A DNA stretch of 64,000 bases from Acidobacteriota bacterium (GTDB lineage: Bacteria; Acidobacteriota; Terriglobia; Bryobacterales; Bryobacteraceae), in contig JACPNQ010000020.1 of NCBI GenBank assembly GCA_016185425.1, positions 1 through 64,000 on the forward strand, given 5' to 3'. Within the stretch, counting starts at the first letter, position 1. Each line of letters starts with the position of its first letter. A model generated the notes under the pieces. It saw only the letters and a list, made by a program, of their open reading frames with translations. It searched no databases and had not been told where the DNA came from. The position numbers were made by a program, and so were the translations under genes. Below, one piece after another: positions 1 through 64,000 of the stretch.

Positions 1-92
1 CGGGCGGCAAGCGCAACGAAACAAGGAACTTCGGCGCGAGGCTTGGCGGGATCGGACTTTCGGGAGGCGATCCAGCAGCGAAACCGCACTGA
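1..92 (+). pseudogene. Tail similar to the segment beside the IS1380 transposase remnant (window edge)
   Basis: The reading frame beginning at base 3 gives residues GGKRNETRNFGARLGG and stops at 90-92. Nearly the same peptide, GGKRSETRNFGATLG, is read on the minus strand at about 5603-5650, next to the IS1380 transposase remnant. The two DNA stretches agree at most positions over about 35 bases and lie in opposite orientation. I therefore read the window edge as the downstream end of another copy of that element or its flank. Only the last part is in the window, so the identity is inferred. Confidence 0.35.
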
Positions 93-517
93 CTTACTCA
101 ACCACGAACGGCGTCAACCGAGCGGAACCACCGGTCGGAGCCGTGATTGTGTGCATAATTCAGGTGTAACCAACCTAGCAAAGGTATTCAATTGTAGTTG
201 GTTGGCGCACGCGCATTATTGACCGAGCGTACGTTAAAGTTTGGATCAATCGGCGGACCGATTGTGGGGGCAGGTCACTCCCTACTTGCTCCATTACTAC
301 CGCCACGCCGGGTTTCCTAGCTGGCTCTCCTAACATTAGGCACACGGCCAGACGGGAAGTTCAATAACGTGGAACTTCCCGTCCGCTCTCCGTCGCAGCA
401 GGGGCGAGCGGGCGATACGATCGGGACCATGCCACGACCAGTGCCGCTGTTAGCCCGGCAATCGCCACTCCAAGAGGTACAGGCATCGGTCGATGGACCA
501 GAACAACCCGGAGATGA
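93..517. other. Intergenic stretch without a recognisable gene
   Basis: No protein-like open frame was found in this stretch. Minus-strand frames crossing it run antisense to the sulfurtransferase gene and have an arginine/serine-rich shadow composition. The only structure seen is the perfect hairpin at 351-383, listed separately. A minus-strand frame near 430-500 translates into a short hydrophobic run, but it has no start or neighbour that supports a gene. Confidence 0.5.
351..383. repeat. Perfect 12-bp inverted repeat (hairpin)
   Basis: GACGGGAAGTTC at 351-362 is matched exactly by GAACTTCCCGTC at 372-383, with a 9-base loop (AATAACGTG). No T-run follows on either side, so it is not a standard intrinsic terminator. 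It could be a mobile-element end, a protein-binding dyad or an RNA hairpin. It lies in a gene-free stretch between two remnants. Confidence 0.6.
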
Positions 518-721
518 CTTACGGGCCGGGACCTGATGGCGGCCGAGGCGTATCCGCGCTTTTGGAAGGAGCTGCGCGAACCGCTGCCGCTCGAGACCAA
601 CGAGCCGGGGGTTTTCGCGGCGGGTGACCTCCACGCGGGAGCGATGAACCGTGTCGCGCCGGCGGTGGGCGAGGGATCGATGGTGGTATGGCTCGCGCGC
701 GAATACCTGGCGCTGACCTGA
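518..721 (+). pseudogene. C-terminal remnant of a thioredoxin reductase-like FAD oxidoreductase
   Basis: The frame reads LTGRDL and then, after about 25 residues, LETNEPGVFAAGD followed by RVAPAVGEGSMVV and a stop at 719-721. These are the FAD-binding C-terminal motifs of thioredoxin-reductase-type pyridine nucleotide-disulfide oxidoreductases. The GVFAAGD motif contacts the flavin. Only about 67 residues of a 300-550 residue protein remain. The frame is closed upstream by TGA at 515-517, and no Rossmann GxGxxG segment or CxxC is found upstream. It is a decayed gene end. Confidence 0.6.
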
Positions 722-811
722 GGCGGGAGTTGGGCGTAATGCCCGATGACGCAACGCGAGCTCCGATCGGACAGACTCCGTGACCGCGTTGCGGTACAAA
801 TAGTCGTTCCT

Positions 812-2212
812 ATGATTCTCAAACAGTACTACCTGGGCTGTCTGGCGCACGCTTCTTATCTGCTCGGAGACGAGACCAGCTCGACCGCCATCATCGTCGA
901 CCCCCAGCGCGATATCCAGCAGTACCTGGCCGATGCCGGGAAATTCGGCCTCCAGATCCGGCACGTATTCCTCACCCATTTTCACGCTGACTTTGTCGCC
1001 GGCCATCTGGAGCTGCGTGACCGCTGCGGTGCAACGATTCATCTCGGTTCCCGCGCCCAGGCGGAATACGCATTTGTGGGGATGAAGGATGGCGACAGGC
1101 TTGATTTCCCAGGAATGCGACTCGAAGTTCTCGAAACGCCCGGCCATACGATCGAGTCCATTTCGATCCTGGTCTTCGATCTCCAGAAGGACTCCGCGGA
1201 ACCGTACGCCGTTCTCACGGGAGACACTCTGTTTATCGGAGACGTCGGCCGCCCGGACCTGCGGGCGTCGCTCGGTTGGACAGCCCAAGACCTCGGCGCA
1301 CACCTGTATGACTCGCTGCATAACCGGCTGATGCCGCTTCCCGACGGGACGCTCGTCTATCCGGCCCATGGCGCCGGCTCTCTTTGTGGAAAGCAGCTTT
1401 CCTCCGATACGGTCTCTTCCCTCGGAGATCAGCGGCGTTTGAATTACGCCCTGCAGCCCATGTCGAAGGAGCAATTCATTGCGCTAGTGACGGCGGACCA
1501 GCCCGACGCCCCGGCGTATTTCACCTACGATGCGATTCTCAATACTCGCGAACGTGCCACGCTGGACAAGAATCTGGAACAAGTGCTTCACCCGATCGAT
1601 CTTGACGAAGTCCTTCAAATGGGGGACGCGGGATCCCAGATCCTCGATGTGCGCGATGCCGCCGAGTATGCCAAGGGTCACCTGGCCGGCAGTACCAACA
1701 TCGGGCTAAGCGGGCAATTCGCCACCTGGGCGGGCACCGTGCTCGACCGCGCCAAGCCAATCGTGATCATTGCCGAGCCGGGACGCGAAAGGGAGGCCGC
1801 ATTACGACTGGGCCGTATCGGTTTCGATCACGTCAAAGGATACCTGCAGGGAGGGATGGAGTCGCTTGCCGCCCGCCCGGACTTGGTGTGGCCGACCGAG
1901 CGCGTCAGCGCCCAGATGGTGGCGGAGGAGTTGGCGGGCGGGGATCCGCCGCTGGTGCTGGATATCAGAAATCCGCGCGAGTGGGCCGCCAAGCACATTG
2001 CCGGCAGCGTGAATATTCCGCTGAACCACTTACAGGAACGCATTGGAGAAATCCCCCGGGACCGCCGCATTGCCGTCCATTGCGCCGGCGGCTACCGCTC
2101 TTCGATTGCCGCCAGCATCCTGCATCAATATGGGCTGACGCATCTGATCGAGATGGCCGGTGGCCTGGCTGCATGGGAGGCCGCACAACTGCCTGTGGTA
2201 TTGCCAGCATAA
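812..2212 (+). CDS. Persulfide dioxygenase-rhodanese fusion (MBL-fold, two rhodanese domains)
   Basis: The 466-residue protein has an N-terminal ETHE1-like metallo-beta-lactamase domain (about 1-245) and two rhodanese domains (about 265-355 and 370-465). Metal-site motifs are visible: HFHAD at 56-60, TPGHT at 109-113 and GDTLFIGD. The motif ends in F where many MBL enzymes have H; this fits the persulfide dioxygenase branch, which uses one iron. The first rhodanese lacks the active cysteine, and the second has it in the loop CAGGYRS. Such fusions oxidise glutathione- or CoA-type persulfides to sulfite and move sulfane sulfur in the cytoplasm. The ATG at 812 was chosen because the protein starts MILKQYYLGCLAHAS, as in the family. 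The upstream extension of the frame is not family-like. No clear ribosome site was seen. Confidence 0.88.
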   Translation: MILKQYYLGCLAHASYLLGDETSSTAIIVDPQRDIQQYLADAGKFGLQIRHVFLTHFHADFVAGHLELRDRCGATIHLGSRAQAEYAFVGMKDGDRLDFPGMRLEVLETPGHTIESISILVFDLQKDSAEPYAVLTGDTLFIGDVGRPDLRASLGWTAQDLGAHLYDSLHNRLMPLPDGTLVYPAHGAGSLCGKQLSSDTVSSLGDQRRLNYALQPMSKEQFIALVTADQPDAPAYFTYDAILNTRERATLDKNLEQVLHPIDLDEVLQMGDAGSQILDVRDAAEYAKGHLAGSTNIGLSGQFATWAGTVLDRAKPIVIIAEPGREREAALRLGRIGFDHVKGYLQGGMESLAARPDLVWPTERVSAQMVAEELAGGDPPLVLDIRNPREWAAKHIAGSVNIPLNHLQERIGEIPRDRRIAVHCAGGYRSSIAASILHQYGLTHLIEMAGGLAAWEAAQLPVVLPA

Positions 2213-2340
2213 CCGCGGGCGGAGAAGGGGGAACGCTTCGCTGCTTCCGGCCGGATGACTTTCGCATGGCCCGATGGCTGTTCAGGCGGACTGGGTTGTC
2301 ATGCTCGACGTAGCCTTGAACCGGAGTCTATCAGCCGCAG

Positions 2341-3321
2341 TTATCGCGAGTTCAACGGAACCTGACTCCGCACCGCCTGAACGACTTGCGTCAGCGCTTG
2401 CACTACACGATCCGGTTGGTGCAGGTGAATCTCGTGACCGCTGCCAGCAGCGGTTATGTGCACGCTGTTGGAGCTTAGAAAATCCAACCGCGCGGCTGCA
2501 CCTCCTCGGGATTGACGGCCGGATTCAGTCGCGGCAGGACCACTGGATAGGACAACTACAGGGAGTTGACCGAGTGCGTAGACTCTGGTGTCCTCCGTCT
2601 CTTCGAACTCACGCAGAAATTCCTTACGCCACGACAGCATCGTTTCAGGCCCTGCCTTCGCGGGGTCAAATTTCTCCCACAGCCGTACATTGAACGATAG
2701 GCGCATTCTCTGCAAATCCGGTGGCAGCCGGTCGAACGGCTCACCCTCCTTTGCCGGGGCAGCGCGTTTGACCGAGGCGGGAAGCGGGAACACGGAGCGC
2801 ACAGTCTCTTCGAAGATTTCCCAGAGGAGTCCTCCCTTCCCTCCGGGCGCCATCATTCCGACGCGGTTGGAACTGTTCGAGAAGACCAATGCGGCGACCT
2901 CGTCCGGAAATGCGTGTTGATAGGCGCGTATGAAGATTCCGCCGATGGAGGCTCCGACCAGGACGAAACGGCCTTTCTCGCCGGCGGCGCGGAGGAGCGC
3001 GTGTAGATCGTTTACCGTTTGCTCGACAGTCTCGTCCGCAGGACCGGCATCGCTCCACGCCAATCCGGCACGGTCGTAGGCGCAAACGCGCGTTTTCTCC
3101 GCGACTGCAGCTTGTACTAGAGCCCAGTCGATGGAGAACGCATCTCCGCCGGCAACGAGGACTACAGTTGGACTTCCCGTTCCGGTGCAATGGATATGCA
3201 GTTTGCGGCCGTTCACGTCGATCAGGCGACCTAAAGGTTTGTATCCTTGCGCGGGTTGCGCCCGGGCGCTGAGCTCGGCGGCAATGAAGAGCCCAATGAC
3301 TGCAGCAAAATGGATTTGCAT
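2341..3321 (-). CDS. Secreted alpha/beta hydrolase
   Basis: The 326-residue protein has a signal peptide (MQIHFAAVIGLFIAAELSARA) and an alpha/beta-hydrolase fold. The nucleophile elbow is GASIGG (serine), the oxyanion strand is VVLVAGG, and the catalytic histidine lies in GHEIHLHQPD near the C-terminus. The substrate cannot be told; families of this type include esterases and haloperoxidase-like hydrolases. AGGGAG lies 5-6 bases before the ATG and supports the start. It stands alone, convergent with the sulfurtransferase gene. The 127 bases between them hold nothing recognisable. Confidence 0.75.
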   Translation of the reverse strand: MQIHFAAVIGLFIAAELSARAQPAQGYKPLGRLIDVNGRKLHIHCTGTGSPTVVLVAGGDAFSIDWALVQAAVAEKTRVCAYDRAGLAWSDAGPADETVEQTVNDLHALLRAAGEKGRFVLVGASIGGIFIRAYQHAFPDEVAALVFSNSSNRVGMMAPGGKGGLLWEIFEETVRSVFPLPASVKRAAPAKEGEPFDRLPPDLQRMRLSFNVRLWEKFDPAKAGPETMLSWRKEFLREFEETEDTRVYALGQLPVVVLSSGPAATESGRQSRGGAAARLDFLSSNSVHITAAGSGHEIHLHQPDRVVQALTQVVQAVRSQVPLNSR

Positions 3322-3524
3322 TTCTACTCCCTAAGGGACTCGTTGCGTTGACGGCCTGCCGCTGTATACGCGGCCCGGACTGAAAGGTTAGGCGGCTTCG
3401 GTGCTGTTGCCGACATTTCGACCGGGCTGCCGGGAGAGCATTCCAGAGCGGCCGCGGATACATCGCGACACACGTTTCCCGGAAGACCTGAACATGTACT
3501 GGCCTGCCCGACGCCCGGAAGCGT

Positions 3525-4094
3525 CTAGCGATCCGTCTTGACCCGATCCATGTATTTCATCGCCTGAAGGTCAACACGGATCACATCGCCCGTCTTCACG
3601 AACAGCGGCACCATGATCTTGACGCCATTCTCAAGCATGGCAGGCTTGAACGGGCTGTCCTGCTGCTGGTGAATCGGTGGATAGGTATCCACGACCCTCA
3701 CTTCCACATACTCCGGGAAGAGCACCTCCACGGTTCGTCCTTCCACGAATTCGACGCTTACCCTCATGCCCGGCAGCAGAAACCCGGCCTGCGGCCCCAT
3801 CAAGCTCTTCCCGATCTCAATTTGTTCGTACGACTCCGGATTCAAAAAGCAGCACTGCTCCGCGTCAGCATAGAGAAACTCGAGCGAGTACCTGTCTACC
3901 TGTATCTCTTCGAGCTTCAAACCGGAGCGAAAGCTGTGCTCCCAAAATGTCGCGGTCGAAAGATTCCGCAGGCGTGCATGCGTCACGCCGCCCATCTTGC
4001 CCTGGCCCGAATGGTAATCCGCGGCAAGCACCTTGTAGTTCTGCCCCTCGTACTTGATTGCCATGCCGGCACGCAGTTGGGACGCCGTGATCAT
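3525..4094 (-). CDS. efp: Translation elongation factor P
   Basis: The 189-residue protein matches EF-P in length and three-domain layout: a KOW-like N-domain, then two OB domains. It starts MITASQLRAGMAI, and the C-terminal domain includes PPIH, VPLFVKTGD and RVDL. EF-P binds the ribosome between the P and E sites and relieves stalling at polyproline. The loop that is modified in other bacteria reads SGQGKMGG, which puts K33 at the tip in place of the Escherichia coli PGKGQ. The frame opens 12 codons further upstream, but the residues before M1 are not EF-P-like. No modification enzyme (epmA, epmB, earP) was seen in the window. Confidence 0.93.
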   Translation of the reverse strand: MITASQLRAGMAIKYEGQNYKVLAADYHSGQGKMGGVTHARLRNLSTATFWEHSFRSGLKLEEIQVDRYSLEFLYADAEQCCFLNPESYEQIEIGKSLMGPQAGFLLPGMRVSVEFVEGRTVEVLFPEYVEVRVVDTYPPIHQQQDSPFKPAMLENGVKIMVPLFVKTGDVIRVDLQAMKYMDRVKTDR

Positions 4095-4593
4095 CTTTCC
4101 CTCGCTACTGGCCGCGCCTGCGTGACTCAAGCGGGTTGTTGCGGCCTCGCCCCCCGCCGCGAAGCAAGGGCTTCGGCGATCCAGGCGTCAGCTTCGCGAG
4201 CGGCGGCGATTGGCAGCGAACTTTGGTGCGTTCGACGGTCCAAGTGCGGACCACGTTCGGATGATGCGCTTTATCCATGGTGGCACTATTCGGGCGGCAC
4301 CTTGCGGGCGGCTCTTTTCGACCGATATTGTATTGCAAATTCAGAAGGGTCGGGCGGCCATCAGGTGGCCGTGTAGAAGGCCGCCGGCGATGGATGGGGA
4401 TAGCGCTTCCAGACGGATTTCCATTTTCGCTTCCTGGACAGGTCCAGTAGATCCGCATCACGTTCGGTACCAGCGGATTCTTCCCGCTGGAGGTGTAAGT
4501 AAAACATGAGGCCCCGGCCGGTACCTCTGCCGGGTTTTGGCTTCCCTTTCCTCAAGACTGGTCCTATACTAGCGCGAAGAAAGGAGACGTCCG
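4095..4593. other. Divergent intergenic region, no gene recognised
   Basis: About 500 bases separate the divergent efp and SnoaL-like genes. Frames on both strands translate into proline/arginine-rich shadow peptides with no motif. It should hold the promoters of both genes. A TATACT at 4565-4570 sits at a plausible -10 position for the rightward gene, but no well-spaced -35 was found. Confidence 0.5.
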
Positions 4594-5454
4594 ATGTCTG
4601 AACAGAACAAACAAACCTGCCGGCGGCTGCTCGAAGAGGCGTGGAATAAAGGCCTGCTCGCAGCAGTCGACGCGACCGTTTCCAGGGACTGTCGCTTCCA
4701 TGACCCCGCGTTCCCGTCAATCGAGCCTGGCGCGGAGAGCTACAAGCGGCACATCCAGGAGTGCCGGGACGCATTCCCAGACCTTTCCTGCTCGGCCGAG
4801 GATATCATCGCGGAGCAGAACGAGGTCGTGATCCACTGGACCGTCCGGGGGACGCACCGCGGGAAGTTCCTCGGCATGGATGCCACGGGCCGCTCGATGA
4901 TGATTTCCGGAACGTCCATCCACCGGTTGGAGAAGGACAAGATCGTGGAACTGTGGGCCGACTGGAACCTGAAGTCGCTCCAGGACCAGCTTGGACTCGG
5001 CATGACGGAGCACGACGCCAACAAGGCCTTCGCGCGGCGTTTCGTGGAGGAGATCTGGAACCGGAAGAAGCCCGAAACGATCGGCCAGTTCGTGACCGAC
5101 GACTACACGAGGTTCTCCCCGAACGGGACCTTGCGGGGGGCGAAAGGATTGCGGCAAGAATACGATATCTACACCTCCGCCTTCCCTGACTGCCACATTC
5201 AAATCGAGGATGTGGTGTGCGAGGGCGACCGGGTTGCTCTACGCTTCACCGCCTCCGGTACTCAGACCGGAAAATTTATGGAAGTGGCCGCCAGCGGGAA
5301 GCCTGTCAAGGTTCAGGGCACGGCCATGCTGCGTATTGCCAACGGCAAGGTGGCCGAGGAATATGCGGTTTGGGACACGCTTGGCCTGATGCAGCAGATC
5401 GGCGCAGTAGGCGAATTTGCAGGCGCGACCCGAACCCAACAAACATCGCAATAG
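4594..5454 (+). CDS. Tandem SnoaL-like (NTF2-fold) protein
   Basis: The 286-residue protein has two copies of a SnoaL/ester-cyclase-like domain, about 1-135 and 138-275. Each has the same order of elements: an EEAWN or EEIWN helix, a D/R-rich strand, FPD, a TxxGTHRGKF or SGTQTGKF strand and a final W/D segment. The fold is a cone-shaped pocket used for polyketide cyclisation, dehydration or small-molecule binding. The function of duplicated members is generally unknown. AAGGAG lies 7 bases before the ATG and fixes the start. The gene appears monocistronic and is followed by decayed DNA. Confidence 0.75.
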   Translation: MSEQNKQTCRRLLEEAWNKGLLAAVDATVSRDCRFHDPAFPSIEPGAESYKRHIQECRDAFPDLSCSAEDIIAEQNEVVIHWTVRGTHRGKFLGMDATGRSMMISGTSIHRLEKDKIVELWADWNLKSLQDQLGLGMTEHDANKAFARRFVEEIWNRKKPETIGQFVTDDYTRFSPNGTLRGAKGLRQEYDIYTSAFPDCHIQIEDVVCEGDRVALRFTASGTQTGKFMEVAASGKPVKVQGTAMLRIANGKVAEEYAVWDTLGLMQQIGAVGEFAGATRTQQTSQ

Positions 5455-5599
5455 GACCACATTGCTTCCTGGCCCGCGATGCGGTGGGTCACGGCGGCAG
5501 CGACAAGGTGCATCGCGGAGCACTTCCCAAAGTCCTCCGTTTTCGGGCGGGAATGCTCCCGATGGACCTGCGATTGTGGACCGCCCGCCGCCGCACCAA

Positions 5600-5985
5600 G
5601 CGTTGCGCCGAAGTTTCTTGTTTCGCTGCGCTTGCCGCCCCGCGCATAAAATTCCAGGCGCGGCGCTCGCAGAGCCGCCACCATCACCGGCGCAGAGCCC
5701 GGCGCGCGCGGCGCCATCCGGCAGAGCCGATCCATCAAGCGCTCGAACACACCTTTCTCCTCGTAGTGATCGCTGTAACTCACTCCGGTGCGCCCGGGGT
5801 GGCACCAGATCTGGCCGCCACGAACAGGAAGCGGAGCCGCGCGGTCGCCGGCTTCGTGTGCCGCAGTGCGGTGGCGCCGGCCTGCGGCCCGCGGTTGACG
5901 AGCATCAGCCAGCAGTTCGGGTTGCAGACCAGCATGGCCAACTGGAAGTGGTTGCCGTTCACGTCGAAGCGCTCTCCGCGGTGCC
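5600..5985 (-). pseudogene. IS1380-family transposase C-terminal remnant, frameshifted
   Basis: Read leftward from about 5985, the frame gives NHFQLAMLVCNPNCWLMLVN and then RLRFLFVAA. A one-base deletion near 5815 shifts the frame. Reading continues as IWCHPGRTGVSYSDHY and FERLMDRLCRMAP. This is the usual end of IS1380-type DDE transposases (LAMLAYNLNCWL ... GVSYSDHYEEK ... RLMDRL). Only the last 110 or so residues remain. The catalytic DDE part is missing and permease sequence starts where it should be. The left boundary is approximate because coding similarity fades into the segment shared with 1-92. Confidence 0.65.
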
Positions 5986-5989
5986 CGGC

Positions 5990-6346
5990 TTTGTGGGCGT
6001 CCTTATTGCGGCAATCGGACTGTACGGTGTGATGGCGCATGAGGTGGCGGGCCGGATACGCGAGATCGGCATTCGAATCGCGTTGGGAGCAAATTCCTGG
6101 GACATTATGCGAACCACGATCCGGGAGGCCCCGGAAGTAGCCGGGCTTGGCGTCCTGGCCGGCATTCACGCATCGATTGTGGGCGACAGGCTTGTCGAGC
6201 CGTTGCTCTACGAGGTACCCACGGGCGATCCGATCACTTTCGCGGCGGCTTCGGTGCTGCTCGCGTTCGCGGCTTTGATTGTGGCATTGGGGCCGGCGAG
6301 GCGTGCTTCGCGACTCGATCCGGTGCAATCGCTCCGAGGGGAGTAG
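5990..6346 (+). pseudogene. C-terminal remnant of an ADOP/MacB-type permease
   Basis: The frame reads AAIGLYGVMAHEVAGRIREIG, and then IRIALGA, GDPITFAAAS and PARRASRLDPVQSLRGE before the stop. This is the last FtsX/MacB permease domain of acidobacterial ADOP proteins. The intact paralogue at 18686-21427 ends the same way (LYGIMAYSVSQRTREIG, DPASMAGA, DPLTALRER). About 115 of about 800-900 residues remain. The 5' break coincides with the edge of the IS1380 remnant on the other strand, so insertion and later deletion is the simplest history. Confidence 0.75.
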
Positions 6347-6404
6347 CTGCGCGCGAGCCATTGCGGCATGAGGAATTCGGGGAGTCTCTTGCGCCTTTGT
6401 TGGT

Positions 6405-6959
6405 ATGAGCAATTCTTTTGGTCGAATCGTTGTTGTGTTATGCGGACTGTGCCTGTTTGCGACGCCGACGGTGACATTTCTGGGACAACCCTACCGGCTG
6501 GCTTCGTTCAACCAGAAGACAAATGCGATGTGGGAGTTCACGAGCGCGAATGAGACGGTCGATAACTGGAGCACGCTGCTTACGGTGGTGGATCGGCCCG
6601 ACGCGCGGACGCGGCCCGACTTGGACCGATTGGCACAAGGGGTGATGGATACGTACAAATCCCGCGGCGGGCGGATTCTGATGGCGAAGACGATGGTGGA
6701 TGCATCGGGCACCCCCTACAACTACATGGTGGCCGCGTTCGACCAACCGGCGCAGCGGCGGTTCGAGTTGAATTTTGTGAAGGCGGCGATGGGGGCCAAG
6801 AATGCGTATATGGCGATTTACGGTGTGCGGGTGGCGGACCAGAAAGACTATGCCGGCAAAGCGAAAGCGTACTTGAACGAGCGCTCGGGGGAGATCGGGA
6901 AGGAATTGGAGAAGGCGGTTTTGCCGGCGGTGGGGACGTTGCCGCGGAAGGAGTTTTAG
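6405..6959 (+). CDS. Hypothetical secreted protein
   Basis: The 184-residue protein starts with a hydrophobic leader (RIVVVLCGLCLFATPTVTFL) suited to export or anchoring. The rest is a mixed alpha/beta domain with FTSANETVDNWSTLLTVVDRP and a lysine/glutamate-rich C-terminal helix. I do not recognise the family. It starts 58 bases after the permease remnant and has no close partner. It precedes the metal-responsive operon, but on the evidence of the MerR-type promoter at 7054-7085 it is transcribed separately. Confidence 0.6.
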   Translation: MSNSFGRIVVVLCGLCLFATPTVTFLGQPYRLASFNQKTNAMWEFTSANETVDNWSTLLTVVDRPDARTRPDLDRLAQGVMDTYKSRGGRILMAKTMVDASGTPYNYMVAAFDQPAQRRFELNFVKAAMGAKNAYMAIYGVRVADQKDYAGKAKAYLNERSGEIGKELEKAVLPAVGTLPRKEF

Positions 6960-7053
6960 AGCCGGGCGCTGCAGCAATCGGGCGGAATGCGAACCGACGT
7001 GCGATTCGCTTGGCGGCCGCGAATTGCCGGAACCAGGCCGACACACGGCGAGC

Positions 7054-7085
7054 TTGACTCTGGAGTTGGCTCCAGACTGTATGCT
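7054..7085 (+). promoter_or_regulatory. MerR-type promoter with dyad in a 20-bp spacer
   Basis: A -35 box TTGACT (7054-7059) and a -10-like TATGCT (7080-7085) are separated by 20 bp. That is longer than the usual 17 bp and is the hallmark of promoters activated by MerR-family regulators. The spacer holds the inverted repeat CTGGAG/CTCCAG centred on it. Transcription would start near 7092, almost at the ATG at 7093, so the regulator mRNA is probably leaderless. The promoter drives the regulator and the genes behind it. Confidence 0.75.
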
Positions 7086-7092
7086 TGAAGGG

Positions 7093-7536
7093 ATGGGTAC
7101 CGCATCTCTGCAAATCGGCAAAGTCGCCCAAAGAACCGGGTTGAGCGTCGATGCGATCCGCTTCTATGAAAAGTTGGGGCTTCTGCCGCGGCCGACGCGG
7201 ACACAGGGCGGCTACCGGCTGTATCAGGAGCGTGAGATTGCCGACCTTGCGTTTATCCAGAAGGCGCAGCAGCTCGGGTTCTCTCTGAATGAAATTCGGG
7301 AGCTGTTTTCGATCCAACGCCATCCACAGGAGGTTTGCGCCCACGTCCGCGATTTGATCACGCAGAAGCTGGCAGTCGTCCAGGAGAAAATTGCTGAGTT
7401 GCAAAGGCTGGAGGCGGAGTTAGGCGGCGCGCTGCGGCAATGCCGCACGGCTCTCCAGCAGCCGTCGAAGCGCCGGGACTGCTGCCCGGCTCTGGAAGCG
7501 ATTACGAACCCCGGCCCACAAAGGAAGAAAGCATGA
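7093..7536 (+). CDS. MerR-family heavy-metal-responsive regulator
   Basis: The 147-residue protein has the MerR layout: a winged HTH (IGKVAQRTGLSVDAIRFYEKLGLL), then RTQGGYRLY, a long dimerisation helix and a cysteine-bearing C-terminus. The cysteines are EVC near residue 80 (matching the metal-ligand position of MerR/ZntR), RQC near 118 and a DCC pair near 131. This cysteine set points to a soft metal such as mercury or a divalent metal, but the spacing differs from Tn501 MerR, so the metal is uncertain. The ATG at 7093 was preferred over 7081 because the promoter's -10 box overlaps the latter. The stop overlaps the next start (ATGA). Confidence 0.82.
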   Translation: MGTASLQIGKVAQRTGLSVDAIRFYEKLGLLPRPTRTQGGYRLYQEREIADLAFIQKAQQLGFSLNEIRELFSIQRHPQEVCAHVRDLITQKLAVVQEKIAELQRLEAELGGALRQCRTALQQPSKRRDCCPALEAITNPGPQRKKA

Positions 7537-7850
7537 AAGTTGAAGTTCTCTATTTTTCAGGATGTCCGAACCATGTCCCGGCCGTCGATCGCGTGCGCGA
7601 AGTCCTGGCGCAAGAGGGAGCCCTCGCGGAAATGATTGAGGTGGAAGTGACGGACACGGCCACCGCGCAACAGACCGGCTTTCTCGGTTCCCCATCGATT
7701 CGAGTGGACGGACAGGATATCGAGCCGGCGGTGCGCGGGGCAAGCTCCTTCGGGATGATGTGCCGGAGCTATATCGACGGTGGCCAGCGTAAAGGTGTAC
7801 CACCGCCGGAATGGATTCGCGCGGCGGTGCGAGAAGCGAAAGGGAGATAG
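7533..7850 (+). CDS. Small thioredoxin-like protein of the metal operon
   Basis: The 105-residue protein begins MKVEVLYFSGCPNHVPAVDR, a thioredoxin-fold strand-loop-helix with one cysteine (SGCPNH) where thioredoxins have CxxC. It later has FLGSPSIRVDGQDIEP, the cis-proline strand region. Proteins of this type are common beside mercury and arsenic genes and are often annotated as thioredoxin-family or alkylmercury-lyase-like, though the lyase domain is absent here. It probably handles metal or thiols in the cytoplasm. The ATG overlaps the regulator's stop and has AAGGA upstream, so translation is coupled. Confidence 0.7.
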   Translation: MKVEVLYFSGCPNHVPAVDRVREVLAQEGALAEMIEVEVTDTATAQQTGFLGSPSIRVDGQDIEPAVRGASSFGMMCRSYIDGGQRKGVPPPEWIRAAVREAKGR

Positions 7851-7856
7851 AGTTTC

Positions 7857-8204
7857 ATGAACATCACAAATCGTCTGTGGTTGAGGTTGGTTTGGGCCGG
7901 GCTGATTGTCCTGCCGTTGGGTAACGGTCTGCCGGTGGGGGCCAGCCCAACCCCGCAAAGCGTCGAGCAAACCACTGCCAAGCAAAAGACAGTGCAATTT
8001 CGCATTGCGGGAATGACCTGCGCGGCATGCGCGAAAGGTTTGGAGGCCTCGTTCCGCAACCTGGCCGGGGTCATGAAAGCGGACGTCGATTACAAGGCGG
8101 GACAGGCGCTGATCACGTTTGACGCGGCGAAGCAAAGCGCGGAGAGGCTTTCCAAGTTCGTCGTGAGCTGTGGGTATCAGGTCAAAGAAACCAAGGTAGT
8201 TTGA
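7857..8204 (+). CDS. MerP-like periplasmic heavy-metal-binding (HMA) protein
   Basis: The 115-residue protein has a signal peptide (about 1-30) and one heavy-metal-associated domain with the metal site GMTCAACAKG near residues 57-66. The domain keeps the ferredoxin-like order: VQFRIAGMTC, VMKADVDYKAGQALITFD, GYQVKETK. MerP-type proteins bind Hg(II) in the periplasm and pass it to a membrane partner. The next gene encodes a candidate partner, 3 bases downstream. GGAG in the preceding coding end serves as ribosome site. Confidence 0.8.
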   Translation: MNITNRLWLRLVWAGLIVLPLGNGLPVGASPTPQSVEQTTAKQKTVQFRIAGMTCAACAKGLEASFRNLAGVMKADVDYKAGQALITFDAAKQSAERLSKFVVSCGYQVKETKVV

Positions 8205-8206
8205 AG

Positions 8207-8527
8207 ATGCGCGTCACCGACAAGCTGACTCCGGTCGCCGCGGCCATGAGCGCATTGGCAACGATGGCGTGCTGCTTGCCTCTGGGTATCGCCGGGGCGG
8301 TGGGCGCGCTGGGATTGAGTGTTGCGCTGGAGAGATTGCGGCCGTGGCTGATTGGCCTCGCGGTGATACTGCTCGGCCTGAGTGCCTTTCAGATGTACCG
8401 TGGCCAAAAGAGCTGCCAGCGGCGGAGCCGTCTGAGTTTGCTATTGTTCGGGCTGTCGGCGACGGTCGTGTTCGGCGTGATGGTTTTTCCGCAGCAACTC
8501 GCGGAGCTGATGGCAGCTTTGCCGTAG
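8207..8527 (+). CDS. MerT/MerC-like small membrane protein
   Basis: The 106-residue protein has about three hydrophobic segments. A cysteine pair lies in the first one (LATMACCLPLGIAG), as in the mercury transporters MerT, MerC and MerF, where CC takes Hg(II) from MerP. A second cysteine region (KSCQRR) lies between segments two and three. It follows the MerP-like gene directly. Transport of a soft metal ion into the cytoplasm is inferred from motif and neighbours; no mercuric reductase gene follows. Confidence 0.7.
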   Translation: MRVTDKLTPVAAAMSALATMACCLPLGIAGAVGALGLSVALERLRPWLIGLAVILLGLSAFQMYRGQKSCQRRSRLSLLLFGLSATVVFGVMVFPQQLAELMAALP

Positions 8528-8533
8528 ATTCCC

Positions 8534-9121
8534 ATGAAGCGCACCTGGTCAATTCTTCTGGCGGCGATCGTGGTGGTTGTTCCCGGCGCGGTTTATCTCA
8601 CGAGAGCGGGCCAGTCACCAGCGGGGCAGCCGCCATTGGTCGAAATAAACGGCGCGACACTATCCACTCTGCAATCGGAATTCAACCGGACCTCGGACCA
8701 GACGCGCGTGATTCTGCTGCTCTCCCCGACTTGACCGACTTGTCTGCGGGGGGCCTCCGCGGTCGAAACCATTCTGGACAATCACCCTGCGAGTCCGGTG
8801 GTGGTGTTCGCGGTATGGGAGCCAATTCTTCCGACGGACTGGAGCGCACCGGGCACGAGTGCGCTGCATCGCCTCAATGATCGCCGGGTACGGCAGTTCT
8901 GGGACCCCGGCCATCTTGTCGCCGCGGCCATTAAGAAGGCGGAGGCCTCCGGCCAGCTTCACCCCGAGTGCTGCGAGCGCGAGGGGTTCTTGTGGGATCT
9001 CAGCGCGGCTTACGCACCCGGAGCGCGCTGGAACGACAGGTTGCCGGAGCCAGTTCTGCTGAGCGGGCCCGTGGTGGAAGTTGCGGCTGCGCTGGAATCG
9101 GTCGTGGCGAAGGACAAATAG
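8534..9121 (+). CDS. Predicted selenoprotein, thioredoxin-like UxxC, membrane-anchored or exported
   Basis: One frame runs from ATG 8534 to TAG 9119-9121, interrupted only by TGA at 8732-8734 (codon 67). If TGA is selenocysteine, the protein has 195 residues: a leader (WSILLAAIVVVVPGAVYL), then VILLLSPT-U-PTCLRGA, then 125 protein-like residues (VVVFAVWEPILPTDW, RQFWDPGHL, CCEREGFLWDL). The TGA stands exactly where a thioredoxin-type motif has its first cysteine, after a hydrophobic strand and before a helix, giving U67-P-T-C70. A SECIS-like hairpin follows the TGA at once. Codon use and composition do not change across the TGA. It is last in the metal operon, 6 bases after the MerT-like gene. 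The alternative is a nonsense mutation in a cysteine version, but the exact UxxC placement argues against it. Confidence 0.75.
8735..8765 (+). promoter_or_regulatory. Candidate bacterial SECIS element
   Basis: Directly after the TGA, GCGG (8746-8749) pairs with CCGC (8757-8760) below a loop that begins with G (GGGGCCT). C8744 can pair with G8761, leaving U8745 bulged. CGAC (8736-8739) pairs with GTCG (8762-8765) to form the lower stem. The loop starts 16 bases after the TGA. Bacterial SECIS elements show a stem-loop within about 16-37 bases of the UGA, a bulged U and a G early in the loop. The fold was worked out by eye. Confidence 0.6.
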
Positions 9122-9126
9122 GATTG

Positions 9127-9792
9127 CTAGCTACGCTGTTTGTCGGGTTGCCTTTCGTCACAAATCAAGCGGCCGAGCGTCGCGAATATTTGATCCGCTA
9201 TAGCCGAAATGTCCGGCTGGCCCTGGTCGAACCACGAGCGAAAGGTTACGGCGAGAACGGAAATGGTCAAGCCGGCAAGGATACTTGGCGTCAGATCGTC
9301 TTCAGAACCCTTCCTAAGGCGCCGCGCAAAGGCCTCCGCGACCTGGTCCTGAACCTCAGCCATTCGCGATAGTTGTGCCGCTCTTGCAGCCGGGTACTTC
9401 GCCGCGATCTCCATGATCTTCCGCGTCCGCGGGTGCGCGGCCGACTGTTGCGCAATTTGGAGCACCGTTCCTCGAAAGACCTCGGAGAGCGAGTGGGTCC
9501 GCGGGAAAGCGTCTATCGCGCCGGTGAGATCCGTCCCATAATTCACGATGCCTTGCGCCATCAGATCGCTTTTGGACGAGAAGTAGCGAAAGAAGGAACG
9601 CCGGGATACGCCTGCCCGTTGCGCGATGTCGTCTACGGTGGTCTCGTCGAACCCCTTTTCGGCGAACAGGCCTGTGGCCGCATCCCAGATCGCGTCCCGC
9701 ACAAGCTGCTGCTTCCGCGCTTGCAGCGTCGGGACCATCGCTGCCGGGTGTTCAGCGACCGCGCCGGCGTTGATCGATGGCGACGAATTCAT
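9127..9792 (-). CDS. TetR-family transcriptional repressor
   Basis: The 221-residue protein has a TetR helix-turn-helix near residues 45-75 (TTVDDIAQRAGVSRRSFFRYF) and an alpha-helical ligand/dimer domain. It is divergent from a small secreted protein. The 125 bases between them carry two near-identical palindromes that lie on the rightward promoter, so it most likely represses that gene, and possibly itself. The ligand is unknown. The start at 9792 gives a 20-residue extension ahead of the usual TetR N-terminus; M19 (9738) is an alternative. Confidence 0.85.
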   Translation of the reverse strand: MNSSPSINAGAVAEHPAAMVPTLQARKQQLVRDAIWDAATGLFAEKGFDETTVDDIAQRAGVSRRSFFRYFSSKSDLMAQGIVNYGTDLTGAIDAFPRTHSLSEVFRGTVLQIAQQSAAHPRTRKIMEIAAKYPAARAAQLSRMAEVQDQVAEAFARRLRKGSEDDLTPSILAGLTISVLAVTFRSWFDQGQPDISAIADQIFATLGRLICDERQPDKQRS

Positions 9793-9843
9793 ATCGCAAG
9801 GCTAGCATATTTCGCCCCCCAGGAGCACAAGAAGCATTAAACG

Positions 9844-9895
9844 TTGACACTGGCACTTAATGCCATATACACTCTCTCCATGGCACCGAGTGCCA
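9844..9895 (+). promoter_or_regulatory. Promoter with two palindromic TetR-type operators
   Basis: TTGACA (9844-9849) and TATACA (9866-9871) form a near-consensus promoter with a 16-bp spacer. TGGCACTTAATGCCA (9851-9865) fills the spacer, and TGGCACCGAGTGCCA (9881-9895) lies just after the expected transcription start. Both are 15-bp dyads with TGGCA/TGCCA arms. Their centres are 30 bp apart, about three helical turns. The divergent TetR protein is the obvious ligand. Confidence 0.82.
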
Positions 9896-9917
9896 ACGCA
9901 AACTGAAAGGCAAGTCC

Positions 9918-10289
9918 ATGAGAGTACTGCTCCTATCTTTTCTGCTGGCATCAGCGGCTATTGCCGCGCCCGCCGATGACAGCGTTTCCTTAAATGGCAA
10001 ATGGCAGATTCATCGCATCGCCGCTGGCAGAGAAAGCCGGCAGGAATGCACCTTTACCCAGAAGAACAACGACCTGACCGGGACTTGCCGTTCCGACCAA
10101 GGCACTGTGGAGATCAGCGGGAAAGTGGACGGCAAGAAAGTCACCTGGACTTATAAAGGCCAGTCCGAGGGCGGCGCGGTGACCGTCGTTTATAAAGGGA
10201 CCATGGATTCGGCCACCAAGATTATTGGAACCGTAAGCGCCCTCGAATACGGTGTTGAAGGCGAGTTCACGGCCACGCAGGCCAATTAG
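9918..10289 (+). CDS. Small secreted beta-rich protein
   Basis: The 123-residue protein has a clear signal peptide (MRVLLLSFLLASAAIAAPA) and a strand-rich domain with LNGKWQI, CTFTQKNNDLTGTCRS, VTWTYKGQS and IIGTVSALE. The alternating strand pattern looks like a small beta-barrel or lipocalin-like fold. It is a known kind of acidobacterial hypothetical protein, without assigned function. Two cysteines could form a disulfide. AAAGG before the ATG supports the start. It is controlled by the two-operator promoter. Confidence 0.65.
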   Translation: MRVLLLSFLLASAAIAAPADDSVSLNGKWQIHRIAAGRESRQECTFTQKNNDLTGTCRSDQGTVEISGKVDGKKVTWTYKGQSEGGAVTVVYKGTMDSATKIIGTVSALEYGVEGEFTATQAN

Positions 10290-10849
10290 GAGCAGTTTCG
10301 GCATGGCGGGAGGCTGCGGTTCCGCTCCTGTTCCCGGTGTGGGCGTTTCCAGTGGGCGCCCAGCCGATCTCGCTGGCTGCCGCCGGTAGCCTCTCCGCGG
10401 TTGGGTCGCCTTGGGTATCGCCGGGCTGCCCGAAGCCGACCTCTAAACGGATGTCGCTCGTATCCTTCAATCCGGTTTGATCCACTACCGCTGACCCTGC
10501 GCGTCCTGGCGGGAGAATGCCGCTTCGAAGATGTTGCCTTGCTAATCATTTCTAATCCGCTTGACGCAACGCACGACCTTTTTCCGTTCAAGGCGATAGA
10601 CGACGGTCTGCCGGACTCAGGAAGGTTTCCTGAATCTCCCGAATCGAGCATGCCACTCTTTGCCACAGGGGCCTCATGAACTTGCAATTTAAGCTTCATC
10701 AATTTGGAGCGAGGGATAGGCTAAGCGGCGAGGGGTCAGACTACCATGGCCATAGTCGCATTGAAAGAGTTTGGACTCACGCACACGGCCGCGGTTCTGG
10801 AATCGATCCGAGGTCAAAACCTCAACTTGGCGACGGTGTGCGCGATGCC
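10290..10849. other. Gene-free stretch
   Basis: About 560 bases follow the small secreted protein gene. Frames of 90-140 codons exist on both strands, but they translate into arginine/serine/proline-rich peptides with no recognisable motif or ribosome site. No hairpin with a T-run, repeat or RNA gene was recognised. It may be decayed coding DNA. Confidence 0.45.
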
Positions 10850-11236
10850 TTAGTCCGCGAGGGTCATGAAGACCATCAGAAAATCACCTTCAGCGGTGAG
10901 GTAAAGCTCGTGGCAGATGATGTTCTTCTGCCGGGCGCTCGCGGCGGACATCGCGCTTTCCAGAGCAGTGAAATCACTGCCGAGCAAGTCAATCTTTCCC
11001 ATCGGGACACAGTGCAGGCGAATGGGGTAGTGATCACCCTCGTCACTGTAGCCGAGAGTAATGACAATCCTTTGCAGCGATTCGAGGTATTCAACTCCAA
11101 TGCTCTTTGCCGCAATCTTATTGGCGCTGGCGAAGGCGGCTACTTCATCGGCCAATCCGCCGATGGTCTTGTCGTCCGCCAACTTCCCCATAAATACTTT
11201 GAACTTGTCATGCACTTGATGCGAGATGGCGCTCAT
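10850..11236 (-). CDS. Hypothetical cytoplasmic protein
   Basis: The 128-residue protein starts MSAISHQVHDKFKVFMGKL and ends in LTAEGDFLMVFMTLAD. It has a helical first half (VAAFASANKIAAKSIG) and a strand-rich second half (RIVITLGYSDEGDHYPIRLHCVPMG). The sequence has normal amino-acid balance and is clearly protein-like, unlike the antisense frame. There is no signal peptide and I do not recognise the family. The frame opens six codons further upstream; the ATG at 11236 was preferred. It is divergent from the TonB receptor gene with an 86-base gap. Confidence 0.6.
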   Translation of the reverse strand: MSAISHQVHDKFKVFMGKLADDKTIGGLADEVAAFASANKIAAKSIGVEYLESLQRIVITLGYSDEGDHYPIRLHCVPMGKIDLLGSDFTALESAMSAASARQKNIICHELYLTAEGDFLMVFMTLAD

Positions 11237-11322
11237 ACAGACAGGATATAGCAACGCGCTGCCGGACCTGATAGACTTGCCGCGACCGCGAGGCCCAATG
11301 ACAGATTGATAGAAGGTGACCG

Positions 11323-14300
11323 ATGGTTTCCAACTGCCGTACGTCCTTGATTCTTTTGCTGGCCGGCTTGTTTATACACGCACAAGTGCAGCCAGTTGGC
11401 ACAATCGATGGGTCCGTCCGCGATGGATCGGGCGGAATGTTGGCCGGTGTCAAAGTCACCCTCCGTAATGTGGACACCGGTGTCACCAGAGACACGATGA
11501 CGAATGAGAGCGGCAGTTTTTTCTTCCCACTGGTGAATCCGGGCCGCTACGAAGCGACAGTTGAGAAGACAGGTTTCAAAAGAGGCGTGCAGGAGGTGAC
11601 GGTCAGAACCGGCATCGGGTCAACCGCCGACTTTACGCTCCAACTGGGCCAGGTAACCGACTCGGTGCAGGTCACGGCGGAGACCCCTCTACTCGAGACG
11701 TCCAGTTCGTCGGTCAGCCGCAATATCGCACAACGCACTGTGCAGGACATGCCTCTACTGGCGAGGAATGTGCTGATGCTTGTCAATCTGGCGCCGGGGA
11801 TCACGAACAATGCGCCCACCAGCAACACAACGGGCTTGATTGATATCGACAGCGTGTCCTATACATCGGCCTCGGGCGCCAACAACCGTACCAATGAATT
11901 CCTGATGGACGGCATTCCGAACAATGTCTCCGACCGTGTCGCCTATATTCCCAGCGTCGACGATGTCGAGGAGTTCACTGTCTCCACGAACGCGCTGGAC
12001 GCCGAATATGGGCATGGCGGCGGGATGTATGTGAATGTCGTCACCAAGGGCGGCACGAACGGCTTTCACGGCAATATCTACGAGTTCTTTCGCAATGACA
12101 AACTGAACGCCAATTCCTTTTTCTCCAACAAGAACGGCGCCCCACGCCCGGTGTTTCGTTTCAACCAATTCGGGCTGACCGCGGGCGGGCCGATCGTGAA
12201 GAATAAGACGTTCTGGTTTTTCAACTTCGAGGGGCTCCGTCAACGCACGCCCCGCGCCTACCGGTTTACCGTCCCCACCGCTCTTCAGCGAACCGGCGAT
12301 TTCTCGCAGACATTCAATGCCGCCGGCGCCGCATTCCAGATCGCCGATCCGCTGACGACAACACCGGCCGGAGCGAGAACGCTTTTCCCCGGCGGCCGGA
12401 TTCCGGCAACCCGGATCAATGCCGTTGCCCGCAGCGTCATTTCCAGATATCCGGCGGCGAATTTGCCGGGAGATCTCAATACGAACGCCAACAACTACTT
12501 CAGCGAAGTTCCGGCGCCCTATGACGGCGAGAATTATTCCGTGCGCATCGATCAGAATTTCAAGAAGCACCGCCTGTTCGGCCGCTGGTCGACAAATGAA
12601 GGATTCCCCGGTGCTCCGACGCCGTGGGATATCGGGGAAGGCGGCGTTGGCGCGCTTGAGGGGAACAACCGGGCACAGACATCGATCGGGCTGAGCGATG
12701 TGGTTACCGTGAACCCGTCGATGGTGATCACGGCGCAGGCCGGCTTCACGCGCTGGACGCAGGAAGGCACTCATCCCGCGTTCGATCAGACGCAGATCGG
12801 GATTTCCCAGTCCCTGATCAGCCAAATGCAGCAGAAGATCTTCCCGCGCTTTAATATGGCGACGGATATGTACTATATCGGGGCGTCGGAGGGCCAGTGG
12901 TACGAACACACCAATACGTTTTCGTTCAACATCGGCGTTTCGAAGAACTTAGGCAGCCACAATATGAAGTTCGGCTTCCAGAGCCAGGTAAAGCAGAACA
13001 ATTCCCAGGGCGCCGCGCGGCCGGGCGGCGAGTACAACTTCGATCGCGGATTCACGCAACCGAACGCTTTTGCGCCCGGCAGCAACCTCGGCAACGCCAT
13101 CGCCAGCTTCCTATTAGGCACGCCGAACACCGGCTTGCTGAACCTGCGCGCGGCGACAGCCCCGCAGAGCCCGTTCTACGGCTGGTATTTTCAGGACGAC
13201 TACAAACTGACTCCCAAACTGACGCTGAACCTCGGACTTCGCTACGACCTGATGCTGGGCATTACGGAACGGTACAACCAGAACAATCTTGGCTTCGATC
13301 TGAAAGTCTCGAATCCCATTGAGGCCGCCGCGAAGGCCGCGTATTCCCGCAGCCCGATTGCCGAACTGCCCCCGGCCAATTTCAACGTGCGCGGCGGTTT
13401 GTTCTTCGCCACAAAGGACAACCGGCGAAACGTGGTGGCCGAGAAAACCAATTGGCAACCGCGCATCGGCCTGGCGTACCGGGTTCTGCCCAAGACCGTT
13501 ATCCGCACGGGATTCGGCATTTTCTATTCCGTCTGGTGGCAGCCGTTCGTGAACGCCACGGGCTTTTCCGCGCAGACCGACATGGTGACGACGCTCGACG
13601 GTGGACTGACACCGGCGGACACGCTTGCCAATCCGTTCCCCAATGGCTTCGTGCAACCCACGGGGGCCAGCCTGGGCCTGTCCACGCTGCTGGGACAGAC
13701 GCTGGCGCCGTACGACTACGATCGAAAGAACATCCGCAATGACCGATGGAGCTTTGGGGTGCAACACGAGGTGCGGCGCAACCTGCAGATCGAGATTAAC
13801 TACGTGGGCCAGCGCGCGCCTAACGTCATTTCGAGCACTGGCTCGGGAGACTCCGGAAAGGTGATCAATGCAGGCTGGAACGGTAACGGCGGAACGTTCG
13901 ATCAGCGATACTACAGTCTGGGAGCGCGGCTGAACGCGCGTATCGCGAATCCGTTCGTGGGGCTGATTCCGGCCCCTAGCGCGCTTGCCGGGGCCACGAT
14001 TACTGTCGCTCAGTTACTGAATCCGTATCCGGAGTTCGGCAATATCAATCTCAACCGCACTTCGGGCGGAACCAGCAACTATCACTCGCTGCAGGTCAGC
14101 GGCACCCAACGATTTGCCGCCGGCGCGATGGTGCAGTTTGCCTACACGTTCTCCAAGCAGATCGAGTCGTTGCGCTACATCGAGCCCAGCGACCCGGCTC
14201 CGTCGAAAATGATCGGCCAATTCGACAACCCGCACCGGGTTTCGGCGGGAATCATTTATGAACTGCCGTTCGGGAAAGGCAAGGCCGCGACGAGAATGGC

Positions 14301-14730
14301 GGCGGTGAACAAGCTGATTGGCGGCTGGCAATGGAGTGCGATGTACATCTACCAGACAGGCGCCGCTGTGGCGCTCCCGGCCGCGTTGGCTACGGGCGTG
14401 AGTCCCAAGCTCGACAATCCCACGATCAACAACTGGTTTAACGGAGCGTCGATGGTGGTGCTGCCGCCGTTTGCGGCGCGGCGCAATCCCTATTTCTGGA
14501 GCGGGCTGCGTGGGCCGGCCATGAACAATTGGGACATGGGTTTCCTCAAGAACACCTATGCCTACAAGGAACGCGTGAAGGTCCAATTCCGGCTGGAGAT
14601 GATCAACGCGTTCAACCGCGTTTGGTTTGGCGGATTGAATACGGGTATCACCGCCGCCACCTACACGCAGTTAACCAGCCAGGCGAATCAGCCGCGCAAC
14701 ATTCAGCTTGGGATGAAGGTGAATTTCTGA
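11323..14730 (+). CDS. TonB-dependent receptor, Oar-like, with carboxypeptidase-regulatory domain
   Basis: The 1135-residue outer-membrane protein has a signal peptide (about 1-21), a carboxypeptidase-regulatory-like beta-sandwich (about 25-110: GSVRDGSGGMLAGVKVTL), a plug domain (about 125-240) and a long 22-stranded type barrel that ends in phenylalanine (GMKVNF). This architecture is strongly expanded in Acidobacteriota. Members import large or polymer-derived ligands using the TonB/ExbBD system. The substrate cannot be told. AGAAGGTGAC before the ATG marks the start. The stop lies 4 bases from the stop of the convergent AAA ATPase gene. Confidence 0.9.
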   Translation: MVSNCRTSLILLLAGLFIHAQVQPVGTIDGSVRDGSGGMLAGVKVTLRNVDTGVTRDTMTNESGSFFFPLVNPGRYEATVEKTGFKRGVQEVTVRTGIGSTADFTLQLGQVTDSVQVTAETPLLETSSSSVSRNIAQRTVQDMPLLARNVLMLVNLAPGITNNAPTSNTTGLIDIDSVSYTSASGANNRTNEFLMDGIPNNVSDRVAYIPSVDDVEEFTVSTNALDAEYGHGGGMYVNVVTKGGTNGFHGNIYEFFRNDKLNANSFFSNKNGAPRPVFRFNQFGLTAGGPIVKNKTFWFFNFEGLRQRTPRAYRFTVPTALQRTGDFSQTFNAAGAAFQIADPLTTTPAGARTLFPGGRIPATRINAVARSVISRYPAANLPGDLNTNANNYFSEVPAPYDGENYSVRIDQNFKKHRLFGRWSTNEGFPGAPTPWDIGEGGVGALEGNNRAQTSIGLSDVVTVNPSMVITAQAGFTRWTQEGTHPAFDQTQIGISQSLISQMQQKIFPRFNMATDMYYIGASEGQWYEHTNTFSFNIGVSKNLGSHNMKFGFQSQVKQNNSQGAARPGGEYNFDRGFTQPNAFAPGSNLGNAIASFLLGTPNTGLLNLRAATAPQSPFYGWYFQDDYKLTPKLTLNLGLRYDLMLGITERYNQNNLGFDLKVSNPIEAAAKAAYSRSPIAELPPANFNVRGGLFFATKDNRRNVVAEKTNWQPRIGLAYRVLPKTVIRTGFGIFYSVWWQPFVNATGFSAQTDMVTTLDGGLTPADTLANPFPNGFVQPTGASLGLSTLLGQTLAPYDYDRKNIRNDRWSFGVQHEVRRNLQIEINYVGQRAPNVISSTGSGDSGKVINAGWNGNGGTFDQRYYSLGARLNARIANPFVGLIPAPSALAGATITVAQLLNPYPEFGNINLNRTSGGTSNYHSLQVSGTQRFAAGAMVQFAYTFSKQIESLRYIEPSDPAPSKMIGQFDNPHRVSAGIIYELPFGKGKAATRMAAVNKLIGGWQWSAMYIYQTGAAVALPAALATGVSPKLDNPTINNWFNGASMVVLPPFAARRNPYFWSGLRGPAMNNWDMGFLKNTYAYKERVKVQFRLEMINAFNRVWFGGLNTGITAATYTQLTSQANQPRNIQLGMKVNF

Positions 14731-14734
14731 TGAG

Positions 14735-16300
14735 CTATTGATGCGCGATGGGAGAGGCGCGAACGGCGCGCTGGAAGGCCCAGGTCCGAATCTGGCTGAT
14801 CTGTTCCTTCATCGTTCGCGAAAGAGGTACGAACTTCGCGGCAATGAGAATGAGATCCCTGCCGGTCAACTGCCGATCCTGAAGGCGCGCCTTTGTGATC
14901 GCTGAGATCACACATTGCTCAATCTCCGCACCGGTCCACCCATTCGTAAATTTGATCAGCTCCGCGAAATCAAATGCGGTAATATCGACTCCCCGTCGAA
15001 CCAGGTGAATTTTGAAGATTTCGACCTGTTCCGCTTCCATCGGCATGTCGACAAAGAATACCTCATCGAAACGCCCTTTGCGGATCATTTCCGCGGGAAG
15101 AAGGTCGAGACGGTTCGCTGTCGCGGCGACGAAGAGTCCGGGTGACTTCTCTTGCATCCATGTGAGGAAGAACGCGAAAATTCTGCCCTGCTCTCCACTG
15201 GATTCCGTCGAGGTGATTCCCATTTCGATTTCGTCGAACCAGAGGACCGCGGGCGCCATGTCTTCCAGCATTCGGCACGCCCGGACAAACGCCTCCTCCG
15301 GTTTGCCATGACGGCCCGAGAAGATCTCAATCATGTCGATTCGATAGAGAGGAAGCTCGAAACAGGAAGAGATTGCTTTGACGCAGAGGCTCTTACCGCA
15401 GCCGGGAATGCCCATGATGAGGACGCCCTTCGGCACAATTTCCGCGCTCAAATCGTCGCGCATCTGAAAGAGCTTTCGCCGTTCCACCAGCCACTGTTTT
15501 AAGCCATCGAGTCCACCTACCTCTTCCAGTTTTCTACTTCCGGTTATGAACTCGATCACTCCGCTGCGATTAATCAGGAGTTGCTTCTCCTGCAGAAGGG
15601 CAGATACCGATTCCGGCCCGAGGCGTTTTCCGCCGGCCGATGCCCGCCGCACCGCATAGCGCGCCTCTTCCAGCGTCAAGCCGCGCAAGGCAGGCGCAAA
15701 TAGGCCTAGAAGCTCATCGTTGACATCCGCTCTTTGAGCGGGGGGCAACATCTTCGGCACCTCGTTCTGCAAAAACTCCACGAGCTCGGTCACATCGGGC
15801 GGGCGAAGTTCGAAGAAAACGATATTCCGCTCAATCTCTTCGGGGATAAACCGGAGCGCGGAAGTAATGACGACAAATTTCCCCTGGTCCAGGCAACTGT
15901 AATAGATATCCCGGAGACGCCGCCTGACCTCCGGAGATTCGCGCAGGGGTTCATGGAAGTCCTTCAGATGGAAGATTGCCGTGCCGTTGTGGGCGGCGAC
16001 AAAATCCAAGGCTCCGCGAGCCGATTGCGTACCAGGTTCAGCGAGCTGGCCATTCTTGCGCAGCCCTTCGGTAAAACTCCATGTCCAAACCGGGACCGGT
16101 CCAGATGCGAACAACCGCAGGGACACGTCGTCGAGCGCGCGTTCCACCCGCTGTTCTTCGGCGGACCGAATGTAGGTAATCGGGCGCCCCGATTCAAAGG
16201 TCTCCCGAATCATCTTTGCCGCGCGACTCTCTCCGGCTGGCGAACCGCTCGCCAAGCTTTCGATTTCATGGTTGGTATTCGCGGAAGTTGGAACTGTCAT
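14735..16300 (-). CDS. Ycf46-like AAA+ ATPase
   Basis: The 521-residue protein has an N-terminal half that looks like a degenerate AAA module without Walker motifs (about 20-240), and a full C-terminal AAA+ module. The C-terminal module has Walker A GIPGCGKS at 297-304, Walker B VLWFDEIE at 352-359, sensor 1 ATAN near 393 and an arginine-finger segment RKGRFDE at 407-413. This double arrangement is that of the Ycf46 family of cyanobacteria, plastids and diverse bacteria. Links to CO2 uptake regulation have been suggested in cyanobacteria, but the substrate is unknown. It is a single-gene unit. Confidence 0.82.
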   Translation of the reverse strand: MTVPTSANTNHEIESLASGSPAGESRAAKMIRETFESGRPITYIRSAEEQRVERALDDVSLRLFASGPVPVWTWSFTEGLRKNGQLAEPGTQSARGALDFVAAHNGTAIFHLKDFHEPLRESPEVRRRLRDIYYSCLDQGKFVVITSALRFIPEEIERNIVFFELRPPDVTELVEFLQNEVPKMLPPAQRADVNDELLGLFAPALRGLTLEEARYAVRRASAGGKRLGPESVSALLQEKQLLINRSGVIEFITGSRKLEEVGGLDGLKQWLVERRKLFQMRDDLSAEIVPKGVLIMGIPGCGKSLCVKAISSCFELPLYRIDMIEIFSGRHGKPEEAFVRACRMLEDMAPAVLWFDEIEMGITSTESSGEQGRIFAFFLTWMQEKSPGLFVAATANRLDLLPAEMIRKGRFDEVFFVDMPMEAEQVEIFKIHLVRRGVDITAFDFAELIKFTNGWTGAEIEQCVISAITKARLQDRQLTGRDLILIAAKFVPLSRTMKEQISQIRTWAFQRAVRASPIAHQ

Positions 16301-16440
16301 TTATAGAATTCGCCGCTCTCTCTCAATTATCGATGAACGCGCCGCAGCCGTTTCCCAACGGTCTCTCTCACCACGTGGCCGTGGTAAAGTGAGCTATCCA
16401 ATAGACGCATCGTAAGGTTTGTTTGGTTGGCGTGGCACCC

Positions 16441-16656
16441 ATGAAAAACCTAAGGCGACTCGAACATCTACGCGACGGCTCTCTGTCGGTACTTCGGACC
16501 GAAATGGACAAGCTTCACGCGATGAAAATAGAGGCATTGCAAACGGGCGTACCTCCGCCGCAGACTGCGGAGCAGACCATCATCATGGAAACGGCCCGGA
16601 AGGCGTTCGACAAGGCCTATGACCAGTACCTTGCCGCATACAAGTTGCTGCATTAA
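16441..16656 (+). CDS. Small helical hypothetical protein
   Basis: The 71-residue protein MKNLRRLEHLRDGSL... has no signal peptide and is predicted to be all helix, with charged and alanine/leucine spacing (TARKAFDKAYDQYLAAYKLLH). A TTG at 16423 in the same frame, preceded by TAAGG, is an alternative start and has the better ribosome site. It is divergent from the AAA ATPase gene. No family is recognised. Confidence 0.45.
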   Translation: MKNLRRLEHLRDGSLSVLRTEMDKLHAMKIEALQTGVPPPQTAEQTIIMETARKAFDKAYDQYLAAYKLLH

Positions 16657-16662
16657 GCGCCA

Positions 16663-17421
16663 TCAGATACCGGCGTACCAGGAGTAGCCTTCTTCCGGCG
16701 CCGCGGAGCCCAGGCCCTTGCCGAACCCTTTCATTGTGTCGGTGACCGTCAGGCGGGTGATGTATTTTACGCTCTTGTAGCCGAGTTGGCGGGGAACACG
16801 CAGACGAAGCGGGCCGCCATGGCCCACGGGAAGATCGCCGCCATTCATTCCGTACGTAAGGAGCGTCTGGGGATGCAAGGCATCAGCCATATCGACGCTG
16901 TCCCACCAGTCGCGCTGAATCGAGAAATAGACAACATACTTTGCCCGCGGAAGGATTCCGACCATATCGAGGACGTGGATTAGCGGCACCCCGATCCACT
17001 CCGCAATGAAAGACCAGCCCTCTTCACAGGCCAGGTGAGTGATCTGACTACGAGAGGGATAACGCCTGAGGCCGGCAAGCGAAAACGTTGCGGGGCGGGC
17101 GACCATGCCGTCGACCGTAAGCCGCCAGTCAGCGAATCCTCCGGCTTGCAGGAGCTTGAAGTCCTCGCTCTGCGGGGGCTTGCCGTTCGCGAACGGCGTT
17201 TTCGTAATCTGGCTGCGGGGGAACTCACGGGCCAGCGAGTGGCGCGTCAGGAGCCGGTGGGTGCCGTAGGTCAGCGTTTCACCGGGGCCGTAGAGACCGC
17301 CATGATCGGGAGGGATCAGGCCGTATCGATCCGCAAGCGCGGCGGCCACGGCAAGACCGGATGCGCCCCCCGCCGCCGCGAGCCCTGCGGTGAACAGTTT
17401 GCGGCGTGAAAGGTTAGTCAT
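16663..17421 (-). CDS. SUOX-fold molybdopterin oxidoreductase, Tat-exported
   Basis: The 252-residue protein has a twin-arginine leader (LSRRKLFTAGLAAAGG) and the sulfite-oxidase (SUOX) fold. The molybdenum-ligating cysteine is in LACEEGWS (C132), followed by a YVVYFSIQRDWWDS segment and a GGPLRLRVPRQLGYKSVK dimolybdopterin-site segment. It is shorter than plant sulfite oxidase and closer to MsrP/YedY-like enzymes. It overlaps the following cytochrome b gene by four bases (ATGA), in the order cytochrome, then molybdoenzyme on the minus strand. The natural substrate (sulfite, methionine sulfoxide or another S/N-oxide) is not determined. Confidence 0.85.
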   Translation of the reverse strand: MTNLSRRKLFTAGLAAAGGASGLAVAAALADRYGLIPPDHGGLYGPGETLTYGTHRLLTRHSLAREFPRSQITKTPFANGKPPQSEDFKLLQAGGFADWRLTVDGMVARPATFSLAGLRRYPSRSQITHLACEEGWSFIAEWIGVPLIHVLDMVGILPRAKYVVYFSIQRDWWDSVDMADALHPQTLLTYGMNGGDLPVGHGGPLRLRVPRQLGYKSVKYITRLTVTDTMKGFGKGLGSAAPEEGYSWYAGI

Positions 17422-18194
17422 GCGTCCTCCTTATGTGCAGCGGTCTCCGGTATATCGGCGCGGCCCGTGATCATGGCTCGCGTGCGGTTCGTGAATCCCG
17501 CAAAACAAACCATCCCGATGTGGACCAGAACGAAGAGTACGAGAGACAGGGAAACGATGAAATGAATCGTGCGCGCGGACTGCTGGCCGCCGAATACAGT
17601 GACCGTAGCAGGAAACGCAGACGTGAAGGCGGGGGACATGGCCACGCCCGTCCAGATCATAAGCGGGAATAGAACGAAGATCACGGACAGGTAGGCGAGC
17701 CGCTGCAGCACGTTATAAGACCGGGCCTCCGCTTCGCCCGCCGGCTTGAAGCGCAGATGGTTCGCGATTACCCTCGATATCTCACGCCGCGAGAGGCCGG
17801 CTCCCTCCGGGACCAGATTCTTCCGGAAATGCCCGTTAAAGAGGCCGGCGACCGCGTAGAGTAAGCCAGTCAGTACTGCGACCCACGCGGCTTGGAAGTG
17901 GAGGTACCGGCTCCAGCCGTTCTGGTCGGGCAGTACGAATCCATAGCCAGTCAAGACAGATGGTCTCGATGCCGGGATCGGCAGATCGAAGAGTGACGGG
18001 GTTAATACGTTGCCGACTTCCCCCCAATAGAAACGAGGGTGGGAGATGACGATTTCCACTCCGCTGACGAGGAGGGCAACGAAGCACAGCGCAGTGATCC
18101 AGTGAGTGACGCGGACGAGGGCGGTATGCCGGGGCGTATGCGTCGTGGTTGGGGCGGCGGAGCCAAGACCGGAAACCCAAGCAGAATCGGCCAC
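17418..18194 (-). CDS. Cytochrome b561-type membrane subunit
   Basis: The 258-residue protein has four to five hydrophobic segments. Histidines suited to heme b ligation lie in VTHWITALCFVALLVSGVEI, YLHFQAAWVAVLTGLLYAVA, TIHFIVSLSLVLFVLVH and nearby. It belongs to the bacterial cytochrome b561/DUF4405-like group that passes electrons between quinones and a periplasmic partner. The gene overlaps the SUOX-fold enzyme gene, so the two very likely form one electron-transfer unit at the inner membrane. It is divergent from padR. Confidence 0.82.
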   Translation of the reverse strand: MADSAWVSGLGSAAPTTTHTPRHTALVRVTHWITALCFVALLVSGVEIVISHPRFYWGEVGNVLTPSLFDLPIPASRPSVLTGYGFVLPDQNGWSRYLHFQAAWVAVLTGLLYAVAGLFNGHFRKNLVPEGAGLSRREISRVIANHLRFKPAGEAEARSYNVLQRLAYLSVIFVLFPLMIWTGVAMSPAFTSAFPATVTVFGGQQSARTIHFIVSLSLVLFVLVHIGMVCFAGFTNRTRAMITGRADIPETAAHKEDA

Positions 18195-18314
18195 GCAGGT
18201 ATGCTAGCAGATCGGCCTTCGCGAAAGTGCAACAGAATTCGTCTGCGGCCAACGGCGGGTCCCGCAAAAAATCCCATGCACAGATGGAACAAATTCGCGA
18301 CCCCATCGTCTTTA

Positions 18315-18333
18315 TATGTTGGAGTCCAATATA
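18315..18333. promoter_or_regulatory. Palindrome upstream of padR, candidate PadR operator
   Basis: TATGTTGGAGTCCAATATA is a dyad with perfect TTGGA/TCCAA arms around one central base, extended by AT-rich flanks. It ends 15 bases before the padR ATG, between divergent genes. PadR regulators commonly bind such sites over their own promoter. The assignment is inferred from position. Confidence 0.5.
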
Positions 18334-18348
18334 ACAGGACCCACAAGT

Positions 18349-18693
18349 ATGCCTCCCACGTCACCCGATCAAGAATGGAAAAAAGGAAGCGCCGAGCTTC
18401 TTGTGTTGTGCCTGCTTGAGGACCAGCCGCGCCACGGCTACGACATTTCCAGGCTGATCGAACTCCGGTCGGGCGGCGTCTTGCGGTTTCACGTCACCAC
18501 GCTTTATCCACTGCTATACCGCCTGGAGGAACGCGGCTGGATCGAGGGCCGCTGGGTGGAAAAGGCCGAGCAGCGGCGAAGGCGATATTACAGCCTGACG
18601 CCGGAGGGTGGAGACGTCCTTCAGGCGCAGCGGAAGAGTTGGAAGGAATTCGTCGCCGCTATTGGGCGAATCACAGGAGTCGAGCATGCCTGA
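18349..18693 (+). CDS. PadR-family transcriptional regulator
   Basis: The 114-residue protein has the PadR winged HTH: ELLVLCLLEDQPRHGYDISRLIE, then FHVTTLYPLLYRLEERGWIEGRW and RRYYSLTPEG. It belongs to the short subfamily-2 type that sits in front of ADOP permease genes throughout Acidobacteriota. Its stop lies inside the next gene (8-base overlap), so the pair is translated together. It probably represses the pair through the palindrome just upstream. Confidence 0.9.
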   Translation: MPPTSPDQEWKKGSAELLVLCLLEDQPRHGYDISRLIELRSGGVLRFHVTTLYPLLYRLEERGWIEGRWVEKAEQRRRRYYSLTPEGGDVLQAQRKSWKEFVAAIGRITGVEHA

Positions 18694-21427
18694 TTGGAAG
18701 GGTATCGTTCGGGAGCGCGCCGCTTGCCTGCACCTGGGGGGCGCCGCGGAAGCCGATCTCATCGAAGAGCTCGCGGAGCACCTGGAAGACCGCCACCGCG
18801 CATTGCGCTGCGGCGGAGCAAGCGAAGAAGAGGCGCTCCGGATGGCGGTCTCGGAGTTGGACGACACGTATCCGCTGCGGGCAAAGTCAAAGAGAACTCC
18901 GCCGATGGCGAAATACGATGCGGTGCCGGCAGGCGACGCTCTGCGCGGCAATTTCCTGGAAGACACGTGGAGAGACCTACGCTATGCGGTCCGGGCGATG
19001 CGAAAGAGTCCGATGTTCGTTCTGTTTGTCGTTCTCACGCTGGCATTGGGAATTGGCGCCAACACCACGGTGTTCACCGTTATCAACACGCTGATCTTGA
19101 ATCCGCTACCGGTCCGCGACCCGGCCGGCCTCGTGTCGGTTGCGGCGGCCGAAGCAAAGGATACGTCGAAGTCGAACGGGCCCCTGTCCATCTCCCACGC
19201 AGACCTGAAGGACTATCAGGCAAGGAATGGGGTGTTCGGCTCGCTGGCAGGCTACACTTCCCCTCGCCCGCTGACCCTGCAGGAGCACGGTGCTTCGGAG
19301 CAGATTTTCGGCGAGCTGGTTACCGGCAACTATTTCGCCACTTTGGGGCTCAGCCCTGTCAAAGGCCGCTTCTTTTTGCCCGAGGAGGACAGCACTCCCG
19401 GGGGACATGCCGTTGCGGTAATGAACTACGCAACGTGGCTGTCACGCTTCGGCGGGGCGAACGATATTGTGGGCAGGACGCTGCGAGTCAACAATCTTTT
19501 GTTCACCGTTGTTGGCGTCGCACCGCCCAACTTCATCGGGTTGAACGCCATCTTCGGCCCCGACTTGTGGATACCGGCGGCGATGTCGGAGAAGTTGTTC
19601 CCGACTTACATGCAGAACGCTTTGAACGATCGAGGCAAAGCCTTCTTCCAGGCAGCCGGACGATTGAATCCGGGAGTCACTCGGGCGCAGGCGGAAGCCA
19701 ATATGGCGACCGTTGCGTCGGACCTGGCGCGCGAATATCCGGACGCCGACGCGGGAAGGACCGCGACCGTGCGGCCCATCCGTGACGTAGTGCTGACCAG
19801 CACCCGCGGCGATTCCTCGTCAATTCTGTTCGGCGGCACGATCCTGTTGGTCGTTGTAGGAGTCGTTTTGCTGATCGCGTGCTCCAACGTGGCGAATCTG
19901 CTGCTGGCGCGATCGGCGGCGCGGCAACAGGAGATGGCCGTCCGCCTGGCGATGGGAGCCAGCCGCGGAAGACTGCTGCGGCAACTGCTCACGGAGAGCG
20001 TCTTGCTCGGATTGCTCAGCGGCGTCTTCGGGCTTCTGACCGGTTACGCGGGGTTGCAACTCCTCTTCGGGATGCTGCCAAACGCCGCAAATTTCGTGAC
20101 GCCGCGGCTGGACGGCAGCGTATTCGTCTTTGCGCTGGTGATTTCGCTGGCAACCGGTTTCCTCTTCGGCTCCATCCCGGCTTTCCACGCGTCCCGCGCG
20201 AGCACGGCGGAATCGTTGAAAGAGGAGGCTCGCACCACGGGGCGAAGCAGGAGGAAAATTACACTGGCCAACGCGTTGCTGGCGGGGCAAGTGGCTTTTT
20301 CGTTTCTCCTGTTGGTGACGGCGGCTCTTTTCCTGCGGAGCATCCAGTACGCTTACGAGATCGACCCCGGTTTCCAGACGGAGCATCTTGCCGTCTTCCC
20401 GACAAATCCGGGGCAGGCCGGATACGGAAGAGCCCAGACGAAGGCGTTCTACAAGACCGTTCGTGAGCGCGTCGCCAGCATCCCCGGCGTTGATTCCGTG
20501 GCGTGGGTGACGAATATGCCGCTGTGGGCACGCGCCCTGAATGGGCTGCATGTCGAAGGGCGGGAACAGCGCTCCCGGGAGGACAACAAGATCACAGCGA
20601 TCGTCAACACGATCGACCCGGGCTATTTCGCGACAGCCGGCGTACCCATCCATCATGGCCGCGCGTTCGGGAGCATCGACCACGAGACCGCGACACCGGT
20701 CGCCATCGTCAACGAGAGAATGGCGCACGACTATTGGCCCGGCGGAGACGCGCTGGGCAAGCGAATCCAACTGCCGGGTGAGAAGGGTATGCGGCAGATT
20801 GTGGGGATCGCCAGAACCGCCAACTACTCCGCGTGGGGTGAGCCGCCGCAACCCTGCGTTTACGTGCCGATGGAGCAGAACTATTCCGATTCCATGGTCC
20901 TCTACGTACGAACCAAGGGAGATCCGCGGCAGATTCTGATCCCGGTCCGGCGCGAGATTGGAGCCGCGGCACCGCAAGTTCTGATCGGAACCACGCGAAC
21001 GGGACCCGAGGTGATCGACGGCGGCTTATTTCAGGCGAGGATGGGCGTGGCATTGCTTAGCGTTTTCGGGCTGCTGGCACTGGGGCTCGCGAGCATCGGA
21101 CTGTACGGGATTATGGCTTACTCGGTGAGTCAGCGAACGCGGGAGATCGGATTGCGCATGGCGTTGGGCGCAGCCCAGGCCAGCGTGCTTCGGCTGATTC
21201 TGAAACAGGGGATGTCGCTGGTCCTGACCGGCGTACTGATCGGCTTTGCGGCGGCAATCCTGGTTGGACGCCTACTGAGCAGAATGCTGTACGGCGTCAG
21301 CGCGAGCGATCCGGCAAGTATGGCGGGGGCAGCGTTGGTTCTGCTGGCGGTCGCGTTTTTGGCGTGCTATCTGCCGGCATACAGGGCGAGCCGCGTGGAC
21401 CCGTTGACGGCCTTACGCGAGCGATGA
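18686..21427 (+). CDS. ADOP family duplicated permease (MacB/FtsX type)
   Basis: The 913-residue protein has an N-terminal helical prefix (about 1-75), a first transmembrane helix (MFVLFVVLTLALGIGANTTVFTVI), a MacB-type periplasmic domain and an FtsX permease block. A second TM-periplasmic-FtsX set follows and ends in DPLTALRER. This is the acidobacterial duplicated orphan permease: a MacB-like efflux permease without its own ATPase gene. The substrate is unknown; relatives export macrolides or lipoproteins. AGGAG precedes the ATG at 18686, which overlaps the padR stop. Confidence 0.9.
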   Translation: MPDWKGIVRERAACLHLGGAAEADLIEELAEHLEDRHRALRCGGASEEEALRMAVSELDDTYPLRAKSKRTPPMAKYDAVPAGDALRGNFLEDTWRDLRYAVRAMRKSPMFVLFVVLTLALGIGANTTVFTVINTLILNPLPVRDPAGLVSVAAAEAKDTSKSNGPLSISHADLKDYQARNGVFGSLAGYTSPRPLTLQEHGASEQIFGELVTGNYFATLGLSPVKGRFFLPEEDSTPGGHAVAVMNYATWLSRFGGANDIVGRTLRVNNLLFTVVGVAPPNFIGLNAIFGPDLWIPAAMSEKLFPTYMQNALNDRGKAFFQAAGRLNPGVTRAQAEANMATVASDLAREYPDADAGRTATVRPIRDVVLTSTRGDSSSILFGGTILLVVVGVVLLIACSNVANLLLARSAARQQEMAVRLAMGASRGRLLRQLLTESVLLGLLSGVFGLLTGYAGLQLLFGMLPNAANFVTPRLDGSVFVFALVISLATGFLFGSIPAFHASRASTAESLKEEARTTGRSRRKITLANALLAGQVAFSFLLLVTAALFLRSIQYAYEIDPGFQTEHLAVFPTNPGQAGYGRAQTKAFYKTVRERVASIPGVDSVAWVTNMPLWARALNGLHVEGREQRSREDNKITAIVNTIDPGYFATAGVPIHHGRAFGSIDHETATPVAIVNERMAHDYWPGGDALGKRIQLPGEKGMRQIVGIARTANYSAWGEPPQPCVYVPMEQNYSDSMVLYVRTKGDPRQILIPVRREIGAAAPQVLIGTTRTGPEVIDGGLFQARMGVALLSVFGLLALGLASIGLYGIMAYSVSQRTREIGLRMALGAAQASVLRLILKQGMSLVLTGVLIGFAAAILVGRLLSRMLYGVSASDPASMAGAALVLLAVAFLACYLPAYRASRVDPLTALRER

Positions 21428-21434
21428 CGGCGCT

Positions 21435-22112
21435 ATGAACCCGGCATCTCGAAACTCCAGGACCGGCCGGCGCCTTTGGATTGCGATGGCCATCCTGTGC
21501 GCCATCGGCGCGGCGGCGGTAGTACGGCGCCTTTTCGCGCTGGGGGGCACGCCGGCCGGGAGTTCAACGCCGTTCGCCAGCCTGGATGCGAACTTCACCG
21601 CCAAGGCGCGGATGACGTTGTTGCACATTGTGCCTAGCCTGTTGTTCGTACTGCTCGTTCCGCTGCAGTTTATTTCTTCGCTGCGGCAGCGCTATCCACG
21701 GGTACATCGCATAACCGGCCGCCTGATCATGGGCCTAGGCGTGGTGGCCGGCGCGTCGGCGCTGTGGTTAAGCGCCAGCCCGGTGGGCGGAATTGCGGAA
21801 GGAACGGCAACCGCGCTCTTCGGCACTTTCTTCCTGTTTTCCCTCGGCAAGGCGTGGTGGCACATTCGAAACAGGCGAGTGGAACTCCACCGCGAATGGG
21901 TGACGCGCATGACCGCCATTGCGTTAGGCGTCGCCACTACACGGCCGATCATGGCTGTATTCTTTGCGACGAGTGCGCTGACCGGGCTGACGCCAGAGCA
22001 GTTTTTCGGACCGGCGATGTGGTTGGGGTTCGGTTCGACCTATCTCGCCGGGGAGGTATGGATTCGCTATTCGCGGCCACAAATGGCGATGAACCGGGGA
22101 ACTCATCGATAA
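21435..22112 (+). CDS. DUF2306 membrane protein
   Basis: The 225-residue protein has about six hydrophobic segments. Conserved histidines occur in LLHIVPSLLFVLLVPLQF, RVHRITGRLIM, KAWWHIRNRRVELHREWVTRM and nearby, the pattern of DUF2306. These histidines could bind heme or metal, but the function is unknown. It starts 8 bases after the ADOP stop and is probably in the same transcript. Confidence 0.75.
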   Translation: MNPASRNSRTGRRLWIAMAILCAIGAAAVVRRLFALGGTPAGSSTPFASLDANFTAKARMTLLHIVPSLLFVLLVPLQFISSLRQRYPRVHRITGRLIMGLGVVAGASALWLSASPVGGIAEGTATALFGTFFLFSLGKAWWHIRNRRVELHREWVTRMTAIALGVATTRPIMAVFFATSALTGLTPEQFFGPAMWLGFGSTYLAGEVWIRYSRPQMAMNRGTHR

Positions 22113-22170
22113 CCGGTTTTTTGACGCCCGTGGCACTGTTCTCGCGGTGGCCACGCTTAGCTTATTCAGT

Positions 22171-23724
22171 ATGCATTCTCTCGCGCGGTTGTTCAGCCTA
22201 TCTGCCGTGCCCTACTTGCTTGCGGCGGGACCGGAGACGGATCCTATCCGATTCCAGCTCTATCGCTCTACGGCACGGATCTCGCAGGGCACCACAAACG
22301 GTACTGGGGAGATTGTCCTCCAGGCGTCGGGGCCTGAGAAGAAGCTCGATGAGGCAAAGGATGTCCCCAAGGTCTCCGATTCCGTGGCCCCTCCCGCCGT
22401 GACGTTCGGCGCGGCGGAGTCTATCCCTGGCCAGCCACCAGGGACGCGCGCGTGGCGGGTGCCTGTCAATATCTCCAATCTGAGCGGAACGGGGACTTTC
22501 GCGCGCACGTTAGCAGCCAGTTGGAATGGAGTTACGACCTCCCTTCCCTACAACATTTCGAATACCCCGGCTCCGCCGCTTGTGCTGACACTCGGACTGC
22601 TTCCGAGCGAATGGAACGCGGCACAGTCACCTTGCCTTCGTATGCGTATCTCAGCATCGGGCGCTCTCGCAACGGGAATCGGGCTGACGTCCACGCTCAC
22701 CGACACTACTACCAAAAAGAATGTGTCTTCCCAATTGTTTCTCAGCCTAGACGGTACGACAGCGGCGCCGAGCGCCGCACTCGAACGCGCGGTTAACGAG
22801 ACGGGGGCTCCGTTGTACCTGTGCCTCTCCAGAGACTTTGCCTGGTCGGGAACCTTTACGGGGAATATCAATGTCAGCGCGATAGAAAAGCCAGAGGGGA
22901 CGTCCGCGGCCATTACGGTTTATTGCCGGCGGCCGTGGGCAGTTTGGGTTGGGGTGATCGCCCTCGGCGTTGGGTGTTTTTTTGCACTTGTTTTTCGCTA
23001 CTTATTGCCCGCCTATCGAGCCTTCCGCCAAGCCCTGTTGCCGGCGGCGATTCTCTACGTGTCAATCGGCCGTGCATTGGAGGCGCTCAAGGGCCGGCCG
23101 AAGGACGCGGTTTCCATCAAGTCCATGCCCAGCGTTCTTGCCGAGTCGTCGGAATCCCTCAAGGTAGATACTCTTATCGCGAAGAATCTGATCCCCTCCC
23201 GATGGGGTAATCCGTTCCGCACTCCGGACGCCGCGGCCTACAAGACTCTGCTCGATACACAATCGGCGCGGATACATACCGTTCAGATCCTAATGAAGGA
23301 AGGCATTCAGGAACTGGACAAGATACAACCGCCGACGGCGAAATCGAGAGGGGACATTGGTAGAGTCGACGCGATTGCCGCGCAGAACCCGTTCCCGATG
23401 CCAGATGCAGCCCGTCATCAAGTGCAAGAGATCATTTCCGGAGCGCCGGGCGAAGAACGGGTGGCGTCGCAAGCGACGCCTATGCCGAGACTCGGGGATC
23501 TCATTGTTTCGATAGACACGGTGACCCTTTTCACGCTTCTGGGGTGGGTCGTGATCAGCTTTGTTTCCGGCTATTTGGTCCTTGTCCTCGGCCGACCGGG
23601 ATTCGGCTCACCGCTGGATTACCTGCAATGCCTGCTTTGGGCGTTTGGGATCTCCGTCGCAGGCGCGATCACTTCGAATCCGGCCGGCACGGCGCTAAAC
23701 ATGAAGCCTCCGGAGTCACTGTAA
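22171..23724 (+). CDS. Membrane protein of unknown family with large extracytoplasmic domain
   Basis: The 517-residue protein begins with a signal-like segment (MHSLARLFSLSAVPYLLAAG). A strand-rich domain of about 230 residues follows, with Ig-like traits (VPVNISNLSGTGTFARTL). Then come a membrane helix (VWVGVIALGVGCFFALVFRYLL), a helical cytoplasmic region of about 170 residues and two C-terminal hydrophobic segments (LFTLLGWVVISFVSGYLVLVL and LLWAFGISVAGAIT). No family is recognised. A GTG at 22147 is an alternative start; the ATG was chosen because it puts the signal segment at the N-terminus. The next gene starts at the following base. Confidence 0.6.
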   Translation: MHSLARLFSLSAVPYLLAAGPETDPIRFQLYRSTARISQGTTNGTGEIVLQASGPEKKLDEAKDVPKVSDSVAPPAVTFGAAESIPGQPPGTRAWRVPVNISNLSGTGTFARTLAASWNGVTTSLPYNISNTPAPPLVLTLGLLPSEWNAAQSPCLRMRISASGALATGIGLTSTLTDTTTKKNVSSQLFLSLDGTTAAPSAALERAVNETGAPLYLCLSRDFAWSGTFTGNINVSAIEKPEGTSAAITVYCRRPWAVWVGVIALGVGCFFALVFRYLLPAYRAFRQALLPAAILYVSIGRALEALKGRPKDAVSIKSMPSVLAESSESLKVDTLIAKNLIPSRWGNPFRTPDAAAYKTLLDTQSARIHTVQILMKEGIQELDKIQPPTAKSRGDIGRVDAIAAQNPFPMPDAARHQVQEIISGAPGEERVASQATPMPRLGDLIVSIDTVTLFTLLGWVVISFVSGYLVLVLGRPGFGSPLDYLQCLLWAFGISVAGAITSNPAGTALNMKPPESL

Positions 23725-24618
23725 ATGCCAGTCGACATTCAGATATTACAGTCCGGCGACTCAAGCCGTCCCCGCCCCTACTCGATCCTATTTGCGGCGA
23801 ACCCTGTTCTTAAACAGGCGAGCGGCGCCTTGATTATCGACCCGGTGATGACGCAGCAAGCCGCGTTCAACACGTGCGTGCGGTATGCGATCGATTGTCT
23901 ATTTGGGCGTCTCCCGGCACAAGCGGAGAACTTCCTTGCCGACCCTGCTATCGGGCCTAGGATCCGCCTCATCTCGGTATTTGAAACCGGCCTGCCAGTC
24001 AGCGATCCCAATTCGCTCGTAGAGGAGCGCGTTTTCGGAGGACTCGTGGCGCCGCGCCGCGGCCGCTACGCCCCCTACCTGGCACGCCACGGGATTCTGG
24101 CCGATGTAGCGTATGCGATCAGCGCATCGGACGATTTCCGCCGCGCCTCCGCATATGGAACGACGGATGATACCGGCCGGCCCGGGACGCCCTTTCGTCT
24201 CGACGGGCAGAGTCTGATGCATTGGCACTTTCCAGACATCTCCGGTACAGTGGCGATGCATCTCACAGCCCGTTCGCTAACTCCGGCGCATGAGTTCGGC
24301 CACGCGGCGTCCAGTTATAACTCCGGTTTTGTTACCGATCTATACATACCGAATACTTCGCCTAACTTCAACGTGCGAATCGGGCGTCCGATCGTGAATC
24401 CATTTGCCACTTACAATGGGACTCCCTTTGCACCCGATCCCACGCGCGACGGGCTCGGTTACGGTGCATGGAACTCCTATCATCCGGCGCTGGTGAACGC
24501 GACGGTCCCGGCACTGATGGATAACTATACGACGCAGGTGAACCCTCTCGTCTGCCGTCACGACACCATCACCAGGGCATTCCTCCGGGATCGCCTGATT
24601 GCTAAACTCGGCCGATAA
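23725..24618 (+). CDS. Unknown protein with HExxH zinc-peptidase-like motif
   Basis: The 297-residue protein has HEFGH at 189-193 (LTPAHEFGHAASSYNSG). This is the HExxH signature of zincin-type metallopeptidases, with a glycine before the second histidine as in many active enzymes. No third ligand could be fixed; candidates are D206 and E/H residues further on. There is no signal peptide. The N-terminal part contains strand/helix repeats (PYSILFAANPVLKQA). It abuts the membrane protein gene with no gap and is followed after 10 bases by a small gene. A protease or domain-derived adaptor role is inferred only from the motif. Confidence 0.55.
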   Translation: MPVDIQILQSGDSSRPRPYSILFAANPVLKQASGALIIDPVMTQQAAFNTCVRYAIDCLFGRLPAQAENFLADPAIGPRIRLISVFETGLPVSDPNSLVEERVFGGLVAPRRGRYAPYLARHGILADVAYAISASDDFRRASAYGTTDDTGRPGTPFRLDGQSLMHWHFPDISGTVAMHLTARSLTPAHEFGHAASSYNSGFVTDLYIPNTSPNFNVRIGRPIVNPFATYNGTPFAPDPTRDGLGYGAWNSYHPALVNATVPALMDNYTTQVNPLVCRHDTITRAFLRDRLIAKLGR

Positions 24619-24628
24619 GGAGATCCAT

Positions 24629-24844
24629 ATGACACCACTTAGCCGCGAAGAGCGCGATGCTGTTATTCGCGCCCATCCCGCAGCCGAGCCCGGTTCCATT
24701 GAAGCCGATCTCGATGAGTACGAATCTTTGGTTGCGGCGGATTTCGCCACCGATCCGTCGGCGGCGCGAGCCGAACACGTCCTGGGAGGCGCCGCGATGG
24801 ACCGGTTGGCGCAACTGCACGAGAAGCTGTTTGGGCGGCAGTAA
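24629..24844 (+). CDS. Small acidic protein in the HExxH operon
   Basis: The 71-residue protein MTPLSREERDAVIRA... is helical and acidic (EADLDEYESLVAADF) with AGGAG 7 bases before the ATG. It follows the HExxH gene by 10 bases and is clearly co-transcribed. No family is recognised. It could be a partner, inhibitor or regulator of the upstream protein, but nothing in the sequence decides this. Confidence 0.6.
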   Translation: MTPLSREERDAVIRAHPAAEPGSIEADLDEYESLVAADFATDPSAARAEHVLGGAAMDRLAQLHEKLFGRQ

Positions 24845-24864
24845 TCCGTTGCTATCCTGGGTCG

Positions 24865-25329
24865 ATGACCGGTTGGCAGCTTGCGCAGTTGAACGTCGCA
24901 CGGTTGATTCATCCGATTGACGATCCGCGGATTCGCGATTTCGTCGACGGACTCGACGCGATCAACCGGCTGGCTGAAGAATCCGAGGGGTTTGTGTGGC
25001 GGCTGAAGACAGATTCGGGTAACGCCACCGATGTGACTCATCCGTGGTCCGCGGATCCGTTCATGCTCGTGAACATGTCGGTCTGGCGCGTGGCCGAGGA
25101 TCTTAGGCAGTACGTGTATAAATCCGGACACATGGAGTATCTTCGGCGGCGTATGGAATGGTTTGAACGGCCGGCGGAGGCGCATTACGTTCTTTGGTGG
25201 GTGGAAGCCGGCCACGTTCCGACACTGGAAGAGGCGCAGGAGCGGCTAGAGCACTATCGTGCTCATGGGGCGACGGCGCGGGCGTTTTGGTTTGGCCGGC
25301 TATTCGAGGCGCCGGCTTTTATTTTCTGA
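24865..25329 (+). CDS. DUF3291 protein
   Basis: The 154-residue protein matches DUF3291 from end to end: LAQLNVARL, DPRIRDFVDGLDAINRLAEES, GFVWRLKTD, LVNMSVWRVAEDLRQYVYKSGHMEYLRRR, WFER and VLWWVEAGHVPT. The fold is a dimeric alpha/beta barrel related to antibiotic-biosynthesis monooxygenases; the role is unknown. It is 20 bases after the 71-residue gene. Its end overlaps the convergent fumC gene by 11 bases. Confidence 0.85.
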   Translation: MTGWQLAQLNVARLIHPIDDPRIRDFVDGLDAINRLAEESEGFVWRLKTDSGNATDVTHPWSADPFMLVNMSVWRVAEDLRQYVYKSGHMEYLRRRMEWFERPAEAHYVLWWVEAGHVPTLEEAQERLEHYRAHGATARAFWFGRLFEAPAFIF

Positions 25330-26656
25330 AATTCAGCAGTTCCGCGATGCGGTGCTCGGGGAGACCGGAGGTCTCGAGAGCCACCTCGCGGACGGTTTTG
25401 CCGGATTCAAAGGCCTCCTTGGCAATGGCGGCGGCTTTGTCGTAGCCGATGTCGGGGACCAGCATTGTAGCGAGCGCGAGGGAGCGCTCGACGAGGCCGC
25501 TGGCGTGCTCGCGGACGGCATCGAGGCCCTGGATGCAGCGCGCGGAAAAGTTGGCGGCGGCTTGGGAGAGGAGATCGATGGAGTCGAGGAGATCGAAGGC
25601 AATCAGGGGCATCATAGTGTTGAGCTCGAAATTGCCGGAAGCGCAGGCCCACGTGAGCGCGGCATCATGCCCGATAACCTGAGCTCCAATCATCAGCACG
25701 CTTTCCGGTATGACCGGGTTTATTTTGCCGGGCATGATGCTGGAGCCTGGTTGTAACGCAGGGAGGCGGAGTTCGCCGAGGCCGGCGCGCGGGCCTGAGC
25801 CGAGCCATCGGATGTCGCTCGCAATTTTGGTGAGGGCGACGGCACAGGTCTTCAAGGCTCCGCTAAGGAATAGCACAGCGTCTTTGGCGGCCTGGGCCTC
25901 AAAATGGTTCCGCGCTTCTCGGAATGGAAGACCTGTGTGCTGAGCGATCAACTCGATGGTGCGGGGCGCGAAGCCGGGAGGCGCGTTGACGCCGGTGCCG
26001 ACGGCGGTACCGCCGATCGGAAGTTCGTAAAGGCCTTCCAGCGCGGCGCTGAGGCGCTCGGCTGAAGCTTTTGCCTGATGGGCGTAGCCGCTGAACTCCT
26101 GCCCGAGGCGAATGGGAGTGGCGTCCTGCAGATGCGTGCGGCCGATTTTCAGCACGTCCCAGAATTGGGCCGCCTTGCTATCCAGTGCGCGGCGAAGCGA
26201 TTCGAGCGCGGGGAGGAGATCCCTTTGGACGGCGACAGCGGCGGCGATATGGATGGCGGCGGGGATTACGTCGTTGCTGGACTGGCAGCGGTTGACGTCG
26301 TCATTCGGGTGGGATTTCGTTAGCTTTGCGATGACCTCATTGGCATTCATGTTGGTTGATGTGCCGCTGCCGGTTTGGAAGACGCCGACGACGAATTGGT
26401 CGTAGTAGGCGCCGGCGGCGATCTTACCCGCAACTTCGACGATGCGCGCGGCCAACCCGGCGGGTAACAGGCCGAGTTCGCCATTCGTTTGCGCGGCACA
26501 GGCTTTGATGAGACCGAGAGCCTGGATGAACTGGGGCTGCAATCCATAGGGCCCCTTGGGGAAATTGAGGACGGCGCGCTGCGTCTGCGCGGCGTATAGT
26601 GCATCGGCAGGCACTTCGACTTCGCCCATGGAATCCCGCTCGGTTCGGTTGGGCAT
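25319..26656 (-). CDS. fumC: Fumarate hydratase, class II
   Basis: The 445-residue protein has the fumarase C length and signatures: TGSGTSTNMNANEV, KIGRTHLQDATP and GSSIMPGKINP, the last forming the SS loop and lyase signature. The homotetrameric enzyme converts fumarate to malate in the TCA cycle. GGAGG lies 7 bases before the ATG. The fumC message may be shared with the minus-strand genes upstream (phyH-like and the 41-codon frame). A short inverted repeat AGCAG/CTGCT lies in the gap at about 26698-26710. Confidence 0.93.
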   Translation of the reverse strand: MPNRTERDSMGEVEVPADALYAAQTQRAVLNFPKGPYGLQPQFIQALGLIKACAAQTNGELGLLPAGLAARIVEVAGKIAAGAYYDQFVVGVFQTGSGTSTNMNANEVIAKLTKSHPNDDVNRCQSSNDVIPAAIHIAAAVAVQRDLLPALESLRRALDSKAAQFWDVLKIGRTHLQDATPIRLGQEFSGYAHQAKASAERLSAALEGLYELPIGGTAVGTGVNAPPGFAPRTIELIAQHTGLPFREARNHFEAQAAKDAVLFLSGALKTCAVALTKIASDIRWLGSGPRAGLGELRLPALQPGSSIMPGKINPVIPESVLMIGAQVIGHDAALTWACASGNFELNTMMPLIAFDLLDSIDLLSQAAANFSARCIQGLDAVREHASGLVERSLALATMLVPDIGYDKAAAIAKEAFESGKTVREVALETSGLPEHRIAELLNFRK

Positions 26657-26708
26657 CGATACCTCCTGGAGGGATTTCGTCCTCCGTTTTCATGTTTAGC
26701 AGAATCTG

Positions 26709-26834
26709 CTACCGCTCGCGGAAGGTTTTGCGGGCGGCCTGGAGTTCTTCATAGTATTTTTCGGCCCAGAGCCATCCTCCTCCATTTGCCGGAGCGTGTT
26801 GGTCAGGATATTTCGCGCAGTTGCGCGCGTTCAA
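26709..26834 (-). CDS. Possible 41-residue protein coupled to the PhyH gene
   Basis: The TTG start overlaps the stop of the PhyH-type gene (TTGA), and the frame reads NARNCAKYPDQHA, then GGGWLWAEKYYEEL and KTFRER before TAG. The content of tryptophan, tyrosine and balanced charge looks coded rather than random. There is no clear ribosome site, and a TTG start in a coupled position is plausible but unproven. It could also be the tail of a decayed gene. Confidence 0.3.
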   Translation of the reverse strand: MNARNCAKYPDQHAPANGGGWLWAEKYYEELQAARKTFRER

Positions 26835-27595
26835 TATGTCAGCGGAATCGGGAGTAGCGGAGCGGCACTGACGCGGATGAGGTCGGACTCCATGGGTTGT
26901 CCCTCATAGCGCGGTTCGACGGCGCTGCGAGGGTGGGGCGCGTGGCCGGGAGACCAGCGGGCAGCGGGGGAGACGAACGACAGTGCCCAGCTACGGCGGG
27001 GGCGGCTGGTGCGATTAGCCGGGGAACGGTGCCAGAGATAGCCGTGGTGCGCGAAGCCGTGGCCGGCCGGGGCGCGGACGGCAATGCCGGGTTCGGCGGG
27101 ATCGATGTCGATGGGCGGGAGCGCGGCGCGAGGATCGTCGTCGCCTGTCATGCCCCAATTGGCGCGACGTTCGCCGAGCAGGTGGCTGCCGTAGAGGTAA
27201 TAGAGGCAGCCGTTTTCGGGGGAGACGTCGTCGAGGGCGATCCACAGCGTGAAGCCGTCGGCGCAGTCGAGGGGAAGGTACGAGAAGTCCTGGTGCCAGT
27301 CCATGTCGATGCCGTTGGGAGGCTTGGAGAGGAGATGGTCGTGGAAGAGGACCAGCTCGGGGATGCCTAGCGCCTTGCAGGCGAGCGTTCCGAGGGCTGG
27401 GACCAATGCTGCAAGTTGTGGAGAGGTACGCCAGCTATCGTGAACGATTCGCGCGTACGGGCCGGTGACGCCGCGCTCCATGACCTCTTCAAATGCCGCC
27501 TGCGCGATGGGGAGCTGGGTGGCGTCGAGAACCTGGCCGAGAGCGGCAGCTCCGGAAGTTTCGAATTCGGCGGCGAGGTTCTGGCTGGGGGCCAT
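26831..27595 (-). CDS. Phytanoyl-CoA dioxygenase (PhyH)-family Fe(II)/2-oxoglutarate oxygenase
   Basis: The 254-residue protein has the iron facial triad of the PhyH family: HQD at 101-103 (DMDWHQDFSY) and a distal histidine in LWHRSPANRTSRPRR near 189, with the following arginines suited to bind 2-oxoglutarate. LWIALDDVSPENGCLYYLYGSH is the typical central strand. It hydroxylates an unknown small molecule. The ATG at 27595 was chosen (GGTAGGA upstream); an in-frame ATG lies at 27604. The gene is divergent from the radical SAM gene, 33 bases apart, so the two probably act in one pathway. Confidence 0.82.
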   Translation of the reverse strand: MAPSQNLAAEFETSGAAALGQVLDATQLPIAQAAFEEVMERGVTGPYARIVHDSWRTSPQLAALVPALGTLACKALGIPELVLFHDHLLSKPPNGIDMDWHQDFSYLPLDCADGFTLWIALDDVSPENGCLYYLYGSHLLGERRANWGMTGDDDPRAALPPIDIDPAEPGIAVRAPAGHGFAHHGYLWHRSPANRTSRPRRSWALSFVSPAARWSPGHAPHPRSAVEPRYEGQPMESDLIRVSAAPLLPIPLTY

Positions 27596-27628
27596 GAGGT
27601 ACATCCTACCGCGTGCCATGATGTTGTC

Positions 27629-29536
27629 ATGCGCGTGGCGGTGAGCCAGTACGAGGGCATTGATGCGACACCGGTGCTGCCGCTGGCGGCGGGTTGCCTG
27701 GTGGCGTCGGCGCGCGCGGATGCTGAGCTGGCGGGATTGGACTACCGCGTGACGGTGGCGCGCCAGGCGATTGCGCGTGCGGTGGAGGACATGGGGCGTC
27801 CGGAGGTGCTGGGGCTGCCGCTGTATCCGTGGAACGCCGCGTATGCTCTGACGGTGGCGGGCGCCGTGCGGGAGGCGTTGCCGGATTGCCTGATTGTGGC
27901 GGGCGGACCATCGGTACCTCGGCGTCCGGAACGGGCACGGCGGTTTTTGCAAGAGCATGCCGCGGTAGACGTGCTCGCATTCGGCGAGGGGGAGTTGACG
28001 TTTCGGGAGTTGTTGCGGGCACGGCTGGGTGGTGGGAGTTTGGAAGGAATTGGGGGGATTGCGTATCGAGATGGCTGCGATTTCCACGTGACCGCAGAGC
28101 CTGTGCGAGTGCTGGATTTTTCGGTGACAGCGTCGCCGTACCTGGATGGGACGTTTGATGAATTATTTGAACGGAACAGGTCGCGGTTTCACATGGCGCT
28201 GTGCGAGACGAACCGGGGATGTCCGTTTTCGTGCACGTTTTGCGACTGGTCCCTTACGAAGCGAGTGGTGGAATTTCCGATTGAGCGAGTGATGGCGGAA
28301 CTCGACTGGGTGGTGCGGCATGGATTCAGCCACGTGATGCTGGCGGATGCGAATTTCGGGATCCGTCCGCGAGACACGGGGATCGCGCGGCGGCTGGTGG
28401 AGTTGAAGCGGGCGACGGGACTGCCATCGACGTTCTACTTCTATCTGACGAAGAACAATCACGGGCGAAACCTGGAAACGATTGAGATCTTGCAGAGCGG
28501 AGGGATTGGCACGTGGGTGGGGCTGGCGGTGCAGGACTTCGACGATGACGTGTTGGAGGCGGTGAAACGGGACAACATACAGACGGGCGAAGCGATGAAA
28601 TTGCGCGCTATCTGCGGCGAGAGGGGGATACCGACGTTCAACGAGTTGATTCTGGGCCTGCCGGGCCAGACCTACGAGTCATTTGCCCGGACGATTGCGA
28701 CCGCGATGCCTTCCCTGCCCCGGCACGATTTTGTGCTGTTTTTGTGCCGGCTGATTGAGAATGCGGAGTTGGGCGATCCGGCGTCACGAGAACGGTTTGG
28801 GATCGAGACGCGGGTGTGCCAGTGGAAAACATCGACGCCGGGGCTGGAGGCGGTGATCGATGAGTATCAGGAAGTAGTTGTCGGGACGCGGAATATGCCG
28901 GTGGAGGATTGGAAGCGAACGTACCGGCTGTCGTTCCTGGCCGCGGCGCTCTATAACTTGCGACTGCTACGGGTAGCGCTCCAATATGTGCCGGAGGCGA
29001 TGGGCATTTCATTGACGAGTTACCTGGAGTTATTGGCCAACCATATGGCGGATGCGGAGAGCGAGTCGGTATATGGAGAGTTGTCGGCGGTATTTGACGC
29101 ATATTTAGACTCGCTGCTGGCGGGCGGGCCGTTTGTTCTGCCGTACGCCGGTAGTACGCCGATTGTGGTGGAGGAGGCGGTGGCGATGGCGGCACTGCGG
29201 CGGTACGACGAGTTCCTAGCGGAAACGGCGAGATTGACGTGCGGGAATCGCAGCGAGGCGATGGGGGAGGCATTCCGGTATCAGGCTCTGATTACATCAC
29301 GATGGGGGTTGACTGAGCCGATCGTCGAGCGGTTTCAGTACGATTGGCCGGCGTATGCGGGGAACGGGGGGAAATTGGCGGAACGGCCCGTGACCGTACG
29401 ATTTACTCCAGGAGCGGCTGCAGGCCATGCACGGTATGACGATTATGCGGCAGCACATTTGGGGTCGATGCGTGCGCGGCTGGATAGCGGGCGCGTGGAG
29501 TGTGAGGCCAGAGCGGCGCAGTTAGTAGTGCTGTAG
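27629..29536 (+). CDS. B12-binding-domain radical SAM protein
   Basis: The 635-residue protein has an N-terminal cobalamin-binding-like Rossmann domain (about 1-160: CLIVAGGPSVP, VDVLAFGEGELTF) without a DxHxxG motif. A radical SAM barrel follows with the cluster motif CPFSCTFC (C198, C202, C205). The C-terminal domain has about 200 residues. The layout is that of class B (B12-dependent) radical SAM enzymes such as methyltransferases acting on unactivated carbon or phosphorus, but the substrate is unknown. The start at 27629 excludes an upstream extension that is antisense to the PhyH gene. The last part of this gene is partly duplicated at 33833-33920. Confidence 0.85.
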   Translation: MRVAVSQYEGIDATPVLPLAAGCLVASARADAELAGLDYRVTVARQAIARAVEDMGRPEVLGLPLYPWNAAYALTVAGAVREALPDCLIVAGGPSVPRRPERARRFLQEHAAVDVLAFGEGELTFRELLRARLGGGSLEGIGGIAYRDGCDFHVTAEPVRVLDFSVTASPYLDGTFDELFERNRSRFHMALCETNRGCPFSCTFCDWSLTKRVVEFPIERVMAELDWVVRHGFSHVMLADANFGIRPRDTGIARRLVELKRATGLPSTFYFYLTKNNHGRNLETIEILQSGGIGTWVGLAVQDFDDDVLEAVKRDNIQTGEAMKLRAICGERGIPTFNELILGLPGQTYESFARTIATAMPSLPRHDFVLFLCRLIENAELGDPASRERFGIETRVCQWKTSTPGLEAVIDEYQEVVVGTRNMPVEDWKRTYRLSFLAAALYNLRLLRVALQYVPEAMGISLTSYLELLANHMADAESESVYGELSAVFDAYLDSLLAGGPFVLPYAGSTPIVVEEAVAMAALRRYDEFLAETARLTCGNRSEAMGEAFRYQALITSRWGLTEPIVERFQYDWPAYAGNGGKLAERPVTVRFTPGAAAGHARYDDYAAAHLGSMRARLDSGRVECEARAAQLVVL

Positions 29537-29603
29537 AGAGTGAGGCGTCCGCAGCCCGCTAGCAGGTCTCGTCGCGATGGGTGGCGGAGGGACCGGGCTC
29601 GTT

Positions 29604-30257
29604 TCAAATCTGTCGTAGAACGGCGCCGGTAAGAGACGAGGCTTTGCGGTTTGCGGTTCCCGCGCGGAAGGCTTGCGCCGCGATCTCAACAAACGCCCTC
29701 TGGTACCGGGGCATATAAACGTCGCGGCGGCACATGACTGCAATATCCACTCTCGGAAGACCGGCGGGCGGCCGATGTCTCTGGAGGCCGCGAAGCTCCT
29801 TCGTCAACGCGGCGGGACCGAGCGGCACGAGCCCAACGCCCCAACCGGCTCGCACGGCACTGGTTGCAAGATCAAGGGTGGAGGCCTCTACCGCAATCCG
29901 CAGCCGTGACAGGAGGTTCTGCCGCCGCAGGAGCTCTTCGAAGGCTTGCCGGATAACGCTGTTGCGATCGGCCAGCACAAAGGGGTGCTCCAATACCGCC
30001 TCCCATGTAAGCGGCTTGCGCAGGCGGAATCGAGGGGTCGAGATCAGATCGAATCGGATCGGTGCCGCCGCGTTCACTACCACGCGGCCGGATGCCACCC
30101 ATGGAGAAGAGACGACGACGTCCACGCGGCCCTGTTCCAGCAGTGGAACGGCTTCTGCAGGCTCGCCGGTGACCAGCCGGACGGATACCGCTGGAAACAG
30201 CCGATGGAACGTCTGCAGAATGGTTCCCGCGTAATTGGCGATTGCATACCCCGACAT
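29604..30257 (-). pseudogene. LysR-family regulator lacking its DNA-binding domain
   Basis: The frame reads a complete LysR co-inducer-binding domain: SGPLAVAMSGYAIANYAGTI just ahead of the annotated ATG, then LLEQGRVDVVVSSPW, VLEHPFVLADRNSV and GWGVGLVPLGPA. The N-terminal winged HTH and linker (about 85 residues) are missing. Upstream (from about 30285) the DNA is instead the interior of a TonB receptor gene on the opposite strand. The remnant can be read from an internal ATG, but it would lack DNA binding. It is a truncated gene. Confidence 0.75.
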
Positions 30258-30287
30258 CGCGACAGCGAGCGGCCCACTGTTCTCGCC

Positions 30288-31065
30288 GCGTAGCCTCGAC
30301 CATCGCGAACACCCAGGCGCGCCGTCCGTACCAGGGCTTCACTTCGGTGACCCAGAGTTGGACCGACTTCAATTCCCAGTACCACTCGCTGCAGTTGAAC
30401 GCCGAGAAGCGCTTCAGCAAAGGTCTCTCCGTCCTGGGCAATTACGCCTGGGCGAAGACTATGGACGACTTCGGCAACACCACTCTTCTCTTCCGCCGCG
30501 AATATTTCCGCGGCGTGGCCAGTGAGCACATCCCTCACATTTTCCACCTGACCACGATGTGGGCTGTTCCAACGCCGCGACTCCAGGGAATCGCCGCCAA
30601 GCTTCTGCAGGGCTGGGAGCTTACCTCCCTCACCACATGGCAGAACGGTTTCCCATTCAGCCTCGCAAGCGGTGTGGACAATTCGTTCACGGCCGCCGGA
30701 GGCGACAGGGCCGATTTCACCGGAACTGATGTGAACCAGGCGAAGCTTAGCGGGCTGTCGCACGCCCAGATGGTCGACCGGTTCTTCAACACTTCACTCT
30801 TCACCACCAACGCCTTCGGCACGTTTGGTAACTCGGGAAGGAACATCCTGCGCGGTCCTAGGTTCTTCAATACCGACCTCGGTTTGATCAAAAACACCGC
30901 CGTCGCCGAAGAGTTCAAAGTGCAGTTTCGTGCCGAGTTCTTCAACTTGTTCAACAACGTGAACTTCAGCAACCCCGGAAGCACGGTCGGCACGCCCGGC
31001 TTCGGCAGGATCACGTCCGCGCGGGACCCAAGGATCCTACAATTGACACTAAAGTTGATGTTTTG
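30288..31065 (+). pseudogene. C-terminal fragment of a TonB-dependent receptor (Oar-like)
   Basis: From about 30288 the frame reads STIANTQARRPYQGF, SWTDFNSQYHSLQL, FSKGLSVLGNYAWAK and so on, ending FGRITSARDPRILQLTLKLMF before TGA. This is the last 255 or so residues of an Oar-type barrel; the two intact paralogues here end in the same way. About 850 N-terminal residues (signal peptide, regulatory domain, plug, half the barrel) are absent. The break lies where the headless LysR gene begins on the other strand. It cannot make a receptor. Confidence 0.85.
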
Positions 31066-31080
31066 AGAAGGAGGCGCAAG

Positions 31081-31989
31081 GTGCATTTGCACATCGTCAA
31101 CATGTTCTACTCCGGCCTGCTGGTTGCGGCCTTTGTCCCGGCCGCGCCCCTCGCCGCCCAAAGCCAACCTGTATCACTGAAGGTTGCCGCGGTGCAGTTT
31201 CGGTCGACACCTCGGATCGAAGACAATGTGACCCGCATGGCGGAGCTGCTGGGCCGACTGGCTGACGACGGCGTGCGCGTGGCGGTATTTCCGGAATGTG
31301 CGCTGACGCAATATCGCAAAGACTCGATCCTGGAGGCGGACCCGAAGGAAGTGGCGGCGGCCGAAGAAAAGCTTCGGATGGTCTGCCGCAGAAAGAGAAT
31401 CGCCGCGATCTTCGGAAGCGTCTACAAGACGAACGGCCGCGTTTACAACACGGCCGTCGTCTTCGATGCGCAAGGTGAGCTGGTCGATCGGTACGGCAAA
31501 GTCTATCTGGCCGGCGAACAATGGTTCACTCCGGGGAACCACATCAGCTACTTCGAACTGGACGGTGTCCCATCAACCGTGATGATTTGCCACGACGAGC
31601 GCTACCCGGAGCTTGTCCGGCTTCCTGCTATCCAAGGGGCGCGGATCGCGTATTACATCAGCCACGAATCCGGTCTTCGGCAGGAGTCGAAGCTGGCACC
31701 ATATCGAGCTCAGCTTATGGCCCGCGCCGTAGAGAACAGGGTCTTCATTGTCGCGGCCAACGCACCGTCCGATCCCAAGGATCTCAGCGGGTCGCACGGC
31801 CAGAGCCGTATCGTAAACGACGAAGGCAATGTGATGAAGGAAGCGTCGTATTTCGGCGAAGAGATCCTGATCGAGACGCTGCCTGTTAAGGCAGCCCGGT
31901 TGGAACGCCCGCTGAAGGAGCTGATGGGCGATTGGTGGCGCCAGGGAGTCGACTCGATGATGAAGAACCGGCGGAGATCGCTCGACTGA
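31081..31989 (+). CDS. Carbon-nitrogen hydrolase (nitrilase superfamily)
   Basis: The 302-residue protein has the nitrilase catalytic triad: glutamate in VAVFPECALT, lysine in RYGKVYLAGE and cysteine in VMICHDERYPEL. An N-terminal hydrophobic leader (MFYSGLLVAAFVPAAPLAAQ) suggests export, which is unusual but known for secreted amidase-like members. It would hydrolyse amides or carbamoyl compounds. A strong AGAAGGAGG ends 7 bases before GTG 31081, which fixes the start over an ATG at 31102. The stop overlaps the start of the next gene (TGATG). Confidence 0.8.
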   Translation: MHLHIVNMFYSGLLVAAFVPAAPLAAQSQPVSLKVAAVQFRSTPRIEDNVTRMAELLGRLADDGVRVAVFPECALTQYRKDSILEADPKEVAAAEEKLRMVCRRKRIAAIFGSVYKTNGRVYNTAVVFDAQGELVDRYGKVYLAGEQWFTPGNHISYFELDGVPSTVMICHDERYPELVRLPAIQGARIAYYISHESGLRQESKLAPYRAQLMARAVENRVFIVAANAPSDPKDLSGSHGQSRIVNDEGNVMKEASYFGEEILIETLPVKAARLERPLKELMGDWWRQGVDSMMKNRRRSLD

Positions 31990-33694
31990 TGGGCAGAGTG
32001 GCATTGACCGCGCTGTTTTTGTATGCGGCCCACGCCTCGGCGCAAACGGAGGGGAGACAGCTCACTCCAATACTCGAAGAGCAGGTTCAGGCGCCGGACG
32101 TCACTTCCTATCAGTTGCGACGCTTTGCCCTCAGCCGCATTACGAAGCTCCCGTCGCCGCAGTCTCCCGAGCTGTGGACAGCCGAGGCGAATCGCTTGCG
32201 GCATCGCCTGCTGAACGAGGTCGTCTTCCACGGCTGGCCCAAGGAATGGGTCGATGCACCGGCGCGGTTCGAGGACCTCGGCCCGATTCCCGGCGGCGTG
32301 GGTTACCGCATGCGCAAGTTGCGCTACGATTCGGCGCGCACCTCGACTTGTTAGGCGCCAATGCAGTCGGCCTGTTTTACCTGGCGATGCGCAGGGGCCT
32401 CGACTATCTGAATGGGCATCCTTCCGTTGACCGGAGCCGCATTGGGATGACTGGCTTATCCGGAGGAGGATGGCAAACGATCGTGCTGAGCTCCCTGGAC
32501 GAACGGATCGCCGCCGCGGCGCCCGTCGCTGGCTATGCGTCTTTCTTCTCGCGGATCGAACGTATGAACGACATCGGCGACATCGAGCAGAATCCTACGG
32601 ACATGTTCACTTCGGTCGACTACTCCCATCTTGCCGCGATGCGCGCGCCACGTCCGACTCTGCTCATCTACAATGCCGAGGACAGTTGCTGCTTCCGCGC
32701 TCCCTTCGTGAAGAGGGAAAACTTCGATGCCGTCCTCCCCTTTTTCCGGTTGTACGGACGGGAAGACGGTTTTGGCTGGCACCAGGATACCGATCCCTCG
32801 GATCACAATTATCAGCTCGACAACCGGCAGCAGTCATATCGGTTCTTCGGAAAACACTTCGGACTTTCGGCAACCGCCGAGGAGATCCCGGTAGGGGAGG
32901 AGGTTAAGAGTTTTGACGAGTTGTCAGTCGGACTTCCCCCGGACAACCTGACTATTCTCGGCCTCGCGCGGAAGATCGCTCCGGCCTCGGCGCCTGCAAA
33001 CCCTTCAGCCGCAATACTGAAAGAGACCGTTCGCTTCCGGCCAGTCGACGTGGAACGCGCCTGGATCGCCGGCAACACGAAACGAAAGGGACTCGAGACT
33101 CTTTCGTACGGGCTGGAATTTAACAACGGTCTCAGCGCGGCGGGAACCTGGTTGAAGGCGATCTCCGCTCCGGATAAAGCGCCAGCCACCATCGTGATCA
33201 CCGACGGCGGCAGAAAGACTTCCGCGGTGGAAGTCTCGGCCCGCGTGAATCGCGGCGAACAGGTTCTGGCTCTGGACCTGCTGCTCATCGGCGAAATGGC
33301 TCCGGGAACGCGCACCTCGGGGATCGTCAACCTCTCCGCCACGCTGGGTGAGCGGGCACTCGGGATTCAAGCGGCGCAGCTCGTCGCGGCCGGCCGATGG
33401 ATGCAGAGCCTTTCCGGCGGTCGCAAGGTCCGGATCGAGGCGTCGGGAATGAGAACACAAGTGATTGCGCTCACAGCGGCCGCGCTTGGACCGGGAATAT
33501 TCTCCGAGATCACGGTCCGGAGAGGCATACCGTCGCTGCGCCACCTGTTGGATGCGCCTGTCGAGCCCCGGGCCGCGCCTGAACTGTTTTGCCTGGATCC
33601 GTATAAGCGGTTCGATATTGATGGGCTGGCGAAACTGGCCTCCATACCGGTTATAAGCACGCAGCCGCAAGGCCATACCGCAATATTGCGCTGA
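31989..33694 (+). pseudogene. Secreted alpha/beta-hydrolase (acetyl-xylan-esterase-like), broken by internal deletion
   Basis: Part one (31989-32354) has a signal peptide (MGRVALTALFLYAAHASAQ) and runs to GVGYRMRKLRYD, then hits TAG after a few out-of-frame codons. Part two, in another frame from about 32333, resumes as FGAHLDLLGANAVGLFYLAM, then GMTGLSGGGWQ (nucleophile serine), a HQD..DHNYQ segment and a C-terminal domain to 33694. Intact relatives have about 70 residues between these points, including the oxyanion strand (NVNGHDP-like). So about 200 bases, not a multiple of three, are missing at about 32330. The catalytic serine remains but the product cannot be whole. Confidence 0.75.
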
Positions 33695-33832
33695 CTCGAC
33701 GAACGACGCCAGTGGTCAACGATAGCTCTCCGTCCGAAGGGATGAACGCACGGCCCTTTCCCTCTCGTTCCGGTCCCAGGTTTCGTCGAGCCGGGACCGC
33801 CCGGTTTGCATTGCTTCGGATCGCGATGGACC

Positions 33833-33920
33833 GGAAACGGCGAGATTGACGGGCGGGAATCGCAGTGATTCGCCTCGTGTACGCGGAACAGGGGGAAATT
33901 GGCGGAACGGTAGTCTTGTA
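33833..33920 (+). pseudogene. Decayed copy of the radical SAM gene's 3' end
   Basis: 33833-33868 matches 29221-29256 at 34 of 36 bases. 33879-33910 matches 29353-29386 closely with a 2-base gap. The segment then ends in a TAG set like the original gene end (GTAGTCTTGTAG against GTAGTGCTGTAG). The bases between the two matched blocks in the original (about 95) are absent. The arrangement is a collapsed second copy of the end of the gene at 27629-29536, about 4.6 kb downstream. Confidence 0.75.
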
Positions 33921-33950
33921 GCGAATCTTAGGACTGGTAGACTGTGGCGC

Positions 33951-36338
33951 ATGAGGGCAGCGTTGGAACGGTACTCGATCCCGGTGCTGTTAGCGGCGGC
34001 GGGCGGCGTTGTAGTGCTCGGCAAGGGCGTTTGGGTGATGGATGCGCTGAGCCGCTGGGCCGGGTGGGCGGCGTTGGTGGCTGGGGTGTTCGCGGTGCTT
34101 GCGCACGTCGTGGATTCGTTGTGGACGGGTATTCGGTACGATAACGTCGACTTTCCGGACGGGGACTTAAAGATCGCGCACTTATCGGATTTGCACTATC
34201 CAACGTCGAGCGGATCGGCGGCACACGCGCTGCGGGAGAGTTTGGCCAAACACAGGCCGGACATACTGGTCGTTACGGGGGATTTGCAAAACCATCCGTT
34301 CGCGCGGCGAAGAGGAGCGGCGCCGTGGATCTACGACACAAAGACGGCGTGCGGGATTACCTCCTATGACCGGGTAATCGTAATGCCCGGTAATCACGAC
34401 GTGTTCTTTTGGGGGCTTTTGGGAATTGGTTGCTTTGGGGAATGGCTGTTCCGGCGCACTTATATTTATTCGCGGCGGCGGATCATCTTTGTGGAGCGAG
34501 CCAAGGTAGCGTTCTTCTGCCTGGACCTGAATCCGCTGTGGGCGGTGGGATCGGCCGAGGGAACCGTTTACGAGCACCGTCTGCGAGCGCTCCAGGAGGC
34601 GATTGATCAGCATCCGAAGCAGCACGAGTTAATGAACGCGACACGGGTGTTGCTCATCCATCAGCATCCGTTTCCAGTGCCATTCGGCGGCGGCGATTTT
34701 CTCCTTGCCACGAAGGAGACACACCGGCTGCTGCGGTTTGTGGCCGAACAGAGGATTGATTTGATTCTGCATGGGCACAAGCACTATGCGACATGGTCGG
34801 ACCTGCGGGTGGGAGGCGCGGCGGATACGGCGCGATTTGTGCAGGTGCTGGGAGCCGGGTCGGCAATGAAGGAGAACGATTACGACACCCGGGGGCATAA
34901 CTACAACCTGATTACGATTTCGTCGAACGGCGTGCGGCGTGTTCGCCAATTCTTCCGTGCAACCGGCGAAACGCATTTCACGGAGAAGGCTCCCTCTCCC
35001 GCTGAGCATGCGATGCAGTCGCTCGCCGGGCCGGGGTTTGGGGCTCGATACGGGATAGGCGAGATGGAGTGGGGCGTAAAGGTGCGAGGCGATGGGAGCG
35101 CGACGAATCGATATTCGTTGCGAAACATACGGCTGCGGGATGTGAGGGAGCCGGAAATCGCGATCACGGGGCACCAGGATGTTGGCGGGCACGTGAGCGA
35201 ATATGTAAAGGTGGACGGACCGGCCGAGTGGGACTTCCGGGCCGTTGGCGAGGAGGTTGAGGGAAGGCCGCCGGGGTGCCGGGATTACGTGCTACAGTGC
35301 GCGGGTGCAACGGGAAGGGATTCGGATTCAGTGACGTTGCAGGGACATGAGTTCGGATCGTACGCGCTGGACGGGTTGATGGCGATGCATTTGCACATGC
35401 CGTTGCTGGCTGGCACGACCAATCACGAGGACACCTTGAAATACACGCTGCGGGAGGCGGTGAGCACGATGATCCTCCAGGTGGAGTTTCCGGACGGATT
35501 CCCCATTCGTGGAGAGAGCCTGCGGGTCTACGAGTCTGATGGCGTGACGCGAAATTTGCGGCCTGGCGGACGGGAATTGCCGGCGGTGGCCAGGGAGGGG
35601 CAGAAGATCTGCGTCAGGATTGCGACACCGGAGCCGGGGCTGGTGTATCAGCTTAGCTGGCTGGTAGCGGCGGCGGATGCAGAGTTTCAGGGCGCGGCTG
35701 TGCGGTCGAGACGCCAATTCTTTTCGACCATGTTGTGGGCGCGGCGGGAGACGGACAAGGATTTGTTGAACCTGGCGCTGGCGCTGGCCGGCCAAGCGGT
35801 GCTGGAAGCGCTGCGGCACGCGATGCAGGCGAAGGAACTCCCGGGGCTGCACCATGACCTGAGCATCATGATCCCGTTGGACGGGGATTCGTCGCGTCTG
35901 GGGGTGTTGACGGGGCTGCGGGTGCCCGATATGGAATTGCAGTTGAAGGTGGGACAGGGCAACGCTGGAATAGCCTATTTGAGCGGGACGGCGCGCTACT
36001 TCGATGTACAGAAGGCGCGGCGGGACCCGGCGGCGAACACGTATATTCCAGGGCGCGGCGGAGTGCATCATACGTTCATGGCGTCCTACGTGCTGAAGGA
36101 CCTGGTGACGAAACTGCCATTTGCCGTGGTGAACTTCGGGGCGCTGGATGCGGCGACCGGAGAGATCATGACGCCGTTGGCGGAGGAGGAGTGTCAGAAA
36201 AAGATCGTGACGGCGCTTCACAGAGACGTATTGCCGCTGCTGTTGCAGGCGGCTATGCTGGAAGGGAATGATCCAGATCGAGCAGGTGACGGCGGAATCC
36301 GACGCGGTGAAGGCGTATCGAGTGGTGCTGACCGATGA
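33951..36338 (+). CDS. Membrane-anchored calcineurin-like metallophosphoesterase with C-terminal extension
   Basis: The 795-residue protein has two N-terminal membrane helices (SIPVLLAAAGGVVVLGKGVWVMDAL and WAALVAGVFAVLAHVV). The metallophosphoesterase domain (about 75-330) shows DLHYP, GDLQNH, PGNHDVFFWG, IHQHPFPV and LHGHKHYATW, the five metal-binding blocks. A region of about 460 residues follows that I do not recognise. Its last third (from DLLNLALALAGQAVLEALRHAM to LHRDVLPLLL) looks like a GAF-type sensor domain. It could hydrolyse a phospholipid or nucleotide. The ATG at 33951 lies just after the decayed radical SAM copy. Its last 71 bases overlap a small gene. Confidence 0.75.
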   Translation: MRAALERYSIPVLLAAAGGVVVLGKGVWVMDALSRWAGWAALVAGVFAVLAHVVDSLWTGIRYDNVDFPDGDLKIAHLSDLHYPTSSGSAAHALRESLAKHRPDILVVTGDLQNHPFARRRGAAPWIYDTKTACGITSYDRVIVMPGNHDVFFWGLLGIGCFGEWLFRRTYIYSRRRIIFVERAKVAFFCLDLNPLWAVGSAEGTVYEHRLRALQEAIDQHPKQHELMNATRVLLIHQHPFPVPFGGGDFLLATKETHRLLRFVAEQRIDLILHGHKHYATWSDLRVGGAADTARFVQVLGAGSAMKENDYDTRGHNYNLITISSNGVRRVRQFFRATGETHFTEKAPSPAEHAMQSLAGPGFGARYGIGEMEWGVKVRGDGSATNRYSLRNIRLRDVREPEIAITGHQDVGGHVSEYVKVDGPAEWDFRAVGEEVEGRPPGCRDYVLQCAGATGRDSDSVTLQGHEFGSYALDGLMAMHLHMPLLAGTTNHEDTLKYTLREAVSTMILQVEFPDGFPIRGESLRVYESDGVTRNLRPGGRELPAVAREGQKICVRIATPEPGLVYQLSWLVAAADAEFQGAAVRSRRQFFSTMLWARRETDKDLLNLALALAGQAVLEALRHAMQAKELPGLHHDLSIMIPLDGDSSRLGVLTGLRVPDMELQLKVGQGNAGIAYLSGTARYFDVQKARRDPAANTYIPGRGGVHHTFMASYVLKDLVTKLPFAVVNFGALDAATGEIMTPLAEEECQKKIVTALHRDVLPLLLQAAMLEGNDPDRAGDGGIRRGEGVSSGADR

Positions 36339-36423
36339 GCCGGCACCGGCGGAGTTCAACCGGCAGCCTGAGTTAAACGATTACGGGCGCGCAATTCTGG
36401 AACAGTTGCAGCAGCAGCGCTAG
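36268..36423 (+). CDS. Small 51-residue protein overlapping the phosphoesterase gene
   Basis: Starting at ATG 36268 in another frame, the sequence reads MIQIEQVTAESDAVKAYRVV, then TDEPAPAEF and DYGRAILEQLQQQR, ending at TAG 36421-36423. GAAGGGA precedes the ATG. It has a protein-like balance, while the tail of the overlapping phosphoesterase frame in the same bases is glycine/arginine-rich (GDGGIRRGEGVSSGADR). The small frame may thus be the conserved one. It ends against the convergent GNAT gene. The function is unknown. Confidence 0.5.
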   Translation: MIQIEQVTAESDAVKAYRVVLTDEPAPAEFNRQPELNDYGRAILEQLQQQR

Positions 36424-36905
36424 AGTTCGCGATACATGACGTACGCGTCCACGAAGCCGGCTTCGGGATGCTGGAACGCGCGCGGGAGCGTGCCGGCGAT
36501 TTCAAAACCGAAGGCCTGCCAGAGCTTGACGGCACGCAGGTTTGTGCTGACGACGAAGTTGAACTGCATGGCGCGGAAGCCGCGTTCGCGGGCGTGGTCG
36601 AGTGAGTGGGCGCACATGGCGCGGGCGACGCCCTTTCCGGTTGCGTCGGGCGCGGTGATGTAGCCGCAGTTGGCGATATGGGAGCCGCCGCCGCGCTGAT
36701 TGGCGCGGAGAAAGTAGGTTCCGACGATCCCTTCGTCATCCTCGGCGACGAACACTTCGTGGCCGGGCGTGAACCAGTAAGCGATCGCGTCTTCCTGCTC
36801 CATATCCTTGGGCAGGGTGTAGGTCTCGGCCGCGCGGATTACGGGTTCGAGGATCCTCCAGATTGCGCCTGTGTCAGCGAGCTTGGCTGCGCGGATCGTT
36901 AACAC
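36420..36905 (-). CDS. GNAT-family N-acetyltransferase
   Basis: The 161-residue protein has the GNAT fold: MLTIRAAKLADTGAIWRILEP, then EVFVAEDDEGIVGTYFL, the acetyl-CoA loop (GKGVARAMCAHSLDHA, a Q/RxxGxA-like motif) and FVVSTNLRAVKLWQAFGFEIAGT. It acetylates an unknown amine. The start is GTG at 36903-36905. Its promoter region overlaps that of the divergent CE15 gene. Confidence 0.85.
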   Translation of the reverse strand: MLTIRAAKLADTGAIWRILEPVIRAAETYTLPKDMEQEDAIAYWFTPGHEVFVAEDDEGIVGTYFLRANQRGGGSHIANCGYITAPDATGKGVARAMCAHSLDHARERGFRAMQFNFVVSTNLRAVKLWQAFGFEIAGTLPRAFQHPEAGFVDAYVMYREL

Positions 36906-36914
36906 TTCGCTTAG

Positions 36915-36920
36915 TATAAT
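36915..36920 (+). promoter_or_regulatory. Consensus -10 box directly before the CE15 gene
   Basis: TATAAT ends 7 bases before the ATG at 36928. Transcription from it would start at or within a base or two of the A of ATG, giving a leaderless mRNA. No ribosome site precedes the ATG, which fits. A clear -35 was not found at the usual distance. Confidence 0.55.
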
Positions 36921-36927
36921 CGGGGCG

Positions 36928-38199
36928 ATGCGACTCTGCTTGATTGGCGCGGTGCTTGTTTTCGTTCCGCTCGGCGGGCAACCGGCGGGATTTAACTATG
37001 ACGAAGCGAAGGTTCCCCAATACACGCTGCCCGATCCGTTGGTGATGGCGGACGGGACGGCGGTGACGACAGCGGCGATGTGGAAGAAACAGCGGCGGCC
37101 GGAGATTCTGGAGCTGTTTGCGGAGAACGTCTATGGGCACACGCCGAAGGCAAAGATCAGGCTTCGGACGGAGGTGCTGGAGATCGACAAAACCGCGCAT
37201 GGGGGAACGGCGACGCGGAAACAGGTGCGCGTTTGGTTCGGCCCGGCGGCGGATGCGCCGTACATGGATCTGCTAATGTACTTCCCGAATGGAGTGAAGG
37301 GGAAGGTTCCGGCATTCCTGGGTTTGAATTTCGGCGGAAACCACACCGTGCAGCCGGACGCGGAGATCCGCGTGACAAAGAGTTGGGTGAGTAATAAGGC
37401 CGCCGATTTTAAGGCCAGCGAAAAAGATCGCGGAGCCGGGCAGAGCCGGTGGCCGGTGGATGCGGTGTTGAAGCGCGGGTATGCCGTAGTGACCGCGTAC
37501 TACGGGGACATCGACCCGGACTTCGACGATGGGTTCAAGAACGGTGTGCAGCCGTTGTTCTATAGGGCCGGGCAGACAAAGCCGGAGGCGAATGAGTGGG
37601 GCTCGCTGGGGGCTTGGGCCTGGGGGTTGAGCCGCGCGATGGACATGTTGGAAAAGGAGAAAGAGATCGACGCCTCGAAGGTGGTTCTGCATGGGCATTC
37701 CCGGTTGGGTAAGGCGGCGTTGTGGGCGGGTGCGCAGGATGAACGGTTCGCGATAGTGATTTCGAACGATTCGGGCGAAGGCGGGGCGGCATTGGCAAGG
37801 AGAAAATTTGGAGAGACGACGGCGCGGATCAACACTTCGTTTCCGCACTGGTTTGACGGCAATTTCAAGAAGTACAACGAAAAGGAAGATTCGTTGCCAG
37901 TGGATCAGCATATGCTGCTGGCGCTGATTGCGCCGCGACCGCTGTACGTGAATTCGGCCGTGGAGGATGCGTGGGCGGACCCGAAGGGAGAGTTCTTGGG
38001 GGCGTTGGGGGCTGATCCGGTTTACAGGCTACTGGGAACGCCGGGGTTGTTGGTGAAGGAGCAGCCGGCCGTGGAGAAACCGACGATTGACGGGACGATC
38101 GGGTATCACATCCGGCAGGGGAAGCATGATGTGACCGGCTACGATTGGGAGCAGTGGATGAATTTTGCGGACAGACATTTCCACCGCGCCGGGAAATGA
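36928..38199 (+). CDS. CE15-type 4-O-methyl-glucuronoyl methylesterase
   Basis: The 423-residue secreted protein (signal MRLCLIGAVLVFVPLGGQPA) has the CE15 catalytic set. Serine 258 is in HGHSRLGKAALW (the GxSRxGK motif), glutamate 284 in SNDSGEGGAAL and histidine near 403 in IRQGKHDVTGYDW. The enzyme cleaves ester bonds between lignin alcohols and glucuronic acid on xylan, so it loosens lignin-carbohydrate complexes outside the cell. The start follows the signal peptide and the -10 box. It is convergent with the cytochrome c gene. Confidence 0.88.
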   Translation: MRLCLIGAVLVFVPLGGQPAGFNYDEAKVPQYTLPDPLVMADGTAVTTAAMWKKQRRPEILELFAENVYGHTPKAKIRLRTEVLEIDKTAHGGTATRKQVRVWFGPAADAPYMDLLMYFPNGVKGKVPAFLGLNFGGNHTVQPDAEIRVTKSWVSNKAADFKASEKDRGAGQSRWPVDAVLKRGYAVVTAYYGDIDPDFDDGFKNGVQPLFYRAGQTKPEANEWGSLGAWAWGLSRAMDMLEKEKEIDASKVVLHGHSRLGKAALWAGAQDERFAIVISNDSGEGGAALARRKFGETTARINTSFPHWFDGNFKKYNEKEDSLPVDQHMLLALIAPRPLYVNSAVEDAWADPKGEFLGALGADPVYRLLGTPGLLVKEQPAVEKPTIDGTIGYHIRQGKHDVTGYDWEQWMNFADRHFHRAGK

Positions 38200-38200
38200 G

Positions 38201-38725
38201 CTACCTCTTCTTTTTCCCGGTATCCGGGCGGTTGTCCTTTATGAACCCGTCGCGGTTGGGCATTTTCACTTTTGGCAGGCTCAGCGCGTTCATTTCGTCC
38301 TTCTCGCCGATGATGCCGTTCATGTGCAGGATCAGCGCGACGACCGAATAGGTCTGGTTGGCGTCGAGGAGACCGGGGTTGTCGAACGGCATGGCGCGGT
38401 GGACATAGTCGTAGATGGTGGTGGCGTAAGGCCAGAAACTGCCGACTGTCTTCAGGGGTTTTGCTGTTTTTAACGTGCCCTTGCCTCCGGCCAACGGACC
38501 TTCTTCATCGCCCTGGCCTTGCGCGCCGTGACAGCGGGCGCACCGGCGGCTGTAGATATCGCGGCCCTCAGCGGCGGTGCCTTTACCGGGCGGAAGGCCA
38601 GCGCCGCTGGGAGCCATGAACTGGTCGGTGGACTTGATCTCATCGGATGTGGCCGGGCGGCCGACATGGTATTTCTGCGCGGAACAGATGGCGGCGAGCG
38701 AGAGAAATACCAGGAGCCTAACCAT
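38201..38725 (-). CDS. Monoheme cytochrome c, partner of the SoxC-like enzyme
   Basis: The 174-residue protein has a signal peptide (MVRLLVFLSLAAICSAQ) and one heme c site CARCHG near residues 62-67. A methionine suited as distal ligand lies in HRAMPFDNPG. It resembles the SoxD/SorB-type cytochromes that accept electrons from a sulfite-oxidase-fold partner. It overlaps the upstream molybdoenzyme gene by 8 bases, so the two are made together. It acts in the periplasm. Confidence 0.82.
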   Translation of the reverse strand: MVRLLVFLSLAAICSAQKYHVGRPATSDEIKSTDQFMAPSGAGLPPGKGTAAEGRDIYSRRCARCHGAQGQGDEEGPLAGGKGTLKTAKPLKTVGSFWPYATTIYDYVHRAMPFDNPGLLDANQTYSVVALILHMNGIIGEKDEMNALSLPKVKMPNRDGFIKDNRPDTGKKKR

Positions 38726-39923
38726 TTCTCACGCTCCCGTCGGCGGCGATCTTCCACACTTTGACGCCGTTGTAGTGATAGGCCGAGTTCATGCCGCGCG
38801 CTTCGGTGAGTTCGGCGCGCGTGGGTTGGGTATAGCCGCTAGAGTCGACCGCGCGGGCAACCAGTTCGGTCTCCTTGCCGTCCCACTGCCATGGGAGGCG
38901 GAAGCGAGTGAAAGCCTTAGGCAGCCGCGGTTCCTGTAGCGCGGCCTTCTGCCAAGTCTTGCCGCCGTCGGCGGAGACGTCGACACGTTCAATGACACCT
39001 CGGCCGCTCCAGGCCAGACCGCGGATCTCCTGGAAGCCGGGGCCGGTAAGTTTCTGGCCGCCGCTGGGATGCGTGATGACACTCTTGGCATCCATTAGAA
39101 ACGTGAACTGGCGGGCAGTCCCGTCGGCGAGGAGGTCCGTGTATTTCGAGGTTTCGTCCTTGGTCTGATTTGGCTGATCCACGATCTTGATCTGACGAAG
39201 CCACTTCACGTTGACATTGCCTTCGTAGCCGGGGACGACGAGGCGGAGTGGATAACCTTGCTCCGGCCGGATGGCTTCGCCGTTTTGCGCGTAGGCGACG
39301 AGGCAGTCATCGAGTGCTTTTTCGATAGGAAGGCTGCGGCTCATTTTGCAGGCGTCGGCGCCTTCGGCCACGAGCCACTTCCCTTCTCTCTTCAGGCCGG
39401 CTTCCTCCAACAGGATTTTAAGCGGCACCCCCGTCCACTCGCTGCAGCTCGCGAGGCCGAATGCGGCGGCGACGTTCGGACCCCCGGGGGCTTTCCATTC
39501 ACCGCCCGAGTTACCGGCGCATTCGACAAAGTAAATGTGCGAGGCCGATGGAAGGCGTTTCAAGTCGGCGATGCTGAAGACGAGAGGGCGCTCGACAAGA
39601 CCGTGGAGGAGGAGCGTATGCCTGGCGGGATCGAGATCGGGGACACCGGCGTGGTGGCGTTCAAAGTGGAGCGAGGAGGGGGTAATAATGCCTTCGGTGT
39701 CCGCGAGAGGAGTGCGCGTCGAGCCGATCTGGGGACGCTTGAGGTCGGGGACGGCGCGCTTTGCGGTTTCGTAATGGGAACGTTCGCCGTACGAACTAAT
39801 GGGCTTGCCGAGGGCACTGGGCAGTTTTTCTTCTTCGGTTTTCGCAGCCGGCTGCTGGCTGCAGCCGGCAAGGGCGGCAATCCCGGAGAGATGGAGGAAG
39901 CTGCGGCGTCGGTTATTCGGCAC
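38718..39923 (-). CDS. soxC: SoxC-like sulfite/sulfane dehydrogenase molybdoenzyme
   Basis: The 401-residue protein has the sulfite oxidase two-domain layout. The Moco domain has its cysteine in YFVECAGNSGGEW, then SCSEWTGVPLKILLEEAG and QGYPLRLVVPGYEGNVNVKWL. A dimerisation domain follows (IRGLAWSGRGVIERVDVSADGGKTW). Length and motifs fit SoxC, the Moco subunit of SoxCD. The N-terminus NNRRRSFLHLSGIAALAGCSQQ combines a twin-arginine signal with a lipobox-like LAGC, so it may be a Tat-exported lipoprotein. With the cytochrome it would oxidise sulfane sulfur or sulfite. No soxXAYZB genes lie in the window. Confidence 0.82.
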   Translation of the reverse strand: MPNNRRRSFLHLSGIAALAGCSQQPAAKTEEEKLPSALGKPISSYGERSHYETAKRAVPDLKRPQIGSTRTPLADTEGIITPSSLHFERHHAGVPDLDPARHTLLLHGLVERPLVFSIADLKRLPSASHIYFVECAGNSGGEWKAPGGPNVAAAFGLASCSEWTGVPLKILLEEAGLKREGKWLVAEGADACKMSRSLPIEKALDDCLVAYAQNGEAIRPEQGYPLRLVVPGYEGNVNVKWLRQIKIVDQPNQTKDETSKYTDLLADGTARQFTFLMDAKSVITHPSGGQKLTGPGFQEIRGLAWSGRGVIERVDVSADGGKTWQKAALQEPRLPKAFTRFRLPWQWDGKETELVARAVDSSGYTQPTRAELTEARGMNSAYHYNGVKVWKIAADGSVRNG

Positions 39924-39967
39924 GCTCCAGATTTTAACTTACTTTGGGTTGGTGGAAAAAATTGCCG

Positions 39968-42103
39968 CTAGCGCGGCGGCTGGCGGCGGGCTTCGATAAA
40001 ACGGCGGTCATAGAAATAGAAGAAGCCGTCTTCTCCGCCGATGAGTAAATCGAGCTTGCCGTCACCGTTCCAGTCGGCGGCGTTGGGAGTGGGATTATGG
40101 CCGGAGATGGGCGCCCGCACCGCCAGGCCGCGGTGGGCCATGACGGCCCGCTCCCGGTTGCCTTGGTTTTCGTACCAGATGGGGCCCTGGTCGGAATCGG
40201 TGATGAGGTCGAGATCTCCATCGCCGTCCCAATCGACGAGTTCAATTTTTCGGCGACCGCTGGCTCCGGCGCGGCCGAGAGAGAGGTTCAGGAAGCGGCC
40301 GGATTCAGTGACGAATATCTTTTCGGGCGCGCCAAGGACCAGGCGGCCGTCACGTTTCGCGCGGCGGAAGAGGCAGAGATAACCCTGGTGATTGAGCATG
40401 ACGAGATCCGGCAGGCCATCGCCGTCCCAATCGACGACTTCCGGAGTGGTGCGCCATTGTGTGAGCAATTGCTTGCCGGCCGGCTGCCACCAAACCCATT
40501 CCGGTTTTGGCGTGGGGCCGTCCCACTCGACTTCGATATTACGGGCGGGCTCCAGATCCTGTAAGTTACCGGTGCCCTTGTACCAGACGACTTCGCCCCA
40601 GATGTCGTTGACTAAAATATCGAGTTTGCCGTCCATATCCCAGTCGGCGACGGTGGGATTGGCATAACCCCATTTCGCCTCGGCCGGACCTTGCACCGAC
40701 CTATTGGCACCAGCGACACGTCGAATGGTCTGGCCGCCGGCGGTAAAGCGGCCGCGGGCGGCAAATTCAGGCACTTCGCGGGTGCCGGTGTTTTCGAACC
40801 ATTCGATGTAGCCCGCGGAGTTGCCCGCGATGAGATCGAGTTTACCGTCACGGTTCCAATCCGCGGCAACGGGCCGCGAGAGCGCGCCGCTCTTCACGTA
40901 GGGATCCATCTGCTCGAGTTGCCTGGGTTCGGCCCACTTGGGCGTTTGGCCGAAGGGAGCGAGGTTCTCGACGAGAGTGACGCCGCCGCCTTCCTCTCCG
41001 ATCAGGATTGACGGGCGATGATCCTTGTGCCATTCGACGACGCGGGGTTCGATCATCTCGAGGTCGAGCCGGAAGGGCAGAACGGCAGCTTTGGCGAGGT
41101 CGTTGCGTTGATGGATGGCGACGTAGTCGAGAAAGCTGCCGATGAGAAGGTCTGGTGCGCCTTCGGCTTTCCAGCGGAAGATCTGGGGCGACGGGGAGCC
41201 GTAGGAATCGACGGGGAGCTGGATGGGGGCATCGTATTTGGGCTCCGAGTTCGTGCCGATGTTTTTCCAGAGATAGACGTAGCCGTGGAGCGGTCCGCGT
41301 TGCCACTCGCCTTTGTTGTTAAAGGCGTCGTCCCAACCGTAGTCGCGCCAGTCGCTGACGCCGTTCAGGAGATCGATCTTGCCGTCGCCGTCCCAATCGA
41401 CGGGGACCCAGTTGTCGTCGCGGCCAACATGGTAACTCCGCTGCACATTGAATTGGCGCGGCTGGTTGAAGAACTGACGGCGAATGTCGGAAAACCAACG
41501 GCCGCCGGATGCGGTGGCATCGATTTTGCCATCGCCATCGACATCACCTAGGTTGAGGCCCTTCAGCGCCGGGGCCATCCAGACGCCGCGGTCATAGAGA
41601 GGCTGTTCGGCGGTACCGATATTGCGGAAGAAATAGGTACCGTTGTAGGGACGATCCGGGGAGGCGACGATCAGATCCATGTCGCCATCGTTATCCCAAT
41701 CTATTGCGACCGCATGTGCGTAGAGCCCGACCGAGAGTTTGCCGCGGACGCCAGCGCGACCGTAGGTGACGCGGTCGCCGCTACCGACCATAGCGGGCGG
41801 TGCGACGCGCTCGGTCTCGCCCAGGCCGAACGCATCCCAGGTCGCCGTGTATTTGCGGGCACCGGTGGAGACGAAATAAAGAATAGCGGAGGGACGGCGA
41901 TACTCCACCTTGACAGGCACGGATTTGCGGCCGATCTCGTCGTAAAGGCGCAGCGAATCGACAGCGAATCCGCGAGCGACCGGTATTTCCAGGCGCACGG
42001 GGACGCCGGTGGGCGAGTCGACTTCAAGTGAAGTGGACTGCCGGTTGCGATCTGCCGCGGCATAGAGACCAACGCAAAGCAGGGCGGATAGCAGGCGAAA
42101 CAT
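39968..42103 (-). CDS. Secreted FG-GAP/VCBS repeat protein
   Basis: The 711-residue protein has a signal peptide (MFRLLSALLCVGLYAAA) and a first domain of about 120 residues. From about 125 a long run of FG-GAP-type repeats follows, marked by DWDGDGKIDLL, DVDGDGKIDA, DWNRDGKLDLI, DWDMDGKLDIL, DWDGDGDLDLI and similar. These are calcium-binding loops of a beta-propeller. Such proteins are secreted or surface-bound in Acidobacteriota and Planctomycetes, with unclear ligand, often a polysaccharide. The ATG was placed at 42103, since the upstream extension is antisense to other genes. Confidence 0.82.
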   Translation of the reverse strand: MFRLLSALLCVGLYAAADRNRQSTSLEVDSPTGVPVRLEIPVARGFAVDSLRLYDEIGRKSVPVKVEYRRPSAILYFVSTGARKYTATWDAFGLGETERVAPPAMVGSGDRVTYGRAGVRGKLSVGLYAHAVAIDWDNDGDMDLIVASPDRPYNGTYFFRNIGTAEQPLYDRGVWMAPALKGLNLGDVDGDGKIDATASGGRWFSDIRRQFFNQPRQFNVQRSYHVGRDDNWVPVDWDGDGKIDLLNGVSDWRDYGWDDAFNNKGEWQRGPLHGYVYLWKNIGTNSEPKYDAPIQLPVDSYGSPSPQIFRWKAEGAPDLLIGSFLDYVAIHQRNDLAKAAVLPFRLDLEMIEPRVVEWHKDHRPSILIGEEGGGVTLVENLAPFGQTPKWAEPRQLEQMDPYVKSGALSRPVAADWNRDGKLDLIAGNSAGYIEWFENTGTREVPEFAARGRFTAGGQTIRRVAGANRSVQGPAEAKWGYANPTVADWDMDGKLDILVNDIWGEVVWYKGTGNLQDLEPARNIEVEWDGPTPKPEWVWWQPAGKQLLTQWRTTPEVVDWDGDGLPDLVMLNHQGYLCLFRRAKRDGRLVLGAPEKIFVTESGRFLNLSLGRAGASGRRKIELVDWDGDGDLDLITDSDQGPIWYENQGNRERAVMAHRGLAVRAPISGHNPTPNAADWNGDGKLDLLIGGEDGFFYFYDRRFIEARRQPPR

Positions 42104-42108
42104 TCCCA

Positions 42109-42555
42109 CTAGGATACTGGTTGCGAATACTGCGCGGCGAGGTCTTTCAAAAATCGATCCACGGTGCGAGTGTGGCCCATGATGAAGCGGGAGACGAAGC
42201 GGAAAAGGAGGGATTTGACGAAGCCGTCTTCGCGGATGGTGACAATGGAGCCACCGGCCGCTGGAGCGACGGTGATGGTCCATGTGCCGCCGAATGCAAG
42301 CTTGTTGTCGGCAATGCGCGTAACCATGCGACTGGGCGCCGTATGTTCGACGATTTCCATGCGAAGCGGACCCATTCCATGGACCTCCGTGAAGAAGCGG
42401 CCGCCCGGTTCCACGGTGATGTTTTTGAGGCCGGTGCGCCATTGGGCGCGGTTAGGTATGTCGGCGATTTTGGCGAAGACGTCCGCCGGCGGGGCCGCAA
42501 TGGATTGACTGCGTTCCACAGAATGCTCGCGGGGGAGAAAGTTGGCGATGGGCAT
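42109..42555 (-). CDS. SRPBCC-fold protein
   Basis: The 148-residue protein has the START-like SRPBCC pattern: VERSQSIAAPPADVFAKIADIPNRAQW, then FFTEVHGMGPLRMEIVEHTAP, GGTWTITVAPAAGGSIVTI and a long C-terminal helix (RTVDRFLKDLAAQY). The fold makes a hydrophobic pocket; the ligand is unknown. The ATG follows the marR stop by one base (TAATATG), with GGAG at the proper distance. The pair is therefore an operon. Confidence 0.82.
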   Translation of the reverse strand: MPIANFLPREHSVERSQSIAAPPADVFAKIADIPNRAQWRTGLKNITVEPGGRFFTEVHGMGPLRMEIVEHTAPSRMVTRIADNKLAFGGTWTITVAPAAGGSIVTIREDGFVKSLLFRFVSRFIMGHTRTVDRFLKDLAAQYSQPVS

Positions 42556-42556
42556 A

Positions 42557-43042
42557 TTATTCGACTCCATTGTTGGATACGCGGCGGCAGGCGGCGGCCA
42601 GGAGTTGGAGGCCCTGCACCGCAGCATGTTGGTCAGCCATGGTGAGCGTGGAAAGTATGGTGGAGAGGCGATCCGTTTCGAGGACGGAGGTGCGGGAGAC
42701 GCAATCGCGGCCGGCAGGAGTGATGCGCAGGAGACGGCGGCGACCGTCGTTGTGCGGACGCCGCAGTTCGATGAAGCCGAGCGACTCGAGTTTCTTGAGC
42801 GCAGGGGAAAGCGTGGATTTGGCTCGGCCGAGGTGACGGGCGAGGCCGGCCGGTTCGATGCCGTCAAGACCGGCGATGTGAGCGAGTAGGGTGCCGTCAC
42901 GTGGAGTCAGGCCGCAATTCTCGCCGGGATCGGCGTGGCGCGTGTGGCAGGCGAAATAGATCTCGGGGAAGCAAGCCTGAATCAGGGCAACATTGTTGGC
43001 AAGCACGATCCCCAATGTAGAGGCAAATGAATCGTTCGTCAA
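42557..43042 (-). CDS. MarR-family transcriptional regulator
   Basis: The 161-residue protein has the MarR winged HTH: LTPRDGTLLAHIAGLDGIEPAGLARHLGRAKSTLSPALKKLESLGFI, then RRPHNDGRRRLLRITPAGR. Two cysteines (ACFPEIYFAC) near the N-terminus could sense oxidants. It precedes the SRPBCC gene in one transcript. The start is TTG at 43040-43042, inside a perfect palindrome that is probably its own operator. A GTG 12 codons later is an alternative start. Confidence 0.82.
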   Translation of the reverse strand: MTNDSFASTLGIVLANNVALIQACFPEIYFACHTRHADPGENCGLTPRDGTLLAHIAGLDGIEPAGLARHLGRAKSTLSPALKKLESLGFIELRRPHNDGRRRLLRITPAGRDCVSRTSVLETDRLSTILSTLTMADQHAAVQGLQLLAAACRRVSNNGVE

Positions 43043-43052
43043 AACGAACGAT
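43031..43052. promoter_or_regulatory. Palindrome over the marR start, candidate MarR operator
   Basis: ATCGTTCGT (43031-43039) and ACGAACGAT (43044-43052) form a perfect 9-bp inverted repeat with a 4-base centre. It spans the proposed TTG start of marR and lies just after the stop of the DUF1080 gene. Length and symmetry fit a MarR dimer site, so autorepression is likely. Confidence 0.6.
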
Positions 43053-43053
43053 C

Positions 43054-43767
43054 TTAGTGCAGTTCGCGGATGCGAATGTTGCGGTACCAGGCATCGCCGC
43101 CGTGGTGCGTGAGGACGATGGGGTAAGCCTTTTTGCGGTCGGCTTTCAGTTCGTCGAGGTTGGCGGGCTTGGGAATGTCGGGGCGCGGCTGCGCTTTCAT
43201 GGCGCCGTAGATCTCAGGCGATTCGAGATCGGCGTCGAGTACTTTGACGGCGTTGAGCCAGTGTTCGACGTGGCGGCCATTGACGACAATTTTCGCGCGG
43301 TGCCATTGGCCAACGGGAAGATTGGGAACGCTTGCCGCGGCTTTGAAAAGGTAGAGCGCCCCGGTAGCATGGCTGGGGGCCAGTCTGGCATCGGCAACGT
43401 TGGCGTCGTCGATAAGCTGGAGTTCGAGGCCGAGGGCCTTGGGGACCTCGGGATCGATGTAGCCGACCTTTGGATTGGGCCTCATACCGAAGACGAGATA
43501 CTTCACGCCGCTATTAGCGCCCTTGCCAATCTTCCACTCGAACTCGCATTCGAAGTTGCGGAAATTGCGGGCCGTAGAGAGGTCAGCCTGCGGCGCGGCA
43601 GGGATGGAGTGAAGGGCGCCTTCCTCGATATCCCAGGATTTGGAGGGGAAGGTGGGCTTGCTTTGGGTGCGCCAGCCGGTTGTCGTCTTTCCGTCGAAAA
43701 GCGATTCCCAGTGGCCAGGTTGCGCAATAAGGGAGAGAGCGACGACAAGAAGGCTATTTTTCGTCAT
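43054..43767 (-). CDS. Secreted DUF1080 (3-keto-glucoside/disaccharide hydrolase-like) protein
   Basis: The 237-residue protein has a signal peptide (MTKNSLLVVALSLIAQ) and a DUF1080 jelly-roll domain: ESLFDGKTTTGWR, NFECEFEWKIGKGANSGVKYLV, HATGALYLF, QWHRAKIVVNGRHVEHWLNAVKVLDADL and YRNIRIREL. Members include 3-keto-disaccharide hydrolases and carbohydrate-binding proteins with a concanavalin-like fold. Its start overlaps the end of the second DUF1080 gene by 14 bases, so the two are co-translated. Confidence 0.85.
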   Translation of the reverse strand: MTKNSLLVVALSLIAQPGHWESLFDGKTTTGWRTQSKPTFPSKSWDIEEGALHSIPAAPQADLSTARNFRNFECEFEWKIGKGANSGVKYLVFGMRPNPKVGYIDPEVPKALGLELQLIDDANVADARLAPSHATGALYLFKAAASVPNLPVGQWHRAKIVVNGRHVEHWLNAVKVLDADLESPEIYGAMKAQPRPDIPKPANLDELKADRKKAYPIVLTHHGGDAWYRNIRIRELH

Positions 43768-44587
43768 AGCCGCGAAGCTTGCGGGCCCAGATATTGCGGT
43801 AGCGGACGGGTTCGTTGTGATCCTGGAGCATGAGAGGCTCTTCGGCGTTGTGAGCCTTGAACGGGGCGACGACGCGGTGGGCCATGGGCGCGACGATCTT
43901 CTGGTGATGGTGGAGAAGGACGCCGTTGTGAACGACGGTGACGTAGGGGTTTTTGACCAGCTTGTCACTCTCGAATTTGGGGGCTTCGAAGAATATGTCG
44001 TAGTAGTTCCAGTCACCGCGTTTTTTGATTGCGTTGACGAGCGGCGCCCACTGCCCGTAGATTGCGCCGGCCTGTCCATCCGCGTAGGTGGGATTTTCCC
44101 AGCTATCGAGAACCTGGATTTCATAACGGCTCATCAAGATGACGCCGCTGTTGCCGCGCATCTGCGAATTGCCGAGGACTTCCTGCGGCGAGGCCCATTC
44201 GATGTGCAATTGCATGTCGCCGAATTTTTCCTTGGTCACCGCGTCTCCGGCGCCGCCGGCCACCTGCATCACACCGTTTTCCACCTTCCACGTCTTGGGC
44301 GGGTTATCGCGCTTGCCGCGGAAATCCCATTGATCGAGGTTCTTGCCGTCGAACAGGACAATGGCGTCCGAAGGCGGGTTCACGGGGAGGGCGCCTGGGG
44401 TGATTTGACGGGGGTGTGGGCGGTCGATGTCGTGAACTTTCCACTTCTGCTCGGGGATGATGGGCGTGTCGGAGTAGCCTACGGGTTGATTCCAGCGATC
44501 GGAGCCGCCTTTCTTCTTTTGGGTCTGCGCCATGAGGAGCAAAATCGCCGATGAAACAACGCCGATAACAAGAAGTTTCCGTTTCAT
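43754..44587 (-). CDS. Secreted DUF1080 protein
   Basis: The 277-residue protein has an N-terminal hydrophobic anchor or signal (LLVIGVVSSAILLLMA) and a DUF1080 domain: VLFDGKNLDQWDF, FGDMQLHIEWASP, RGNSGVILMSRYEIQVLDSW, GAIYGQWAPLVNA, VHNGVLLHHH and YRNIWARKL. It is the first of two overlapping DUF1080 genes and would act on glycosides or glycans in the periplasm. It is divergent from polX with 43 bases between the starts. Confidence 0.85.
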   Translation of the reverse strand: MKRKLLVIGVVSSAILLLMAQTQKKKGGSDRWNQPVGYSDTPIIPEQKWKVHDIDRPHPRQITPGALPVNPPSDAIVLFDGKNLDQWDFRGKRDNPPKTWKVENGVMQVAGGAGDAVTKEKFGDMQLHIEWASPQEVLGNSQMRGNSGVILMSRYEIQVLDSWENPTYADGQAGAIYGQWAPLVNAIKKRGDWNYYDIFFEAPKFESDKLVKNPYVTVVHNGVLLHHHQKIVAPMAHRVVAPFKAHNAEEPLMLQDHNEPVRYRNIWARKLRGYDEK

Positions 44588-44630
44588 AAAGGGCAACTCT
44601 ATCACAGGGACTTATGATGAGAGGAGGCGC

Positions 44631-46355
44631 ATGGAGAACATCGAATTAGCACGTGTATTGGCTGAGACCGCCGATTTGATGGAGATTGCGGCGGAAGACG
44701 GTTTTCGCATCCGGTCGTATCGGAATGCGGCGTCGGCAATCGAGGGGTACCCGGAGCGGATTGCGTCGATCCTGCGCGACCCGGCGCGGAAAGTGACTGA
44801 TATTGCGGGGATCGGCAAGGGAATCGCTGCAGTGCTGGAGGAACTGGAAGAGCGCGGGACTTTCGCGCGGCGCGAGGAGCTGCTGGAGAAGTATCCGCCG
44901 ACGGCGCTCGAGATGTTACGAATCCAGGGACTGGGGCCGAAGACGATTGCGCTGCTGATCGAGACGTTTCGCATATCGACACTGGACGATTTGAAGCAGT
45001 TAGCGCTCGACCAGAAGATTCGGACGCTGCCGAGGCTTGGCGCGAAGCTGGAAGAGAAGGTGCTGCGGGGCATTGAGCAGTACAGGAAGTTGGCGGGGCG
45101 CTTCCTGCTGAACTTCGCGAAGCAGACAGCGGACGAGTTGTCGACGTATCTGCTGGCCGTGGAAGGTGTGACGAAGGTGACGCCGGCGGGCTCCTACCGG
45201 CGGTCGAAGGAGACGGTTGGAGATTTAGATTTGCTGGTGACGGGGCCTGGCGCGGCCGGGGCGTTGGACCGGTTTGTTGCCCATCAAAGGGTGCAGGAAG
45301 TGCTGGCGAAGGGCGAGAACAAGGCAAGCGCACAGGTAGGGATTGAAGGGATTCAGGTGGATGTCCGGGCACTGGCAGCGGAGCATTTCGGGGCGGCGCT
45401 CCAGTATTTTACCGGGTCCAAGGAGCACAACGTAGCGCTGCGGCAGCGGGCGCTGCGAATGGGCATGACGCTGAACGAATACGGACTATTCGCGCTGGAG
45501 GGGAACACGCTCGTGGCGTCTGAGACGGAAGAGGAGATCTACGGGAAGTTGGGGCTTGCGTGGATTCCGCCGGAGATGCGCGAGAACCAGGGAGAAATTG
45601 ACGCCGCCGAACGGGGCACGGTGCCGGCGCTGTTGACGATGCAGGATATGCGCGGCGATTTGCATATGCACACGCGCGAATCCGATGGGCGGGCGACGCT
45701 GGAAGAGATGGCGGAGACGGCGCGGGGACACGGGTACGCGTATGTCGCGATTACGGATCATTCGAAGGCGCTGGCGATGGCGAACGGGTTGAACGAAGAG
45801 CGGGCGATTGCGTTTGCCCAGCGCGTGAAGGGGATCGATCCGGAAGCGTTGGGAATCCGCGTGATGAGCGGGATTGAGTGCGACATTTTGAAAGACGGGC
45901 GCATGGATCTGGACGATGAGGCGCTGGGACAGTTGGACATTGTCATTGCCAGCGTGCATAGCCACATGAGTCTGACGTCCGAAGAGATGACGGACCGGTA
46001 TCTGCGGTGTTTGGAGAATCCGTACGTGAAGGTGCTCGGACATCCGACCGGCCGCGTGTTGCTGCATCGGGATGCCTATGTTTACAATTTTGAGCGGATC
46101 GCGGCTGAGGCGGCGGCGCGTGGCGTGGCGATGGAGATTAACGCAAGTCCGGAGCGGCTGGATCTGCATGCCGTATTGATCCGGATTGCGAAGGCGAAGG
46201 GCTGTAAGTTCACGATCTCGACCGATGCGCATCATCCGAAGCACATGGCGAACATGCAGTTCGGTGTACGAATGGCGCGGCGTGGATGGCTGACGCGGGA
46301 GGATGTGTTGAACACGCTGCCATATGAAGAATTCAGGAAGGCACTGAGGAAATGA
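44631..46355 (+). CDS. polX: DNA polymerase X family protein with PHP domain
   Basis: The 574-residue protein has the bacterial PolX order. A helix-hairpin-helix 8-kDa domain (about 1-125: DIAGIGKGIAAVLEEL) comes first, then the nucleotidyltransferase palm with GSYRRSKETVGDLDLLV (metal aspartates DLD) and thumb. A C-terminal PHP phosphoesterase domain begins at DLHMHTRESDG and includes TDHSKA, ECDIL, HPTGRVL and STDAHHP. It fills short gaps and has 3'-5' exonuclease activity in base-excision repair. AGAGGAGG precedes the ATG. It overlaps the NUDIX gene by four bases. Confidence 0.93.
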   Translation: MENIELARVLAETADLMEIAAEDGFRIRSYRNAASAIEGYPERIASILRDPARKVTDIAGIGKGIAAVLEELEERGTFARREELLEKYPPTALEMLRIQGLGPKTIALLIETFRISTLDDLKQLALDQKIRTLPRLGAKLEEKVLRGIEQYRKLAGRFLLNFAKQTADELSTYLLAVEGVTKVTPAGSYRRSKETVGDLDLLVTGPGAAGALDRFVAHQRVQEVLAKGENKASAQVGIEGIQVDVRALAAEHFGAALQYFTGSKEHNVALRQRALRMGMTLNEYGLFALEGNTLVASETEEEIYGKLGLAWIPPEMRENQGEIDAAERGTVPALLTMQDMRGDLHMHTRESDGRATLEEMAETARGHGYAYVAITDHSKALAMANGLNEERAIAFAQRVKGIDPEALGIRVMSGIECDILKDGRMDLDDEALGQLDIVIASVHSHMSLTSEEMTDRYLRCLENPYVKVLGHPTGRVLLHRDAYVYNFERIAAEAAARGVAMEINASPERLDLHAVLIRIAKAKGCKFTISTDAHHPKHMANMQFGVRMARRGWLTREDVLNTLPYEEFRKALRK

Positions 46356-46879
46356 AGATTATTGAGAGCAAGGAGCTACTGCGAACTCCGATTTTCCGGG
46401 TGACGATGGATAGGGCTGTCGATCCGGAAGGGTTTGAGATCGACCGCGCCATCATCCGGCACGGAGGCAGTGCTGTGGTGCTGCCAGTGGATGAGAAGGG
46501 ACGGGTGCTGCTCGCCCGGCAGTTTCGATTGCCGGCGAACGATTATTTGTGGGAGATTCCGGCGGGCAGGCTGGATCCGGGCGAGACGCCGTTGAAGGCG
46601 GCAAAGCGGGAGTTGAAGGAAGAGACCGGACTGTCAGCGAAAAAGTGGACACGGCTCTTCAGCCTGTTCATGAGTCCCGGATTTCTGGCGGAGAAGATGC
46701 ATATCTACGTCGCGCAGGAGTTAAAGCAGGGCAAGACGCAATTCATGGACGATGAACGCATTGAGTCGCAGTGGTACACGCCAAAGCAGATGAACGAGAT
46801 GATTAAGGCCGGAAGGATCATTGATGGAAAGACGATCTGCGCGTGGCTGGCGTGGCGCACGCTGCTGAAGGCAAAGTAG
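46352..46879 (+). CDS. NUDIX hydrolase, ADP-ribose pyrophosphatase-like
   Basis: The 175-residue protein has a full Nudix box, GETPLKAAKRELKEETGLS (the Gx5Ex7REUxEExGU pattern), with the preceding WEIPAGRLDPGE typical of ADP-ribose pyrophosphatases. It hydrolyses ADP-ribose or similar nucleoside diphosphate compounds. The gene overlaps polX (ATGA) and is followed after 9 bases by an SGNH hydrolase gene. Confidence 0.9.
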   Translation: MKIIESKELLRTPIFRVTMDRAVDPEGFEIDRAIIRHGGSAVVLPVDEKGRVLLARQFRLPANDYLWEIPAGRLDPGETPLKAAKRELKEETGLSAKKWTRLFSLFMSPGFLAEKMHIYVAQELKQGKTQFMDDERIESQWYTPKQMNEMIKAGRIIDGKTICAWLAWRTLLKAK

Positions 46880-46888
46880 GATTTCCAG

Positions 46889-47494
46889 ATGCGATATTTG
46901 CTTGGACTATTGTGGATTGGCCTCGGCATGGCGGCCGAGGCTCCGCCGGTGCTAGTCATCGGCGATTCGATTTCGATCGGGTATACGCCGGTGGTGACGA
47001 CCCTGCTTGCCGGGAAGGCGCAAGTGAAGCACAACGAGGGGAACGCTGCGCATACCAACAACGGCGTCGAGAAGTTGGAGGAGTGGCTGGGTACGGAGAA
47101 GTGGAAAGTCATCACCTTCAATTTCGGCCTGCATGATTTGAAGATCATGGAGAATGGGCAGCACCAGGTGGGGATCGCTCAGTATGAGAAGAATTTAGAG
47201 GCGATTGCCACGCGGCTGCAAAAGACGGGCGCGAAGCTGCTGTTTGTGTCGACGACGCCGGTACCGGATGGGACGTTGAGTCCGCCGCGCAAGCCGGGCG
47301 ATGAATCGCTGTTCAACGAAGCGGCCCTGCGTGTGATGACGAAGCATAAGATTCGAGTTGTGGATCTGTACGCATTCGCCAAGCCGCGGCTGGCGGATAT
47401 ACAGGGCAAAGCCAACGTGCATTTCACGAAGGACGGTTCGGCGCTGTTGGCCGAATTCGTGGCAAAGGCGATCGAGGAGCAATTGCAGAAATGA
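46889..47494 (+). CDS. Secreted SGNH/GDSL hydrolase
   Basis: The 201-residue protein has a signal peptide (MRYLLGLLWIGLGMAAEA) and SGNH blocks: VLVIGDSISIGY (serine), TFNFGLHDLK (block III, where the usual N is placed as NFGLHD) and VHFTKDG (histidine). It is an esterase or lipase-like enzyme, probably acting on acylated glycans. It overlaps the following reductase gene by four bases. Confidence 0.85.
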   Translation: MRYLLGLLWIGLGMAAEAPPVLVIGDSISIGYTPVVTTLLAGKAQVKHNEGNAAHTNNGVEKLEEWLGTEKWKVITFNFGLHDLKIMENGQHQVGIAQYEKNLEAIATRLQKTGAKLLFVSTTPVPDGTLSPPRKPGDESLFNEAALRVMTKHKIRVVDLYAFAKPRLADIQGKANVHFTKDGSALLAEFVAKAIEEQLQK

Positions 47495-48459
47495 TGCGGA
47501 TTGCCCTTCCCGGCACGGCTCTGGAAGTTTCGCGGCTGTGTCTGGGCACGATGACGTTTGGTTCGCAGGTGGACGAGGCAGGTTCGCTGGCGATGGTGGA
47601 TACGGCACTTGACGCCGGGATCAACTTCTTCGACACGGCGAACGTCTACAACGCGGGGCGGTCCGAGGAGATCATGGCTAAGGCCATGGCCGGACGGCGC
47701 GACAAGTTCGTGCTCGCAACAAAGGTGCGCGGGAAAATGGGTGACGGGGCGGACGAACAGGGGTTGTCGCGCGCGGCAATATGGAAGCAATGCGATGCGT
47801 CGCTCATGCGGTTACGGACGGACTATGTGGATATTTACTACATGCACATGCAGGACCACGCCGTGCCCATCGAAGAGTCGTTAGAAGCGATCGATTCTCT
47901 GGTGAAGGCGGGGAAAGTGCGTTATCCGGCGGTATCGAATTTCGCGGCATGGCAAATTGTGGACATGCAGCAGATGGCCGCGGCGCGCGGTTGGACGCCG
48001 GTGCATGTCTGCCAGCCGATGTATAACCTGCTGGCGCGAAATATTGAAGCAGAATTGCTGCCGATGTCGAAGAAACACGACGTTTCGACGTTCGTCTATA
48101 ACCCGCTGGCCGGGGGGCTCCTGACCGGGAAGCATAAACCCGTGGAGACCGTCAAAGGCAGCCGTTTTGACGGGAACAAGATGTACAGGGACCGCTACTG
48201 GTATGACGAGCAATTTGAGGCAGTGGAGGAGTTATCGTTCGCGGCCGGTGAGGCGCACCGGAGCCTGGTGAGCCTGGCGTTGAATTGGATACTGCATCAC
48301 ACGACAGCAACGGGACTGATTTTGGGGGCGTCGACGATGCGGCATCTTACGTCGAACATCGCCGCGTGCAAAGAGGGGCCGCTCGAAAAAGCAACGCTAG
48401 CTGTGTGCGAAACGGTGTGGAAGCGTTTACGAGGCGTGACGCCCGAATACATCCGGTAG
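47491..48459 (+). CDS. Aldo/keto reductase
   Basis: The 322-residue protein has the AKR barrel and its tetrad: aspartate and tyrosine in FFDTANVYNAGRSEE, lysine in LATKVRGK and histidine in YYMHMQD. LILGASTMRHLTSN is the NADP-binding region near the end. It reduces or oxidises a sugar-like or carbonyl compound. It overlaps the SGNH gene by four bases and is followed by the secreted nuclease gene after 11 bases. Confidence 0.9.
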   Translation: MMRIALPGTALEVSRLCLGTMTFGSQVDEAGSLAMVDTALDAGINFFDTANVYNAGRSEEIMAKAMAGRRDKFVLATKVRGKMGDGADEQGLSRAAIWKQCDASLMRLRTDYVDIYYMHMQDHAVPIEESLEAIDSLVKAGKVRYPAVSNFAAWQIVDMQQMAAARGWTPVHVCQPMYNLLARNIEAELLPMSKKHDVSTFVYNPLAGGLLTGKHKPVETVKGSRFDGNKMYRDRYWYDEQFEAVEELSFAAGEAHRSLVSLALNWILHHTTATGLILGASTMRHLTSNIAACKEGPLEKATLAVCETVWKRLRGVTPEYIR

Positions 48460-48470
48460 AGGTATTTTCC

Positions 48471-51137
48471 ATGCGGGTTTGGCTGTTGTTAGTGGGCGCC
48501 GCGGGACTCTCGGCGCAGTCCGTCGTGATCAGCCAGATTTATGGCGGAGGCGGAAATACGGGCGCGGTTTGGCGGAACGATTTCGTTGAGCTGTTTAACC
48601 GCGGAGCCGCGCCGGTTTCCATGTCCGGATGGAGCGTGCAGTATGCGCCGGCGACGGGGACGACATGGCAGGTAGCGCCGATTGATGGGACGATCGAACC
48701 GGGGCAGTATTTCCTGGTGCAGTTGGCCGCGGGAGCGGGCGGGACACAATCCTTGCCGGCTCCCGACGCGAGCGGTTCGCTGGCGCTAGGGTCGACGGCG
48801 GGGAAAATTGCGTTATCGCGGAATACGACGCCGCTGCATGAGGCGTCGGGCCGGCCGTTTGTACAGGATCTGGTGGGGTATGGGGCGGCCGCGACCGATT
48901 TCAAGGTGGCGCCGACGCGCGACCTCTCAAACACGACGGCGGCGATCCGCGCGGGCGGCGGGTGTGTGGATACGGGCAATAATCAGGCGGACTTCGCGAT
49001 TGGCGCGCCCGTACCGAGGAACAGGGCATCGGCAAGGAATGATTGCAGCGCGGGGCCCGGGACGGCGCTGCGGTTGAAGATTAGTGAGATTCAGGGCAGC
49101 GGGGATACGTCGCCGTACGTGGACAAGCGGGTTGTGACGCGGGGGGTGGTGCATGCGAAAAAATCCAACGGCTTTTTCCTCGAGAGTCTCGCTGCGGATG
49201 AGGATAACGACCCCACGACAAGCGAGGGACTCTTTGTGTTCACGAGTTCGGCTGCGGAGAGTGCGGTAATCGGAGACCTGGTAGAAGTGGAGGGCACTGT
49301 CACCGAGTTTCGGCCGGCTTCAGATCCCAGAAGCTCAACAACTACCGAGCTGATCAACGTCGCCTATTCGAGAATCGGCACAGGCGACCGATTCCGGCGA
49401 CTGACGTTCCTTTCCGGCGACGGTGATTGGGAGCGTTTTGAGGGAATGCATATTATGCTTGCGAGCGGATACGTAAGCGGTCCAACGGGCGGGACATTTA
49501 ATGAGTCCTCTGGCCAGTCGGCTTCTAACGGCGTGTTCTATGCGACTTTGAGCCACCAACGCCCGTTTCGCAGACCCGGTGAAAGCGGCGACTCTACGAA
49601 AGGAATTTTGCGCGTCGATTCGCGAGCCCTCGGAGGAGTTGCCGCGGAGACTACGTCCGGCGACTTTTGGAGTGCATCCGGGGCACTGGATCACGGCGGC
49701 CGCACTTACACGTTGTTAGCGGAGCAAGTCGGATTTGGGCAGCTCGCTTCCCAACCCGTACCCGTTCCCGCTCCCACGCAAGGCGAATTCCTAATCGCCA
49801 CCTTGAATCTCCAGCGTTTCTTCGCGACGCAAACGGCATTCGCTACGCGCGTGGCGAAGTTGAAGCTCTATATCCAAGACATTTTGCGCTCGCCGGATGT
49901 GATCGCGGTGCAGGAGGTGGGCAGTCAGACGGCGCTGGATCGCGTCGCCGCGGATTTGGGCGGATACCGGGCATTTGTTGGCGGATCGAATGATCCATCA
50001 GGCATTGCGCCGGGATTTTTAGTGAAAAATGCGACGGCGACCGCGCTTTCCACGGCGCCTTACGCTTCCGATCTGAAGTTCGGCACCGATAATCAACTGG
50101 TTCACGACCGGCCGCCCTTTAGGCTGGACGTTCGGATTGGCGGGCAGCGGATGGCGCTGCTTTGCGTGCACATCCGTTCGCTCAACGACATCGAAGATCC
50201 GCGTGTGCAGGCGAAACGCCGGGCGCAGGCGGAGTCGATCAACTCCATTGCACGAGGCATCGCAGCGGAGAATGTTCCGTTCGCGATACTCGGTGATTTT
50301 AACTCCTTTCCATTCGATGACGGCTATGCGGACATGCTGGGGTTGATTGGAAGTGGCCTGAGCCTGACAAGCATCAATCCGCTGCTAAAAAACGGCGACA
50401 GCTACTCGTACGTATTCAATGGCGCGACGCAGGCACTCGATCACATCTTGGTCAACCCGGCGATGCGCCAGTGGATGACTCGTGCCGCGTATGCGCGCGC
50501 CAATGCCGATTATCCGGAGTCAGCGCGGGCTGATGCGGCCAGTCCGGCAAGGATCTCCGATCATGACGCGGCGGTCGCCTGGTTCCGCGCGGACGCGGCG
50601 CCGTTCACTGCGTTGAGCATCACGAGCGCCGCCAGCTATCAGACCGGCAGCATTGCGCCCGGGGAGATACTGACAGTCTTTGGCCGCGATCTGAATGGAA
50701 CGCGCATGACGATAGGCGGCCGGACGGCGACCTTGGTTTATCAGAGCGCCACGCAGTGGAGCATCGCCGCGCCGCTCGACCTACCGGTCGGCGGGACGGT
50801 GGAATTGGCGCTGGAACGCAACGGACAAAAGGCATACGGTGTGGAAGTGCCGGTGGCTGCGTCAGCACCCGCGTTGTTCAGCACTCGGCCAAGCGGCCGG
50901 CCTGGCGACATCATTCAACTGTGGGGAACTGGCGCGGGAGATGGCCAGACGACAACCGCGAGGATGTGCGGGCAAAGGGCTGAGGTACTCTATAGCGGTC
51001 AAGCGCCCGGCCTGGTAGCAGGCGCCTGGCAGCTCAACGTGCGGATACCGAACGGCTGCGCGCCGGGCGCGAACACTGTAGAAGTGAGCGCCGGCGCGCG
51101 AACCAGTCCGGAGATTGGGATTACAATTCGGGACTAA
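48471..51137 (+). CDS. Secreted nuclease/phosphatase with LTD, EEP and TIGR03437 C-terminal domain
   Basis: The 888-residue protein has a signal peptide (MRVWLLLVGAAGLSA) and a lamin-tail-type domain (about 18-140: VISQIYGGGGNTGAVWRNDFVELFNRG). An OB-like region follows (about 205-420). The endonuclease/exonuclease/phosphatase domain (about 440-700) has IATLNLQRFF, VIAVQEVG, ILGDFNSFP, LDHILVNP and SDHDAAVAWF, all the expected metal and catalytic blocks. The last 180 or so residues (ITSAASYQTGSIAPGEILTV, WSIAAPLDLP, IQLWGTGAGDG) are the TIGR03437 domain of Solibacter relatives. It would degrade extracellular DNA or phosphoesters. Its stop overlaps the convergent TonB receptor stop. Confidence 0.88.
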   Translation: MRVWLLLVGAAGLSAQSVVISQIYGGGGNTGAVWRNDFVELFNRGAAPVSMSGWSVQYAPATGTTWQVAPIDGTIEPGQYFLVQLAAGAGGTQSLPAPDASGSLALGSTAGKIALSRNTTPLHEASGRPFVQDLVGYGAAATDFKVAPTRDLSNTTAAIRAGGGCVDTGNNQADFAIGAPVPRNRASARNDCSAGPGTALRLKISEIQGSGDTSPYVDKRVVTRGVVHAKKSNGFFLESLAADEDNDPTTSEGLFVFTSSAAESAVIGDLVEVEGTVTEFRPASDPRSSTTTELINVAYSRIGTGDRFRRLTFLSGDGDWERFEGMHIMLASGYVSGPTGGTFNESSGQSASNGVFYATLSHQRPFRRPGESGDSTKGILRVDSRALGGVAAETTSGDFWSASGALDHGGRTYTLLAEQVGFGQLASQPVPVPAPTQGEFLIATLNLQRFFATQTAFATRVAKLKLYIQDILRSPDVIAVQEVGSQTALDRVAADLGGYRAFVGGSNDPSGIAPGFLVKNATATALSTAPYASDLKFGTDNQLVHDRPPFRLDVRIGGQRMALLCVHIRSLNDIEDPRVQAKRRAQAESINSIARGIAAENVPFAILGDFNSFPFDDGYADMLGLIGSGLSLTSINPLLKNGDSYSYVFNGATQALDHILVNPAMRQWMTRAAYARANADYPESARADAASPARISDHDAAVAWFRADAAPFTALSITSAASYQTGSIAPGEILTVFGRDLNGTRMTIGGRTATLVYQSATQWSIAAPLDLPVGGTVELALERNGQKAYGVEVPVAASAPALFSTRPSGRPGDIIQLWGTGAGDGQTTTARMCGQRAEVLYSGQAPGLVAGAWQLNVRIPNGCAPGANTVEVSAGARTSPEIGITIRD

Positions 51138-54100
51138 AACTCCAGCCTGAGTGACACCTGGCCGGTGCGTCCGCCGCCGAAATCGACGCCGCGGGCGCTG
51201 GTGATTCGTCCGAAGTTATTATTGGCGATGTTCAGTTCCGGATCGGCAAGATTGGTCCAGTTGGGTGCGTTGGTGAAGCTTCCCTCCGCGCGGAGGCGGA
51301 CACGTTCGGCGATCTGGAACTTCTTGCTGACCGCTGCGTTCAGGCCGAAGGTGCCAGCGCCCCTTACGATGCCAACTCCGGAGTTGCCGAAGCGGGCGAT
51401 GGGGCTAGGATCTGTTGCGGGATTCACACCGACCGCGCAGTTGAACTGTAGCGCGCCAGGGACGCGGCCGGGACAAAGGAACGCGTTACGATCGAGCCAC
51501 AGATCGCGATTCGGATTGTCCAGCGTGCCGTTCCCGATGCGGTCCGGACGAGATGAGCCGCGGCTGGCAGCGTTGGTACCGGAAGGATCGCCGCCGGAGA
51601 ACGTAGGCGTGAGATACGGGCCCGTCTGGAGCGTCAGGATGCTTGAGATCTGCCAACCGCCAAACACCAGATCGGCCGCACGTCCGGTACCGTTCATGTA
51701 CTTGCGGCCCTTCCCGAACGGCAGCTCATAGACCGTGGTGCTTACGAACCTATGGCGGCGCGTGGCATAAACATCGCCACGGTCGCCACGGCGGTTGAGC
51801 GAATTCGTCAAACGGCCGCCGCCCGTTTCGCCGGCGAAGCTGCCTGGACTCGGGCCGGCGTTGTCAGCGAGATTCTTCGCCAGCGTATAGGCGGCGGTGA
51901 AGCTGACGCCGTTGGAAAAGCGCCGGTTCAATTCCGTCTGCAGCGAGTTGTAGAGCGCGTTGGCGCCGGCATCGCGGCTGAAGATCAGACCCCAGTTCGG
52001 GAACGGACGATCCAGGCTGGTCCGGCGCGAGTAGAAGTTGGTGGACGGCTGCATCTGGTTGACGTCGGGCGCCCAGGGCAGGTTGGTCGATTTGTTGCCG
52101 ATGTAGGAGACGCGGAGGCCCAGGTTTCTGCCGAGCTCGCGGTCGATGGAAAATTGCCATTGACTCATGTAGGGCGGACGGAGGTCGATCTGATTCGCCG
52201 TGCGGAACTCAAACGTTCCTTGCGCACCCGCCCGAACACCGCTGCCGGGCGTGCGTGTTTCCGGGAGGGTAAAGACAGGGTTGCCATCGGCGCCGACGTT
52301 GTTGAAGTTGCGCACATCGCTCTGCACAGTGCCGGTGAGGGAGAAGAAGATGGAACCCAGCAGGATCATGTTGTACATGCCGTAGCTGGTGCGGACCGTG
52401 GTCTTGTCGTTGAGCCGGTATGCGAAGCCGAGGCGCGGGAGGAACTGCGTCTTGTAGGTGTTGCGAAGCGCTTCGGGCAGGCCGGCTTCCTTGGCGGTGA
52501 CGATGGGCGTGCAGGGGACGCCGTTAATCGGCGCGCCGGGGCAGGCGTTGATGGAGAGCAGCGCGCCAGGGGCGAGGAACTCCTTGGCCTTCGGATCGGA
52601 CATGATGACGACCTTGCCTGTAACGGGAACCGTGCGGTCGAAGTTGCCGATATTGAGGCCGTTATCCGCATAGCCGGGGTGCAACTCATAACGGACGCCG
52701 ATGTCCATAGTGAGTTTCTTCGTCACGCGCATCGTGTCCTGCACATAGGCTTTATAGTGTTTCGCGCGGCCGTCGTTGTCGCGGCTGACCACGGCGATCG
52801 CACTCGATACCGGGACACCGAGCAGGAAGTCGGCAAAAGGTTCGTTTGCGAAATTGCCACTGAAGCTGAAGTCACCGTAGTTGTTCCCTGTGGTGAAGCC
52901 GAGGGCGGACTGGCCAACCAGACGGCGGATGTCGATACCGGTTTTGATGGTGTGGCGGCCCTTGATCCACGTGACGTTATCGATGAACTGCGTGTTGGAC
53001 GACACGCCGAAACCGGGGCGGCTTTTGCTCAAACCGGTGTAGTTGGTGATGCCGAAAGCGGGAAGGCCGTTGAAGAAGATGTCCTTCTGGATGTCTTTCA
53101 GATTCAGGTTATTCGTGAATGTCCGGCCATCAAAATTGAAGATAGTGGATTCGTCGGAATTCACGGCGCCGAATCGGAACTCGTTGAGCAGTGTGGGGCG
53201 AATGGTCCACGTCCAGGAAGCGGTGCCCTGGTAGTATTTGTTAGCATTCGTGTCGCTAGGAAGCGTAAGAATGTTCGCGCCAAGAGACGGGTTCTTCTTC
53301 GTGGTGAAGCGAGCGTACAGAGAGTGTTTCGCGTTGAATGTGTGATCGACGCGGGCGTCGATCTGATCGGACTCAATATTCGTCGCCACGTTATTGCGAT
53401 AGTTGCCGTTCGTGCGGCGATCCGTGGCGCCGAAGTTGATCTCCGGATAAAGCGGCAGTATCGCCTTGGCAACGGGGTTGATGCGCGATGCCGGGATGAC
53501 ATTTCCCGGGAACGGTGCGCGCGTGAATGGGTCCCGGATGTTCACTCCTTCACGGCTGAAGTCGCCGCTTTTAACGAACGTAGTGGGCACAGTGTTTTGA
53601 ATAGAGCCCTGGCGCGGATAACGCATGGATTCCCAAGTGAAGTAGAAGAAGGTCTTGTTCTTGCCGTTGTAAAGTTTCGGTAGGACAAGAGGTCCGCCAA
53701 AAGTGGCGCCGAAGGTATTGCCGATCTTTGCGGGCAGCGCCGCCTGGCCGAAGCTGCGCGCGTCCAAAGCCCGGTTCTGGTGATACCAGAAGAGCGCGCC
53801 ATGATATTCGTTGGTGCCGCTCTTCGACGTGATGGTAATGTCGCCAGGCTGGCCGAACTCAGCGGTATTGCCGACGCCCTGCACTCGAATTTCGCCGATC
53901 GACTCAACGGAAAGGAACTGGTTGCGGTTGGCGCTGTTACCGGTTAACTGCGTGATGGCAATGCCGTCGACACTGGTTTCCGACTGGGCGGGAAGCCCGC
54001 CTTGAATCGAGTAACCGCCGCCGTTATCGGACTGCACTCCAGGAAGCGCCTGGAGCAAACCATACGGGCTGGTGCTGCCCGATCCGCGAACGTTTGATGG

Positions 54101-54529
54101 AAGGTTCAGCACCTTTTCCGGGGTGAGTGTGGACGAGATAGCGGGATTGTCGGTCGCTATGACGCCGGCAGTGGTGGAAACCTCGACTACTTGCGTCACG
54201 TCGCCGACTTGGAGCGTGGCGTCGACGCGAAGCGTCTGGCGTGCGACGAGTGTCAACTCGGTCGCTGTGAAGGTTCGGAATCCGGCGGAAGTGACCGACA
54301 CGGAATACGGGCCGGCCTTCACGTTCTGGAATTCATAATTACCGCTCGCGTCGCTGAGGCCTTCGCGAGTGGTATTCTCAGCGGTATTTGTGAGGCGGAC
54401 GCGGGCGCCGCGAACGATAGCGCCAGAGCCGTCTTTAACCTCCCCCAGGACCACACCAAATGTTGACTGCGCGTTTGAATTCGCAGCGAGCGATATCAGG
54501 AGCGTTGCTAAGACTAGCGGACGAGACAT
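51134..54529 (-). CDS. TonB-dependent receptor, Oar-like, with carboxypeptidase-regulatory domain
   Basis: The 1131-residue outer-membrane protein has a signal peptide (MSRPLVLATLLISLAANSNAQ). A carboxypeptidase-regulatory-like domain follows (about 25-110: GVVLGEVKDGSGAIVRGARV), then a plug (about 120-240) and a barrel ending in phenylalanine (GQVSLRLEF). It is a second member of the family at 11323-14730, with low identity beyond the shared layout. The ligand is unknown. The gene stands alone, 40 bases downstream of the UvrC-like gene's end. Confidence 0.9.
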   Translation of the reverse strand: MSRPLVLATLLISLAANSNAQSTFGVVLGEVKDGSGAIVRGARVRLTNTAENTTREGLSDASGNYEFQNVKAGPYSVSVTSAGFRTFTATELTLVARQTLRVDATLQVGDVTQVVEVSTTAGVIATDNPAISSTLTPEKVLNLPSNVRGSGSTSPYGLLQALPGVQSDNGGGYSIQGGLPAQSETSVDGIAITQLTGNSANRNQFLSVESIGEIRVQGVGNTAEFGQPGDITITSKSGTNEYHGALFWYHQNRALDARSFGQAALPAKIGNTFGATFGGPLVLPKLYNGKNKTFFYFTWESMRYPRQGSIQNTVPTTFVKSGDFSREGVNIRDPFTRAPFPGNVIPASRINPVAKAILPLYPEINFGATDRRTNGNYRNNVATNIESDQIDARVDHTFNAKHSLYARFTTKKNPSLGANILTLPSDTNANKYYQGTASWTWTIRPTLLNEFRFGAVNSDESTIFNFDGRTFTNNLNLKDIQKDIFFNGLPAFGITNYTGLSKSRPGFGVSSNTQFIDNVTWIKGRHTIKTGIDIRRLVGQSALGFTTGNNYGDFSFSGNFANEPFADFLLGVPVSSAIAVVSRDNDGRAKHYKAYVQDTMRVTKKLTMDIGVRYELHPGYADNGLNIGNFDRTVPVTGKVVIMSDPKAKEFLAPGALLSINACPGAPINGVPCTPIVTAKEAGLPEALRNTYKTQFLPRLGFAYRLNDKTTVRTSYGMYNMILLGSIFFSLTGTVQSDVRNFNNVGADGNPVFTLPETRTPGSGVRAGAQGTFEFRTANQIDLRPPYMSQWQFSIDRELGRNLGLRVSYIGNKSTNLPWAPDVNQMQPSTNFYSRRTSLDRPFPNWGLIFSRDAGANALYNSLQTELNRRFSNGVSFTAAYTLAKNLADNAGPSPGSFAGETGGGRLTNSLNRRGDRGDVYATRRHRFVSTTVYELPFGKGRKYMNGTGRAADLVFGGWQISSILTLQTGPYLTPTFSGGDPSGTNAASRGSSRPDRIGNGTLDNPNRDLWLDRNAFLCPGRVPGALQFNCAVGVNPATDPSPIARFGNSGVGIVRGAGTFGLNAAVSKKFQIAERVRLRAEGSFTNAPNWTNLADPELNIANNNFGRITSARGVDFGGGRTGQVSLRLEF

Positions 54530-54568
54530 AGATTTTAATCAGGCTAGCACGCCAACATTTCGGCGTCA

Positions 54569-55678
54569 TTAGGTGCCGGAGACACGATGAACCATGTTGA
54601 CGAGCTTTCGATACGCCACATCCCGCGGATTTGCGAAGGCGAGCCATTCGCCATCCCGCCACGAGGAGTAAAACCAGCGCGCCAGCAGCGCGAGATGTTC
54701 CGCGCGCTCGGCTTGCGAAATCAGGCGCGGCGGCAACGCTTGCAGGACTTCGCGCAACCGGCGGTCAAGCGAGATGGGCCGGCTGTCCTGCGCCTGCAGG
54801 TTGAACAATACCGGATCGAGCCAGACGCCATCGAGGAGGAAGAGCAGCGTGACAGATCCAGGTTCGGACGCTTTCAAAACCGCGACACCGTTCATCGACG
54901 CGGCACCGGTCGCCAATGCATCGCGCAGCCTCCAGACGCTCTGAATCTTTTCCAAACGCCTGTGCTGTTTGGCGGCTTCTTCAAATTCCATGTCGGCGCT
55001 GAAACGGTCGCGCATTCGCTCGACGGTGTCCGCCAGGGAGCGGCCTTCGGTGGTGAGGAACTCGACCAGGCGCGCGACTTCACTCGCGTACTCATCCGGC
55101 GTGACCGCCGCTTGGCAGGGGCGGAGGCATTGCGCCATTTCGCCGTAGATGCAGCCGGGATGCTCGGGAGAAGGGTGGAGGTCCTCCTGACAACGGCGCA
55201 CCTGAAACAGATCGAGCGCCGCCTTTTCAAACGACTCCGCGGAAACGCGCGAGCGGAATGGTCCGAAGGCCAGTCCCCTGCCCGGCGGTCGCGCAGTGAC
55301 TTGCGTGCGGGGAAATTCGTTTCGATCGAGCAGCCGCATATACGAAGGCATTCGCAGATTGCAGAGCTTGAGGTAGGAATCCGGATAATACTCACGCGCA
55401 AGGCGGTAGAACAGGATCGCCGATTCGAGGCGGGAGGCCGTGGGCCAGTAGTCGAGCTGTTCAACGACGCCGCGTAGATTCAGCGCGGCGCGGCGCCGAT
55501 CGTCCGCTTTTAATAAACGCCGCACACGACGCCCAAGCAGGGCTGTCTTTGACAGGTATGGCTGCCCGCTGGATGCCGTCAGTAAGAATACGGCCGGTAC
55601 GTCGGGCAACGCCGCCAGTAGCGCGTCGAGTTCCGGCCCGGGCGGCGGCAGCGGCAACGATACAGGATCAGCGGCCAT
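54569..55678 (-). CDS. UvrC-like protein lacking the C-terminal nuclease
   Basis: The 369-residue protein resembles the N-terminal half of excinuclease UvrC. Residues 25-110 look like a worn GIY-YIG nuclease: AVFLLTASSGQPYLSKTALLGRRV where UvrC has GVY...YVGKA...RV, with a glutamate in ESAILFYRLAREYYPD. Four cysteines (RRCQEDLHPSPEHPGCIYGEMAQCLRPC) match the UvrC iron-sulfur/cysteine region. A UVR motif follows (FSADMEFEEAAKQHRRLEKIQ). The RNase H-like and helix-hairpin-helix parts are absent. It could bind UvrB or DNA without normal incision. The start at 55678 overlaps the aldo/keto reductase end by 11 bases. Confidence 0.7.
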   Translation of the reverse strand: MAADPVSLPLPPPGPELDALLAALPDVPAVFLLTASSGQPYLSKTALLGRRVRRLLKADDRRRAALNLRGVVEQLDYWPTASRLESAILFYRLAREYYPDSYLKLCNLRMPSYMRLLDRNEFPRTQVTARPPGRGLAFGPFRSRVSAESFEKAALDLFQVRRCQEDLHPSPEHPGCIYGEMAQCLRPCQAAVTPDEYASEVARLVEFLTTEGRSLADTVERMRDRFSADMEFEEAAKQHRRLEKIQSVWRLRDALATGAASMNGVAVLKASEPGSVTLLFLLDGVWLDPVLFNLQAQDSRPISLDRRLREVLQALPPRLISQAERAEHLALLARWFYSSWRDGEWLAFANPRDVAYRKLVNMVHRVSGT

Positions 55679-56591
55679 ATATGGCGTAATACTCCCGCTC
55701 GCTGAGCGGCGCAACCTCTTTCACCGCCAGGTTCTCCACCACGTGCGCGGGCGCGCTCATGCCGACCAGCGACACTGCAAGGCCCGGCGTGGACCGCGAG
55801 AATTGGATGGACCGTTGCGCGTCCGTCGCTAGGCCGTTGAACCGGGCTGTAAGCGCTTCTGGAAGGCCCCTGGTCAATCGTCCTTGCAAGACGGTGGCGC
55901 TGCCGACGACGGTGATGCCGAGCTCGGCCGCGGCTTGCAGCAGGGACATTCCGCCCTCCTGCCAGCGCTTATTGAACCCTTCGAGCATCGCGAGGTTGAA
56001 CGGCAATTGAACGAAGCGGAAACGATGTCGTTGTCCCGCAATCTCGCGAGCGATAGCGACCAAACGGTGCAGGCTGACCGTGTTCTGCCCGGTTCGAAAC
56101 GCATCCCAGGTGGCGACGCCATAAAAGCGGAGCAGTCCTGAGGCGGCCATCGATTCGCAGCGTTCGAAGGCGTTGCGGATCTGCGAGTAGAAGTCTTCGG
56201 CCGGGACGGACTGCAGTTGCGTCTCCGGGTTGTGGAGGTAGAAGATCTCGACGCGGGGCGTGGCTAAGTTGACGAGGCTGGCGTGGAGATTCTCTTCGAG
56301 GAAATCCGGCGCAAGGCTGTGGCCGCGGCGATCGATGTAATACCCGGCCTTTGTGCAGACCACGAGCTCGTCGCGATTTGCCTTGGAAATCACGCGGCCG
56401 ATGGCGCGCTCTGAGCGTTCGCCGCGATAATTGCGCGACGTGTCGATCACATTGATTCCACCCTCGATGGCCGCCCGGATGGCCGCTTCGTAGCTCGCGT
56501 CCGTGGCGTCATCCATCGGCCCCAAATACGTGCCGATCCCGAGGGAGCTGAGCCGCATTCCCTGCGCCAGCCGGTAGAACGTTTGGCTCAT
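55668..56591 (-). CDS. Aldo/keto reductase
   Basis: The 307-residue protein has the AKR tetrad: aspartate and tyrosine in VIDTSRNYRGERSE, lysine in VVCTKAGYY and histidine in FYLHNPE. The cofactor region is GLAVSLVGMSAPAHV. It is only distantly similar to the reductase at 47491-48459. The substrate is unknown. It overlaps the UvrC-like gene at its 3' end and starts 4 bases after the MauE-type gene. Confidence 0.88.
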   Translation of the reverse strand: MSQTFYRLAQGMRLSSLGIGTYLGPMDDATDASYEAAIRAAIEGGINVIDTSRNYRGERSERAIGRVISKANRDELVVCTKAGYYIDRRGHSLAPDFLEENLHASLVNLATPRVEIFYLHNPETQLQSVPAEDFYSQIRNAFERCESMAASGLLRFYGVATWDAFRTGQNTVSLHRLVAIAREIAGQRHRFRFVQLPFNLAMLEGFNKRWQEGGMSLLQAAAELGITVVGSATVLQGRLTRGLPEALTARFNGLATDAQRSIQFSRSTPGLAVSLVGMSAPAHVVENLAVKEVAPLSEREYYAIYGR

Positions 56592-56595
56592 GCGG

Positions 56596-57519
56596 CTACT
56601 CGATAAAGCCGTACTTGCGCAGCGTGGCCTCGGGCTCGACATCGTCAAACCGCTGCAGGCCTGTCTTCATGCGGCCGTATTCCAGCAGCACGCCGTAGGG
56701 CGGATCGCCGAACGGAAAGAGGGCCTTCAGCGAAACGTGGTCGGGCGAGTTTTTTCCCCTAAGCCCCGTCGACTCCATGAAGTATTGGCCGAACTGCGGT
56801 ACGCGTGTGGGCAAGCCGACGATCTTCACGTCCTTCCAGATGTGTTTCGCCATGCGCTTCGCCGCGTCGTTGCAATGAGAGCATTCCGGATCGTAGAAAT
56901 AAAGCAGAACCTTGCCCTGCTGCAGCGAATAGGGTTGCCCCTCAACCGTGATGGATGCGGGCGCCGGAGTGCCGGATTGGCGGGATTCGGTGATGCCAAA
57001 GGCCGCCCCGGCGAGAACGAGTATCGATCCCAATATCAATCCAGCGCCCTTCAACCCTTCACTCCTGTGGGCCCACCATCCGGCGAGCACGGCCATAACG
57101 ATCATCGCGCCGTCACTCCAGAAAAACGCCGGTCCCACAGCGCGCTTCAGCCAGGGGAAACAGGTGCAGTCCAGGCCCTGCAGCGTCTTGTAGTTCCAAC
57201 CCATGTAGACCATGAAGGCGACCAGCAGGGCGGAACAGAGCAACGCGCCCCAACGGCGATAGCGGGGAACCATCAGCAGGAGGCCGCCCAGCGTTTCGGA
57301 GATACCAAAAAACAAAGCCGCGAATACGCTCAATGAAGCGGGCACCAGCATCTGTGACATACGCGTCGCGGCGCCAAGATGATCGGTCAATTTCCAGAGG
57401 CCGGCGCCAATAAAAAAGATACCGATCAGAACCGCGCAGATCCACGCGATGATGTTCTTCCAGGCGGGGATTTCTATAAACGAGGCAGCAGAAGAGGCCT
57501 GTGCCATACTATCTTGCAT
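56596..57519 (-). CDS. MauE/DoxX-type membrane protein fused to a thioredoxin-like domain
   Basis: The 307-residue protein has four to five membrane helices in its first 180 residues (IIAWICAVLIGIFFIGAGLWKL, LSVFAALFFGISETLGGLLLMV and more), the MauE/DoxX pattern. An extracytoplasmic thioredoxin-like domain follows with CxxC in YDPECSHCNDAAKRM. A second pair, LDCTCFPW, sits in a loop between helices. It may pass electrons for disulfide formation, as MauE does for methylamine dehydrogenase. The ATG at 57519 (TGGAGAAC upstream) was chosen; 57507 and 57528 are alternatives. The start codon overlaps that of the divergent amidohydrolase. Confidence 0.78.
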   Translation of the reverse strand: MQDSMAQASSAASFIEIPAWKNIIAWICAVLIGIFFIGAGLWKLTDHLGAATRMSQMLVPASLSVFAALFFGISETLGGLLLMVPRYRRWGALLCSALLVAFMVYMGWNYKTLQGLDCTCFPWLKRAVGPAFFWSDGAMIVMAVLAGWWAHRSEGLKGAGLILGSILVLAGAAFGITESRQSGTPAPASITVEGQPYSLQQGKVLLYFYDPECSHCNDAAKRMAKHIWKDVKIVGLPTRVPQFGQYFMESTGLRGKNSPDHVSLKALFPFGDPPYGVLLEYGRMKTGLQRFDDVEPEATLRKYGFIE

Positions 57520-59137
57520 GTTCTCCATTCTAGCGATGCTTGGGATGGCGATGGCGGGGGAGCCCGCCGATCTGGTTGTTGACAATGCCACGATCTATAC
57601 CGCCGATCCGGCGCATCCGAAGGCCAAAGCGATGGCGATTCGCAACGGGCGTATTATCGCGATCGGGGACAACGTTCGCGCCAATATCGGTTCGAAAACA
57701 CAGGTTTTGGACCTGAAAGGCGCACCGGTCATTCCGGGATTGATCGACAGCCATGTCCACATGAACGGCCTTGGCCAGATGATCGAATGGACCGATTTGC
57801 GCCGGTTTAAGAGCGTCGCCGATGTGGCCGCCCTCGTACGCGAACGCGCCGCTCGGGCGCCCAAGGGGACTTGGATACGGGCCCGCAATTGGGACCAGAC
57901 AAATTGGGGAGGAGAGTTCCCGCTGCATACGGCTTTGACGGACGCCGCGCCGGAACATCCCGTTTTTTTAACGCGTGTGGATGGACATGCGGCCTGGGTG
58001 AACCGCAAGGCACTGGAAATCGCGGAGATCGATGACAGCACCCCCGACCCGATGGGCGGGAAGATTATCCGGGATTCCGCCGGACACGCGACTGGTGTCC
58101 TGATCGACCGTGCGCAGGGCCTGGTGGGTTCGAAGATTCCGGCGGCCTCCGATGAGGAAGTGCTGAGCCGGCTGCGGACCGCCGCGCGGGAATGCGCGCG
58201 GCTTGGGTTGACGACCGTGCACGATGCGGGGATTGGTGAGGCGGAGTTGCGGGCCTACCGAAAACTGCTGGCGGCGAACCAGTTGCCGGTGCGTGTTTAC
58301 GCGATGATCGGCGGTGAGGGAGCGATGTGGAACACGTTTCTCGCGAGCGGCCCGGAGGTGAATGAGCGTCTGACGATTCGGAGTATCAAATTGATGGCCG
58401 ATGGCGCGATGGGTTCGCGCGGCGCGGCATTCTGGCAGCCCTATGCCGACGATCCGGGCAATTCGGGACTCATGATTTTGAAGCAGGAAACCGTGGAGCG
58501 GGTGGCGCGGCAGGCGGCGGAAAAAGGCTTTCAGGTGAACACCCACGCGATTGGCGACCGTGCGAACCGTATGGTGCTGGACGCGTATGGGAAGGTTCTG
58601 GGCGAGAACAATACCAAGCGATTTCGCATTGAGCACGCGCAGGCGATCGCGCTGCCGGACTTCGCCCTGTTCAAGAAATACAGCGTGATCGCCTCGATGC
58701 AATCGACACATGCGACGTCCGACATGCGTTGGGCGCTGTCGCGGCTGGGTCCGGACCGCATCAGCGGCGCCTATGCGCAGAAACACATGTTGAACGCGGG
58801 AGTAACTGTAGCAAACGGCAGCGACTTTCCCGTGGAGGAGCCGAACCCGCTGATGGGGTTCTATGCGGCGGTGAGCCGGCAGGACGCGCAGGGCCAGCCG
58901 GCGGGCGGTTGGCGGCCGGAAGAACGGTTCACGCGCGAGGAAGCGTTGCGCAGTTGGACATGGGCGGGCGCATACGCGGCATTTGAGGAAGATTGGAAGG
59001 GTTCGCTGGCCGTTGGGAAGGTCGCCGACTTTTTGGTTCTCTCGGGCGACATCATGACTCTGCCCTTTTCCCAGTTACCCAAAGTCGGCGTACGCATGAC
59101 GTTCGTGGCCGGCCAGACGGTGTACGGCGACCGATGA
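57518..59137 (+). CDS. Secreted amidohydrolase family 3 (YtcJ-like)
   Basis: The 539-residue protein has a short leader (MFSILAMLGMAMAGEP), then the amidohydrolase-3 pattern: DLVVDNATIYTADP, PGLIDSHVHMNGLGQ (metal HxH), GHAAWVNRKAL, LMADGAMGSRGA, NTHAIGDRAN, RIEHAQ and NGSDFPVEEPNPLMGFYAAVSR. YtcJ-type enzymes hydrolyse amides or related bonds in unknown substrates. The start shares the CATG with the divergent MauE-type gene. The stop overlaps the next start (ATGATG). Confidence 0.88.
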   Translation: MFSILAMLGMAMAGEPADLVVDNATIYTADPAHPKAKAMAIRNGRIIAIGDNVRANIGSKTQVLDLKGAPVIPGLIDSHVHMNGLGQMIEWTDLRRFKSVADVAALVRERAARAPKGTWIRARNWDQTNWGGEFPLHTALTDAAPEHPVFLTRVDGHAAWVNRKALEIAEIDDSTPDPMGGKIIRDSAGHATGVLIDRAQGLVGSKIPAASDEEVLSRLRTAARECARLGLTTVHDAGIGEAELRAYRKLLAANQLPVRVYAMIGGEGAMWNTFLASGPEVNERLTIRSIKLMADGAMGSRGAAFWQPYADDPGNSGLMILKQETVERVARQAAEKGFQVNTHAIGDRANRMVLDAYGKVLGENNTKRFRIEHAQAIALPDFALFKKYSVIASMQSTHATSDMRWALSRLGPDRISGAYAQKHMLNAGVTVANGSDFPVEEPNPLMGFYAAVSRQDAQGQPAGGWRPEERFTREEALRSWTWAGAYAAFEEDWKGSLAVGKVADFLVLSGDIMTLPFSQLPKVGVRMTFVAGQTVYGDR

Positions 59138-59661
59138 TGCGTTTGTCGTTGGCGATGTTGGCCATCGTGTGCGCACATGCGGAACCGCGGCGTGTGGTTC
59201 TGGTACAGGAATTGATACGCCTGGAGGCGATGGAGCGGAAGACAGTGGTAATGTTTCCGCTGGAGCAGCAGGGCGCGCAGTTGGAAGTGAAATTCAAGTC
59301 GATATTCGGCGGCGAAGGGGTGCGGCTGGCCGTGTACGGGAAGGGCTCCACCGAAGCGATCGCCGGCACGACATATGAGTTGGCGGGGACAGTGAAGACA
59401 CCGCTTGTGAAAGACCACGAATATCGGGTGGAGCTGGAAAACCTTCGGCAGCGCCTGGGCCATGCGCTGGTTGACCTTGAGGTAACGCTCGTCTTTGGTT
59501 CGCGGCCAGAGCCGTCGCCGCCTTCCGCGGCGAGAAACCTGGATCCGCAGCGCCGGCTTTACACGATCGCCACGAGCCTGACATTGTTTGCCATGATCAT
59601 CGCCTACGCAACAATTCGCCTGGCGCCGCCGATTATCGAGCGTTGGCGCGGGAGGCGCTAG
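59134..59661 (+). CDS. Exported protein with C-terminal membrane anchor, unknown
   Basis: The 175-residue protein has a signal peptide (MMRLSLAMLAIVCAHAE) and a strand-rich domain of about 115 residues (VVMFPLEQQGAQLEVKFKSIFGG, YRVELENLRQRLG). One helix (IATSLTLFAMIIAYATIRLA) and a basic tail (ERWRGRR) follow. That topology puts the domain outside the cytoplasmic membrane. No family is recognised. It is co-transcribed with the amidohydrolase (overlap) and the GNAT gene (5-base gap). Confidence 0.65.
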   Translation: MMRLSLAMLAIVCAHAEPRRVVLVQELIRLEAMERKTVVMFPLEQQGAQLEVKFKSIFGGEGVRLAVYGKGSTEAIAGTTYELAGTVKTPLVKDHEYRVELENLRQRLGHALVDLEVTLVFGSRPEPSPPSAARNLDPQRRLYTIATSLTLFAMIIAYATIRLAPPIIERWRGRR

Positions 59662-59666
59662 CCGAT

Positions 59667-60083
59667 ATGGAGATTCGCAAGTACGCTCCGGCGGACCGCG
59701 AGGCGTGCCTGGCTGTGTTCGACTCGAACTTTGCGGATCCGCAAATGCGCGTGGAATTCGCCGGTTTCCTGGACGGCCTGAACGAGCATTTTTTTGTGGC
59801 GGCGCACGGCGGCGAACTGATCGGTTGCGGCGGATTTGCGTTAGCGGAAAATGCCGCGGCGCTGCGCTGGGGAATGATTCATCGCGCGTGGCAGCGAAAG
59901 GGCGCCGGACGGTTTTTGCTCTTCTACCGCATGCGGGAGATCACAAAGAATAAGGGCGTGGAGTTCGTCAGATTACGGGCGCCCGCTGAGGCGGCCGATT
60001 TCTTTGCCAAACAAGGTTTCCGCGAGACCAGCCGCGACGGCAAGTTCGTGGAAATGACGAAGCGTCTGGCCGTTTGCCAGTAG
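59667..60083 (+). CDS. Small GNAT-family acetyltransferase
   Basis: The 138-residue protein has a GNAT fold: MEIRKYAPADREACLAVFDSNF, FVAAHGGELIGCGGFAL, then MIHRAWQRKGAGRFLLFYRMREI (the Q/RxxGxG/A acetyl-CoA loop) and AADFFAKQGFRETSR. The substrate is unknown. GGAGG lies before the ATG at 59667. It is the last gene of the amidohydrolase operon, 122 bases before the molybdenum hydroxylase genes. Confidence 0.85.
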   Translation: MEIRKYAPADREACLAVFDSNFADPQMRVEFAGFLDGLNEHFFVAAHGGELIGCGGFALAENAAALRWGMIHRAWQRKGAGRFLLFYRMREITKNKGVEFVRLRAPAEAADFFAKQGFRETSRDGKFVEMTKRLAVCQ

Positions 60084-60205
60084 CCCCTCGATCGAGTTGT
60101 TAACTCCTCCTGGCTCCCCCCTTGACGGCCAAAAAAACGGGGCATAAGCTGCGAGTGGCTCGGCGGCCGCGTACCGTCGACTTCTTGCACGGGACAGGAG
60201 ACTGC

Positions 60206-60670
60206 ATGCCTGAAGTCATACTGAATGTAAACGGCGGCGACAACGTCGTCGAGGTCGATCCCAATAGTCCGTTGCTATATGTATTGATCGACGCCTATGG
60301 ATTAAGGGGCCCAAAGTTCGGGTGCGGACTCGCGCAATGCGGCGCCTGCACGGTGTTGATGGACGGGGAGCCGTACCGCTCGTGCACATTGCCGGTTTCC
60401 GAAGCGAAGGGCAAGATCGTGACGCTGGAAGGCTTGGGCACGATGGAGAATCCACACCCGATTCAGCGCGCATTCATCGAAGAGCAGGCGTTGCAGTGCG
60501 GTTTCTGCATCAGCGGTCCCGTGCTCTACGGAAAGGCGTTTGTGGATAAGAATCCCGGCGCCTCGGAGACGCAGATTGTCGAGGCGTTGAACGGGCTGCT
60601 GTGCCGCTGTCACGCGCATCCACGGATGGTGAAGGCGCTGCTCCGCTACGGCAAGGAGGTGAAGGCATGA
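60206..60670 (+). CDS. 2Fe-2S subunit of a molybdenum hydroxylase
   Basis: The 154-residue protein has the two iron-sulfur domains of the xanthine dehydrogenase family. A plant-ferredoxin-like motif comes first (GCGLAQCGACTVLMDG with a later C in YRSCTLP). A four-helix domain follows with CGFCISGPVL and CRCHAHPRM. It passes electrons from the molybdenum subunit encoded next; the two overlap by four bases (ATGA). It matches the small subunit of isoquinoline 1-oxidoreductase-type enzymes. ACAGGAG precedes the ATG. Confidence 0.92.
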   Translation: MPEVILNVNGGDNVVEVDPNSPLLYVLIDAYGLRGPKFGCGLAQCGACTVLMDGEPYRSCTLPVSEAKGKIVTLEGLGTMENPHPIQRAFIEEQALQCGFCISGPVLYGKAFVDKNPGASETQIVEALNGLLCRCHAHPRMVKALLRYGKEVKA

Positions 60671-63024
60671 GCACCGCGATGAGACCGGAAGCGCTTTCCG
60701 CCCTTGCCGGTGAAGGGCTTTCCCGCCGCAACTTCTTTCGCAGCGCGGGAGCGCTGATCGTCGGCTTTAGCATGAGTGGCGCATTGGAGAACGCGGAGGC
60801 TCAAACGGCAACTGGTTTTCCGGCGCCAACCATCGCGACGAACCAGGTGGACTCCTGGATCGCGATCGCTTCCGACGATAGCGTGACTGCGTACACCGGA
60901 AAGTGCGACTTCGGCCAGGGATTTCGGACCGTGCAGCACCAACTGGTGGCGGAAGAACTCGGCGTGCCGTTGGCGCGAGTGAAGATGATCATCTGCGACA
61001 CGGCGCAGTGTCCAGACCAGGGTGTCAGTTCCGGCAGCCAGGGCCATCCGACGCAGTTTGGGAATGGCGCGCTGCGGACAGCGCTGGCCACGGCGCGCGA
61101 GGCCTTGTTCAAGATGGCGTCCGATCAACTCGGCGTTGCGGTAGACGAGTTGGACGTTGAGAACGGGATTGTATTCGTGAAGTCGGATCGCGGGAAGGGC
61201 ATGAGCTATGGCCGGTTGATCGGCGGCAAAAAGATCAGCCTGGCGCTCGACGCGCGGGCCGCGACGAAGAATCCGGCGAACTATAAGATTCTCGGCACAT
61301 CCGTACCGCGATACGACGTTCCGCCCAAAGCGACGGGCGAATTCGAGTATGTCCACAACATCCGTCTGCCGGCGATGATTCACGCCCGTGTCGTGCGGCC
61401 GCCGCGTGTCGGCGCCAAGCTGGTGAGCGTGGATGAGAGTTCGGTGAAATCGCTGCCTGGAAACGTGAAGGTTGTCGCGCGGAAGGATTTCGTCGCTGTC
61501 GCAGCGGATACGCAGTGGGAAGCCATGCAGGCCGCCGACACGCTGGTAGTGAAGTGGTCCGGCGGCGACAAGCTGCCCGACCAGGACACGATCTTCGGGA
61601 CGATGCGGAAATTGCCGTCTCGCGATGCCTACGCGGTTGTCGCGAACGATGTCGATGCCAAGCTCAAGTCCGCGGCGCAGACGTTCAAGGCCACGTATTT
61701 TCACCCGTTCCAGATGCATGGGTCATTAGGCACGTCGTGCGCCGTGGCCGATGTTCGCGGCACCGGCGCCAATACGACGGCGACCGTGTGGTCCGCTTCC
61801 CAAGGCATCTATCCGCAGCGGGACAGCCTGGCGCTGATTCTCGGAACCGCGAAGGAAAATGTACGTTGCATTTTCGTGGAGGGCTCGGGCTGCTACGGTC
61901 TCAATGGCGCGGATTCCGTCGCCTATGACGCGGCCGTCGTCTCACAAGCCACCGGGCGCGCTGTACGCGTGCAGTACTCACGAAAAGATGAGATGACCGC
62001 TGGTGAGAGTTACGGGCCGGCTTATGTCATCGATCTCAAGGCCGGCGTGGACGACAAAGGGCAGATCATCGCCTGGGACTACGAGGGCTGGACCTTCAGC
62101 AAAGGCAACCGGCCGAATGCCACGACACCGGGAAATGTCATCGCCGGAGCGTTGCTGGGTTTTCCCGTTCCCGCAAATACCCCAACGACGACGCCCTCTG
62201 TGCCGAATTCATTCAGCAACAACGCCAACGTGGCCTCGGCGTACGGAACCGGTTGCGTCGGCGGTTCATGCGGCGGCACGGGCACTGTGCAGAGCGAGCG
62301 GATCCTCACACACACCATCGCGTCGCCGTTCTTCACGGGTCCGCTGCGTTCGCCGAACCGCTTGCAGAACACATTCGCGAACGAGAGCTTTATCGATGAG
62401 ATCGCAGCCGCGCTGAAGGTCGATTCGGTCGCCTACCGGTTACGGCATCTCACGGACTCACGGCTGATCGACGTGATGAACGGTGCGGCTCGCGCCGCAA
62501 AATGGGACACACGTCCTTCGCCGAATCCGCGGAACGCGAAGACCGGCGTCGTTACCGGACGCGGCATCGCCATTGTCTTTTACGAAGGCAATAACGGGTA
62601 CGGCGGGCTGGTCGCTGAGGTCTCTGTCGATCAGGCGTCCGGTTACGTGACGGTCACGCGGATCGTGGCCAGCAACGACTCAGGGCCCATTTCGAACCCC
62701 GATGGCTTGCGCGCACAGATGGAGGGCGGCGCGTTGCAGGGGATGAGCCGGGCACTGTTTGAAGAGGTCAAGTGGAACGAGGAATCGGTCACTTCCACCG
62801 ATTGGCGGCGCTTCCCGGTGTACAAGTTCGGGGATGTTTTGCCAGTCGTGGAGACGGTGCTCATCGACCGCAGAGACAAGCAGCAAATGGGCGCCGGAGA
62901 GACGATTATTACAGTCGTCGCAGCGGCCATTGCCAATGCGATCTTCGACGCGGCCGGCGCTCGCGTCCGGCAGGTTCCGTTCACACCGGACCGCGTCCTG
63001 GCCGCATTGGCGGCGCGCGAATAG
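60667..63024 (+). CDS. Molybdopterin subunit of an isoquinoline 1-oxidoreductase-like hydroxylase
   Basis: The 785-residue protein has a twin-arginine leader (LSRRNFFRSAGALIVGFSMS) and then the xanthine dehydrogenase-type molybdopterin domains: GKCDFGQGFRTVQHQLVAEELGV, VSSGSQGHPTQFGNG, YVHNIRLPAMIHARVVRPP, FHPFQMHGSLGTSCAVADV and the end block MGAGETIITVVAAAIANAIFDA with the catalytic glutamate. The Tat signal and the separate 2Fe-2S subunit fit the periplasmic enzymes that oxidise aldehydes or N-heterocycles. A glycine/cysteine-rich insert (GTGCVGGSCGGTGT) lies near residue 535. No FAD subunit gene is present. A maturation factor such as XdhC is not in the window. Confidence 0.9.
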   Translation: MSTAMRPEALSALAGEGLSRRNFFRSAGALIVGFSMSGALENAEAQTATGFPAPTIATNQVDSWIAIASDDSVTAYTGKCDFGQGFRTVQHQLVAEELGVPLARVKMIICDTAQCPDQGVSSGSQGHPTQFGNGALRTALATAREALFKMASDQLGVAVDELDVENGIVFVKSDRGKGMSYGRLIGGKKISLALDARAATKNPANYKILGTSVPRYDVPPKATGEFEYVHNIRLPAMIHARVVRPPRVGAKLVSVDESSVKSLPGNVKVVARKDFVAVAADTQWEAMQAADTLVVKWSGGDKLPDQDTIFGTMRKLPSRDAYAVVANDVDAKLKSAAQTFKATYFHPFQMHGSLGTSCAVADVRGTGANTTATVWSASQGIYPQRDSLALILGTAKENVRCIFVEGSGCYGLNGADSVAYDAAVVSQATGRAVRVQYSRKDEMTAGESYGPAYVIDLKAGVDDKGQIIAWDYEGWTFSKGNRPNATTPGNVIAGALLGFPVPANTPTTTPSVPNSFSNNANVASAYGTGCVGGSCGGTGTVQSERILTHTIASPFFTGPLRSPNRLQNTFANESFIDEIAAALKVDSVAYRLRHLTDSRLIDVMNGAARAAKWDTRPSPNPRNAKTGVVTGRGIAIVFYEGNNGYGGLVAEVSVDQASGYVTVTRIVASNDSGPISNPDGLRAQMEGGALQGMSRALFEEVKWNEESVTSTDWRRFPVYKFGDVLPVVETVLIDRRDKQQMGAGETIITVVAAAIANAIFDAAGARVRQVPFTPDRVLAALAARE

Positions 63025-63026
63025 AG

Positions 63027-64000
63027 CTATTCGTATCGCAGCGCTTCAATGGGATCGATCTCGGCAGCCTTCATCGCCGGATAGATTCCGAACAATACGC
63101 CGATCGACACCGACACACCGAACGCGATCAACACCGACGGCGTCGTGACGATCGTCTTCCATTCGGCGGCCTGCGCGATGACCCAGGCGATCAGCAGGCC
63201 GCACGCCACACCGAGAATGCCGCCCGCAACCGATATGAGAATCGATTCCGTAAGGAACTGGCGCACGATATCGCCGCGCCGCGCGCCGACCGCGCGCCGT
63301 ATGCCGATCTCCCGCGTGCGTTCCATCACTGTCGCCAGCACGATGTTCATGATCCCGATACCGCCGACGAGCAAGGAGATCGCGGCAATCGCCACCATGA
63401 CGTAGGTGAAGATCGTCTGCGTCCGCTTCTGCTGCGCGAGCAGCGCGGCTGGGATGGTGACCGTGAAATCTTCGGCGCCGCGATGCGTCGACGCCAGCAC
63501 CGCCGTTACCACCTTCGCCGCTTCCACACTGTCGGTGTTCGGCTTCATGCGCACGTCGACGCCATCGAGTTCATCCTTCAGAAACCGGCTGGTATCCCAG
63601 AAACGGAACCGGAAGGTATTCGCCGGCACGAAGATTGCGTTGGCGCGATCGAGCGATTTCACGCCAAGCCCGCCATCGCCCACCTGATCCGCCAGCACCC
63701 CGACCACAAGCAACCACGTGTCGTTCACCTTAATCTGTTTGCCGGCGGCCGGACCGAAACCGATCATCGCCTGTTTGGCCGCCTGTCCCAAAACGCAAAC
63801 CGCCACGCTGCCGTCGTTCTCGCTCTCGTTAAAAAACCGTCCCTCATGAATGGCCAGGCTATGAATGCCCGAATACGATGGGCGCACGCCATGGAGATCG
63901 GGAATGGAGCCGGTGGGTTTCGGAAGAATGCGTGCCGGGTGGAGCGAACGGCGCGGCGAAAGTTGCTCCATCCCTTCGAGATTCGCCTCCAGCACGCGGA
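63027..64000 (-). CDS. MacB-type ABC transporter permease, partial (runs off the window)
   Basis: Read from the right edge, 324 residues are present: the end of a periplasmic domain (FFNESENDGSVAVCVLGQAAK), then the FtsX block with TIFTYVMVAIAAISLLVGGIGI, MERTREIGIRRAVGARRGDIVRQFL, GVLFGIYPAMKAAEIDPIEALRYE and stop. This is the MacB family, which works with an ATPase and a membrane-fusion protein to export lipoproteins, peptides or antibiotics. Its stop is 2 bases after the stop of the convergent hydroxylase gene, inside a 7-bp inverted repeat (CGAATAG/CTATTCG). Confidence 0.88.
   Translation of the reverse strand, partial: RVLEANLEGMEQLSPRRSLHPARILPKPTGSIPDLHGVRPSYSGIHSLAIHEGRFFNESENDGSVAVCVLGQAAKQAMIGFGPAAGKQIKVNDTWLLVVGVLADQVGDGGLGVKSLDRANAIFVPANTFRFRFWDTSRFLKDELDGVDVRMKPNTDSVEAAKVVTAVLASTHRGAEDFTVTIPAALLAQQKRTQTIFTYVMVAIAAISLLVGGIGIMNIVLATVMERTREIGIRRAVGARRGDIVRQFLTESILISVAGGILGVACGLLIAWVIAQAAEWKTIVTTPSVLIAFGVSVSIGVLFGIYPAMKAAEIDPIEALRYE

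Follow-up and report, generated by a model that had tools for sequence, protein, structure and literature searches.

A predicted UxxC thioredoxin-like selenoprotein family of Acidobacteriota, encoded in part beside MerT- and MerP-like proteins

The last gene of a mer-like operon from a soil bacterium of the phylum Acidobacteriota (family Bryobacteraceae) is, as predicted by computation, almost certainly a selenoprotein gene. It lies in the window, that is, the whole stretch of 64,000 nucleotides analysed here (contig JACPNQ010000020.1, positions 1 to 64,000), where a single forward frame of 195 codons (8534–9121) is interrupted solely by a TGA at codon 67 and ends at a TAG (Table 1). The TGA stands in the motif VILLLSPT-U-P-T-C, and 128 codons separate it from the TAG. 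A first-pass annotation of the same DNA had described one frame of this length with this TGA as its only break, which proved exact on re-reading; it had also expected ordinary annotation to split the gene, and translation with table 11 does yield two ORFs, one of 66 amino acids (8534–8734) and one of 107 amino acids (8798–9121). Two features by which bacterial selenoproteins are recognised are present, namely a UGA inside a frame whose protein sequence is conserved before and after it, and homologous loci that have Cys in place of the UGA (11 of 82).

Table 1. Positions of the predicted features of the mer-like operon and its selenoprotein gene in the window
Feature	Position	Strand	Basis
MerR-type promoter/operator: TTGACT, 20-nt spacer with inverted repeat TCTGGAG..CTCCAGA, TATGCT	7054–7085	+	pattern match before merR
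MerR-family metal-responsive regulator	7093–7536	+	Pfam MerR and MerR-DNA-bind; start codon chosen by eye
DF-family protein, Cys form	7533–7850	+	NF049942 "DF family (seleno)protein", 114.1 bits (cut-off 70)
MerP-like HMA metal-binding protein (GMTCAAC), hydrophobic N-terminus	7857–8204	+	PF00403 HMA, 44.6 bits (cut-off 24.8); MerP model, 46.7 bits, under cut-off
MerT-like small membrane protein (ACCLP motif)	8207–8527	+	PF02411, 24.5 bits, under cut-off 32.9; NF033560, 32.3 bits, under cut-off
Predicted selenoprotein gene: N-terminal membrane anchor and thioredoxin-like domain, UPTC active site	8534–9121	+	frame, homologues, predicted structure
N-terminal hydrophobic helix (putative anchor), residues 3–23	8540–8602	+	predicted structure, low-confidence part (block pLDDT 59–72); hydrophobic sequence
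TGA, predicted to be read as selenocysteine (residue 67)	8732–8734	+	state at the site across 82 loci
TGT, Cys70, second active-site residue of UxxC	8741–8743	+	state at the 75 loci with TGA or Cys
SECIS-like hairpin: 8-pair stem starting 9 nt past the UGA, GGC loop 17 nt past the UGA	8744–8762	+	folding, pairing, covariation
Second Cys pair HPECCE, C146–C147	8969–8974	+	rows of alignment A1 (nearest subclade)
TetR-type regulator	9127–9792	other	next gene after the selenoprotein gene

Homologues were collected from 151 relatives and from 396 genomes drawn evenly across Acidobacteriota, all loci thus coming from this one phylum, and the family was found in 41 genomes of the first search and in 48 of the second. 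We read 82 loci (79 stretches, L026, L057 and the window). Left out were 11 places from the search of relatives, namely a short piece (G141) and ten TGA-less places from the window's genus (G004, G005, G006, G009, G010, G012, G013, G015, G016 and G018; five of them, G005, G009, G012, G015 and G016, have R at the site and lack the second Cys), as well as G249:C352 and G264 (weak) from the 396-genome search. The site holds TGA at 64 of the 82 loci, Cys at 11 and neither (R, T or D) at seven, the last group also lacking the second Cys and comprising six loci from the window's genus and one from its family. TGA or Cys, the two states that the first-pass annotation had proposed to look for, therefore fill the column at 75 of 82 loci, and of these 75 loci, 73 have Cys and two have TGA as the second active-site residue. 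On a quick tree built without the site columns, the state (TGA, Cys or other) switches at least 10 times. The frame is kept on both sides of the TGA in the homologues far beyond chance, and the region after it evolves as protein, under purifying selection: in comparisons with the two nearest homologues, substitutions at codon positions 1, 2 and 3 numbered 16, 13 and 53 and 21, 13 and 57, respectively, and beyond the final stop only 41 of 150 bases were identical (one comparison). Two members, L162 (G394) and L169 (G258), carry TGA at both active-site positions (UxxU). At six loci of the window's genus (L114, L115, L116, L117, L119 and L120) neither active-site residue is left (SPTRPESL and similar), with selA and selB still in the genomes concerned; penicillin amidases account for four of 32 scanned upstream genes and, by length, are probably those of this degenerate group. 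Searches for plasmid relatives gave none for the window protein (E 0.1) and none for one distant member (E 0.01).

A SECIS-like hairpin begins shortly after the UGA. For bacterial SECIS elements, section 5 of PMC13188914 gives a loop of 3–9 nt, a stem of 4–16 bp, a G in the first two loop positions, a distance of 16–37 nt from the UGA and an energy of −7.5 or lower, and the window hairpin lies within all four criteria of that section, with a GGC loop, eight pairs, 17 nt and −14.6 kcal/mol. At least five of six hairpin pairs are kept at 51 of the 64 TGA loci, at none of the 11 Cys loci and at none of the seven others; the 13 TGA loci with fewer pairs count against the hairpin and may have other hairpins. 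Across 63 distinct TGA sequences, 86% of the cells of the eight-pair stem are paired versus 70% in shuffles (0 of 1000 reach it), the same stem model slid along these sequences gave 38–56%, and seven or eight stem pairs are kept in 49 of the 63 as against 0 of 10 distinct Cys sequences. Alignment A2 (20 members) contains two pairs changed on both sides, in three and four sequences, and 96.7% of its cells pair versus 92.1% in shuffles, while two of five covariation measures were not above shuffles, which counts against the hairpin: the number of doubly changed pairs was matched in 176/500 shuffles and that of pair types in 500/500. Its folding energy also counts against it, as it does not single out the window hairpin (z −0.61), and mean z versus synonymous recodings does not separate the classes (−0.57 at TGA loci, −0.94 at Cys loci); the argument for the hairpin therefore rests on pairing and covariation. 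An Rfam search and a tRNA scan of the whole window returned nothing.

The host genome contains selA, selB, selC and selD, the four genes named in the first-pass annotation as a check, each over its cut-off (462, 361, 70 and 370 bits, respectively), and the anticodon of its tRNA-Sec (selC) is UCA. Within the sample of 396 genomes, selA is present in 44 of 48 family carriers versus 206 of 348 non-carriers (Fisher p 4e-6; 43 of 47 carriers if G264 is removed), a comparison that assumes that the family search and the selA search drew identical genomes. Among all carriers tested, 73 of 80 have selA over its cut-off. Six draft genomes with TGA loci lack it over cut-off (G047, G057, G076, G249, G285 and G410), which counts against the selenoprotein reading; in G076, selA lies in two pieces near contig ends. 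One Cys-form genome, G473 (99% complete), has neither selA nor selB over cut-off, which speaks for the selenoprotein reading; selA is present in the other Cys-form genomes and in those with the degenerate form.

The window protein is predicted to combine a thioredoxin-like fold with a membrane anchor. A structure model built from alignment A1 (20 members, nearest subclade; mean pLDDT 87.8) has a strand at residues 57–63, U67 and a helix at 68–83, and it thus places UxxC at a helix start after a strand, as in thioredoxin-like folds and as claimed earlier for U-P-T-C by analogy with thioredoxin CxxC. Among the proteins that Foldseek matched to the model, at modest scores, are thioredoxin-like proteins, ResA and glutathione peroxidases (GPx) (best match E 3.9e-4, TM 0.45/0.57; three matches with E of 0.001 or lower). 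A profile of the window and 42 of the other 81 loci (A5, 43 members) matched solved thioredoxins weakly (best E 0.025), and in the five alignments shown, all with E 0.025 or worse, the Sec column was aligned every time with the leading Cys of CxxC in the solved protein. With ResA/YkuV-type proteins the window protein has the fold and the place of the active site in common, the sequence matches to them not being significant.

No NCBIfam or Pfam model matched the window protein (Pfam at 0.01, an irrelevant Pfam E of 0.21 aside), the thioredoxin models of both collections included, and the members of A1 gave scattered irrelevant matches only. In A5, two of 43 members weakly match PF00085 Thioredoxin (best E 0.0012) and two of 43 a PDI domain model (best E 0.0043). 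PF00085 is the model behind the thioredoxin entry of a 2026 inventory that lists 119 families of prokaryotic selenoproteins; the two weak matches to it come from distant members of our family. Among the inventory families defined by Pfam or NCBIfam models the window protein fits none; the inventory also holds entries defined by CDD or PANTHER models, such as cd02966 (UxxC) (PMC13188914, as far as its tables and sections were available). A 2006 survey counted three selenoprotein families in Acidobacteria (PMC1794560, available in part), and the deep-Sep paper, which describes the DF family, tested one acidobacterial genome, for which the available part of its text reports no new selenoprotein (PMC12013277). 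We found no paper on this thioredoxin-like family in the literature searched. Fold and UxxC motif are both familiar; what appears to be new, as far as our searches reach, is the family, the dominance of Sec and the fusions to MerT- and MerP-like domains.

Within the operon, the MerR-type regulator, the DF-family gene, the MerP-like HMA gene, the MerT-like gene and the selenoprotein gene follow one another tightly, overlapping or no more than 6 nt apart, and the next gene lies on the opposite strand, in keeping with the claim that the selenoprotein gene closes the operon. The element ahead of merR has the hexamers TTGACT and TATGCT separated by 20 nt with an inverted repeat in the spacer, which we take to be the layout of MerR-family promoters; the operator presumably resembles those of ZntR and CadR. 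Its pattern has one exact match in the window and none in 100 shuffles. A regular expression of this kind matched at six of 82 loci, just before merR in five (the window, L092, L097, L102 and L167) and before the DF gene in L095, and a sigma-70 scan with spacers of 16–18 nt found no promoter at the position of the element. The regulator scores similarly with the NCBIfam models for Zn-type (112.6 bits), CadR-PbrR (111 bits) and MerR (108.4 bits) proteins, each under its cut-off. The matches of the MerT-like protein, which also lie below curated cut-offs, count against our best explanation, as does the finding of no merA over cut-off in the host genome (94% complete). Measured against a canonical mer operon (MerR, MerT and MerP with MerA), the window falls short: MerR-, MerT- and MerP-like proteins are present but under equivalog cut-offs, and MerA is absent over cut-off. 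Specificity for mercury found no support beyond resemblance, the regulator scoring alike with Zn, Cd/Pb and Hg models and no merA being found over cut-off. Elsewhere in the window, 5417–6346 encodes the C-terminal piece of an FtsX-type permease (PF02687), perhaps the remnant of a truncated transporter, as the preceding frame matches nothing; upstream of the operon, 746–2212 encodes a metallo-beta-lactamase protein with two rhodanese stretches.

Using profiles built from the window's own neighbours, which may miss divergent neighbours, and with some loci lying near contig ends, we saw that in many relatives the gene immediately preceding is MerT-like. The clade to which the window protein belongs (33 rows, SH-aLRT 98 on a quick tree) has 25 Sec members, of which 21 are linked to MerT: 15 have a MerT-like gene no more than 800 nt upstream, and six are fused to a MerT-like domain in a single open frame. 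MerT-like and thioredoxin-like domains share one open frame at seven loci altogether (six Sec, one Cys), and an HMA (MerP-like) domain is in the same frame at three loci outside the clade (two Sec, one Cys). NCBIfam models saw the MerT parts of the fusions weakly (E 5e-12 to 3e-3) and HMA strongly (E 1e-16 or better); Pfam saw HMA in both HMA fusions given to the search and, among the seven MerT-like fusions, MerT in L129, MerC in L101 (E 0.01) and nothing in the other five, which counts against the link. The first-pass annotation had supposed that the protein works with MerP/MerT-like proteins on a soft metal. Adjacency and fusions tie these proteins together more closely than could be seen in the window alone, and that part of the claim stood; that the protein would reduce or bind a soft metal is something that we infer, and no merA was found over cut-off. 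Outside the clade the link is rarer: among the 64 Sec loci as a whole, a MerT-like neighbour, a MerT-like fusion or an HMA fusion is present at 25 and lacking at 39, which counts against the claim as well, and we therefore propose a metal role for the window's clade only. When nearby HMA, merR and DF genes are counted too, 31 of 64 Sec loci are linked and 33 have none of the four neighbour types; the MerT/HMA link is found at 3 of 11 Cys loci and 0 of 7 degenerate loci. Loci without MerT showed no common metal theme among varied neighbours (32/36 upstream and 26/26 downstream gene calls, made with a crude caller). Two further in-frame TGA codons were seen in relatives. At L140:1635–1940 (G363), a DF-family protein has TGA at SFGURIYREG, where others have Cys; the operon also holds an HMA–Sec thioredoxin fusion and may thus encode two selenoproteins. 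At L165:6167–6484 (G244), on the other strand near a Sec family member, a MerP-like HMA domain has TGA in its metal site (GMTUGAC).

With moderate confidence we propose that Sec is inserted via the hairpin into a membrane-anchored thiol-redox partner of the operon's MerP/MerT-like proteins, and that a MerR-type regulator makes the operon metal-induced. Selenocysteine would be inserted at the UGA by SelB and tRNA-Sec, directed by the downstream hairpin, and the N-terminal helix would tether the product to the membrane; its thioredoxin-like domain probably faces the periplasm, a side suggested by the positive residues that precede the helix. In Tn21 MerT the C-terminus is periplasmic as well, which would fit the MerT–thioredoxin fusions. 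The selenolate of Sec67 would attack and Cys70 would resolve, so that the Cys pairs with which the MerP-like and MerT-like partners bind metal would stay reduced, able to accept and pass on a soft metal, and the MerR-type regulator would activate the operon in the presence of that metal. Computed support comes from the Sec codon, the hairpin, the Sec machinery, the fold, the operon and the fusions; the periplasmic side, the redox role, the substrates, the induction and the identity of the metal are what we infer. The protein is apparently a redox partner of heavy-metal transport proteins, and it is likely to work as a UxxC reductase whose targets are the Cys pairs of its metal-binding partners, the main alternative being a direct relay of metal by the selenolate.

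One form of such a relay, which we regard as rather unlikely, is that the Sec thioredoxin together with the MerT-like, MerP-like and DF proteins makes up a distinct selenium-dependent soft-metal system of Acidobacteriota, in which the selenolate would strip the metal from the MerP-like carrier and pass it to the MerT-like transporter, transport thus being Sec-dependent. It is likewise unlikely that Sec is mainly a metal ligand of a selenoprotein whose selenolate, with Cys70 and in the nearest subclade CC146–147, hands a soft metal from the MerP-like to the MerT-like protein. The operon, the fusions with metal-binding domains, the additional CC pair, the two UxxU members and the many Sec sites predicted to bind metal in section 7 of PMC13188914 speak for this ligand role, but a thioredoxin-like fold with UxxC at a helix start is the classic redox arrangement, no MerT/HMA link is seen for 35 of the 39 Sec members that lie outside the window's clade, and the CC pair is found in only eight of 20 A1 rows. 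The 39 Sec members without a MerT-like or HMA link and their varied neighbours would suit a selenoprotein of general envelope redox function, for which the mer-like operon is one of several recruitment sites; we consider this improbable to the same degree in view of the MerT link of 21 of 25 Sec members in the window's clade, six of them single open frames, the MerP-like fusions in other branches and the metal-type operator ahead of the operon. Readings of the TGA as a normal stop, as an error of sequencing or as a mutation in a pseudogene, which the two separate table 11 ORFs might suggest, were rejected as extremely improbable on account of the exchange of TGA (64 loci) with Cys (11 loci), the protein-like substitutions after the TGA and the paired, covarying hairpin.

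The thiol-redox partner that we favour can be set beside known systems. SaoT (NF040730) of the SAO organometallic operon is, like the window protein, a UxxC thioredoxin-like selenoprotein, grouped with organometallic/metal-related selenoproteins in the table and in section 9 of PMC13188914. None of the 20 A1 and none of the 43 A5 members match NF040730, however, and the neighbours here are MerR, DF, HMA and MerT-like; no Sao model matched the five operon proteins at E 1 either, and by these tests the operon does not belong to the SAO system. NF045683 (MerT/CopZ fusion-like heavy metal transport selenoprotein) and NF041115 (UxxU metal-binding (seleno)protein) have Sec in a MerT/HMA setting, as here, and the window gene's neighbours match these models below cut-off. 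Judged by name, those two families carry Sec in the metal-binding protein, whereas here Sec lies in a thioredoxin-like domain distinct from the Cys-type MerT/HMA that it adjoins or is fused with. The second gene of the operon belongs to the DF family (NF049942) as described in the available part of PMC12013277, in its Cys form and distinct from the UPTC protein.

Taken as predicted, this is an apparently new selenoprotein family that is mostly Sec and not Cys (64 of 75 loci with an intact active site) and is spread over the sampled phylum; the models searched miss the window protein, and annotation under table 11 would split its gene. Because MerT-like and Sec-thioredoxin domains are fused in nature, the idea that selenium chemistry takes part in the handling of heavy metals can be put to the test. 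The hairpin, being conserved, can serve as a model of SECIS elements in a phylum in which 250 of 396 sampled genomes carry selA.
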